NCBI GenBank assembly: GCA_947561715.1 | Contig: OX387204.1 | Location: 14,823,001 to 14,887,000 of the forward strand | DNA length: 64,000 nucleotides | Source: Ascidia mentula | Taxonomy: Eukaryota; Chordata; Ascidiacea; Phlebobranchia; Ascidiidae | Direction of reading: 5' to 3' | Shown: one piece after another, positions 1 to 64,000 of the stretch | Numbering within the stretch: the stretch's first letter is position 1 | Layout: each line of letters begins with the position of its first letter | The notes under the pieces: model-generated | What the model was told of the DNA's origin: nothing | Databases searched by the model: none | Seen by the model: the letters and a program-made list of their open reading frames with translations, nothing else | Made by a program: the position numbers and the translations under genes

Positions 1-349
1 AACATTACACAACCAGAGGAAAACCACCGATTCTTTTTGTGTTTTAACACGTGTGAATCCATGTATAACGTTTACTTTGACGGTTTCGAGCAAGTAAATA
101 TTTATATAACCCTCGTACAAAGGTAAATCCAACTCGGTCTTGAATATGCTTCAGAACCATCAGCAGTAGCAGACTATAGCAGTTTATATATAGTCATATC
201 CACTGCGATTGTTGGGACTTTAAGCCAGGTTGCTATGTACATGACAATTCAAGCGTATAATATACAGTGGGCGCAAAACGAAAAATAAGTAATTGCCAAT
301 GAAAACATCGTGGGCTGTTGCAACAACAGTGGTACATGCTTAAACAAAC

Positions 350-498
350 CTTGAAGATAACTTGGGTGATATTTCTGGCGTCGATTTTGTACAAATAGTT
401 CACTCCTCCAGCGTAAATCATATCTTCGGGCTCATCGTAAAAAATGACACTGAACCTGTCGCCAATGTGAAGAGCGTTCAGAGTATCAAGCCAGGTGC
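350..498 (-). CDS. Sema-domain protein, single internal exon
   Basis: One minus-strand exon of about 50 codons. The reading includes DRFSVIFYDE, MIYAGGVNYLYKID and ARNITQ. This is the first-blade pattern of sema domains (semaphorins and plexins), where a hydrophobic strand is followed by a charged turn, then V/I-Y-V/A-G-A/G-x-N-x-L/I-Y-x-L/I and a D-x-x-N-I turn. It follows a TTTTGAAG acceptor at 499-500 and ends before a weak GTTTGT donor at 348-349; a donor at CAA/GTTATC is also possible. The gene runs toward lower coordinates, so later sema exons would lie outside the window. No signal-peptide exon was found in 500-6000. Semaphorin and plexin cannot be told apart from one exon. The match is motif-level only. 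Confidence 0.5.
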
Positions 499-2106
499 CT
501 TCAAAACAAAACAAACATCAATGCTTGCATTATCAATTTCTCACAAATTTACCGCTATTAAGGATATGCACAGCTTGTTGTTTGTACATATTTCAGTGTG
601 ATTAATTTTCCTTGGGCTGCACAAGCCGTGACATAATGTTAGTAGCGGAAAATTTAAGCTGTTGCTTTTCGTGGCTAATTGGCAGATGAAAGCCCAACGG
701 GGGTCACAGAAACACCTTTTTACATTGCATGTTATTCCGCGCCCACATGTCTTAGCTAACATTACACCGAAACTGATGATCAAATTTCATTCTTACAAGA
801 ACACCAGAGCGTTCGTTACTTTGTACACGTTACTTGTTGCCGAGTGCAGCGGTGTCAGATTCACGCGAATTACGAGACAATCCACAGCGACCAGCCCAAA
901 ATTAACAAGTGGATTACTGTAACACGGACAGGTAATTCGTCCGGCAATTAGGATTTCGCTTTGAGTAACAACAGGACAAGACGGCGTCTGGTTACATCCA
1001 GGTGTACACGCACGACATAATCTGACTTTTCGGACGTGTTGCCCCACCCAGAATTGCCAACAATGGGTCTTCCATGGAAGGTAAACGTCCCGAAGCCGGG
1101 CGTTCTATCTCGGTATGTGAAAATACATCAACAGTAAAGGAGGAATGTGCTGTTAGGATCCATACATGCTAAGGCGGTCATTTCATTGGTGGAATTTCTC
1201 AACCAAAATTAACAAAAGTTACAAACTTCTACTTATACTAATAACGACAACACAAATCGCGCTGGCATAACCTTTTACTTCGCGAAATAACTCCACCGAA
1301 AGATATTATGCGAAACCTGCACCCAAAAAAGAATTTCACAAAACATAATTCCATATGCCTTTATCGTGTGGGTGATATTGGAAGTTTGGGGTCGAAAAAT
1401 AACCCAAAGAATTCGGCCCGTAAATCAGTTAAGATAACCGTAACCTTTTATGTGACATAAGCACTCTGCCGGTGAATGGAGTTATGAGTTTTGTCGGTAT
1501 TGTTTGAACTATACAAGGCGCAGTCAACGTCTGGTCGTTAAATCAGAACCTAAAGGCTACAGTCACAGTATTTGCACAGGGTTTGTCACAAATTTGCGAG
1601 ATTTGACGGATTTCATTGAAATCCTCTTGCGTAACATTTCATAGCCTTACCGTTGGCTACGCCTGCGTTGACGCAGTGGAAAAGTCCAAAAGAAAGAAGT
1701 ATCAGGACACAGTTCCTGTGATAAGCAGTCCTCATTTCTTTTCTTTAAATATATTCCTATCGAAGTTGCTCTTTTCGGTGTAAATCCAAGATTGAAAAGC
1801 CTTGTTGTTTTTACGAAATCAACACAGTTTCAAATTCGCAAAAGATTTTTTTTACCTCCACTTCAGAGAAAATCTGCAAATCACCAACAGTTAAAAGTAA
1901 TGCAACCTTCAATCATATTCTGCAAACATTGTCGCGCGCTTTAATATCGTTTTGTGGTTGGGAGCAGCAAACACCACAGACTTGCTAACGTAGACTGCAG
2001 CGTCGAGACTGTCGGGGTCCGGTTTATAAAGTCTCGATAACCGGCCGCGTCACGATCCGAGGCACGTCATGCCAAAAGTACACATTATACGCTACAAGTG
2101 ATTCCG

Positions 2107-2429
2107 TCATCCACTGCCCGACGGGGGTGGGCGCCCTCTCAAGGCCCTGTAATCTTTGCAGCCAGCGCATCGCCACACTTCACGAACAAAAGCCTCGAAA
2201 CACATCAAAAAGCTGCAAGAAGCTGTTGAAGTGCTAAGGCTGGGGACAATAGTCGGCAATTGTGATGTCATTATACCGGTCTCATTCGCGTCAACTGACA
2301 GACTTTTCTCGGGTTTCACAGGGTGCTTGGTGCGACACTTCAAGACACGGTCTAGTGGTTCTGCTTTTTGAACGCCCTGTGCGTCGCCCTTTCTTCCACC
2401 AGTGAAGTGTTTGCGTTTCCGCGTGACCT
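2107..2429 (-). CDS. Possible unrecognised exon, minus strand
   Basis: A minus-strand open frame enters through a fair acceptor (TTTTCAG before GTCACGCGG) and ends at a TGA near 2107. The reading is basic at first (VTRKRKHF) and Ser/Thr-rich later, and ends RPPPSGSG. No domain is recognised. The plus strand is also open here and reads KKLQEAVEVLR, so the strand is not certain. It may be chance openness in a GC-richer patch. Confidence 0.18.
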
Positions 2430-3794
2430 GAAAAGCGAACACCCGATCGCAAAATTTGTTTGCAAGGTTAGGTAACGTTGAACTTATGCTGATTTGCATG
2501 GCACTAGCGAAACGCACTGGTAATTCCCTGGAGCAAGTTGCAATACCGAAATAGTCCAACAGCCCTATGTTTGCGTAATGTATAACCCGATTAAAGTGCA
2601 CAGCACAATTCTCATTCATACATTCAAGGGCTGATGCTGTTTAAAATCGATGGAATGATTTGGGGTAACACACAGATTTTGGCATGGGTGTAGGTTCACT
2701 TGAAAGGATTGTTTACCCACACAATTCCATGTCTCTGCACCAAAAGTTATGCAATAAACTACAAAAATTCGTAGTGTGGTTGGACCAAGCGCGATGACGT
2801 TTGTATCTTAAGTAACTAGCCTTCATGTAAGGATTTCCATAAGTAACAGCTCCGATAAGTGGGAGAGAAAATTTACACGAAAATTTAAAGTGATCGCTTC
2901 CAATGGGATTCTGCCTCGGGGCGTAGAATGAAAGGAGTTAATCTCGCCCACTAAATTGCCCTCGATCAAAACCACTTTCATAACAGCCTTGAAAGTGACT
3001 TGTTGCAAAACAAAGCCAAATGCTTACCAACTACGTCATAATACCCTGTCCGCAAGACTACGTTGAATATTGCATGAGCCCGGGGCATGTGGTGTTCTTA
3101 ATTCCTGCCAATCGATACGAAGCAAGGCCGTTTCCCTGACGCTGCATCGATCTGAGCGACCCAATTTACAAGTTCCACAATAGGAATGGCCGCAGAAGCG
3201 ACTGGTGTACGATGTTGACCGAGAGTTATGCAGTACTGCTCAAGCTGAATGCGATGTACTGGGTGCTGTATGTGCCGTCTTATACGTCATTTTTCAGAAA
3301 TTATTAGTATGTTTACCTACACTATGTCACCAGCTGACGACGCCTCATAGACCAGGTTGTCGGGATCTTGTTTTCGCTTACATGCGATAGGTCGTAAGCT
3401 ACGTTGCCAAGTGACTGTGTCATGCAGCCTTACTACTAGTGCAATTTCTACAGGATCCTAGGACTTTGTTGTAACATAACGGACTGCTAAACAGCTTCCT
3501 AAACTGCTGGATTCCAACTGGATTGAAGAGATTGCTTTTGATATAAACTTCAAGTAAGTGAACGTTTTTGTTACTGCTGTCACTGTACAAACTAAAGTGC
3601 CAACACAGCACGTTATCTTGCACCCTGTAGCGCTGCCACGGGTGACCGTTTTATTGCCCCGAGATGTGTTGGTTATTGCGGTGGCCGGACACCACTGGTT
3701 ATTGTCAAACGTGTTGGTCACACGTGTCTGCACGTCGGTTTTGCTTCTTATCTGATCTTACTGACCGAAAAGGACATGACTCACTTGAGATTAT

Positions 3795-3875
3795 TTGCAA
3801 TCTGTCGCGACTGAGATTCGAACCGCCTCCGTTTTAACGGATTACCTCACCTGGTTGAAACACTAACTGTGGAGG
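3795..3875 (-). mobile_element. tRNA-like (SINE head) fragment
   Basis: On the minus strand there is an A-box-like GTTAGTGTTTC, then a short stem-loop around TCCGT/ACGGA, then GGTTCGAATCT, close to a pol III B box. No acceptor stem forms, so this is not a working tRNA. A decayed tRNA-derived SINE is the likely reading. Confidence 0.22.
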
Positions 3876-6155
3876 TCGAACGAAACTGACATAACGTTAC
3901 AGCGGTTGAGTTTCTGAGTGTGTACAACATTACACGTCTGACGTTAGACCGAGAAAATGACACCTGCATCTTGAAACGTCTTGTCTAATGAACTGTAAAA
4001 TGCCATCTAGCTAAACGAAACGGAAGCACGACCTACTAAAAATGATGTTTGAACTCGACGACTGCGTGTTTTCCATACGTTTTAACAAATAAGACCTGCT
4101 TCGTAGTGTCAAACAAAGGGCGCATTCTATTACGGAGAAACACTATACAAATCGAACGTTTAACGTCACTGTAGATGAATTGGCGCACGAACTGTTCAAC
4201 AAGGCGCTTGCGTGTTTCTTGAACGTTGCAATGCGTCGTGATTTGCACTGACCCGAGTCCTTAATTAGCCCTGTTTATTAGTCTTAGTTCGACGTAAAAA
4301 CAACTACAATTAGCGGAGTTAAAAACCACCGCACCCAACTTGTTGTTCGTCGCAAAACTCGCAATTTATGGGTAGCACACGCTTCTTACACATGAATTGA
4401 AGTGCCGAAAAGGTGCGGCCGACGTGTGAAAAGCGGCACACTCGAGTTGATAATAACCGCCTGCAGGTGCTAAGAAGTAGACTTGAAACAAGGCCAAAAG
4501 TAAGGCGAGGAAAGTTGGTTTGCTTGAAGTTGGGTCAACGCGCGCACGCGGGGCCACCAGCTTGCGTCCAACACCGATTCTGGGAATGTATTCGTAGCAC
4601 CGGAAATCAACACTACACTCTCATATCCTGTATTGTGACCGTTCCCCTGCCGAGGCACAAATAATGATGGCAATTTTCTCGCGTCTATTTCAAATTGACT
4701 CGCGAGCAATACAAAGTGGGAGATTTGTGATGAAAATAGCCCGTTGCGCATGAGGCAAAAAGCCCGATTCGACGTTCGTGAGCTTGGTAATCACATATCG
4801 CTTGCATTATGTCATGCAGTTCGTTGATGGGCGCCGCCTTCGACCACGGTCTGGTAGCGGCGTTTTTTTTGGTAAATAAGTGCTTACATGCGATGAAGTC
4901 AGATTAAGAGCCACGCGTGGGCGATGAGACCGGGTAACCTAACGAACGGCACTCGGTCGCGAAGGATTACTTGTCGTTATAAGCGGAAATTTAACTCGCG
5001 AAGCATGCTTTGATCCAACGCTATTCCAGTTTGGGTTATAAGTGAGAGATTTTGTAAATCCGGGTTAATTAATTTTCGTTGTTGTAAGTAAGCGTGCACA
5101 TTTGGAAACAGAGGTGATTCCAAACCACACTTCAAAACAAATTATTGCAAAGTTACACTTGTATTGAAACTAGGTATACGCAGATCGAAAACATCCACTT
5201 AAATCCACGAAACTTTCATTGGATTTCTGCTGCGGAGAGCACTTTTGGTGATGACAAAAATAAAACACACCGAAAGGGTCACAGCGTTTCCTTTTACAAT
5301 TATTAAAGCGATCTTCTTGGTATATGACCACACTGAACATCGATTCATGCATTCATTTGTTACGTCATTAAAAAAATTGCAGATACCCAATGTCCTCTGA
5401 TGAACCCCAAATTGCGAAGTTACGAAAATTCCCGTTTATAAATACATCTTAAATACTGGTGAAACTGATGACTTGGCGACAGTGTTAATGTCACGTTTTG
5501 GATGAGTTAAAGTCAAAACAACAGCCGGAAAAACGAGATCTTCTTCGAAACAACATTCTGCACTTGTTATTTTCGCAATACTCAGTGACGTGGGTTGCAT
5601 AAAAAAAGAAAAAACGCAAAAAGAGGGCTTAAAATTTTGGGAATAAACGTCAATGAAGAAACCTATTCAATGTAAATGAACGACACAAAATCAACATGGA
5701 AGCTGCGGCCAACCACATCCAGAGAAATAACGAAGTCCTTCCACTTAGGATAAAACCGCACTACGCACTTAATTACCTCCCTGTCAATTGGTATAATTAT
5801 ATCCCATTTTAATGAGGCCCTTTACACATACGAGTGCTGGTGGTTTGTTGTGGGATTTTACACGTCCTTTAACGTGGGGATTGGAAAGCTTATCTGTTTT
5901 TGATTACCACTGAAAGTCTGAAACATCCATCCAACAACTAAAACCAGCATACTATTTTCTGCTGAATACAATGAATATAACCCTCTATTTTGTACGAAAA
6001 CAAGCGATTGTTAATAACTTGTTCAATGTGAATAAAGGCGTTTAGAATATACAAAACTTTTTCGTTAGAATTTTGCGAAATTACAAGTGCGTTTTATACG
6101 TTGTTCACAGAACTGACAATTGCACCTACTCGAGCAACCAATATGTGCCTATATA

Positions 6156-9100
6156 ATGGCATGTGATCGCCTTCGTCGTGTTTGCCGGTGTCACTCGCAC
6201 AACTGCACGTGTTCTGGTATGATTACACTTGGAACAAGAAATCCCGCGGACGCCACGAAAGATGAAGCGGAAAGTACTGTTGATGTTGTTCCGTTAACGT
6301 GAGTTTGGATTACCAATAAATTAATTGAACCTCGTTAACTTTTTGCTATAGGAGACTACGGTACATCGCCTTTTTCCTTGTGTTTTTTCTATGTTTTCGG
6401 ATATTAGGATTTAAAGCGGGTGTAAAAATTATACCCTGTGACAATGAATCTCCTTAAGGGTCGTTTATTTAATCACGGTAGTTAAATCTCATTTGATGAA
6501 TAATCATTAACAAAAATCACCGTTGTGACCTTTGCTATTGAAATTCACCAAACAAAGTCCTAAAAGTGTACTCAAAAGGCTTTTAAGACATCAAATTGAA
6601 ATGCATCTGGTTTAGATTTTGTCAATAGCGAACTCATTAAGAAAGGCCCTTATCAAGCGGAACTTTCGCTGTAAAACCACACACGGTCCAAAAAGAATAT
6701 TCTACTGATTCGTAACCATCATCATTTCCATAGGGTGCAATTTTTGAGAAATAATATTGTCAAGATTTTCATATCAATGGATCGACTTGGGAGAAATGAG
6801 TGGCACCCGACAGTGGCGAATAAGTCATTATGGCACCCCGCGGCTGTAACCCACGTAAACACAGGGAATAACCCTAAAATTACAGTGACTCATATAAGTT
6901 CATTACGTCAAACCGCGAAGGGATGAATTTCTTGAAATTCGGCGGGATATTAGCCATGATATTAAACCCGACGTTAATTCGAGCTACCGTTTTATTTTTA
7001 TTTTGGAAGCCTGGCAGCTGAAGAACTTCCCACTATTTGGCACATTAGTTGTATGGTAATTAACAAATTGTCAATTCTTGTTTCGCGTTGGACTTGTTTG
7101 CATAAGCTTTAATTATAAATGATTCGGAAAAATAACGATTAGCCATGAGATGTGGTATTGTGAAAACCCTCAAACATATTTATTGCGATTGACGGACAGC
7201 CTGTTGCCAGCAGCTGCCCTGGCACCCCTATTTCGTATGTATTGATCAACCAAATCGATGTGCCTACGCACAAAGCTGCAAAAATAGAACTGTTCTTTAA
7301 TCAGCGTTCGCATTTCACACGTAGAAAACCAAAGCATTCATTGTTTGCCAAACTTCTATTCCATTCGTCTTCCATTCCATAATTGTGCGATGTATTGTGA
7401 CGTAACAAAGCACACGTGCCGCATCGCTTCTTTAGTACTAAAACTTTTGTTTTTGAAAAGATTAATATATTAAACACTGTGACATTTAACGGCACAACAA
7501 CGTATAAAATTACAAAATTCGGAAACTTACAAATATTTTGCACCGCCTTTTTTATTATGATAGATTGTGCCTAAAGAAATCAGACCATCAACTGCAAAAC
7601 CGCGAAAATAACTTAGCACTCCTTGCTTGGCAATTACCAACACTGTCTATTTTACAGTGACATTAGCGACGCTAAAGCACAGAATCAAGACAGCCCCAAG
7701 CGCGTTTCTAGAGATGCCGGGGTTGCGAAAGTGAAATTTAAACAGGATGTACCAAAAAACAAGCAACGGGTTTCCCAGCAAAATGATGAGACGAAACGAA
7801 ACTTTAAAGCTCCTGCCAACCAAACTAACTCGGAAAGACCCAAGGTGAGCGTAAATGTAGGTTACTGTGACCTGGTGCTGTGAAGCTTGAGATTTTAAGC
7901 AGCCCTAAAAAATTTTTACCCTTTCAAGTTCATGGTTTTTAACAGACTTCTTTCGGAAGACTACAACATTAGTTGGGTCGACTAAAAACACCCCATATGT
8001 CAGAACCGCTTGCATGTTATGCACTTAAATTCTAGTTATCAAAGCTTTAAAATGTCACAACAAACACAGCAACAACGAAATAAGTTACTGCGGTAATTGT
8101 TTGCATTTTATTCAGTTTAAAAAAAAACAGCTTTTGTTGCTTTAAACATAGTTTTTTATGTAACCTAGGGGCGTTCAGCCCAATTTTAATTCATCTTAAG
8201 GGCGAGCGTCAAAGGTCACGAGTTTATTGGCAGTAAAAGTTGCATGTTTTATGCTAAGTACAGTTACATATACATCGCAACAACACGAATTGTCATATTT
8301 GGTGTCGATGGGATTTTGTATGGTGGAGCAGAAGGACTATGGTAATGTATGTTGAATTAATCGATTTTCCCATTCCCTCGTCATTGGCTCGTTCTATTTG
8401 TGGACGATCAGGAGGCATATTCGCAAATGACTCGTAAATTGCGCCAAGTCTGCCTATTTAGGGAGTGTCGTTATGTTCCTTATCGGGTGGACGCCTATTG
8501 AACTGTGAGAAAGTGGGAATACAATTTACATGCAGACGAGAAAGGCACCACGTGTCTGAATGGTCACGTTGGTGAATGCCTGGCGTTGTGGGAACAATTG
8601 CGTTTGTTGTATATTTTTGCGATCCAATTATTCAGGAGGCTGTGCGATTGGCGTGACTCGATGTCGCTGTGTAGTCTGGCGAGAATATACGTCCACGCAA
8701 ATAAACTGTTCGTGATTCCAGGGAGATTTTATTACAGTTCGTTATTACAAAAAAATTCGCGGAATTTTGGCGCCCGCGATACTGCGAAAACTATTGGCCC
8801 CGTGGTCCCCTGTCTGACCCGCCGACGCTTACACGGTTTCGTGCATGATACGCACATTTTTGTATTGTAAAAGAATTTTAAACTGGCATTTTTTTGTCTT
8901 TTCTCCTTTGTAATGGTACACACCCATAACATCGAAACCAAAAAGAAAATGAACTTTTTTGAGGAAATTACGTTGTGAAAACTAGAACACAGTAAATTTA
9001 CATCAGAAATACACTGACTTGGTTAAAAGTAATTGGATCGACACGGACAAATATTAGTTCATAAACTATTTCTGTAATTTTAACCGCCCATACAATGAGA

Positions 9101-12100
9101 CAAATTCAAAAGTTCAGCAGCTTATTATTCGCGTGCCAACCCAAACAGTTCGTGTTAAATTTATTGTCCAACTTAAAAATTGGAAATCACTACAAATTGC
9201 GCGTTTTTTCCCTCAGGGTGGAGGTAGCCGCGTCACTTTTCTAGAAAATCCGACCCTTCACGTCCTCCAGCCCCACTCCCACAAACGCCACTTCCCCCAC
9301 CACCTCCTGGATCACTTCTCCTCCAGCGATATGCTCCGAAGGAACGAGAAAAAAAACCCGCAACGCCAAAAGTGGCAGGAATTGACGCCCGTTTCCACTT
9401 CGTGCGAATACAAGGTGGGTTGATGACGTAACAGTTCTTGTTATTCCTGTAGTTGGTGGTTAAGTGATTGTTGTAAAGTGATGATTAAGCAAAAAGTTTT
9501 TGGGTATTCTTGTTTGGTAGTTTGGCCTAATTAAATGTTGTTTGTAAATTTAACTAAAACCATTTTGCCCTGTGAATTTGGCTCTGTTAAACCTTTTCGT
9601 ATTTTGAAAACGCAGTATTTAACCATAAAACATTGACTTTAGAACCTCGGTTAATTTGTAATTCCGATATGGGAAAAGTACATTTTTACACGAACATGCA
9701 TCACCGCTTTTGTGGTCTTTTCGTTATCAAGTCCATCTATTTACCGAAATATGGATCTAAAGAATTTCCTAAATCCTGTGCCTGACTTATCAGAATCTAA
9801 ACCGACAAAATGCCGACCCTTGTGTAAAACACGGTGGTCCGTATATAGACAGCAGACGGACATAAAGCCGTGTCTGTCTTCTTATCAGCTGGGTTGAGTT
9901 GTGACGAATATAACTTCCCCTTGCGGCAAAGCACCATCACTTACACTTGCCACAACTTACGTGAATCATAGAGACTAATTGACTTTTGCTGTCCCTTTCC
10001 ATCCTCGAGTTGTTTACATGTGGAAAAAGGCGCAACCCCTGATGGTGATGAATGGGCAGAAAATAATGGATTGCAATGAAAACTTGTTTGTTGATCTCCC
10101 GTTTTGTCTCAATTGGTTTTGCGTAGTTTGAATAATGGTTTTACTTTATTTCTACGCGCGTTAAAACCTGTGCCTAGACCTTTCAAAAACAAAAGTTGTT
10201 TTAGTCAAAATGACTACAGCAGCAATACATTTTGGCCGATGCCAACGTATGAAGAAGACATGTTTGTACTGAATGTTTTACAAACAGTTGTATGGCCTAT
10301 TTTGTTATGGTTGGCTATTATGTTAAATCAAACTCGTGGTTAATCGCTGTTTAAACCACCCACATGTTTTATGATCCAAAATACGACGAAAGCGACGATA
10401 AGTGTACCGAATGCGCCTTTATGCGTGTTTCAATGTGCTTATATTGTAAGAAAAGGCTTGCTGTAATGTTGAAAACACAACACAGTTTTTACAGTTTCTT
10501 AACAATTGCCTAAACTGTTCAATCTTTGTTTCTCAGATGTTTTTGTTTTTGTACTGTTCTCAATGCTAAAGGAGAGCAGCGCAAAACGATCGTTAAATCT
10601 GTATTAATTTTAACAGGACAGCAATTTTCTGTCGGAAGGTCCTTCCAGTCAACTCATCATGGTGAAGCAGCAACTTGAACCATCGTTGTCCATGAGCGAC
10701 GGTGAGATGATCCCGTCATCAAAAACCCACCCCCCACTGAAAGCAACGGTGTGGCGTCGAACCCCGGTCCTTTACGGCGACAAAAAAACCCAAGCCAACA
10801 CCAAACATTTTTACAATTTTAAGTACGAGACTGTGGATGGTCCGTACGACGGGAAATTCCCCCGAAAACGTGACGTAGGGCGTACGGAGCAATCCGGCAA
10901 GTCCAGGACGGGGCGTCACGGTAAATTCGTTCCGTACCTCGATAAGCCAGCGAGCAAGGGTAGTGTTGCTGAATTCGATGGACCTGTGCTGCTACGGAGT
11001 AGTGGCACGCAGAAAAATAAACTACGCCGAACCAAAAGCCTAAAATCGAACTCAGCCGGACCCGGAGCTTATTTGTATACCAGAGGTGTGCAGACGGATT
11101 TATCCAGCTTCGACCAACTTGGCATTCAGCACCGGGCATCGCAGACCGATCCTCGGAGGGCAAACGTTGATGATATTTTCCTATTCGACAAGTCGTCGGA
11201 AATTAGCGATTCCTCGGTATCCAGTTCGTCCTACGTGGATTCGTCGTTGGTGACAACACCGACTGAGGAATACGCGGATGACAAGTCTTCGTGTTTCGAG
11301 GATTTGCCCAGCGGCGACCTCACTCCCAACTCGTATTTCAGGTTCCAGCTGCAGGCGAGAAGCAAGCACATCCACAACAAGCTCCGCCGCATGAGGGACC
11401 ATTTGTCAACTCAACACAAGGTAAATTGTCTTTTTGTGGAGGTAAAGATTGCTTGCGGGCTCTATCGCGTGAAGTAAGGTGTCAAAAATAACAGTGAATG
11501 TGGATGAACGTGTATCAGGTGTTTATGGGGTATCCTATACCGAAACAACAGCAGTATAACTACAAAACTAAATACGATTGTTCAAGGAAATTAACAACGT
11601 AGTAAATTTGTCAGGATATATAAGTAAATGTTGATGTAAACATTTAAAGCAGTCAACGTGGCAACGAACATACTTTTCCATTTTTTAAAATTACTATTTG
11701 ACCGTATAACGTTGGCATTGTAACGACGCGATCCTTCACCAGAATTTGCATTTGTTTTTGTTTTCGACACACTGGTTACGCAATCACAAATTTCAACCGA
11801 AATTTCCATTTCAAAGTCGCGAATAGATGTCACCAATGCTGCGGTCACCCTGCTCAACGAACTGGAGCAAGTTGTGTTCGAGGCGTACGAACTTTACGAC
11901 GACTTCGAATGCGACGTGAACAGAGATGCAGACAAACTCCAAGAGTTGAGGAGGGAACTTCAGGCCACAAAAAGAACGTGTAGAATATTGGAATATGAAC
12001 TAATGAGGTAACCAATGTGGGGTTTTGTCATAATGTGGTTGCTGGGTTATGTACATATTCAAATGTGGTTGTGGTGTTTTCGACAAATGACCACATTATG

Positions 12101-15100
12101 CTATATTGTGTAAAAAGGTATACACAAATTTACGTTTACTGTAATTATGTCTGGTCTAATGATGATACGAATAACGTGGTTTGACATGGTAAGATGATAT
12201 GGCTTAATTTAAATGACCTTAAATTATGTTCGTTGTATGAAGTAATTTGCTGTTTGTGGTTACGTCAGTTCAATAAAACAAGACAACTTGCGTTGGTCCA
12301 AAGGTTAAAGTTAAATGACAGTGACGTGAATTGCGTAATGTTTGGGCGGTGGTCACTGAACTTACGTACGGTTTTGTTGTCAATTTCCTCTATTGAAAAT
12401 TCCACAGCACGTATAAATGTAATATTTGATGTTTAACGACTGAATTGAATTGAAACCACACATAAAGGCGGTTTATGACTTTGTTTAAATACGTGCGTAC
12501 TCCACCCTTTCAGACACCTTGCGCAATTCGCTGAAATGCCACGCACATGATTGTATCAGTTAAATGTATGCGTGGTATTAGTCCCTTGTTTAAACATAAA
12601 AGTGATTTAATCCCTTTAATATCTGATGGAGAAAACGCCTGTGCGTTTCTTGTTAACTGATATTTACCGACCAGCACGTATTATGGAGGTTTTTGACCAA
12701 ACGAAAGCTAACATGGTTTTGTCACCAACACTTGACTGATTTCACAAGTGTTTAAAATGTTAAAAAAGATTTGTAAGCTACCAAATACCAAACAAGGAAA
12801 TTCTTGACATATGACGAGTATGCTATGTACCTCACATAACGCCCAGCTATCCCAAATTAACATTACATTTATCAACAGAATAAATATTTCGATTGCGTGG
12901 GGGCGCATGTATTAGTAGATATCAAAGACGGTCGCAAATACCCTAAGGGTCTCTTCGCAGCATTTACCTGCGTTAAAAGAGTCCAAATAAATAAGATGTG
13001 GTTTAATCACAACACTCATTTTGAACTTGAAACAGAACGGATGCAAACGCGGAAGATGCGGAAAGAATCAACGAACTCGAAGAAGAAACGAAACTATGTC
13101 GTCACGTGGCCGTTTCGCTTCACTGGGAACTACAGGCAGCCGACGAGAAACTACAAAAGGTAAAATACGGTGAAATGGTTGTAAAATCGTGTTTAATTAA
13201 TGCAGTGGTTCTCAGACTTCTAATACGCGTGCGATGCACTTGCACAAATTATGAATCTATCAGAACGATTTGTTGCTATGTTTACAATATTTAAATGTGG
13301 AAGCCAGGACTAACTTGTTATTTGTCTGCAGTTTCCCTAATTTTAGTTTTCTTTGTTTAAATTGTTACGCGGAGGTTCTAAAAATTCGAACGACGCTTTA
13401 TGTGTTGCAGGTCGAAATTAGGAACACGGATCTACATGAACGACTTGTGAGCGCCGAGGTGGAAAAAAGTATTTACGAAAAAGAGGCAATGAGTTTACGA
13501 AACATGGTAAGGAAGATTACGTACACACGACCCTTCTCAACTGATACTCTTTCTTACAAGCCGAATACAAAAAACTGAAAGATCTTCGTTTATAATAAAT
13601 CGGAAAGAATTGCAAAGAAAAATGTTGCTTTCCAGGTCGACCAAATGAGTCTTCACGCATCGTCGGTGCCCACCGAACCGGAACCGACATTTGGCAACAG
13701 GGAAACGATCCCGGAGCTGCAACGGCAAGTTCGCTTCTACGATGAAGAACGAAGAGCGGTTCTATCCCGTCTCGTGGAAGTCGAAAAAGAGAGGGTAAAG
13801 TTTTCACCACTTTCTTTAGATAGGAATAAATATGGGGATGGACAAAGCATGCCACAAATCCCGTTAATTTCCCGGCAGAAACGTTCATTTCCCAACTAAA
13901 ATCTGTCAGTCTTGGCATACTTGAAACTTCTGAACGTTTCAAATTATTGACTTCCTTCCGGAATAAATTGGTGTCGCTGGAAGTAATGACAATGCTCAGT
14001 ATAGAGGGATAGATTCTGGCAAAGCTAGGGAACCAGTCATATGCACAGTATTACTCTTTTTAATATTGCCCTTTAGGCATTTAATTTACTAATCCGCGCA
14101 CTCTGAGTGGTGCGACCGTTGGTTTATGTGACGCAATATGGATTGTACGGAGAATTCTGTAGAATATTGCAAGGGATACAGGAATAAGCTGAAGTTGATA
14201 CTTTTCGGTTGATCGATTGTTTGGCAATGCATGCTTGAACTTTAAACACTTGTGCAACCAAGAGTAAAATTAAAAATCGGATTATTGGAATCATCATCCA
14301 AAAGTTTATGTTTATGTTGCTAAGCGTTTGACCAACTACTGCGATTCACATGGTTGCTATCGATTCCCACCTATATTTATGCTTGAAACAATTTTTGGAG
14401 AAACGAATTTAATACAAGTTAGCACTTTCTGTGCAGTTAGATAAGTTGTCTATTATTCCTTCAACAACAGGCAGAATTCTGTGATTAAACATCCCAATTC
14501 TTGGTATCTGATTTTTTAAGTTACGTACTTCCTTGAAATCAAGAAATGCAATTGCGCATTGCAACAAATTGGCATGTGTTCTGGGCAAGGAGAAACAACT
14601 CCTACTTCCGTTTTCACAAACTAACATCACATTTACCCTAAATGGTCAACACCAACTTGTAACGTATTACCGGAATTGTTCTGTCACAAGACTTTGCCGT
14701 CGCGTACACTTCCATAACCAGTGATGCAACGAGCTTTCAATATTGACCTTATGACGCAAAACGTTTGCTTTCTACGGCTAAAGGGCTTGGGTGAAATCGT
14801 GTCGTGCGCTCACAAAAAATACCGTCGAATTTACGACTTAACTGGTGGGGTTGTTTGCTTGTGGTTGACAGGTCACGGGGTAAATATGATTCATGGCTTT
14901 AACTATTAAGATCGCAGGGATAGGAATTTTCGTTTAACAATCTTTTTGGGGTTATCAACCTTTTTATATTCCACGCACGCATGACCGCGGTATGGAATTT
15001 TGGCTAGTTAAATTTCCGAATTGAGAAAGTGTTCCTGCTTACGCGTGTTTCAGATAAAAGTTCAACGTCATATGGTTTACGACTTTGGTATAGCGATAAC

Positions 15101-18100
15101 CTACATTCTTATGCAAAACACAACACGTGATAAGGTCCAGGGGTATGTTTTATTGCAAAACAAAATACTAATTATATAACTTAAACCAAACGAATGTTAT
15201 CCATCTTGTGGTACAGATGTTTAGTTCCCTTCGCTGTTTTTATCAACCAAAGGAATGAATAATCATTCTTTGCTGCTAGATTGATTCCTATAATTTGGCG
15301 TAATGTTTTAAAGGAAGCATCGTTGTTGTCCAAGATTTGATACCAAACTACTATGAGATATTTTTTTTTTTTTTAATTTTGAAAGTGTTCTAGGCATTTG
15401 TGTAATTACAATTTTGCAACCATACGCATGCTGGTGCGGTTAAAATAGGTCCACAGTACAATTTAATACTAAGTAATGTTCACATATTAACACAACATCT
15501 AGATTCAATTTCCAATTAAATGATTTTCCAGGACTCCATACAAGAGACGAACGACAATTATCGTCGCATTTATGGTGAAATTCTCCTCCCGCTCCGCTCC
15601 CTGGAGAGCGAGGAATGGCGAACCAAGGATCTGAAAATCCGCATCCGGATGGCGGAGGATCAGGCGGGAGTCCTCGGACGCAGGGTGATGCAGCTCGAGA
15701 TTGACAACGGGACCTTGATGAAGCAAGTGGAGGACTGGGTAAGTTGGAAGTGTTTGTTATGGTTTGATTCGTGTTTGTAGAATATTTTGTGAAGACTATA
15801 GCTTAGATCTCCAACCTCCTGTAGTTTGCAAAAGGGGCAATCATACTCTTACACAATATATCCCCAATGGTTCTGGAACCTCTTAAGTTTCAATATCCCG
15901 TGTTTTTAACATCATTAAATCTATATGGTATGGTTAACATTACACGATATGGGATTTTTCACTTTGAAACTTTGTTATTGAAACGCGTATGAATCATATA
16001 CACCGCGGGGTGAACGCAGTAATGTTACATGCAATGCCAAGATTGGCAGGATCGCCCCACTGCGCAGGTCCTTACTTGGCGATAACAGCTATCGTATCGA
16101 GATCCAGCTAGTCTGCAATGCCTGGGGTGCGAAGCTTGTGAACCTTTTGTCCCCGGGGTGAAATTAGAAAAAAAAAATTTGCGATTATATTGACCTACAT
16201 GAACACGGTATGAAATTTGTGTTATCAGGAATCAACGAATGCCGAACAATCCCGAAAAGCGACGACGAGCGACGTCCAGTTCCTCGAGGACGAAGTGGAA
16301 GCACTTCGACTCGCACTGCAGGAAGTCGAACAGGAAAACCTCGTTCTGAGAGGTTAGCTCTTATTTCACTTAATATTTTCAATATATTTCAGTTTAATTA
16401 TCACGACTTTATCGTTGTTCTTTGGTGTAGATCAAATAAGTCAAATGAACCGCATGGCAAAGGAAAGAGAGAAGATGCTTTTGTTGGATGTAAGTATTCA
16501 AGTACATTTTCTGTGGTGACAACAGTGAAGCTGATTCGTGACTGTTTTTAAGAACGGTGACTGAAAAAAATATAATGTTGGGTTGCAACATGTTACGTTG
16601 GCATCTTGCTTTCGTATATTCAAACCTACCGCATTTGGTATAAAATTGACGACTGTCACGTAGTGGCTAATATTTGCTTGATCACAACCAAGCTTAACTA
16701 ATTAATATAGAGCTTTAACTAACGCTGATAATATAAAAAACGCTGAGCTAAGATATAGAAAACTCAAAACTTATTTCGTTATCTGCAGTAGGTTGTCTTT
16801 TGACCATGGTGGGAATCTAAAAAAACATTAGTTTTTATCTTTGCCTCCACCTAGCGGCGCTTGTGATTGTAAAAAAAAAACGCGCGCTCGATCGTAACAT
16901 CAGTTTCAAAACATAACAACATTTCGTAGACACCCAAAATCGAGGAAAAAGTCATACCATTGTCCCCGCTGCTGGAGAAAGCCATGATGACACCGACCGA
17001 TGCAGAACAACCGTGGAGTTTACCCGATCACAAATCGATCAACGTGAACAGGTCTGACAGTGAAATGACCTTGTCGGCGATGAATGTTAGCGACTTGGAC
17101 AAGTTCTCTATGCGCGTCATGACCCACGTGAGAACGGCCATTGACGCCGAGACGCAGACGATTGAAAACATGCAGGTAATGCGCAGATCTGTGTCTTGTG
17201 TCTGTCGGTGTTGTTGCACATATGTTTTACACTGTAACTGTCTGGGCGGATGTAGTTAACGTTAACAGACAACTATTACTTGAAACAAATCCCCTAAAAG
17301 AGAAAAAAACAGACGGTTTACTTCAGAAATCTCGTTTTTCAGAATTCAAATTTTGCCTCTTTAACCCTTAATTTAAATGCCATGTCGTGGTACGACGGCG
17401 CTTGAAATCAAATAAAAAACCTTCGGGGCTGTTTTTGAACCAGGACATAGCAACGCGACACTTGCACGCCTTTTTTGCGCCGAATTACGCGTCCGAAGAC
17501 GACCTAAAGTTGACTGGGCCGTACTAAAGCAGGTTTCCGAAGTGATCCAACGAATCCTCGGCGGCCACGACATCCGTAAACCGCAGGGAATATCCCGGGA
17601 GCTGATCAACGTCCTGGCGCGCTCCAAGGAAGCCGACGTTGAACACGTGGTAGAGCAGCTTCACAACTTGGCCATCGCAACCCGCAGCTTATTGGGCGAC
17701 AGCGAGGTAACGGATATATGTAGAGTGGTGTCGGAGGATAAGGCTACGCAGAAATCCGAGGGGGTTTTGGTCCATTACCGCGCGGCGGCGATAGAAGAGA
17801 AGGAACGGCCGGTGCCGAAGGTCGAGGTGATTACTGTGGAGAAGGAACCGACTGTGCGATATTTAAGTGTAAGTTTTTTGGTGAATTGGGTTTGGGAGGT
17901 TTGCTTATTTAAGGTTTGTGATCGGTTAAAGGGTGTAGGCTCGTGTTTTCGTCGATTATTTGCAAATACTGAAAAAAAATTAACATAATATTGCGATAAT
18001 TGAAGGACCCACACCGCTTTTAGAAAGCAATAGTGGAATACAACGTATTGTGATAAGGCAAGGAATAATATTATCATTTGCTTACACCTGTGGTAAACTG

Positions 18101-18319
18101 AGAGGTGACGTTAACAGTTTCCCACTCCATAACAACATGAGATCTCCTGATTTAGTTCCTTTCCCCTAACTGAACGTCCAGTTTGCCTAAAACTACTTTG
18201 TTTTTCAGACTTTTCAATTCCTGGTGCTCGCCCTTATTTCCTACGTCACCGCCACGTCACTTCCTCTGCCGACATTGTTTAAGTTGGTCGTTCTGGCGGC
18301 GTTGTTTTTCATTTTTTAG
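6156..18319 (+). CDS. Gene A: coiled-coil protein with C-terminal tail anchor
   Basis: Fourteen exons: 6156-6298, 7658-7844, 9217-9414, 10617-11420, 11817-12007, 13036-13159, 13411-13506, 13636-13794, 15532-15738, 16229-16352, 16431-16489, 16930-17175, 17533-17868, 18209-18319. All phases match, giving about 994 aa. Residues 1-444 look disordered: Cys-rich start (CRCHSHNCTC), a basic linker, Ser/Thr-rich stretches. Residues 445-764 are heptad-rich coiled coil (INELEEETKL, FLEDEVEALRLALQEVEQEN). The last exon is a hydrophobic tail (FQFLVLALISYV then FKLVVLAALFFIF) ending at the stop, as in tail-anchored ER or nuclear-envelope proteins. Short motifs: RVTF (115-118, PP1-docking type) and VQTD, SQTD, TQT (324, 341, 839; LC8-binding type). 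Plan and length recall the IRAG/LRMP (MRVI1) family of IP3-receptor partners, but I could not confirm homology. The exon 5 acceptor (TTTCAAAG) is the weakest junction. Confidence 0.72.
9217..9414 (+). other. Gene A exon 3, open in two frames
   Basis: The phase-0 frame fits both neighbours and reads GGGSRVTFLENPTLHV to TSCEYK before GTGGGT. A second frame is open from 9228 to the donor and is strongly proline-rich (PPAPLPQTPLPPPPPG, then AGIDARFHFVRIQ). It would need the acceptor 11 bases later (GGTAG/CCG) and would leave in phase 1, out of step with exon 4. The phase-0 frame is therefore preferred. Confidence 0.6.
18209..18319 (+). other. Gene A exon 14: tail-anchor exon
   Basis: This 36-codon exon sits between TTTTTCAG and a TAG stop and encodes almost nothing but hydrophobic residues. 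There are two hydrophobic runs around a short SLPLP turn, one lysine before the second run, and the protein ends LFFIF. It could be one long tail anchor or a short hairpin. There is no PPPT ending, so it is not a classical KASH peptide. Confidence 0.7.
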
Positions 18320-18882
18320 CCTTTTTTATCCCCGCGAATCACCACACAAACAAAGGGCTTCACTACTGTAATAGTTCGCATATAAATAACACTAGGATAA
18401 ATAAAAAACTGCCACCAATGGGTAAAAGATAAAGAAAATGTAGCACAACGTTGAGCTTTACAGTGAGCCGAAAAGGCAATATACTGTGAGAAAGCAGAAT
18501 TAGTTCATTGATTCAAGGACCCACTTGCAGTTTGGGATACAGGCAACGATAAAACAGTGAAATAGGCTGCATTTACACACGCAAAATCCGCTCATGCTAT
18601 GGAATAAATAAGGCTTCGCGCGCATTCGATGAAGTGCAATATTAAATGGTAAGGTACCTAAAAAATATCCATTAAGCCACATACGACGTTGAGTTAGAAT
18701 TAATATGTCAATTTGCCGCACCAGTGTATAGAACAAAAACACGTCAAATCAAGAAGATTATGTTCCTGGGGCCGTATCAAATACGATGATTGTGTTAGCC
18801 ACAACCTCAACCATAAAACAAACCGCTCGAAACGGGTTTACACCAATTACTTAAGCATTGCCAGGGCGTTCCAACCCCGACA
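18320..18882. other. Convergent 3' spacer between genes A and B
   Basis: Genes A and B end tail to tail about 560 bases apart. The spacer holds the gene A poly(A) signal and the 3' UTRs of both genes. No clear AATAAA was found for gene B. No other coding signal is seen. Confidence 0.6.
18400..18405 (+). terminator. Poly(A) signal, gene A
   Basis: AATAAA about 80 bases after the gene A stop, followed by an A-rich stretch. Confidence 0.5.
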
Positions 18883-21247
18883 CTACTGCTTGCGTGAATT
18901 GTACAACACCACCTGTTTTCCAAACTTGGTGACACATTGTTCCACCAATTGCAAAAGCCTTGCCACGTTGCGCTCAAGCAGTTGACCAATAAGTGGCGAC
19001 TCGTTGGTCCACAGCGAAGTGCGGAACTGGTCTTTCAGGTCGCAGCGGTTTGTTATTGCGTAACGAAGTGTGTCAATCACGTGGACGGGGAACTGACAGT
19101 TGTAGAGGTAGGAAAGGTAGTCGTTGTTGTCGTGTTGAAAAGCGTCGTCGGTTTTTACGTGAATGAGGTGACCTGAAAATAGCGAGGATTGGTTTAAAGA
19201 TGCAAATTAACATCAGGCTTTTAACGGAACGCAAAACGGGGATCAAAATGTTGTTTTCAGTGCATTTAATGAATTAACAACGCGTTTTTATTGTGGGAAT
19301 CAAGAGGTGATCTTTATTCAAATAGGACGCACACAAAGACACTATAAATGAAAAGGCTGCGCCCAACGCGATTTTAACAATCAACCAATCGAACTGTCGC
19401 ATTTATTATCACGTGACAATATCAACCAATCAAAATCATCGCACCTTTTAATACGTGACAATATCAACCAATCATACACGAGGTAACAAAAAAATTTTCA
19501 ACACGCACCTTGGACGCTCTGGTGGCCTTTGCTCGGCACCGGAATAGCTGCCAAGTAGCCGAGAAGCAAATACTCCATATCGTCCCACTGTTTTCGGCTG
19601 AACGGTGTCACAGCATTGGTGATTCCGCTCAGTTTCGGTACTGATATGTAGTGAACTGTCGTGACCCGCTCGGGTATCTGAAATCATTGTTTTGGGTGTT
19701 TTTTTTTGTCGTTTCTTTTTATGTTTTATCAAAGAAAAATGAGCCCGCTGTCGTTACGTTTTCTTTTTATTTCCCATCCTTTTCGCCCATTTCATATTTT
19801 TCTTTTATATTTCATCCTTTCCGCTCGATTCGTGTTGTTTTTTTTTTAGTTCACACGCGTGCATTTCTGTATGTGGGAACACTGGTGTCAAAATGAACCC
19901 TGTTGAATTTCATCACATTTCTTTCTATGTGCGAATGACCGCTGTGCTGTGTGCCCTCACATTCCTTCATAGGCAATTTCCCAAATCGAGAAAGTAACAC
20001 AAACTAATAATAAATAATGAAGTTCTTCAATAATTACACAACTTGGCCCAAACATGATAATTGAAATTAAATATAGAACTGTAATTTTAGTTGTACGAAT
20101 CGTAATCCCTAAATAATAAACCAATCTTACTACATGACTCTAAATTTTGACTGCGAGTTTTTGTTCTAATTGGGTTTCAATGTATTTTATGTGGAAAACA
20201 TCAAAACCTAAGTGAGGTCCCCGCGTGTTTTTAATCGCTTCCAAAAGAGATAGTTAAGTTAAGAGATTATTGTCGCTGTAGTGTTGTGTAGATATAACAC
20301 ACACTCACTTAATCAGTCTACGTTTTCATTCAAGCAAAATCTTGATATGCCGTAATATAACAGAGGGTTAAACTTATTATGCAAGAAAACATTCGCAAAA
20401 ATCATAGAGCGTTATGATGAGACCTGTTTCTAGAAGGGGCATGGATGCTAATTTACCAGAGTTGCATTTTAAGTGGTTACTTCTATACACAGATAGGTGA
20501 TTTTTAAGGGGTACCGGCAAGAAAAAAGATCAACAATCACTGGCTTTTATGATTGGATGAACGACACCTACCGTGGGGACTACGACGCCACGTAGTGAGC
20601 CGTCTTGTTGCTTCAGTTGCCGAAATTTGTCAAACTGGTTTCCACCAATGTCAACTGGAAAACCGGCTTCGGATAATTCCGATGGACTCAGCAGTCTCTC
20701 TATGGCTGGCACAGTCTTGTACAACTGTATGTGGAAAAGGTTGGTTTCAGAAAGCAGTTCACGAATCAGAAAAAGATGCAGAAAATTAAAGCAACTCACA
20801 ATATTGACAGATAGGGAAATAAGCTGATAGAAAAATTGCAACATGTTTTTTTTAAATATTTACATAAACAAAACTATAAAAACCAAAAGGTTGCTTCGTT
20901 TTTCTTTTTAAATACTTACACACACAAACTTATAAAGAACAAGTAAATTAACCAGTAGGTTCGTTTTTACATGCTTGTAAAGTATGCGTTTCAAACATGA
21001 CATTTTAGGCGATGCAAAATACGTACCCCGAGCATTCTGTCTAGTTGGTAAACGGCTAACTGGGATAACTCAAACTCCTCGGGCCCACGCTTGGCAAGAA
21101 ACAGCGCCGGCCGATCCGCATTGTTCAATGTGAGACGGATGTTCATCTGACCACCGATGGCTAGTTTTCCTCTTGCCGGCTTGAAAGCTTTGGCATCTTC
21201 CACCTTGCTATCGGCAATGATGCTTTCCCAGTCTTGGTCTTTCGTTC
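18883..21247 (-). other. Gene B, C-terminal FAM20/GASK-like domain
   Basis: Exons 10-13. RPALFLAKRGPEEFELSQ and LAVYQLDRMLG match the FAM20 pattern G-x-A-L-F-K ... A-E-I-A-A-F-x-L-D-R-x-L-x. The Glu before I-A-A-F is Gln here (Q621). Where FAM20 enzymes have L-x-G-N-x-D-R-H this protein reads LLLGYLAAIPVPSKGH. Where they have I-I-H-L-D-N-G it reads LIHVKTDDAF. The C-terminal helix LLQLVEQCVTKFG matches the family's ending. Confidence 0.65.
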
Positions 21248-24200
21248 CTAGACATAAGTGTTAGGTTTACAGGCTTCGCAGTCCAGGCATTGCGGTCTAG
21301 CTGGACCAGCTTTTAGACATAAATGGGGTGGATTAGTAAATTTTGGTGGAACCTCTGGTGGTTGGCTGTTAAGTCCACATCAACTGATCGATAACCGTTA
21401 TAGAAAACCGTGTTAATTTATTTTAAGTTTTTTATTTTTAAGGGCAAAAATGGTCTAAATGTTTTTAATTTGTGTCGATTCACTGGAAAAGGGTGAAGTT
21501 ATTTTCAACAAGTTTGCCTCGAAAAAGTTAACAGGGTTTGACACTAAAACAAGTATGTAGCCTACTGAGAGACATTTGCGCAACATTAGATCGATATTTT
21601 ATTAAACAAATGACTGCACGGCAGTTAGAGCTTACTACCGACCTTTCCATCCGCACGATTTCATCAGAATAGCTTCCCCCGTTTCTCTGACGTAATATTG
21701 AGTCGTCTCCATGTCACCAAGGCAGTCATCTTTCTTTTCGTGTGTTTGCTGCCATTAAAAGTTTTATTTGACTGCTCGTGTGGCAATAATATTGGGCAAA
21801 TCATAGCAACATTTGACCCACCAAAACACTTTGAGGGTGGAAAATATGCAACCATGTTTTATGCAATACGAAAAAAACAGTGACCTTTTCGCATATTGAC
21901 GACAATGCGCAACTTAGGTTCAACCAATAGCATAATTCATCTTGAAAAATCTGTTGTTATCCTTAAATTTTCATTAATGCTTTTTAAACGTGAGAAATGT
22001 GTTACACCAGGTAAGTATTGGGCACTGACCTTCACCTCGGGTTCCTTAATTTCTGGTTCTGGCATCGCGTTGTCGGCTGGTCGAACGTACACTGTGGTAC
22101 CAGCGTGATCCACAGGTTTTGAGTTGTCCGACTTTAATATGGCAATAATCCAGCCTGAAAGCATTACACATGAACTAAATTTACAACATGGCCTGCAATG
22201 GCAGCATTCAAGCAGACCAATATCCATTTAAATGCTGTTGTTTGAACACAAGTTTCTGATCATTGAGCCTCATTTGCTCCTTTAAGAGTTACCTTCTTTG
22301 CGAAGGTGGGGTATGGTGACGAACGCCTTGCACTTTACGTCCTTCAGGCACATGTTGACCGCGTCCTCGGCCGTCTGCAGTGACATCACACATCCCCATT
22401 CTGCTTTGCTGTAGGGGCAGTAGTAGTCATAGCGACCAGGGAAATCTGCATTTTCTATCTTCTGAAATCCGTCAATTGTCTGCGATTGTAAATATCAGTT
22501 AAGTATGGTTAAAAGGTAAGGAACATGTACACCATACTCGATACAACAAACAAGCCGGGTGTTAGTTTTTAGCAGTTCGGGGTTTATATTTGTACACAAA
22601 GTGTCAATCTGTACCAAAACCAAATATTTAAGCTATCAGAATCTCCCTATCTTTTCAGCCGACAAAGCATCAGATATTTGTCGACTGATTTTAAGTAAAA
22701 GCAATGAATCGATTATTTACAAAGTGATTGCTAGGAGATAAGGCTAGGTGCAAAATGACTTCAGTCACAACATGGAAAAATAAATTAAAACGATAAAGGT
22801 TAATTTCACCACTGGTTCCTTTGGTTTTTCTTGTTTGATTTGTGGGAGGGGATCGGAATTTCGAACCAAAATCTTTTCCGGGTTTACTTCATTGATTGAA
22901 ACACGCCATTCATGTTGTTCCCAAGAATCAACCTTAATGAAACAAATTTTTGGGTTTTTTTTGAACTTTTTTTTATGTTACTGGCCAAAATTAAATTTAG
23001 CAAGGTAGTTTCCCTTTAATAATTCCTTCTATTATATTTATCCAACGACTCAACCTTGTGCTACTGTTAAAACATTTCCACCCACATAAAAATTTACACA
23101 TAACAACATGCTAGTATTGCCAAACTAAACAGTTGGCACACTTGTTACCTGTGAACCATCCGGTAACCTTTTGATGCTTAACCCTGCTGGATTGCTGTCA
23201 CCATTATCTTGTATTGCCCGATCAGCATTCAAAGGCCTGCCCTCCAAATCAGCTAAAATGTACATTTTGTGTTTAGTAGAAAACTTCCATTTTTTTGTAC
23301 ACGTACAAATTGGACAAGTCCCCTACAACTCCAGTCATATAACAAACAGTGATCAGTATTCAGTATATACATTTTTTTTTTTATACTTATTGCAATACTT
23401 CTGCGGGTGACTATAGATTGCTTACTTTTTGGCAAGTATTTCTCCAGTTGGCGAAGCAAGTCAGCTGCTTTGTATTGGTATTTTTTCAGGCTGTTTAGAA
23501 GCTCAGACATGTCTTTGGTGAACTTGGAAGGGACACCAAATTGAAGTAGAGGAAGCAGATAGGTTTTGGTTAAACCCACAAGGTTTTTCTTTTCATTGTA
23601 ACCTTTGCATTCTTGGGCAACACAATCCACTCCTGATCAACATGCAAAAAATACTTCCTGTTCAGTTTCACATTACATAAACATGTAAGTTAATCCACAA
23701 GCAATTTTTTATATAAATAGCACAATAAACACATGTTTAGTACACATCTGGTAACTTTAACAATTAAAGAATCAGTGAGTTGCAGACAAGACACACTGTT
23801 TTGACTTGCAGTCCAAAGCCACAGTCACCAGCTGTACTGATAAGACCTTCAAAGTGGCGTGCATTGTGTGCAACTCATAAAGAAATACGTTGTTTCCAAT
23901 TATCACCAACTACATTACATATAGTGGCATACCTAAGTTCATTCCATCAACAAAACAATTTTTAGGCAATATACAAGACGGTTCTGACACCAGAGGGAGC
24001 TGTGGAAAGCTGTTTAACTTGATGTCCTGATTTTTGGATGAAATAATGAAGTTTTCGGACTCCCAACCTCGCAGCAGAACGCTTCCATATGGTAAAGATG
24101 CCATAAACTTGACCAGGGAGATTAGGTTATAACATACCTAGATAAGGAACAATCTTGAGATTTGTGTGGCACAGAGGGATTTATGTTGAAAACTGTGGCA

Positions 24201-25676
24201 AACCTTCACTCTTTCTTCCCATGAGAGTGTTTTTAAATGTTCCATGTTAGCAGGTAAACCTCCTTCTTTTATCAGCACAACTCCAGATGAAGACGATATC
24301 TTGCTGTCTGCAAGTTAAGGAATTTATTATGAGGAGAGTACATAACTAGACAAGAAAACTTTATTGTCATTGAAGCTAACATTTTTTAAAGAATTTAAAC
24401 CAAGAACAGATGATTTTTTCAACAATGTGTACGTCCATGGCACAAGTTGTATTATATATAACTTTTTTGGGGGAATCAAAATCGTTTGGACTTGTATAAA
24501 TAATAGTTTAATATGTGTATACTCATTTTCAAGCATTTTTAAAACTAAAGCATGAGGTTACCCAGCCTGTCTGCCGAATTGATCCGCTGAACACAAAATC
24601 CCAGAACCCGAGCCACGCTTGGATGATTCAAGTAGTTCAGTATTACTGCCTCCTGCAACACCCTCCTGCAAAAAGAAAAGGAACTGTTTGAAAATACATC
24701 TAAAAATAAAATGAAGTGGACAGTCTACTTATCTATCAAAAAAGGCTGCATTCCGGATATACTTGCCTATACTTAATCAAAAAACATCGGTCCAGATTCT
24801 GCTGTGAATGATCGGAGTCAGAAGAACCACACTTAGCTGATATCAATTCATCAACATCTGCTTTTGCAACTTCAATTGCTATTTTATATCCATCATATAG
24901 GGCTTGATATGTTGCCTGATGCTTGGTCTCGTGTAGGAGATCCCGCACCTGTTTGACATATTTGCATGATAAGTTGGCCCAGTAACATATTTAATTATCT
25001 CTTTAACCACAGTGTAACACACATAATTGTGGCATCAACCTTGTTACATATTTAAGTCTGATTCATAGTACTGGCATACCCTTTAAATACAGTTGTGCTA
25101 CATCAGTCAAAATCCTGTTAAGAAGTGCTTGCTATCAGCACTCTGTTGCATTTATCTTATGTACATTTCACTAACAAGTCACATTGTTTTCTTCCAATTT
25201 ACCTGTGAACTCTTAACTTCTTTGCAGCCCCACTGGTAAAAAAAGAAGTTATTCACATTGACGGTGGCGATAAGATCATCAAGTAAGTAACTGTAGTTGG
25301 CAGAGAACTGTCCGTCTGAAGTAATCCCATAAATGGTGGCATTAACTTGCGTCTTTGGCATGGATGTAAATTTTGTAAATGATACCAAATGGGCAAGGTT
25401 TCGAGTAAGAAACTCATGATGGGAGAATGGGTCATTCTCACTGTCTATTCTGCCGACTTCAAATATTTTATTTTCAAAAAAATCTTGTTGGTCCCGTGGT
25501 ATCAATGATCTCCTAGTTATCAACCTCTCACGTAAAAATAAATACCCAATGACAACAACAAGAGTTAGACCGAAGCATACTAGGAAATGTTTTCTTCTTT
25601 CTTTTACATTCCAAATATTCTTCTGGTACAACTCGAAACAATGGAATAACATAATTAATTGGTTTCTCTGAAACAT
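18883..25676 (-). CDS. Gene B: type II membrane protein with two tandem secretory kinase-like domains
   Basis: Thirteen exons, read downward: 25676-25203, 24948-24763, 24652-24562, 24307-24204, 24107-23933, 23632-23426, 23252-23149, 22479-22293, 22154-22008, 21247-21027, 20724-20572, 19677-19509, 19172-18883. Every junction keeps phase, giving about 835 aa. Residues 31-48 are a membrane segment after KERRK, so Golgi/ER type II; NAT and NYS sequons follow. Residues 150-412 follow PKDCC/FAM69-type kinases: GYKIAIEVAK, EAVILNYLNHPSVARVLGFC, LSWEERVK, LPYGSVLLRGW, CKGYNEKKNL. Residues 448-558 hold a Cys module (C468, C477, C491, C497). Residues 590-835 follow FAM20/GASK/Four-jointed kinases: RPALFLAKRG, SQLAVYQLDRMLG, HLIHV, LLQLVEQCVTKFG. 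Catalytic motifs look lost in both halves, so a pseudokinase or allosteric partner is likely. Weak points are donors GTTTGC (exon 4) and GTGTAA (exon 9). Confidence 0.8.
19380..19475 (+). repeat. Short tandem repeat with CCAAT boxes
   Basis: TCAACCAATC occurs three times at a spacing of about 41-42 bases (from 19381, 19422 and 19464). Between the copies lie CACGTGACAATA and TACGTGACAATA. It lies in gene B intron 12. Confidence 0.7.
22293..22479 (-). other. Gene B exon 8: cysteine module
   Basis: Encodes YYCPYSKAEWGC, then AVNMCLKDVKCKAFVTIP. The next exon gives WIIAILKSD and TTVYVRP. Four cysteines, an AEDAVNMC helix and a CKAFV strand suggest a small disulfide domain of PAN/WSC style linking the two kinase-like halves. 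I cannot name the family. Confidence 0.45.
23426..24948 (-). other. Gene B, N-terminal PKDCC/FAM69-like kinase domain
   Basis: Exons 2-6. The N-lobe has a strand with a glycine (ALYDG) before IAIEV, where VAIK-type kinases carry the ATP lysine; here the position is Glu184. The alpha-C region gives QEAVILNYLNHPSVARVLGF. The segment where this family has G-S-x-x-x-x-D-F-x-x-x-Q/N-F reads GSVLLRGWESENF with no aspartate. The metal-binding Asp after IKL is also missing (IKLNSFPQ). The closing CKGYNEKKNL block is typical of the family. Confidence 0.65.
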
Positions 25677-27796
25677 TATTGCATGGATTAAGTTTTTTTA
25701 ACATTAAACAGCAACAGGCATCCAAAAATATTTTTTCATCAAGGTTCTTTTTTAAGGTAATTGAAGGTAATTGAACGTTGCACAATTGTTAGCCTAACTC
25801 TCCACAGTTACACTAATTTTGCATAAATCCAGTGACTTTTTAGAAGTTGCTTTCTATTTTTCTGCAAGTTTTCATTTCGTTTCGATACTCTCCTGCAACA
25901 GAAATCATATTAACTAGCAAAAAAATTGGGTTGTGTCGGAGGATATTATTTGCGGCATAAGTAAGTGGAAGTTGTCTCATGTCCAAGTCCGTCCATCTAA
26001 TTCACAGTTTTGTTTCTGTTTAATTCTTTTATTTCTTTTATTTATATATTTAACATAAAAAAAGAAAGAAGCCTGTAGTGGGAGCTAGAGGACCGCAATA
26101 CTTTTCATCAACACGCCAAACGAGGACAATCGGGGTTCTAATCCCAGTGTGGTAAAAAGAACAATATAATTAATGCCAGACACAGGACATAACACCTATG
26201 TACTCAACGATAACAGAAATAAGACTAAATATAGGGGTTGATAAGTACAAACTCCAAATATGTGTGCAAATGTTTTATCCCACGGCTTCTTCGAGTCGCG
26301 ACCACATTCCAAGAGTTTGCTACCATATTGGCTTTTGTGTGGAGACTGAAGACCCGTACTTAACACTGTCAGTCTTCCATATCGTACCATATTTATTATG
26401 TTATATGTTTCGGTTTGCACGATTTTTTGGTTTAATTGGGGTCGCGGAACAAAAATATACCTGTCCTACTCCATTATAGGTTAGGTGTACCGTTTGTGGA
26501 TTGGCGTAGCAATGGCACTTTCCATAAATTTAAGATGATAAATTTCCAAACTTCGTTTTTTTTTCTAATCTCCTATCACTTCCAGTCGGTTTCGCGATCT
26601 TTAATCCGGAAAATATTTGGCCCAACCAAAAAAATTGGATAGCTACGCCACGTGTGCATGCAGAGGCGCTTCTCTTCTGAAAATCATGCGTCATAAATTA
26701 TTTCATATGATACGAAAAAAAAGTGAGATGACTTTTAAAATTGCTTTTTCTTCTTGTAAATTCAATTTCAACTGTTGCCGTTGACTTTACATACACGTGT
26801 TGTTATCTTAGTTGCGTTGCAAATGTATTTTAACATGTTTTAGGTTTCCTGACGCAATCTGAAGTCAATGCCTTTCGAAAAGTGCGCTTTTCTACGTAAT
26901 CAACGCCGATTGCATTGCACAACACCAAACACGTCTTTGTTAAATCCCTTGGTCTTCAGTTTGACACTCTAGAGTAGATTGTGGTGTTGTTTGCTCACAC
27001 AGATCATTGGAAACGTAACAATTGAAAACAATACACACGCAAAAGTTTGTTGATTTAGTTCAGTTAGTTTCCATATTACATAGTTTTGCAAATGTGCTTG
27101 TTTTTGTTGAAACATTTGGTTGTAATTAATCGTCGTAATTGTGACCAAGTTTAAGCCTTGTCATCCTTCCATTATGCTGTAATTGCAAGGTAAGTGGCAT
27201 TTAAACCTTAAAGATGTGCTGTTTTATTGTAGGAACTGAAATGTGTCCGAACACCTTTGTTGTGTTGCCATGTTTTTGCACAAACCATTCTTGTGTCAAA
27301 ATAAAGACTTTTTCGGCATATTTAACTGTAGAATCTGATACACCCAATTTGTACAAGACTTAACCGCAAGGACAATATAAAATGGGCATTGTACCTCTGC
27401 GTTATAGAATATTGTCAATTTCGGACATGATATGGGTATTTGTCGCTCTGTTAAGATGACCCTAATTGTCCAGCAGTCTTTGCGACGCGAACAGAATCTT
27501 CGACATTTTTATGTCTGCCTAACAACTCAATTAAAAAATGGGTATGGGTTATTGGGTTTATGTACTTCGTGTTTTAAAAACTATACCCTGCAAAGAAAGC
27601 TAACCAATAAGCCTGTAAGGTATTCACTAGGTGTCGACATAGAGCTTTGTTAACGCGCCAGCGCGATGAAGTTTTCTAAGAATATTTTCGTTTATAAAAA
27701 TTTAAATGTGGAAAAGCCCGGGAAAATTAACATTATATACCATGCAACTGCTGATGAATTACAACATTTTATGTTCAACAGAGTTTCCAGTGAAAA
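25677..27796. promoter_or_regulatory. Divergent promoter region between genes B and C
   Basis: Genes B (-) and C (+) start about 2.1 kb apart and point away from each other, so both promoters and 5' UTRs should be here. No clear TATA box or CpG-like patch was recognised. A tRNA-like repeat lies near 26085-26152. The short plus-strand frames in this stretch have no splice sites or domains. Confidence 0.4.
26085..26152 (+). mobile_element. tRNA-derived SINE-like fragment
   Basis: Contains TAGTGGGAGCTAGAGG (A-box like) and, about 50 bases later, GGGGTTCTAATCCCAG (B-box like with a four-pair T stem), followed by an A-rich end. There is no acceptor stem. Read as a SINE head, not a tRNA gene. Confidence 0.3.
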
Positions 27797-30700
27797 ATGG
27801 GTTCTCTTCTCTCCCGCATTGCAGTTTTTGTAGCGGAAATGTTTTACCGCGCCCCGGTAGCCATCGAACAAAATGAAGCCTCGGCCTCCAACGCAGCGCC
27901 TGTGCAGGTAAATTACTTCTCACATACTGGAAACTTTTAACATATTTTTGTGAACTTTCATAACAGATGTTAGATTGCTCTATTTTAGTGTTTCCTGTCC
28001 ATAATGGTGTCTGTCGTGTCGGTGTATCCATTACTGATTTGAAGCACGATTTTTTCAATTTTTAGAAGTTGGAAGTGTAAGTCCAAGAAAGCTTCCTGTT
28101 TTTTGGCAAATTCCTTTGCAATTAGTCTGTTATCGCACAAGTTTGTCACACAAACACGTCCGTTCTTCAGAGTCATATCGTCCCCTGTTTTTACTCGATT
28201 TCATCAAAAGAAAACGACAAACGTAATTGACTTACGCTGCCTTGCCAAGCCAAAAATAGCCGTTACAAACGGATCCGTCCATTCTGTGCCACGACGTTAA
28301 GTGCCTGTGCCTTTTCTCCGGTTTCGGCCGCAAACAAATCTGACTGCTGTTTATAACAGAGGCGCGTTGAGCAGTCCAAAATCCCTTGACACAACAGTAA
28401 TTTGGGCCTTAAATTGGCCACAAAAGTTTCCCCGCTGACCTGCGCCCCCTCCATGCCTTCCGCCTTTACGGGTTAAGCCGCGGTCACAACCCCGCTTATC
28501 TTGCAGTTTCCTTCCGTGGAATCTTGCATCTTCATTGCATCATTTGCAACGCGGGGGCAGTTTTATTTGCTCGAAGAATTTTGCATCGTTTTATGTAAAC
28601 TTGACGTAATGCCCACCATACGAGAAAGTGTCTGTAGTTCAATTGCCAGTTTATATTTTTAACACCTCTTGGTACTCCCACACCATTTGTCGATTACCAA
28701 ATTAATTTTCGACAAAAACAACAGGGCGCCCAACAAGATTTAAATTTTAGTCATCATTTAATGCCGCCGTGATTATGAGAGTAAAAGAGATAATGGAGTC
28801 ACCTGAGGGATGTTTAGACAAACAACAGGCAACACTCTTTTTCAATCCCAATTGAACCCCAATACAATCCCAATACAATGTTTTACTCATGACGTGACAT
28901 TATGACTTAACGACGAAGTACTACATATAAAATAAAAATTTAAACATGCAATTTGCTGATATGCCGGGCCCGCGTACAATCTAGGTTGGTAAATGTAAGG
29001 TCCACATGCGTTTGACATTTCTGCTGTAATTCTCCTCGCGCAGACGAAAAGCGTTGTGCGACGAAAGTACGTCACTGAGGAAGTGGTCGTCACCGGCACC
29101 GATGAACTCCCGTCAATAGAAAAGGTAAGTTGCCCAACCCTAACCCTTACCCAATCCAATCCAATCACTCTTAATCACACTTTGACGCCCCTGCTTGCGT
29201 GCGTTTTGTCACGAGTCAAGGTCGCACTGCAGTTCAAAGTACCTTGGCTCGCACGTGAAGAATCTATTTCGAGTGGAGATCGTCGAAATTGGGAGGATTT
29301 GTTCGACTTGTCACGACCGGAAGGATGCGATTTGGCACGCTATGTCTTGCTTTAGAAACGCGTTTCCACCGCGAAGTTATATTGCAGCGATTCCCAACCT
29401 TTTTGTGGTTGCGTACCACTTGGAGGTAAAACAGTTTCGACGCGTACCACTTAGTTGAGTGTTACAAAGTAACCTAGGGAATGAAGTAACAAACATTTTG
29501 AGATCACTTACGATTTTGTAAATCCGAACCATATCCGCATATTACGGAAAGGTGCTCGCGTAGCACCTGGAATGCCGTCGCGTACCACCTGTTAGGAAAC
29601 ACTGTTATATTGTATAACGCGTTGGAACGAATGCGAGTTGTTTGTGGCAATACTCGTTATATTGCAGTTATTTTCACAATGCCACAGATTGGTGGGAATA
29701 ATTTTCACATTTTATCCATACATCCATAGAAAAATGTCATCATTATTATTGTCTTCATATTTATCCTGTGATCGATTAAATTAGTTCTGACACTTCTCAG
29801 GTTTCGAAAGTAATATGGATGAAACAAGTGTAACAAACATTTCACTAAAGATGAAGTTAAAATAAAATGTATAAATAAACTCGTCGCGTCACTCTTTCCA
29901 GCCATTAGGAAGCAAATCTTTCAATTATCACTGACCAATAAGCAATTTCTTTGGATTTGTGTCACACGTAAATATAAAGTGTCATTTTCTCTCAGTGTTT
30001 TAAATCTTATGTAACACCAAATCGTTGGCGATCTTCATTATTAGGCGCCTCCATAGTTTTTCAGACTGCTGTTAACGTTGTCCCAATCATGACCCAGCGG
30101 CAAACGTTTGCCACCCACACTGCACGTTCACGTCCATACCACAGATTTTAATCGAGGATTGAACCCCTTAAAATTCTGTACACGGTGACTCAGCTCGTCT
30201 TAAACTGTTTGCAAATTTGTTTTTCCGAACTTTGTGCACGTTTTAAAGTCCACAAACTCACGATAATGTTGCTTCGCGACTCCTTGCCTGTTGACGGGTG
30301 ACCTTTTTACGTTTCAGGCCAACGAAGCCTTCCAGACCGGCAGTATCGACTCTCACCCCTGCAAAGGTATGCCTACACTTCCAATGACTTTGAACACATG
30401 CAGAATGTCACGTAGAATTGTATGTACGAAGGTTGTCACGCCCTTGTAGGACCACCCTCATTGTCATCTTAGATTTCTTCATGTATGATATATACGTTAA
30501 GGTATTGATGCTGTCACGCAACCAATGGGTTTGCCCTTGGTAAAGCTTGTTTTAGGTTTTACGTAATTAAAAGATCAGTTTCTAAATAAAAAAAATTTAA
30601 TGTCAGAAGTACATATATCCCTCGGTTTTGGGCGATGTAATGCAATTTATTCACACACCTTTCAGAAAAGAAAAGCTTTTATTAGTCCGAACATGTACAA

Positions 30701-33700
30701 AAAGTATGTTTTATTTTTTATTTATTGTATGCATAAGCCTGAATATGCGGTAAAACTCCCAAAATGCTGTTCAGAAAACATACGCTGTTAGTGTTGGTTT
30801 TGCATGGTGTCGCAGGGCAATCTATACAATGTAGGAATTGATCAATGAAAATGTTCGTTTGGTTACAGATTCCAACATTGACCGGGCATCCTGTCAAGAA
30901 ACTTCCGCTCCCAAAATACAGGCAAGTGCATTAGAACATACAGAACGAGCTTCACACCATAAAATCCCCAACGTCGATAAGGGTTTGCCCAACATAACCA
31001 CAACCGACCCCGTTAACAAACACGATGAAAAACAATCAGAGGAGACAGAAATATGTACAGAATATGCCACCCTGGAGGGTGTAGACTTAAACCAGGGCGG
31101 TTTTGTTTCAAAGTCGAGTATCTCAAAACCGCCCTTATCTGCTTTCGACGGCGATGATGCCAGGCGCGACTTCCTAGAAGCTTGTAGAAACAACATACGG
31201 CAATCTGCTGACACAGATTCCACCGCGAGTGCGTCAAACCGGTCTTATACCAACACTGTGCACGTCAGCGAGTCCGTCGGGCCACCTTACAAAAACGAAA
31301 CTGCGCCCTTGCATTCTGACATCCCCACCAGCGCCCCGCCGTCGGTCGCACGTGGAAAGGACATTGCCGAAATGCCGCCGAAATTCTCCGGTGAACCTTT
31401 GAGCGAAGGGCAAGCCAAGGTCGTGGATATTTGCGGGGTTTCTAATGGCCGGCGTTGTGACAGTAAGTGCATCAGTACAGGGCGCACTGGCGACGATAAT
31501 ACAGCGCCGTTGTGTGATCCGGTTCTGTATGAGCCAAAAGAAAATGTGAAGCATTTCGGTTGCGGAAAAAACGGCCACCCTCGCTCAGATGTCATTTTCT
31601 CCTCCGAACAAATTCCAAAATCAGCATCTTCATCTCGTGGATGTTACGAGAAGGAACCCTCGGAAAGCCATGAGATTGGACCCTTCCCGGTGGCGAACAA
31701 CACGGAACCGGTCGACTTACATAACATAAAGTCTCACCGCTGCCTAAAAACCTCGGCGGTAAGTGGAGAACTCCAGGATGATAATTCAGCGAAAGGAGAT
31801 TTCCATCGGAGCTCAGTCGACTCCGCGAACTTGAGCGGGAACAGATGCTCGGAGGCACAAAAAGAAAATGGCGTCTCTGACGCAGGAGGCCAGGTCCGTT
31901 TTTCCGAATCATCCGAGCCTTTATTTAAATCTATGCCTGATACCCGCAGCAACTTGCCCGATACGAATATCAGAGAGGTGGTCAATGAAACACATAAAGT
32001 TAACCGCAATGTGAATGGCAAAGAGATCCCTCAAGACTCATCGGCGAACAAATACGAACATGTGAATGGTGTGACACCGAGTGGCCAACTCAAAGAGCTT
32101 GCCATGGAAACTCCTAAAATGAATGAAAATAGTAAAAAGCCACCATTGTTGGGGGAATCGTCCTCCAATAACGGTAATTGTCTTCATTTAAATGGTGTGC
32201 CACCTAGCGGGCAACCGGGATCCGTGCATCTCCCGAAACTCGCTTCTCATACAAAAGTCAGTGGAATGCAGATTAGTTGTGCAGATGGGACTTCTACAAC
32301 TTTGACCCAAGAAAACAACTACAATCAACTGGCAAACGAAATAGGCGAAGCATCGACGAGTGTGTTGCAAAACGATAAAGAGTTCTCAGCTACAAACCAA
32401 CTATCCGACGTTCTCGATAACACAGGCCACCATTCGAATGAAATAACGACAGATGCTGTTTTAAAGAATTCTTTGTCAAATGAACCACAGACTGTAGGTA
32501 TGCCCCCAATTTCGGGCGGAAATATGCTTGCAGGGGACAATGCTGAAAAGGAAAAATATGTTACCCGTGTTATTGACACTATCTCGCAAAACTGTGCGGA
32601 CCCTAATTCCAACAACGGTCGAAACTTGTCGGACGGCGTAGACGGAGAAAACCTTCGCGGCGAAAGGACAAAAGAAAACATCAGCCCGGTCGAAGGATCA
32701 ACGCGATTGGATACGGCACTGGTCGGAGCCGGAAACTCACATGCGAAAGTGGTTGAGGAGAAAACGCCAACAGTCGACAATGCAGATAAGGTCGACCACA
32801 GTTTTGAGAAGGTGAACGGATCACTGGGACGATTGCATCTATTCCCACCACATATTTCACTTATGCAGTCACGTGTGCTTTGCTTGACCAATCACATCGC
32901 TCCACTGTTTGCCGTTGTTGCTACGATCACTCCTGGAGTGTTAACCTGCATGGCTTAACTAATCAATGCATGTATTCTTCCCGACAAAGTGTGGAAACGT
33001 AGGATAAAAAAATTGGGTCAGAAAAAAATAATCGTTTTCCTCAAAAATCCACGCGAAAAATTTTTACCAATTTTGTGTGCACAGCAATTTTATGCTGCTT
33101 TAAAAGCAGGGAAACGAATTAAGACTCTTTGCGGCAAAGTGTTGCGAATAAGGCGGTAAAACTAATTAATATTTTTTACGAAATACCTTTGTCTAAAACG
33201 CAACAAAATACTGCGACAAATTTGCCGAAAATGGTGCAATCTGGGCACATTTTAAAATATTTGATTTTCTTTAGTTGAGTGTACGAATGCACTGCCGTTG
33301 TTTTGCAATGTCTGAATATTTCTTCGCTGCACTCACCGTGACCTTCCCAATATAGTAGGGCTTTAAAGGGTTAAAAAAAGTTGAAGACGCAAAAAACGAT
33401 GTTTCTTTTGAATGATAATGGCGGGTTTGGCAAAAGCCTGCAACATCGTAACACCGGAATTAAATCGGGCAAAAGCGAATTTGTTGCAGCGCAATGGCCA
33501 AAACGTGTATTCCGTTGCGATAAGCTTCCCTTTAGCCTATACAGTTGTAGTTGTACAACCGCGCACTCTAACGACCTTTGAAAGGGCTTTTGCGCAGCAA
33601 ATCGCGAAGTGGAGAGAGCCGTACGTGTCCCTAGTTTTCCGCGAAAAACCAGTTAGGCTGCTTGCATTGGTCGATACGTCTAATATCGGATTCTAAATCC

Positions 33701-36700
33701 AGCTACGGTTCTCGGAGAAGAAACAGACCACAAACGACAGATATGCATTATGAGTTGCTCCTTGCTCTATATGCGGTCCCCGTACAACAGCAGCGTTCTG
33801 TCGCCTTTTCCCAAGTTGTAAACGATTTTTGCGACCGTTTTTTTTTTGAGGACGATCATTGCCTATGGATTAATATTCTTATTGCAAGCAATTAAAGAAC
33901 AAAAAAAATCATTTTTTAAGTAAACCTAAACAATTCCCCATTTTGTGAGGCATTTTGATCAAACTTTAATCCATAATCCATTTGACCAAGCTTATTTCTT
34001 GGTGTTGCGATGCTAACAAAGACCAAACAAGAACAGTTTATTCTGCATTTATTTCCGACCTTTGATCTGTGTTGAATTCAAACGGGCGTCGGCCGCACGT
34101 CAGGCTTAACTTACGGGTTTTTCCTACGCGTGGGCGGCCGTGCTTTCATTCACACCGCTGCTTCCGTTCGGAGGCAATTAAGCTTGATATCGGCGTATGT
34201 AATGTGTTTACGCCCAAAATACGCACTCGAATGCCGGCGTGACAACACGTCACGCCACGATCTCGATTTGGAGGAATACAACCGCTTATGTTGTGTCGAT
34301 GTAACCTGTTAATTCACAAAGAACAAACTGTGCACAGAGCCTCCTTACACAATTTGTCGATTTTAATTAGTTTTTTTTTTTTCATAGGCATTTGTTAGCA
34401 CGCCCATAACTTGCGGCAACATTATTTTTAAGTTGAAACATTAAACTAGTAACCGGTCAACTTTAAGACAAGTCTGTGTTTTTTCTGTTGTTGCATTTGA
34501 AACTTTAGTTGCCATAAGGTTCTTCGCTTTATTACTTGTTTAATTCCGTGCTTATTCACATAAACCAAAAACGCGCGTAAATATCACGAGGTAGGGGGAG
34601 AAGCGACTTTAGCTTATTTTGTTTGGGGAAGTATGTTTATGGTGACGACATTTAGGGCTTTCCCGTCAATCTGCGTCTCCAGAAACTTTTTTTCTTGATA
34701 TTTTTACAATGCCATACAAGAAATGGGGCAATTCGACCGTATTGGGTCTGCTGTTTGAAATCTGTTATAGCCTTGCTGTAGTGGACGACAAGGCAAATCC
34801 GTTTTAATTTTAAGCTGGTAATTAAATTGAAAAAGGCCAACGTTGTAATGTGGCTAAATCAATTGGTTACCGGGCTACATTAATACCACAACTGGGATAT
34901 TATGCTATTTTTCGGAAATTTATTTCATAAATATTAACAATGATTTGCGTGTCAACCTCCGATACAAACTAAAAAAGGTGCAGAGTTTTGACGATTTCAA
35001 CGTATGATTGTCGGACCCCAGTCCTCACCATCCACGACAGCGTCAGTCTCCATCAATCCCCGGACGAGCCTCGCAAATTCGATTTCACGGCTACTTGCCC
35101 TCTTATGTCGAACACCGCCTAGCTCGTTAACGTCGCTTACTCCTGGTCTTGCGTTTGTGTAAAAACTGGCCATACGTTTGTGTATCGTGGATTTGCCCGA
35201 GTCCGGTGGTAACACGCTTTTAACAAGCGTGTCGAATCGCACGGTCGAAGGTTCGCCAACGAGCAGATCACGATTCTTCCAAGCGCCAAGCCGGTTTCTC
35301 TAACAATATCAGCGGCCGATTGAGCGATTTCCATGAATCGGTGCCGTCATGTGTAGTTCTCGTTGTTTTGCACAATGCACAAACGTCGCAAAACAGCAAT
35401 TTATGGAACACCTGATTTGTCCCAAATGTGTCTTTGCACACTTAATCTTAGTTATTTTATTTCGCCTCATTAACCACTTTTCCTAAAATTATAGCCCGGT
35501 ATGATTTTAAAAAACCTGTTAATCACCATCATGACGTATAGCGAACACTTGACGCGCGCACCGTGACGCAAAAACGGAGATGCGCGAGCTTCCTGCGATT
35601 AGAACATAGCACTTTTTTGAGCTCTCATACATTGGGAACCGCATTCGCTCAACGCTTCACTTTAAGTTCGTGTGCTTCTCAGCTATGCGCGCAAAACGCG
35701 TAATTAATGGATTTCTGGTTTTGTTTGTAACCTTTCGGTTTTCTCCTTTCAGGAAACGCCAGTTGACACCACGACGGACCAAAAGCAACCTTTTCCGATC
35801 TCCCCATGTAAGAACATTATTATGTTGGGATTGGTGATGTAGAATGTGTCATTGTTTTGGAGTAGAATATATTGTTTTCTAAAGTTTGAGGGTCAAGAAC
35901 CTTGATGTTAAGTTGATTACTCATGTTGAAAGTGGTTTAGTCATTTAAACAGTAACGAGTTTTTCTATTTTTGTACGAGGCGATTTTCCCACATTATATT
36001 ATTGTGTTTTTAATGAACTAAGTTACCGAAAAAGTAGATAAATATACAGTAAGCTTCGAATCTTTTGTTATGGGATAAAAATTTCAACACCATTTTTTAG
36101 TATCTGTAGGAGTTCGAACACACGTGTTTTATATTGCAATTGTAAACATGTAGATGCTCGAGTGTGTATTATACAAATTAGTTTGACCATCGTCACATTC
36201 TCACAAATAGTGCACGTTTTATGTTAAAAAACTCTCTAGAAACAAAATAGATGCAAATAAACACAATAAAAAAAACGGGTGTACGTAATTCACAACAAAG
36301 TACTCATAATTGCTGCTTTTGGGACTTGCGCGAGTTTCATGTTCTTGTGACGTTTTGTTGCGTCATCGCGACAAGTAACCACGTGATGACATTTGGAATG
36401 TTGTGTCTTTAAGCTTTTGGACATGATTTCGCGGTTAAATAGGCACCCACTGAGCGCCTTTTCTCCTGTTTACATATTCGGAAACACAAGTGCCGTGCAT
36501 ATGAATCGAGTTTCTTTTCAATGTTGATTTATATCTAAATGTGTGAAGCGTGTTCCATCCAACGTGTTTTGCGCTTAGTCGTTTAGCGTGACGGGTATGT
36601 TTTTTGGCAAATATCGCACAACAAAAGACACTCGGAAAATTGTTTTTGAAGCCCAATATAGGATCTATACCTGCGGGGGGTGTCGAAGAGTTGAATCTGA

Positions 36701-39700
36701 ACGCACAGTTACGTTTTCCAAATTGAACAAAGCTACGACCCTTCAAATTTTGAGCAAAATAATACGTTCCAACCATTTCGATACAAAATGAGGATTTAGT
36801 GTTTGATGTGTAACAAGGGGTCATAAAATTGTATCGTTAGGTGGACTTCTTTTTAGAGATGAATTTGAATGCTTGTGATTGTGTTTTCACAAGCAGCATT
36901 GCGTCGCTGCAATAACTGAGAAAGATCCTTTCCAAGAAAGAGAGTTTCGAACCAAAGCCGCCGTCCTGAACTCTAACCCTTCATGCATGCAAAATTTTGC
37001 AACTTCTGTGACGCTTTCCATAACTTGACGATACGCCCGCCTCCTACGCTTGCAAACTACGCTTAGTTGAACTGTTCTATATTAGATACTAATTGCCATC
37101 CTATTTGTTGGTTTACCCCTAAAGAGGCGCTTTATATAACTCTTAATTTATTGACTTAGCTGCCGTGCGAAAGGTGTCGTGGACAGGAGCGGCAGAGTCG
37201 GTTTACGTCACCGGATCTTGGGTTAATTGGACCGAACACCTTCCTCTACAGCTTGTAGACCTGTGAGTTTATAAATTTTTTATGCTAAATAAAAAAAATT
37301 GTCGTACAGCTTCCAAGTATTTTTTGCAAATTGTTGGAGGTGCGTCCCTTATCGAACTGCATTTGTTCAAAGCAATTAGTTACACCGAAGGGAGTTTTTA
37401 CAGACAGAGTTTAGGCACAGATATACTCACTACAATTGACACCCATTGTGTGCCAAGATTGGTAGATTCATCAAGTAAAGCATACACGTTTTACCCCCAC
37501 GCGTGAATTTCAAAAATTAGATATCATTTTATATAAAGAAGATCTGTCTCCTTTTGCCATGTTTGTCCCCATGCCTTTTCACTTGTTTATCGACCCTTGC
37601 CATAAAATGATCCAGATCTCAAAACCACGCGGGTCCAATCCACGGTCGCCTCGCCTTATTGGGTGGTGAGCGTCGCCAAAACACATTATCTAACACAAAC
37701 AAAACGCCCGCTTTGGCACGGAACGCGCTTTGCCGGCCAAACTAGAAGGAATAGCACCTCCTTAACTTGTGTAAAGTGAACACGATTTGAAACCACTCGG
37801 TTGCCATGCGGCGTTTTCAGTAGCGTTCTGTGGCTACGTCGTGGTTGTTTCTTTTTGTAGACGAAGTTTATCTGGAAAAGCGGGTGTGCCGTTGATCATG
37901 GCGATATGATGATACTGCATGTGATGTTAAAACAGATGCCTTGACATTCTGCGATAAGCAACTTAGCGTTACAAGCTGTAGGTTTTCGGGGAACTGTTGG
38001 TGCGCCTCCGCTCCAGCCCATGTACTGTTTCAGTAAATTCTAGATTTATATGGAAAACGCGTGCCGCATTAGACGTATTAGACAAATGCAAAATATCAAG
38101 ATTATCGTATTTTTTTCATATCGTACTAGCGCCAAAGGAAATCCCACAGAAACATTTTCTCATTTAACAAAACCTAAAACTCTACCATGGCCGTACTTCG
38201 AGATTGAAACATAATTTTTTCCTCAAAACGTTGTGCATTCCTACAGACGGTATCAACGATACGAACAACCTCACACGGTTTGTGCTAAATAATCTTCACG
38301 ATACGACCAGCGCACACTCTCATTTCACACATTTTCATGTTAGATGATTTTTTATATTTCATTTGGACAGAGAAGAAAATCGGTGGGAGGGGGACATCGA
38401 CTTCCAGGCCGCCGTCGCACAACGTCTCGTTGAGCTCAAGTTCATTGTCGATTCCGTATGGCTGATATCGCCAGACATGGTAAGCGCACCTACAATAAAA
38501 TTGCACCCAAACCAGTGGTTCTCAACCTTTTGTCCTATGGCGGACCCTTTTTGATGACGTCAATGTAGTCACGGTTTTTCGTTTTTTTTGCTACTGGTTA
38601 ATATTTAAGTCTTAAAGTTGCACGTAACAATGCGTTTTTGTTTGCGATATATCAAGGCTGAAAAGTGCTCTTGTAATATTGGATTACTTCAGGCAAATGC
38701 TTAAACATTTTTCAAGAATAGGAATTTATCAATCATATAGCGCGAGTATTTAGAAGTTGCCGTAGACCTACTGACAAAACGCCATGTTGAAAACCACTGA
38801 TCTAAACCCTTTTTTTTATCCGGGCCGTGAGCTTGCTGTTGAGCTGTGAATGACGTGTTATTCCATGTTGGTGCGCTAAAATGGTCATTAGTTTGTCGTT
38901 ATATCTTTCCGTGGTAATTTCTGGTCATCAAAGCAAGTCTTGAAATTGTTTAATGTTACAATGGTGTAAAATTTCCGACCACCCTTTAAAAACTTAACAG
39001 AAGCTCGCAGTTGGAACAGAATCATATTTTTTTCTTCTTTGCTTTAATTCCATACGTTATACGTCCGCATTCTTGCAAACGATTTCCTGCAAGGAAAATA
39101 GAGAAGTGTATCAAATGCTTTCGGCGATATTGTGTATCGCTACGTTCGATACTCCATCAACAACACGCTATCGTGGTCGCGCAATATCGATATCCTCTCC
39201 CGCAGCCCCATTCTCCACACACGAATTCACGCATTTGATGGCCGCCACGTGCTATTTTCGCAGCTCGCGTTCGCGTGCCGCGCGCGGAATTCGTGTGATG
39301 TGTGTTGCCAATTTGTTGCCCGTGCTTCGATTAGGGGCTCAATTTCATATAGTTCGGCCCGTATTTAGATCTAGACGTCTAACGGAAAGTTCGTGGCTCA
39401 TTTTCACCCAGGTTTAGATGAAAGAGGGCGATTTAGCTGCCATGTGGGTGTTCCTCTACATGCAAATAGTCGGGTCTTTATCCTTGCGGATGCCCTGGCG
39501 GCAAAATCGGGTTTTTCAGTATTTTTTTGTAGTTTTTTAACACATTTCGAAGTCACTTACCAATATAACTTCAATTGTGGATTATTGAATTGTACATTTA
39601 CAAATTGCTCTTAGGAAAAATGCTTGTGGTTGCGGTTTACCCTGCGAAAGGTCAAATGAAAACAGTTAAAGAAAAGCGGTATTTTCGTATCGGGCTGTAA

Positions 39701-42302
39701 TGCTATCGTGTAGAGCAAACGTCACAAGCAAACGCTGCACATGTTTCGGAGTGTGGTTTAATTTCTAGATCTGCCGAACTTCAACATACGTGTCAAAAAA
39801 GGTACCGCAAAATGCTTGCATAGAATTTGCAAATACACAATAAGCTTTAAGTAAAACGATTTAAAATCGTGAAAGTGCAAGAACCACAGCCTGTCGGAAT
39901 TTCACAATCCCCTAGGAGGTTTCCCTGTCGTAATGTCTGTATTTGGCCTTGAGGTGTTTGTGTACTGCGCAAACGAGTCGGCATTTATTCACACAACGTT
40001 TTGTCTGAATGTTCATGACATTTTACCTTTTCTCGCGGCCTGAGGTCACTTTTCCCATCACGAAATCCTTCCATCGCCACCACGTTGATTAAATGCTTGC
40101 GTGCGGATTTCTCAGCGCGAGCACATGAGGTAGATGGTCGTTGACGATAACAAGTTTTCCTCGCTTGCACCGCGTCCGTCGGCAAAGTGTCAAACAAAGC
40201 GATCGGGAGAATGGAACATAATATGTACAAGGGCGGTTATAACGCATTTAAACAAGCTCCAAAACCTTATCTCACCATCTTCGATTCTTTTATGTCCCAG
40301 CTTCAACAATAAGTGCTGTTGGTGTTCTTCGTTGCTGCTTAATGGCTTATGGTTGCAAAAATTTTTGACGCATTATGATATGTTCACCTAAACCTCAATC
40401 ATTAAACGGCACAAAATGCCTGCGCTGTATGTCGCATCACGATATTTGCGCGTCCCGCACGATTTTGTCAACGATAAACTGCTTTTAAGGCGCCCCGTCA
40501 ACGACAATGCGCGTAAATTGGAGATTGGAATGACCAAGAAAATTCCGGGGTGTGTCTATCGCTCCTGTATTCCATGAATATGCCATTGTTAAGTTGGATC
40601 ACACAGAGGTCGCAATTGTCAACGTCACAATGTGGTTATGAAGGTTATGTAAACGTCCCCACCCATTAGTGGGAACGTCCTAATGCATTTAGTCTTTGAA
40701 ACATGTGCGTTTGCAAACTAAATGCGTTTCGCAGTAAGGTTTTTGCACGGGGCACTGCTCTATGGTTTGCTTGTTTAAAAATGTTTGTGGAGAATAATTT
40801 TTCGTTTCCCAACCGTCGGTTTGTGTCAAATTGCTCGAAACATAGGTATCGGATTATGATTTGAGACCATACATGCCGCTTTCAACGTTTTCAATATATT
40901 ACTGGGTTACTACAGTGCGATCAACAATTAATCGCGTTGTATACAAAGAAGAATTTTTCTCTTTTGGTGAAACTTTCGCAATTTGTGACCGAAATAACGC
41001 TGAAAAAAATATTACATATGTAGGCGTGTTGACGAAAAATTTATTTTTGCGGCGTGATTGGTCACGTTTTGACTTCTGCCACTTCCAAGAGGTTTAATTT
41101 GACGTGTGACGTGTTGATCGTTTGCTCCCATTAAAGTGACGACGCTGTGATCATTTAGCTGTCGTTGCGTTACGGCGCTAAGCGCACTGCATTTCACCAT
41201 GACACCGCACTTGCAATTTTGTGGGTCTGAAAAAAATGTACGAGCCTCTTGCAAGTAATACATGTTTGACTTTGATGCCAGTCGCCATTTTGGTAAAACA
41301 TGTCCGTTTGTGCTATAGTTATTGATGGAATATATATTTTTTTTAGCTTTCTGATATTTTTTAATCCAACGTCATATATCAGGCACACGTGCAAAATTCA
41401 GTAAAAAAATGTAGATGACTTTACAAATATGTTTTAGCACGTGTTATCTAATTCGCTGATTTTCCCCCAATGATCTTGAAAACTTAGATCTACAAATTTA
41501 GATGTACAAAACTTTACGCATACCTATATACAGCAACCGCAAGTACACTGACCTTATTAATCGCACCCCAATTTCGACTTCACGAGTGAGTAATGAATTA
41601 TACGCACGAGTCAGTCGGAATTTAGCATTTCTTAATCTCAATGTTGAGAGTTAGTCACCGTTGATGGACGAGCGCTAAGTTGTGCGACCGGTTTGTTCAT
41701 AAGGTTTTGTTACAAGTGGAAAAACCCGTTGATAAAAGCTTTTGCGTTCGTTGGTCGTCGGATCCTTACGCTACCGTGTCGTGTGCAGCGTCGCGACTTC
41801 AATAGTGGATTGTGCATTTCACCATTTTACGCCATTTCGCTGTTCCAACGCCATTTTTTGAAGGATGTTCTAAAAAAAATGAGCACTTAAATGTACAATT
41901 TTATGTTTTGTTTTTGCACACTGGTTACTTAATTTTTTCAGAATCTAGCCCTCTAGTTGGCATTGTACTCACACCGATTCTATTTGGATAAGAAACTAAA
42001 GATGCCTGTGCTGGCGTAATCGATTTTTCAATTATGGTAATAAATCAGCTGACGTCAATTTAAAACTTCCGATAGTTTCATAACATTGACTTGTTTTCTG
42101 CACATTGTTGGTAATTAGTTTTCATAATTGTAGTTTTACAAGCACAAATCCATTGCCTTTTATTTGGCTGTAAAACTTAACACCGGGCAATATTTTCTTT
42201 CAAAAATTTTAAAAAATATTTAACTGTCCATTACTATTCCAGCCCACTATCAGCAACGACCTTGGATCGATGAACAACGTCATTTATCTCGATGACGACT
42301 AA
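27797..42302 (+). CDS. Gene C: myristoyl-type, disordered protein with C-terminal CBM48 glycogen-binding domain
   Basis: Eight exons: 27797-27907, 29044-29124, 30318-30366, 30869-32811, 35753-35807, 37160-37262, 38371-38479, 42243-42302. All phases match, giving about 836 aa. The start MGSLLSR fits the N-myristoylation pattern (Gly2, Ser6) and is followed by a hydrophobic stretch (IAVFVAEMF). Exon 4 (647 codons) is Ser/Asn/Glu-rich with no domain and reads as disordered. Residues 748-836 form a CBM48 domain as in AMPK beta: KVSWTG, YVTGSWVNW, LPLQL, ELKFIVDSVWLISP, SNDLGSMNNVIYL. The family binds glycogen-type glucans; the role inferred here is to tether glycogen, or a partner carried on it, to a membrane, much as STBD1 does with a different module. 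It lacks the AMPK-beta C-terminal subunit-binding region, since it stops right after the CBM. Direct AMPK membership is therefore unlikely. Confidence 0.78.
29385..29604. mobile_element. hAT-type MITE with exact 8-bp target duplication
   Basis: The 220-bp element starts CAGCGATTCCCAACC and ends GTTAGGAAACACTG, which form imperfect terminal inverted repeats of the hAT kind. TTATATTG lies directly on both sides (29377-29384 and 29605-29612). GCGTACCAC recurs inside. There is no coding capacity. It lies in gene C intron 2. Confidence 0.75.
34997..35334 (-). pseudogene. Minus-strand reading frame nested in gene C intron 4, split by a frame change
   Basis: A coding-like stretch of about 110 codons runs on the opposite strand to gene C. 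An ATG near 35334 opens a frame reading MEIAQSAADIVRETGLALG. Near 35278 the good reading moves to another frame (NRDLLVGEPSTVRFD, then KRMASFYTNARPGV, GGVRHKRASSRE, EDWGPTIIR) and runs to a TGA at 34997-34999. One missing base in a GGAAG run would join them. Alternatively the second frame is an exon entered at TTGTTAG/AGAAAC near 35302. I do not recognise the protein. KR and RHKR sites could be prohormone-like, but no signal peptide is seen. It may be a decayed retrocopy, a sequencing error, or a real exon. Confidence 0.4.
37160..42302 (+). other. Gene C exons 6-8: CBM48 domain
   Basis: The domain is split over exons 37160-37262, 38371-38479 and 42243-42302. Residues that contact carbohydrate in the AMPK beta-1 module (W100, K126, W133, L146, T148, N150) align with W770, K804, W811, L824, S826 and N828. 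All are identical except the conservative Thr-to-Ser change. The domain is the last thing in the protein (ends YLDDD). Confidence 0.75.
38513..38799. mobile_element. hAT-type MITE in gene C intron 7
   Basis: Starts CAGTGGTTCTCAACC and ends TGTTGAAAACCACTG, the classic hAT/Charlie-type inverted ends, over 287 bases. The flanks ACCCAAAC and ATCTAAAC match at six of eight positions, so the target duplication has drifted. There is no coding capacity. A full CRE (TGACGTCA) lies near its left end. Confidence 0.7.
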
Positions 42303-42360
42303 CAGTGCCGTGATCACGTGACACTAGGCTGATCACCGGATTAATTTCTGTTTGTGTTGA

Positions 42361-42366
42361 AATAAA
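42361..42366 (+). terminator. Poly(A) signal, gene C
   Basis: AATAAA 59 bases after the TAA stop at 42300-42302, followed by T/G-rich sequence. This supports the last exon placement. Confidence 0.55.
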
Positions 42367-42599
42367 GCAATTGAAAAATGAACATCGTTCGGTTTTGCTG
42401 TTATGCTTATTAGTGAATGATGCATGTTTACTTAAGTTGCATGGCAAGATGTTAATAAGATTTTTTGTAAATAGTTTTGGTATAGAAATGGTAACAGTGC
42501 GGATAATTTTTTCCACACAAAGAAGGTATGACTAGTTTTTGAAACCCGAAAATTAAATGTACACAAATGGGGGTCTTGCAGCGTACCAATAGGATTCCC

Positions 42600-42675
42600 C
42601 AGTCGCTGCTTTGCTGATGTCTATTGGCAGTACTTCGCTGCTACGCTGCAGTCTCTTGGCAGTACTTCGCTGCAT
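42600..42675 (+). repeat. Two-copy 32-bp tandem repeat
   Basis: TTGGCAGTACTTCGCTGC occurs exactly at 42624-42641 and 42656-42673, with related CTGCT/CTGCA words around it. It lies about 300 bases after the end of gene C. Confidence 0.7.
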
Positions 42676-45473
42676 CAAGTCATGGAATGCATTAAAGCAA
42701 GGGTCTGAAATATGCGCCCCGTTCAGCATTTAAAACATTTCGTTTTGTCGACGGGGCAACATGATTTGCTTACCACAAAAGAAAGGCAGCTATGGTACTC
42801 CTGTAGATGGTTTTAAAGCAAAACAAGTAATTGTCATTGAAATACATCGGTATGTATACAACTTTTTAGATCCGTTGAAGTTTGGTAAAACTGTGAAATC
42901 ACCAATAATGCTGAATCTTGTTACACCTATTATGTATCTATTTGGCACTGCATCAGTGCTGGCATGTGAGTTGCTTTGTAAATTATTGTGGTATGGCCCG
43001 TAAGTCAAGTCGGCTTCTCTTTCACTTGTATCAGTAAGTTATATGTTGTTACTAGCAACAAGAACCGATTACAAATGCCGTCTTTCACCTGAAACAATAA
43101 ATTTAATAGGTGCTGGAAACGAAAGTTTAATGTTGATCCAAAAAGCAATAGGTTTTCACGATTGGCTACACCACCAACGGAGCTAGGTGTGTAACCCACG
43201 CTAAACGCTAAAAATATAAGAACGTGATCCTTATCTTGAAACTAGCATGCATGTCTTTTCGCAAGGCGAGCTTTTTTGGCCGGCGCGCCCGCAGTGTAGC
43301 GATTTTCCCGCGGCAAATCGCTTAGCGGCGTTATCTCAAGATCGGCCCCAACCGAGCCGAGGTCAAAATTAAGTGAATAACCATGTTTGATGGGGGACGT
43401 CGCGCATCAAATAACCATCGAAGCAATACAACTGGTTATTTGCGTTGAAATGTTGTTTGACCCTGTACAGGAATTATAAACGTCAAATTGAGGTGTTTAT
43501 TAATACTTTTTAATTCATTGTTTATTTAAAGAACTTACATAACTTTGCTTAAGCCGTTGTTAGCATGACTTCAAAACGCCACCAACCGGGTTTCAAATAT
43601 GTTTCATAACAAGTTTATTTTCTTTAATTTGTCTTTGACTGAGGCTTAAGTTCCGGGTAAAGCGGTCGAAGGTATCATTGTCTGCGACAAACACTTTTAA
43701 AGTCAACTTCTGAATTTAAATATTGGTGTTTGCTTTGAACTCTTTACGGCAAAGAAAAGTTTGGATGACTAAACAGATAGTTTTGCATAGCTCAAAATTA
43801 TTTCTGGAAGAGAATGTCTACAGTGCCGATGTCAATAATCTAACGTTACTAAAACGTGTGCTATAACCATAGCCACAAAATTTTGCAATTTTTTTTTCTG
43901 TAATTGTGTTGATAAGTATTTTTCAAGCAAAATTTCAATCTGTCATATACCCAAACAATTATTTAACATGAGATCTAAATTGTATTTAAAGTTTGCAAAT
44001 ACGTTTTTGACTGGTGAAGTCTTAATTTATTTAAACGACAAACTGATTCAATACTTTTAATGTTAAAATAATCGTTAATGATAGTTCACACTTTGATGTT
44101 AACATTGTATATGCGACGGGCATAACCGTTTCTTGTCGTACCTGGCACCAAACGATAATTAGGCTGCGCCCTTGGAAATAAAAACACGCATACAGTTTGC
44201 CTATCAGCATCCAAATCATGCAGCTAACATAGTGGACCTTTCAAAAGCGGTAAGCTGATGTATATGCTCGTGCCCAAAAGGACTTATAAAAGCAAACGGG
44301 ATTTTTTTGCCTGAGTTAATCTTTCAAAATTAAAGATCAAGCTCTGTTCTTGTAAGTCGTGACAGTTGTTGGTTTAATAAACGATCACAGCCGCTCGTTT
44401 TTTTGACATATCTTTCAATGAGATCTTCCCGTTCTAATGCCAGGTCCATAAACTGCTTCAAAATGACCTAATTTAACTTGCGAAATGGAACGGGAATTTT
44501 TGCGTGGGTGTCTCGTGTGCCATTTATTGCGTCAGGGATTCAAAATTTCAAAACTCATTTGCATAAACCGTTAATGGTTTAACACAGCTGGCATTTTTTT
44601 AACGCTCATGAACGGTTACCGACCTTCCTCGGTTCTATGAATAGCCGCTAGCTCACTTCCGAATGGACCCCGTAATGTGCCAACGACGTGGCCTAAGACC
44701 AACAAACGCACATCGAGGTCAGCGCTCCAGGCCTGGGTAAAACGTCAAGCACAAATCCCTTGGTTTTCTGCCATTAGGAACGGAATGCATGTAGTTTACT
44801 TATGGTTGGCTCTGCTTCGAAATAATTGCACAAATTTTATAACCTCCTTTGCAAATAAACGTTACTGGGTGAATTTTGGTGCAAAAATGCGGAGAAAAGA
44901 CCAAGTTGTTTCAAATTGTTTCGCGAATCGTCATGACGGCGATTGTGGTTTGAGATGTTTACTTTAATTCCGATCGTTGGAAATTGCGACAATAAGAAAC
45001 GTTTGACAGCACTGTAAAAATACCAGTAAATTTCCCTATGTTACATCAAAATTGCCATCAGTTTCTTCGCAAGTGCATTTAAATACATTTCACTCTGAGA
45101 TACTAATTTCGAAATCCTCCTTCACGTGCAATCATTCACAATTTCTGCACTAGTTTGAGCTTGTTAACTACTGCCTGAAAACAGTTTCTTTTTGTGTAAA
45201 CAGGCACGTAATTAACATTGAATCGAAATATCTCACACGAAACGTGGTGAGGTTTCGTCTGCCATGAGCAACTGGCGCTACCGCATTGCAGAATTAGAGA
45301 ACAATGCAAACCGCGAGCTTCTGCGAGGAATGCCGTCAATTGTCTGTTTATTTCGTCCGATATATAAACAAACAAGGCAAGAAAATAGGCGAAGAGCGAC
45401 GGCGTCGAGTTTCTCAGAACGCTAGCGGTCTTGAATTTGGGCGGCGAGAAAAAAGGGCCGATTTTCGGGCGAA

Positions 45474-45481
45474 TATAAAAG
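45474..45481 (+). promoter_or_regulatory. Possible TATA box upstream of gene D
   Basis: GAATATAAAAGGCAAG contains TATAAAAG, a strong TATA-box match in a locally GC-richer stretch about 1 kb before the first resolved gene D exon. About 250 bases on, an ATG at 45730 opens a 30-codon frame with a hydrophobic start (LFVYILFCVL), but it has no good splice donor. The link to gene D is a guess. Confidence 0.22.
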
Positions 45482-46467
45482 GCAAGAATTCGACAGGTTA
45501 CCTTCATGTTTAATATCGTACGCTTACAGTACACAGCGACGTGAAAGTGTGTATACACCTTTCCTGACGATAATTTGTTTTTGACAAGCGGATTCGATTG
45601 TTTGGAATTTCCTCGGTATCGGAATTTTGCTATTTTATCAGGTTGGTTAAATTTATTTTTCTTGATACTAACTTAGTGTTTGTGTGATAACGCGTAATAA
45701 AAAAGCAAAAGAATAAGCTTAGATTTACGATGGAATATACAAACAAATTATTTGTTTATATTTTGTTTTGTGTTCTCAAAACTTTCCCAAGCAAAAACTT
45801 TTCTCAAAATGTTTCGTTGTAATTATTAAAAACGTGGTGTAACCGATTTAAGATATAAAAAAAAATTGTGGAAACTAGAATTCTCAAACTCCATTACAAA
45901 CGTATTGCCCTTGTTACGATATCCGATCACCGTGAAATCAGAATCGAGACATATCGTGTGTGGCATTAGGGGACTTTTGGAGCGAATGAGTTCGTGAAGG
46001 GCGTCAGTAGCACCCGTGTACTATAGCGGGATCCTGTTTGTTTCTGTACAAGCTTGATGACGTTGACGAATCGACAGAGATCCAACAGGGCTTGTTGTGA
46101 ACTTACACTTGAAATAAAGCCCATACATTCACCAATTCCAATCATAAACTGTGATATCGCTTTGAGTAATTGGGCGGATCTCTGTTACGCCCGTGATACA
46201 ATCGTGCGGGTTTCTCCAGCTATATCGCCAAGCGAATCTGCCGACCGGCAATCTATGACATATCACCGATCTTCGAAAACAACACCGGCCCGACGCGTGA
46301 TCAATTCGCCACACGTTTTTCCCCGGAATCCGGTCAACCCGAGACCCAAATAGTCGGCAATCGAACGCGTTTTCTCAAATTGTCTGCCATGTTTAGACAT
46401 GTGATCGTAATTGGCGTGTCGAGTTTTGCACTGACGATAAATTTCTTCATTCTGCGCAGAGAAGAAA

Positions 46468-47975
46468 ATGACCAACGCCAGCGAATTAAACGTGACCTCC
46501 AGCATCTGGCCTCTCCTTGGACTTCTCGTGGAACGCAAGACTTGCTCCTGTTTGAACGGCGGAACTTGCATCGACGAAAGCAACAACATTTGCCAGTAAG
46601 TGCGGCTGAATGTTTTTGACAACGCAAGAAGTCAAACAATGTGGCAAAAATGTTTGCTTGGAGAAAGCGCTTGTATTAAACAGGAATCGTGTAATAAAAA
46701 TATTCTTCTATTTCTTTTATAATGTGTCGTTTGCTTTGCTTTTGGGAAGTGATTATCCAAAGTATCAATGTAGAATCCATTGCAACAATTCGTTAACCTG
46801 ACAAAACACGTAAACGCACAACTCAGTAAAAACCCTGGTCAACTCGACACTTGAAAGAAAAGTTTATAAATGTCTTCATATTGTTTAGGTGTCCACAAGG
46901 ATTTGACGGGGCCCGATGCGAGACAACAGAACTCGGGTTTGTCGCGTCTGACAACAAAAATGTCAACAACCAGTTGAACTCCGACCTTATAGCGGGAATA
47001 GCTGTTGCCTCCCTGATGGTGCTTGTCCTGGTCGTGGTCGGATTTATGGTTTGGAGGTGAGGTCTTTTAAATGTTAACCTTTAGGAGGTGGAGGTCAAGC
47101 GGCTTAGCGCTTTAGGAACTGTTGGAGTATGTTTCCATATAAGTTGTAATTCACACAGTCAATTTAAGTTGGTGGGAATTGTAATTCCAAGCCTCGAACT
47201 TTTAAATGTGCCCATAGTTCTTTATAATTTTATCAGATACACCATATAGTCACCGTTGGTAATAGATAATAATAAAAAAGTACATTCATCTGCGTCACGA
47301 CATCTGATATCGTTTTATTTCTCCAGGAGGTGCATTCGCTTGCGGGAGAAACGCAGATGGGTGAAATGGCAGGAAAGCCGCAGCCAATCCAAAGCCACCA
47401 TTGAGGGTTTTACCATCGTTGAACCCACCCCTGTGTTGGGCCGACGAAAGAAATTCGGTTTTCACCTTTTTAAGAACATCAACCACAAGAGCATATTCGC
47501 GTTGGGTCGCTCCACAGATGCCACCGACGTCGCCAGTCAACAAGGTAAAGACGATGTCGAGGCCGGAGGTGTCGCCTACAGTGAGAGGAATGACTCATTA
47601 CCAGCTCACAGTGATAGCGACCAGTCGATCTGCGTTACACCCTGTGACAGGGCAACGACGGGTCAATCACAGATATCCGTACTCTCCAGCCACTCCGACA
47701 TTTCCTATGCGGCCACACCGTCCAGTAGAAAGCATTCAACAGTTGAAAAGACGACCAGCTGCGGCCTAGAGACCAGACGGGCGACTGTGAGAAGTGGGAC
47801 TCTCCAGAGGGCTGACAACAACAAGTTTGACTTTACGTGTAGCACCATAACGCCGGCTAAGGTGGCGCGTCACTCACTTCCAAATCTCGGCAATCCTACG
47901 CGTCCTTCCCATATCCCTGCACGCACCAGACGCACGAGCTTCGCGCCGACGCTAAACCAAGTTGTTCACATTTAG
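46468..47975 (+). CDS. Gene D: single-pass membrane protein with EGF-like domain (ErbB-ligand type)
   Basis: Exons 46468-46595, 46889-47056 and 47327-47975, phases 2 and 2, giving 314 aa from the ATG at 46468. The exon could instead begin at acceptor CTGCGCAG/AGAAG (46460) with a signal-peptide exon upstream, which is likely since no signal peptide is visible. Order: NAS and NVT glycosylation sites; EGF-like module TCSCLNGGTC to CQCPQGFDGARCE (C26, C28, C34, C42, C44, C53); short stalk; membrane segment about 76-98 (IAGIAVASLMVLVLVVVGF); basic stop-transfer (RRCIRLREKRR); a 215-residue Ser/Thr-rich tail ending VVHI. The intron between EGF cysteines 4 and 5 and the EGF next to the membrane are hallmarks of EGF/TGF-alpha/neuregulin genes, so an ErbB-type ligand is the best guess. 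Paralogous to gene E. Confidence 0.72.
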
Positions 47976-48527
47976 GAAATTCGCAGCTTTGACAACTGCA
48001 CCGCGCTGGACGCCATTCTGCGTTGACTGATAATATGTGGCAATTTTGTTCGGGCCAAAATCTAAAATTGCTCTGAAATTCTGAATATAAATTTTATGAT
48101 CACTGCGCGCCACAAGGATGAAATGTAAATGCGTGATATTTTTTGTTCTGAGATCACATTTCGTATTTCCTGTTGATATTTTTTGTTCCATCTCGTTTCC
48201 ATATTTTTTCGAACGCTCACTTGTGTTCCCCAGATGATCTGCCTATTTCTCGACGAAAGCTAATATCTTTAGCCCAACTACCGCTCCTTTCTTAGCCCGC
48301 AGCATGTCGTTTTGCCTACACACGTAATGTACAGATCCATGCCCCACTTATTTATTGCTTGTGAGTTGAAAAGCTTTTTGCGATTATGTACATTAAAGAG
48401 TTCCCAATCACACTGTGACGGTGAACGTCAAAATTATAGCCGTCGGCGTCTTGCCGCGAAATCGCAGCATGCGCGACATAACCTTTATTTTCAGCTTTTG
48501 TACGGTTTTGCAGAAAATTTCACGCTC

Positions 48528-48533
48528 AATAAA
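48528..48533 (+). terminator. Poly(A) signal, gene D (candidate)
   Basis: AATAAA followed by a GT-rich run (CTTGTTTGTTGATG), about 550 bases after the gene D stop. No earlier canonical signal was seen. Confidence 0.35.
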
Positions 48534-51500
48534 CTTGTTTGTTGATGCATTTCGTTTCCCCCGAGTCGACGAACGTAAACGGAACGCGCGCGGGCGTTCT
48601 TATTTTCGCTTCCGTCTGTTTAAGTTTTTTGTTCTGTGGACGATTCGGTTTGCGAAAACAAACAAAAGCCGAACTGTCGATGCCCTAGAAATAGGCCGAG
48701 ACCAAATATAATGTCGACAAATTATGTTTTGTCGTCTGCGCGAAAATAAGAACGCCCATTAAACTCACGAGTTTGTGTCAGTTCGTGGAAGTCGGTGGAC
48801 ACAAAGGTTGCGGCCTTCCTCCTGATGCCAACAATGTTCGAAGGAAAGCAATTATTGTGGCACCGCGCCTTGTCACATTGCGTCACTGTTGCGAGTCCCT
48901 GTGGCTTCTGTGGTTCTATCTTAGTTAGAATTTCACATTCGTGCCTTTTTGATTGACTTTTCCGTTTGAAATCAAGAATTTCGGCTGAATTGATTACAGT
49001 GTACAGACATACGAAGGTCTTCAAACATACATTAGGGGTGATACGTGAAACGGATTAGTACGTGCCTGTTAGAAGCATACACTGTTTTTAAGCACGATTG
49101 CCCAAATTTGGTTGAAAAAAAGATAAGGAATCGGTAATATAAAACTAGACCGTGCCTTCCGCCCCAAATTCATTACGTCAGTAATTTATCAACCAATTAA
49201 AACGCGCCGTTGTCTGGGCACTGTGGGAATGTTTTAAACATCTGCTGTTTGGCGGGCGAATCGTGATAACCGTACCACCCGAAACCCATCACGTTTTCCG
49301 ACGCCTCGCCGATTTGCAAAATGATAAACCCGCCGTGAGATGGGTTTTCCAACCTGACCAGAAACACCTGCGCATCGTATTACTGTGAAAAATTAGCCGC
49401 AATTTGTTTTTCGCACTTCGTGGCACGTGGCCTAATGAAGTGCTGGCAGGTCGGCATCGGGGCGATAAGTTTCGTTTGTTGCCTATGCTTTCATCTTCTG
49501 ACTCCGCAATAAGAGTAAGATGTAATTCTTTTTGAAAAAGCTTTACTGTATATTTGATAGATTTTCACATGTAGGGCGTTACGTCGATTAACGTTGTCGC
49601 CACATAGTATTTTTGTGTACGCAAATATGGATATTGCGTAATATGAAAGCTTACATTGGTCAGACAGCGCCGTCTTTTGACTCACGGGGCAGAACCAAGT
49701 ATTGATCGATAACCCAAACTTCCGAGATTCGTGTAATGTTTAGGTGACTTGTCGTTTGTAGTGGTCAAAAAGACACCACATTAACATAGAAATCAAAGGC
49801 GAGGCTGAAATTTGTGTGAAGACGTGTCATTGGTGACACACTGCTTCGACATCATATCATTAGGCGAACATAGCAGTAGCCTGTTGGGTTAAGGCATAAC
49901 ACAACTGTAGTTCTAGTGTATTTCAGCTTTGCGTGGTTGATTGGCTTTTACATAAGGAATGCTTTAGTATAGGCTTTATAAATTGACTGTTTCACAGCAA
50001 AGAAACAAGTCAAAACAAAATGTCTAAAGAAATATTTCAAAATTGAGTAAGAATGAAATAATTTACGGAATAAATATCCACGATGAATGCAATTGCTGAA
50101 AATTTGAGTTGAGTATGTACGATATTTTCAAAAACATTGTTGATCACGCAAATCGATTTACAGGCGTTATTTCTAGCACAAGATTATACATAACACTATT
50201 GCTTTAAAATGCCACGCGAAAGAGCGCCGTCGATTTTCCAGTTAATATGTTATTGGTGTCCTCATGTAATTTCGCCTAACTGCTTGCCGCAAACGCAAGG
50301 TGTATCTCATACAGTCGCCCACGCGAGCTACATGAACTTGGTCTGATTGTTGTCGGTTTGCCACTAGGGTTGTTGGCTTTTAGTTTACTTTACGGGAAAG
50401 CAGTTTACACTCAATTCCCGGACTTCTCCAACGGAGTTTGTAAACTTTTACAGTTAAAATGTTAAACACAGCCCACGCGCATAAAAACGTAACGCTTATT
50501 TACATTGCAGAACTAATAATGCGTTACAAACCGGCACCATTTGCATAAAATATATGAGGAGCACGAATAAAACAGCGGAGGCTTTCTCCTTTGTCGAAAA
50601 TGAAAATTACACCGTAAGAAATTTTGGTATGCATGTTTTTATGAGAATCCACATCCAAATTTATCAGGAAGAGTTCCTCTAACTCCTTTTTTTCACAACG
50701 TTTATGCAAAACAGACTTTAAACTTACACTGAGAAAATGCAAAAACACTGCAGTACTTGAGTTAAAAAAATTCCCAAAATCAATGCATGTACTAAAATAT
50801 TGCCGCACTGGGGCGACGTGCCTTTTCTATGACATCATAAGTTCACGGCATTTGAAGATTGACATTATCACGTCCTGTCGCCAGTGCCTAGTCGCGAGTT
50901 CAAATAAACAGTATCTGTGCTACGCCCAGCAATCAACTGATGTCCGCGTTTGTTTAGGTAGAGCTGGCTGACCATTATGACGTCAAACAATCCGCATCAA
51001 TTCCGTCTTTGTCACTGAATAAACATGACTGTTTGGCACATTGTTCGGTATCAGTTTTAGAATTGTTTTAGGTACCAACATGTACAAAGATAATGGAAAG
51101 GTCAATCGACATTTGTTTTTATTTCAAAGGCAGCCTTATGACTAATTTCACAACGTGTCGTTTTGGTTTGATAAAAAAATATTTGATAAAGCTTAAAGTA
51201 CATGAAAGAGGTCTCTTGAAAGCGTTTTTACAAAAAGGCAGACTGATAGTCGTCTGAAATCCCCATTGGTCAGGTTATTTCAATGAAAAAATGGCTTGGA
51301 TTTCGACAAGGATATTAACATTTGCGGAACTGCTCTGCGATTCACCCTGCTTTGTCTTAAAGTAAACAGTAATTTTTGCGTTTTGCAATTTTTAACTGAA
51401 ATGGACTTCTATGTTTATTGTAATTTTGTTTGAAACAAATTCTTTTTGACTTGACCTAGTAGGAAAAACTCAATCCTGAATACATTACGATAATAATCAG

Positions 51501-52545
51501 TTTACATACTTCCATTCTGGAAAAGTTTTGGGTCAAAATGTTGTACATGGTGATAATCTTTTGAGTAAAAACTTTTTAACAATCTTGTGGGATTAAAATA
51601 AGTTTGTAGTGCGTGTTGACAAGGGAGAAAGTGTTGTACATAATTAAAGTAGAGCGCTGTTAAAGTTATAAGAAGCCAACGCGTTTACTGACGCTACTAA
51701 ACTGTCAATTTGCGGTTGCTAAGCGGGCACAAAATGCTGTTAGTTTATTGAATCAACGTCTATCGTTGAATTTCTAGGAATCTTACTGGAAATTTGACTA
51801 GATTTGGACTTCGGCCTTATCTTACAGTAAGTTACCACCAAAAGCCTGTAAATTTACAACTTAAACCGTATTAAAGTCAGTGCGAGGAAACCTGCAAAAC
51901 AGAATCTATTGTTTGTGAATCGCATTGTATAAATTGACATGGTATTAAATTTTTTTAATATAATCACTGTTCATAATAAATATGACCACTTGTTGAAATA
52001 TAATTTTTTGTTTAAAACGTTGTATCTGACACCTGTGCGGGCTTTCCCAATACAAAAACAACTCGGCATGTTTATTATTTGCATGCAGGTATTTTGGGGC
52101 ATTTATTAACGCCATCACAGTCGAAACAAACATCGCAACAGGCGCCCGCGAACACAGCAATCACGTCCAGCGCTGAAGCCAAGGCAAACGGCCACCAAAT
52201 GCCCACCAACGCCAAGCGTAAATATTTTTGACACGTTTGACACCTGCCTTAAACAAGGCGTCCGCAATGGGATTAACGCATATTTTTAGCAGCGTTTAAG
52301 CGCCGCCTAATGGTCATCGCAGTTGCGCGCACGACCTTTTCCGGCTAGTGCGTGTCAAAATGGGGTCGGCGACCCTGCAAATCGCTACACGAATCTGGAA
52401 GTCGCACCCATATTTGCCCCACAGTCCAGCAAAGTTTTCGTTTAAAAGCAAGGGGCAAGAGGCAGAAGCGGGAGCGGAGAAAAGCATTCCGGCACTTGCG
52501 CACCACGCAAGCGAGACAGCACTTGTTGATGCGCTACGGCGATGC

Positions 52546-52551
52546 TTTATT
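52546..52551 (-). terminator. Poly(A) signal, gene E
   Basis: On the minus strand AATAAA begins about four bases after the gene E stop (TAAGCAAATAAAGC), an unusually short distance. The transcript would have a very short 3' UTR. Confidence 0.45.
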
Positions 52552-52554
52552 TGC

Positions 52555-55500
52555 TTAAAAGCTTACGCCCCTGCGCCGTTTCCGCTCAGGGAGCTCGTCG
52601 TCGAGGCCTTGTCCGTTTTCCAAGCTCAACACAGCACTGTCGGAACGCTTGTCGGAACACGGCAAACCGCCAAGCTGATTAGGCAGTTTGTTGTCAAGAC
52701 ATATTACGATGTAACGACGACATTGCCGCTCAGCATCTCGTTTTAACGCTTTTAGATCAGCACCCTCATCAGGAATGAGGACTACATTGTCGTCGATGAC
52801 TTTCCCGGTCAAGTTAATCATCTCGTGGCCGTTGCAAGAGTGTTCAAGCACCGACTTGCGTTTCTTCGTGGTCGATTTGTATTTTCTGTGAAAATACAAA
52901 TGTTTTGTCATTTTGGTCGAACAACTCTCAGAATGTTTAAAGCCATAGACACGCAGTTGCCCAGTAGCTACTGTGTGGTAACAACCAACTATATACGCAA
53001 CCTATTTACTCCAGCATTTTGAATGCTATAGTTTACCTGCGGTAAACAGGCCATTTTAAAATGGCGAATGATGGTAAATAAACCTAATATGTAAGTACGA
53101 TGCCAACAGCTCAAAGATAATGCTACTGTCATGTAAAGACAAATAAAATTACATCCATGTATCCTGTTGGTCCCGACGCCATTTTGTTTGCTATTACTCG
53201 GCACGTTCAATATTATGCGACAGTGTTGTTGATTAACTCAGTGTACAGTCTGACACCGTCTTAGAGATGATACAAACAGTATGGAACTAATCATTTCACA
53301 AAACACTACACATCAAAGCCAGATTTTGTCCAATGTAAAAACAACCACACAAATCGAAAAATGGCATTTGCAAAATATCTTTTAATTTAATGCGCAAACG
53401 CCGCCTTTGTAACCTGTTTTAATTGTATTCAATGTCATGTGCAGTGACGGGAAATTTCTTTAATCTTGCTTACAACAAGTGCATTTAGATGTGCCTCAGA
53501 TTATACATTGTTTTTCTATTTCATCTCAGGTTGATGCTTGACATGAAAGTCAACGTTAGATTTCATCCCACGTCAGTTTTCTAAGTCATAGGCAACCACA
53601 GGAAGTCGATAACAGCGATACTAATCTTATTTTCGATTGACGAACATCCAGCATTAAAAGGCAATCAACTGAGCGAACCAAACCCATTCGACAAGCGTTG
53701 TGCTTGTAGTACACGGCGCCGGGCATCTGCGTTGGCGGTCCCTGTCGAACCTGCTTTATTTTCCTAACATAAGTCGTCATGTTTGTATGCGATCGAAACA
53801 TTCAATGCTGGGGAGAAAATTTGACTTGTTCGCATTTATGAAGGCAGGTTTACGGGGATATCAACAACGCATTAAAAGTCCAAAGCTGATGCTATCGGTT
53901 GGAACGGTACATGATCTCCTTGTTGTACATTTAAACAAAGCGGCCTGTCGCCGGCAAGCGTCCGTAAGCTTGTTCGAAACCATTTAGATCAAACCTGAAC
54001 GCGCCCAAACATAAAGAACCGACTATTTTCACCTCAAATGCTCGCGATTTTGAGTGACAACAACGCGATAAGCGCTAAAGTGTTGTTGTCAGTTGAAATA
54101 AACGTCAGTGATTTTCTGTTTAAATCGCACCGCACCTGTTGATGTTGTGACTTAGCTGTTCTAAAGCCAACCATGTATGGCACCAGAATCTACACCTATT
54201 TGAATAACGCTTCTGCTGCTAAATTAGGTTGCAGCTGTTGGTAAAACACTGGTGTTTTTGATCGTTTGTTGTTATCGATTGAAGATTATAAGCTCGTTAA
54301 ACGTCCGATGGCATTTGATTTTGACTGGGTGTAAACGGACTTCGAACCAGACGTGTTAGGCGCGAAAGCGTTTGCATCAAAAATAGCAACTATATTTAAA
54401 ACTACCCGCATTCACGCCAAATTACACACAATCTCCTATTTGAGACCGATTGTTGACGTACGTGCCGCATTTGGATATCAACACCTTCGTTGTTGTAATC
54501 GCAGCAATTGGTTTAAAAATATCTTGCACATAGTATGAAAACACTGGTAATTGACTGTACTTATGACGTCCCAGAACCCTTTGTTTCGTGTGCTGTTTTC
54601 GAGTTAATATTTTTGTTTACGTGCCATGCTGCTATTCTTTCCATATTATCCTGTACTTATCAAACTATATCGAAAAAGTACAATATTTACCTCCATGCCA
54701 CAACACCGACAAAGCACATGATGCACAGCACTAAGCCAGTAATGACGATGATCAAAACCATGTTGTTCTCGCTCTCGTTGTCTTTGTGTGTAAAAGCCAG
54801 ATAGGTTTGCTCGCACCTGCCACCCTCAAATCCCGGTTGGCAACTGCAATAAAAAGTTATATGGTTTGAACAAGGGGTAAAACTTATTTATATATTTCCT
54901 AAATTTCGCAGCCAAAAAGTAGTGATTCGTTTTTCATGTTAAAACGTCCATCGCAATTGAGTCAATGTTTTTACCTTTCTTCAATTTTTTTTTTAATTTT
55001 TTAAACTATTTTTTTGGGGGTAATATAATTACTGTATTATTAATGATTGCATTTTTTTCTAAATCAAAAACGGTAGCGTCAAAATAAATTAATAATCAAA
55101 ACTGCACAGATTTTTTAGTTTTTCAACTGTGTTGTGTGTGATTAATACTGTATATTTTTTATTGAAACTAGTTACGCACTCTTTCTATATGTATATTTCA
55201 AAAATTATGTCAACCAGGTAGCTAATTAGTTTAAAAGCTTCCCAAACCTCATAACATTTTATTTCTATGGGTGTAGGTTAAACAATTAAGGCGATTAATT
55301 AACTAGTTAACGATTAATTACAGAGTGGTACCAGTTTTACGAAGTATTAAAAAGATTTATTCAAATGTACTTACGCGCAAATGCGATCCACAGGATCAAT
55401 ACAATGCCCTCCATGAAGACATCCGCACAAGTTAGCCATAACTCCGTCCTCTTCTTGGGCCTGCTCTGGTGTGTTCTGTTCGTACAGTGATGTACAAAAA

Positions 55501-55695
55501 TATGACGGTCACTTGGCGTTTAAGTGCGCTCAATTGGGTCCAGTTACAGCAGTAAATTGCACTTGTGACACGCAGTTATCAGCTCACGGGGCCTACCTCC
55601 ATGGAAAATGAATGTTCGTCGTCCACTTGGGGGTCTTTATATTCGCTTCGGCGCAGGTGTCTGTCCAGACAAAATAGCTTATGGTTCGTCTCGGT
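52555..55695 (-). CDS. Gene E: EGF-like single-pass membrane protein, paralog of gene D (5' end missing)
   Basis: Four exons read downward: 55695-55597, 55475-55375, 54843-54691, 52885-52555. Phases are 0, 2 and 2 and all match, giving 227 residues; the start and signal peptide lie in an unplaced upstream exon. Order: acidic/basic N-terminal segment (HLRRSEYKDPQVDDEHS); EGF-like module LCGCLHGGHC to CACQPGFEGGRCE; stalk LAFTHKDNESE; membrane segment about 96-117 (VLIIVITGLVLCIMCFVGVV); tail starting RKYKSTTKKRK and ending RRRGVSF. The EGF module is cut between cysteines 4 and 5 and the membrane exon ends in phase 2, as in gene D. CLHGGHC and RCEQTYLAF look like EGF and TGF-alpha (CLHDGVC, RCEHADLLA). 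A membrane-bound, sheddable ErbB ligand is the likely role. HLRR near the N terminus may be a processing site. Confidence 0.72.
53031..53065. repeat. Two adjacent perfect inverted repeats
   Basis: GTTTACC-TGC-GGTAAAC (53031-53047) is followed two bases later by the 16-base palindrome GCCATTTTAAAATGGC (53050-53065). It lies in the last intron of gene E. Confidence 0.7.
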
Positions 55696-58600
55696 CTGCG
55701 AAAATTAACATCATTACATGTACCGTGACAAACGTGTGATTTCGAAAATGTTACACTTTCAACATTGCGGGGTGTTTTTTTATTGCCGACCGCCACGTCA
55801 TTGTATATTTATTCTTTGAAAATAGCTGTTTTCTCCAATAAACCGCGACTCGTTTTGGTTTTGTGGGCGGTCTCCTCAATTGCACGGGTAAAATTAGTCT
55901 GTTTTTTAAGGTGTTTGTTGCGTGGTAACGTGACTTTCGATTTTATGCTCGCAATCAAGGCCACGCACTTATATGTTAGCTAGAATCTTTTGTGTTGAAC
56001 ATTTTTACCTACCTAGGTTATAGCTCTGGAGTTCACAACTCATGAAATAATGCTTGCAAAAGTTTGAAATAATTGCTATATTATTTTAGTACACCCATTT
56101 TAAACAATAACAACTACTTCAAAAAAGGTCGGATACATAACGCTGAAGATATCGAATTGTTTTTCGCGTGCCATTTCCAACCAACAGCATGTGCTAAATT
56201 CGACATGAGTGCCCTGTGCTGGACCACAGTGTCATCAATATATAGTATCGCAATCTACCAAGACGGCCATTTTTATTAAATCATTTGCAAAACGTTTTGA
56301 ATTGAAGCATGCTGCTAAATGGAACAAGTTGGCACGTCTATTATATATATTTAGATCAGTTTAATGCATTTGAAGCTCCTTGGTATCGATCAACACAGGT
56401 AAAACAGTTTCCAACCATTTGGTGGCAACGCACTACGCCATTGTCATGTTATTACGAGGCAATCGAAAAATATTGACGTTTTAGGAACGAATTCAGTTAC
56501 GTAAGTGGTTGCCATCAAACCCCTCCAAAATCTAGTTATATTTATTGACCCTTCTTGTCATACAGAGATAAGTTTGCACATTTGCTTATTTTCTTCCTTG
56601 AAATCGTTGAACGATATCTCGTTTTTTTATGACTGCAACGGCATGTGCGTTACAAAATGTGTATTCTAGATAACCTAGTTACATTAATCAATAAATTCAC
56701 TCAACAAATGTAAAGTATGTATGTTGTGTCGTTATACCACTTGTTTATGAATTCTTCCTTGAATACGTGGTTGCGAAAGTAGACTTTGGAAAAGAACTAA
56801 ATAAAAAAAATCACTGGAAACTTTCTTTTACAGCTCTGTAACGACAAACAGGGGTAAAGTGTAACACCATGCAGTTAAAAATATTAGTTATTAATAATTT
56901 TCTAACTAAGTTTGTAGAATTATGAACACCTAATTTTATGCAAAAAAATATATATATGTTTTTGTTTTTAGGGTTCTAAACATCATACTTAATGTTGGCT
57001 TCATTTTTGTTTGTACACACAGAGCTCCTGTGGCAAAAACTATTTATTGTAATTAACTTAGTTGTTCTAAAACCCTTCGTAAGGGCATTCTTAATCGGTG
57101 TTCAGCATCGGTGTGTTTGGGCTAAAAAATCTGCCCAAACCATGGGTCGAAAAGAAAAATAAGCAACAAATTCCTTTTTGTTTCCTCGATTTGTATTTGT
57201 CGTTTGTCCCAGAAAACATTATGACGTCATTAAGAACATGGCGCGGAAATAAAAAATATCAAAGATTGTTTTAATCGTTTATCGCTTGGGTGGCTCTAAC
57301 CAACCAATTTAAGGAGTAACAGAGCTTTTGGCAACTTTGAAAATGTACTTTAGGCAAAATACGAAAGTTAGCTCAGTATTAAATTCTAGGAACAATTTTG
57401 TGGCTTTAGAACAGATGTAATAATCGAATATTCGCGCTCACATTGCTAAAAGTGTTTTGACATTCAATTTCAGACGACACTCGTTGTTTTAAACATAAGT
57501 TTCGGAAATGTAGAATTACGTTTCTATTTGGAGATTTATTGGTTTCACAATTTTGGCAAATTTTACTATATGTATCTTGAAACTAAACATAACCCGTCAA
57601 AACCTTAACCTTCCTGCTTACACAGTTAAAACATCAGTTAAGAGTTTAATTCTACCGTTACAAACTAACAGTCCAGTTCACTTTAAAGTCTAATTCTTGT
57701 CGACTTTCGCTCAAAAAGACTCATTTTTATGATACACATTTCGTAACAGTCCTTATACAGTCCTGAGACTACACGAAAAATCAAAATTTTGCAGATAACA
57801 AAGTTTCGACTCTCATGTCCATCTAATACGAGGCAAAAACTGATTGCTTAGCAACAGGTTTTGCGTTTATCAAGCTATCCCATCAGACCACATAAGTTAA
57901 ATCCAATTACACGCCTACGGTTAACAGCCCCGCAATTGGCGTTCAAAGTCACCGCATTTTGTACCCTTCCGGCTATTTTTAGATGCGATTTTAATCACAG
58001 GAGGTGTTTGTTTCAACTTCAAACCGGGCGGTTTATTATTCCAGTAACGGGGTCGCCGGCCTTTTGACTTTAAGAACCATCGATCCCTTCAAGAAAACTA
58101 CCCATAACACGAAATCGAACGGAAAACAAACCCCGGCTGACCTTTCCTGAAAGAGAAATTCGCGAAAATCGTGGGTTTTTGACGTTTAGTGTTTGCAAAT
58201 TGTGAGAACAACAGTTTCATGTTCGGTCAGGTGTCACGTAGCTTGTTTTTACGATTTATGCATTTCGTCATGGATGGGTTTCAGGTGCAGCATTTACCTG
58301 AGTCATATCTTGTTATCCAGGTTTCAAATCACGTACAGCCGGACGCTGTTTTCGCACGCAATCTAATCGAACAGTATATCGCGTCATAATCGTCAACGTT
58401 GAACATCATGACTTAACAACTTTCTTGTGCAATTTAATGGAAAGGTAAACGCCCTGTCGAATGCTTGATAAAATACGACAAAAAACGGTTGTTCTGATAC
58501 ATTTTAAGGTTGTGGGGAACTTGGATCTTTTGGAGTTCTTGGTAATTAGTCATATTGATATACAACACAACAAGGTGTGTTAACTTGTAATTTAGTCAAT

Positions 58601-59162
58601 TTCAATACTGGAACCCAACAGCAATTAATGCAAGTATGGGCATGTTGTTCCAACGAAATGGATTCGGGACCGGATGTCGGATGAGCACAATGTTCCTTCT
58701 CCACAGCTTTAGATTCCGAACGTTGTTTTGGTCTCAATTAATTTGTAATTTGAGAAGTAACAATGTACGGCAGATTTTAAGAAACTTTACATTGAACAAC
58801 TATTTTGCTATTTTGAAACGGAATTGGCGTTTTTGCATTTGACGTATCTGTGATGATAAACTAAACCGACCATCTGAGAACCACATTGAAAAATACGACA
58901 TTCCAAAAGGATTGTTACACGAAGCATGCTGGTTTTATTTTTGTCGGGTTGCTAGAAAAGATATTACTGTCATGCTAATCCTTTAGTGTTGCATCACCAT
59001 AGAGGTGGGCCAGCTCTTATCGTAATAAACCTGAAGCTGAATGATCTTAACAACAAGACACTCTACATCAACTAAGTTTCTAATTATCTAATATCTACTT
59101 ACTGTATATAAGTAGTGTACATTGGATGAATGCAAATCAGGCAACATAATACTTAAAATTTC
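55696..59162. other. Upstream flank of gene E, no supported gene
   Basis: The missing first exon of gene E is expected here on the minus strand, ending in phase 0, but no signal-peptide frame with a good donor was found. A minus-strand frame at 58546-58737 (EKEHCAHPTSGPESISLEQ) looks somewhat coding-like but has only a weak acceptor. The remainder is AT-rich. Confidence 0.4.
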
Positions 59163-59608
59163 TTATTCCTCCATGCTTTCTATAGATACTCTTCGAGAGT
59201 TCAATGCTCCTTCAGATGGTTGATTGCCCAGTTGTTTCTGCCCACAGATTTGCGTGGGTGGCAACGGCGCAATGAGTCGTTTGTATGTTCAGACGTTGAA
59301 GCAACAAACCTTATTACATGTGTTTATCACAGCTTTAACCTTACAAGAAGTTTCAGACCTTCCGCCTCATCTCCGGACATTTATAGCAGCGGCAAAATGA
59401 CTTAGTATGTGGATCTATACCACATGATCCCTGTTCTTTCAGTAATAATAGTACATACAAGAAGCCTTTACTGAAATCAGGATCAGCCTGGTAAAATTCG
59501 GGAATATATTTTCCGTGTAAAAATTTAGGAATAGCAAGTGCTTCTTGTTCGCCGCATTGATATGTGTTTGGTGAAAATACTTCATGGAGGCTGGCGTCAC
59601 CATAGGAA
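59163..59608 (-). CDS. Unrecognised protein, last two exons
   Basis: Two minus-strand exons. 59608-59359 (83 codons after a phase-2 entry) reads YGDASLHEVFSPNTYQCGEQ, FLHGKYIPEFYQADPDFSKG, FLYVLLLLKEQGSC, FCRCYKCPEMRRK. 59237-59163 reads KQLGNQPSEGALNS, then RRVSIESMEE and stop. The phase-0 junction fits. RRVS is a PKA-type site. The C-x-C-x-x-C cluster (FCRCYKC) with GSCGIDP recalls an EGF second half, but the spacing does not fit well. Splice signals are poor (acceptor AAAAATAG, donor GTCTGA), and no upstream exon was found. It could be a real gene end or a decaying copy. Confidence 0.33.
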
Positions 59609-61277
59609 CTATTTTTTTATTGAATTTGAAGTGGGGAACAACCCAAGCTGAAATGTACCTTAATATGCAGACCATTCACTTCATTCATTTATATTCTAAA
59701 GTGAAACATTGTTGTCCAGTTTAGAAATCGGAAGCATTGTGCAGTTGAGATGCTTTTAGTAATTGTAACTGACAGCGAGTGTTTGTAAAATGTAAACTTA
59801 AACAGAAAAATTCGTATTCTCCAACAGGTGTGCCACTTAATTTTGGAATGTTAATTTAAACGAAAAATCTGCGCAACAACAATCTAAACTTAATATAAAA
59901 AGGTAAAAATGTTGCTCTAAATACAGGGTTACCATCTCCTTCGACCAAAAATAAACCAAGGTGCTTTTGGATAAGCTAACAACACGTTAAAATTGCAAGC
60001 TGCCAAAATTTTTAATAATAAGGGTTGGGCAAATGAAGGTACTTCTGTTTCTTATCAAGAAAAGTGGTCGCTTTCCAGAATAAATGAATTAAAAAACATA
60101 TCAGTGTAAACATTCAAAGACAAACTAAACACAACAATTAAAATAAAGTCCAAAACATCTAAGAACATAACTATTTTTGTTGTCAATTGTCTTGTACAGT
60201 AGTTTTGTGTTGAGGAGCTCTATACATGAATCACGTGGCTTCCTCTTTAGGATGCTTGTTTTTGCAGGCATAATGATCTTTGTGGGGCATAGACAAATTT
60301 GTGAACCACTTAAAAAAAAAGTTTATTTCACATCTGGTAACGAATAAATCGTGTCATAAACAATGGTTTGCTGCTCTACCCTCAATCAACTGTTTGTTTT
60401 TGCGACACCGAAAATGTCATTCATCTCGACTTACATGTTTGGGGAAATGCACAATGTCCAAATAACCCGAAAGTTTGCAAGAAAATCCTCCGTAAGACGG
60501 AAATTCCTGGATTTGGAGAAAATGTTAAAACAACGTGAGATTTGCACACGTCCCGTATTACTGGCCCTTTCTTCCGTGTCTGATGGCCCCGGAATGGTTG
60601 CTTTCTCAACACGGAAACATGCAAATTTTCCAAAATTGATGGCGATTCTCCAGTAGTTTGCGACGAGCGCTGACGTAATAAGCAAATACAAAGCAAGATT
60701 TGTGAAAAAAAAACAATTAAAATTACTTTGTGATTGTAGTAACTATTTATCTCGCCTTTGAAACTATCTTTTACAATTGAAGTGGAAACAAGGAAACATC
60801 TTTCGGTCGCTCTTTCCAACCCCCCTGTTGCTTTAATAATCGATTTTTTCTCATATAATTGATTTTATGTTCTTTCTACTTCAACAGTGAACAAAATTAA
60901 CGAACAAACACTACGTCCATGTTTAAGAACGGTGTTTGAAAACTTTTTTTTTTTAATTTTACATTAGAACGCGGGATATAGTAATGTCCGTGATGTTCTT
61001 CAAGAATAATATCTGTAAAATATTTCGCATGGAAATTGACCACTCACCTCTATCAAAGTTGAAACACAACATTGCAGCAAAATTCAGGAATATTATGTTC
61101 AAATATTTGGTAAGGTGCACTTGTACGATTAAGTTTTAACATAAATTTGACAAAATTTGTCGACAAATTTGTATTTTGACTATGTTGAACCCCTTTGGCC
61201 GCTTGGGTATCTACCCCGTTCAACAACGTGCATTTGTCACCCTTTCTTCTATCTCACAATTATTCTCTATCCGCCAG

Positions 61278-61422
61278 GTGGCGCTCGGACCGCCCTAACG
61301 ACCTCGAGGAACTCGCAGCCCAAATATTTACGCGCAAAATAAACTGGAAGTCATCAACGCTGCCATTACCCTGGCTTAACGGCTATTTCTGGAAAGAGTG
61401 TTTGCGCAATGGATGCGCGACG
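61278..61422 (+). CDS. Possible exon, unrecognised
   Basis: A strong pyrimidine tract and CCGCCAG precede 48 open codons that read WRSDRPNDLEELAAQIFTRK, then NGYFWKECLRNGCAT, up to an ACG/GTAAAA donor. It enters in phase 2 and leaves in phase 0. No domain is recognised and no neighbouring exon fits. Confidence 0.25.
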
Positions 61423-62211
61423 GTAAAATGGCGTCCAGGGTCGGCAAAGTGCTGTGCACAAAACATATGCATGACGTCATTTCAAACTATCTACGTTGCC
61501 AGCGTCACGCGCTGATTGCGTCATACCGGGAATATACGTGCGTGTTCGTGTTTTCCGAATACGGGTGTGAAGTAATTGTTACGACAAGGTGAATTCCGCA
61601 AAAAAATTTGCTTTTCTGAAAACTTTTTGCCACGCGTTGCGAAATCGCACAAAGAGAGGTTTTCTCCCATTTGAGCGCATACCGAGCGGTGTGTTAGTGC
61701 CCTTTCAAGGTCACGCCAATGACATTCACTGCTACACAGTTTTGTCATATTCGGTACATTTTCAATTCCGTTTCGAAACTAGATCTCGTGATTTGGTCTT
61801 CATTACATTATTTTTGGTTTTAAAATAACGACTTTGTTTTTCAACTCCGTCCACGATCCTTTGGTCTTTAGTAGGAAGCATATGGACATTTTACTTTGCT
61901 CCAGGTATATGAGTGAAGTGTTATTTGAATAACCAGCATCATACTGAAGTAAAAAAGTTACTAAAAAAAAACAATATTCGTTTTTCTTCTCTGTTCAAAT
62001 TATGTGTAATATACCGTGGACATGCGTTTTGATGAACAAAGAGGTTTTCTCTTAGAAAATTCACTAAATGCTTTTGTCCATTCTTTGAATTGCTTGGTAC
62101 TTATTCCAATGCGCATCAGCAGTGTGCAAAATATTGTTATCTCTGGCGTCACTTAGCGGTCAGTAAAAATTTTCCTTCTTATCACTAAACAACACTCGCT
62201 CTTCCGAAGAT

Positions 62212-62275
62212 ACATGGGTTAGTGCACGGGGCGTAAGACTCCCAATATCCTGGGTTCGAACCCCGGCGCGGCAAA
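62212..62275 (+). mobile_element. tRNA-derived SINE head
   Basis: GGGTTAGTGCACGGGG (A-box like) is followed by CTGGGTTCGAACCCCGG, a perfect-looking T arm and pol III B box. The 5' side cannot pair with CGCGGCA to make an acceptor stem, and the anticodon stem has only three pairs. It is therefore a tRNA-derived repeat or dead tRNA. A-rich sequence follows. Confidence 0.4.
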
Positions 62276-63641
62276 AATTCCAAGTATTTCAAATATCAGT
62301 TTAATTATCTAACTGCCTAGACCAACGAATTATCGTATTTCTGTCTGGTTTCACTGGGCATTGTGTGTCCATGTCAAACAAATAAGCTGAAACAAACATG
62401 ACAACGTCACAATATTTATCCTCCTAGAAACTGGTATGTTTGTGACGACATAATGACGTATCAGCGGTGCCGACGCTTACGTGCTTGGGTTGCGGAGCAA
62501 ATAAAAACAGTCGTAAAGTTTATTAGGCTGTTTTTGGAGGAAGGTATAGCGAACCTAGCAAGACCGCAAATCAGTAATGGGACTTTTTATGTGTATTCTA
62601 TAACAAGTCGTTTGTCATTTGTTCTAGTTTGTTGGCGGAAACTACAAATTCAAATTTATGTTGAATTTTCGAGAGACGTTGCTGGTTCTACCTCCTGATA
62701 ACAGTGTTAAAGGTCAAAACAAACCGTTAACCTGATGTATTTCAATGGAATCCATAAACTTCATTTAAAATGTCATTTGGCACTGAGCTTATTTTATACA
62801 ATCCAGAAAAAACTTTAGTAAGTTTTATATTCCGGATTTAGAATGTCATTCGGTCTGGAACACATTCCGTAAAAACCCCCAAAACATGAAGTCAGAGCGT
62901 GATTCACGTTTAATGAAATTACAATTACTTTCTTGCCTTAACATTGACCGCTACCACCACCGCTACGTAATTGCTCCCAAACGACTGCCCAAGTTCTTAA
63001 GGCTCCCCGAATAGTCTACCAAACCCATTTCTTTGAAGTCGGGATGAATGCAGACGTCACACATCCGGCTTACTAGCCGATGAATTGTGTTAGTCGTAAA
63101 AACTGGGAGAATGTGAAGGGAAACTTGTAACGGGTGTAAAATGCGGATTATCCGTCTGTTTCCAGATGTCTTTCTACGTTGCTCGTGGAACTGACAACGT
63201 TTGGGGTGTCGGATGATGAAAAGTTTACCGACGCCAAATAGCAAGTTCAACGGCCATGTATTAAAAACGGCCGAATGCGTCAGAGACAGACGGCAGCTAA
63301 AACGCAATATTAGATATTTCCGTTGCGGAAAAGAGCCCTTTTACTTTTGTGTGAAATCATCATTGAAATATGTGCATACGTGACTGTCAAACTCCTGGAG
63401 ACACGTAGAGGCCGGAAATGTTGTCCACGCGGGAAATGTCACCAATATAAGCATTTTCCTTTGAGTTGCAAAAATAAAATCGATGAATGTCGCCCTTATA
63501 AAGATCTGGATACAAGACAACGGATTTCCCGTAAAATGTTGCCTATTACAAGACATGTCTGGCGATTGAATTAAGCAAAGCAACTCCAAAAAAAGCGAGT
63601 CTTTCGAATCAATGCACAGTTTCATCATCCATTTTACCTTG

Positions 63642-63769
63642 ACGAGAACGACAGTGACGTCACCAAGACGTTTTCGCTTGTTTGCATGGGGACACTCATG
63701 CAATCGCTCGTAAGGTGGCGGATTCTGTGTGTAACTAAGTGCACGTTTCATGTTAGTCTGCCACCCCAT
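63642..63769 (-). CDS. Possible first exon, unrecognised
   Basis: A minus-strand ATG at 63769 opens MGWQTNMKRALSYTQ, then NPPPYERLHECPHANKRKRL and VTVVLVK, ending at an AAG/GTAAAA donor. PPPY is a WW-domain ligand and KRKR is a possible nuclear signal. The frame stays open past the donor to 63341, so this could also be a chance ORF. No second exon was found. Confidence 0.25.
63654..63663. promoter_or_regulatory. Perfect CRE palindrome
   Basis: GTGACGTCAC, a full CREB/ATF site with flanks that extend the palindrome. It overlaps the weak exon candidate on the minus strand. Isolated CRE cores also occur at 38549, 50978 and 57224, so this may be chance. Confidence 0.25.
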
Positions 63770-64000
63770 GAGATATAAAAGAAATCACCCCTTTCTCAAA
63801 ACAATGTTGCATCGTTCCTGAACTCAGACGTGTGCAAAAAAGCGCCAGGTTTCCAGTCCTGGACCGATTGAATCATGATGCTCGTTAGCCGGCGAAGACG
63901 GACGAACCACGTGACTCACACACACTGAGCGACGTTGAAGTTGTTTACACATCATTAGGCGCATTTCCTCTCTCGATTCGAAAGGGGCACCTGCAGGTCA

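Follow-up and report, generated by a model that had tools for sequence, protein, structure and literature searches.

A conserved ascidian membrane protein that appears to combine FAM69/PKDCC-type and Fam20-type pseudokinase domains in one chain

Does a single ascidian gene encode two kinase folds of different families in one membrane-anchored chain, as a preliminary description of this locus proposed, and would such a protein be an enzyme? The window (the whole 64,000-nucleotide stretch of Ascidia mentula DNA that was analysed) carries a coding region whose location, strand and ends were as first claimed; the phase-consistent model, however, has 15 exons rather than the 13 described, and a product of 917 aa (Table 1). 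In a genome search with the Phallusia mammillata orthologue (P0001), all 15 were matched collinearly; E values ranged from 6.8e-50 to 2.7e-6 for 14 of them, and short exon 7 reached only E 1.1. Exon 11 is easily overlooked and is backed by the orthologues. The introns are GT-AG apart from intron 2, which is GC-AG, and the junction of exons 2 and 3 was placed by the orthologue residues KYRRILQEA together with the phase. The GC donor of this intron (AG|GCAAGT, window 24766-24765) is strong; a nearby GT donor, used with another acceptor, would give an in-frame product minus three residues that are kept in all nine relatives. It should be noted that the relative search, the Pfam scan of the window protein, the residue table and the conservation figures given below refer to a 914-aa model lacking these three residues. 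Translation may start at Met 9 (25652), the residue that the alignment places opposite Met 1 of Phallusia, as an alternative to Met 1 (25676). No canonical polyadenylation signal was found in the 982 bases downstream of the stop codon.

Table 1. Coordinates of the coding region and its parts in the window.
Feature	Position	Strand	Basis
Whole coding region, 15 exons, 917 aa	18883..25676	-	phase-consistent model, 15 collinear Phallusia matches, relatives with both halves
Exon 1: short N-terminal tail, transmembrane segment, stalk, start of domain 1	25203..25676	-	Phallusia match, 56%
Transmembrane segment (predicted), residues 30-48	25533..25589	-	highest 19-residue Kyte-Doolittle mean, 2.38
Domain 1, putative FAM69/PKDCC-type pseudokinase fold, end of exon 1 to exon 6	23426..25301	-	approximately residues 126-425
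Exon 2: domain 1 N-lobe, GC donor at end	24767..24948	-	orthologue residues at junction
Exon 3: domain 1, helix C to strand 4 region, LNHPSVARVLGFC	24562..24665	-
Exon 4: domain 1	24204..24307	-	Phallusia match
Exon 5: domain 1, degenerate catalytic loop and DFG region (RGWESENF ... KLNSF)	23933..24137	-
Exon 6: domain 1 C-lobe, conserved Cys and GYNEKKNL	23426..23632	-	orthologue alignment
Exons 7 (23252-23149) and 8 (22932-22810): linker	22810..23252	-
Exons 9 (22479-22293) and 10 (22154-22030): probable PAN/apple-type domain	22030..22479	-
Exon 11: 35 residues, two Cys	21643..21748	-	Phallusia match, E 4.9e-9
Exons 12 (21247-21027), 13 (20724-20572), 14 (19677-19509) and 15 (19172-18883): domain 2	18883..21247	-

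The hydrophobic segment near the N-terminus agrees with the membrane anchor proposed earlier. The protein also has three N-glycosylation sequons and many Cys, and we infer a probable type II membrane topology and a place in the Golgi or secretory pathway.

The first domain had been called PKDCC/FAM69-like, and curated Pfam scores agree. The gathering cut-off of PF12260 (25.2) was passed by seven of the nine relatives, P0001 (17.6) and P0005 (20.9) falling below it; in the window protein, isolated domain 1 scored above it (26.4) and the whole chain just below (24.9). These profile scores show domain 1 to be of the FAM69/PKDCC type, PF12260 being a family that we take to include PKDCC as well; the GYNEKKNL motif also gave us the impression of being PKDCC-like. 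Domain 1 thus resembles the FAM69/DIPK and PKDCC (VLK) secretory kinases in its Cys-rich kinase fold and PF12260 score, but it is fused to two further domains and has lost the catalytic Lys and, in most species, the catalytic and DFG Asp. The Lys was kept in none of 10 sequences, the HRD-type Asp in one and the DFG Asp in two, with no sequence retaining two of the three together. Because the ATP-binding Lys is absent from all ten, domain 1 looks like a degenerate FAM69/PKDCC relative, a catalytically dead pseudokinase. A search of the window's own genome with PF12260 gave no match at E <= 0.001; this search also missed the window gene; it is therefore blind to intron-split copies and carries no weight as to the presence of ordinary FAM69/PKDCC genes in this genome. 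Three weaker matches (L022, L023 and L024, E 0.002-0.18) were seen, two of which, L022 and L023, were rejected as FAM69/PKDCC genes, being by eye ordinary cytosolic kinases.

The single small Cys module of the preliminary description is present, but as two elements, a PAN/apple-type domain and then the separate two-Cys exon. The first of these is probably of PAN/apple type, as judged by fold comparison of its predicted model, where the matches included heparin complexes of the HGF N domain; the Pfam PAN_2 profile stayed below its cut-off (E 0.063, 13.8 bits vs. 21.1). The PAN/apple domains of plasminogen, the HGF N domain and factor XI differ from the present one in belonging to proteases or a growth factor. 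Matches between the PAN segment and the splicing factor SRSF1 (E about 0.01) were dismissed as chance, given the PAN-like predicted fold and the luminal type of the protein. A Pfam Dabb match of the isolated domain (E 0.011), which lay below cut-off, was likewise rejected.

Domain 2 had been described as FAM20/GASK-like. The Fam20 part of this assignment stands by fold: the best fold matches of two low-confidence models were Fam20 crystal structures, which suggests a Fam20-type atypical kinase fold. No significant sequence match of domain 2 to Fam20 was found. With the Fam20C model PF06702, neither the window protein nor any of nine relatives was listed at E values up to 1, and a scan of P0001 up to E 0.1 was also negative; Foldseek with a model of the C-terminal half gave no match at E <= 0.001. 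When a profile of this half was compared with ascidian Fam20B by hhalign, the last helix alone was aligned. The GASK1/FAM198 part did not hold, as it was reflected in sub-threshold Pfam scores only: PF15051 gave a short match near the helix-C segment in five of the nine relatives (E 0.035-0.11, 11.8-13.4 vs. a cut-off of 25 bits), and domain 2 of the window protein itself had no such match up to E 1. The relatives' resemblance to GASK1A/B is thus confined to an echo around this segment. Pfam scores for domain 1 and fold comparison for domain 2 support the central proposal that kinase folds from two different families share one chain, and profile searches found no single family covering its whole length.

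Domain 2 shares its predicted fold with Fam20A, Fam20B and Fam20C, and its last helix resembles that of ascidian Fam20B; unlike them, it has no recognisable NADRHH-type catalytic loop and carries Gln in place of the canonical helix-C Glu (10 of 10 sequences). The catalytic Asp (D458 of Fam20C) is absent if mapped by the predicted helix and a 20-residue spacing, MAFFT offering another Asp; the position of the metal Asp (D478 of Fam20C) is ambiguous by two residues, and an acidic residue, D or E, is found two positions away from the metal site. The strand-3 Lys and the Glu at the E306 position are kept in all ten sequences. Given the invariant Gln and the apparently missing catalytic-loop Asp, the residues suggest that domain 2 has lost activity and is itself a pseudokinase. 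In Fam20A, by contrast, the Gln lies at the E306 position itself (PMC4421793), whereas the present protein keeps Glu there and has Gln at the neighbouring canonical helix-C Glu. The label 'tandem kinase' is therefore misleading, since both domains seem to lack residues needed for catalysis; that both look like pseudokinases is the point in which our reading is new relative to the earlier one. No description of this protein or domain order was found in the titles and abstracts of the open PMC literature, consistent with the novelty first claimed. The parts are of known kinds; as far as searched, neither their order nor the apparent loss of catalysis in both domains has been described.

To what extent is this architecture conserved? 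A search of about 5.8 billion proteins (6813 candidates) yielded nine relatives at E <= 0.001, each spanning 86-99% of the query, which argues that the architecture is more than chance. The Phallusia orthologue was the closest among those retrieved (69% identity, 99% coverage), followed by relatives from Clavelina lepadiformis (P0002, 52% identity, an 804-aa model without the anchor region), Ciona intestinalis (47%, annotated 'uncharacterized protein LOC100184284') and Styela clava (43%). Species could be assigned for these four of the nine, all tunicates, and relatives with both halves span three ascidian orders (Phallusia, Phlebobranchia; Clavelina, Aplousobranchia; Styela, Stolidobranchia). 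When the 195.8 Mb genome to which the window belongs was searched with the Phallusia protein, 15 of the 17 matches lay in this gene and the remaining two elsewhere (E 1.85 and 2.64); no second copy was found in this search. With the genome matches collinear at one gene and the relatives carrying both halves, the fusion appears to be single-copy in this genome and conserved among ascidians. An alignment-based search recovered two of the nine known relatives, and its silence is no evidence of absence. A further protein, P0010 (494 aa, longest contig 1792 bases), carries the PAN and second kinase domains only, after an apparently unrelated N-terminal stretch (residues 1-80); it may be an incomplete assembly product or else a shorter form of the protein, and came from a search whose length limits kept full-length relatives out of range. 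Conservation was highest in the PAN domain (75%), followed by domain 2 (58%, 75 of 277 columns invariant), and poor in the exon 7/8 linker (33% mean identity), where a DGSQVDSWEQHE patch is conserved.

With both kinase-like domains apparently non-catalytic and the PAN and domain 2 half the most conserved, we consider it rather likely that the protein, with its order of anchor, FAM69/PKDCC-type pseudokinase, linker, PAN/apple domain, short two-Cys exon and Fam20-type pseudokinase, is not an enzyme and would act as a Golgi or pericellular scaffold or as an allosteric partner or regulator. The PAN domain and the Fam20-type pseudokinase would be its conserved working half, the PAN domain holding a substrate or glycan, and the Fam20-type domain pairing with an active secretory kinase or glycan kinase that it would tune allosterically or retain. 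This partner role is modelled on vertebrate Fam20A, which lacks a catalytic residue and binds and activates Fam20C (PMC4421793). Tunicates seem, in the cautious wording of PMC5865150, to have lost Fam20C and to have only Fam20B. Fam20B is described there as monomeric, which argues against a straightforward counterpart of the Fam20A-Fam20C dimer. With the Fam20C model, a single locus was found in the genome (L021, G000:C73:8651586-8652514, three matches within 1 kb). It is Fam20B-like: its frames contain the motifs NADRHH and DNAKR, and Asp occupies the E306 position. As tunicates are reported to be Fam20B-only and a single Fam20B-type locus was found here, its product would be the first candidate partner. 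A more specific version, an ascidian-built Fam20-type pseudokinase regulator, linked in cis with a FAM69/PKDCC-type pseudokinase and a PAN domain and governing phosphorylation by a lone Fam20B, is possible and is put forward tentatively; no account of such a mode of control was found in the literature searched. If true, a cis-linked scaffold of two pseudokinases would control extracellular or glycan phosphorylation in a subphylum reported to be without Fam20C and Fam20A, which would mean that secretory phosphorylation came under non-catalytic control outside vertebrates too, in a system open to dissection in Ciona through LOC100184284.

An alternative is that this is purely an adhesion or matrix protein, its kinase folds structural and its PAN domain functional, for example in binding tunic or heparan-type cell-surface glycans. 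The high conservation of the PAN domain and its fold matches to HGF N domain heparin complexes fit this well, but the conservation of domain 2 exceeds the needs of a bare spacer, and we think this explanation unlikely. Somewhat less probable still is that one or both domains are active through a non-canonical site, whether as a kinase of glycans or proteins or as a transferase of another kind. POMK, formerly labelled a pseudokinase, provides a precedent, and domain 2 is highly conserved, including its strand-3 Lys, the E306-position Glu and the acidic residue near the metal site. However, the invariant helix-C Gln and the unrecognisable loop of domain 2 speak against it, as does the universal loss of the domain 1 Lys; the other domain 1 motifs differ between species, as expected absent catalytic constraint. 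That two adjacent genes were wrongly joined is very improbable and was rejected: P0010 has the second half only and the present model was predicted from the genome, but both halves are present in nine relatives, which come from several sources, the exons are collinear with Phallusia, splice phases fit across the whole model, and four relatives of 936-976 aa probably derive from transcripts, their longest contigs (3.3-4.8 kb) being too short for such an intron-rich gene. The scaffold or allosteric reading thus remains the one we prefer.

Two plus-strand open frames were seen elsewhere in the window. One, of 707 codons (window 30835-32958), had no Pfam match at E <= 0.01. The other, of 190 codons (window 17416-17988), also had no Pfam match; it lies some 0.9 kb downstream of the gene, on the strand opposite to it, and may be the terminal part of a convergent neighbour.
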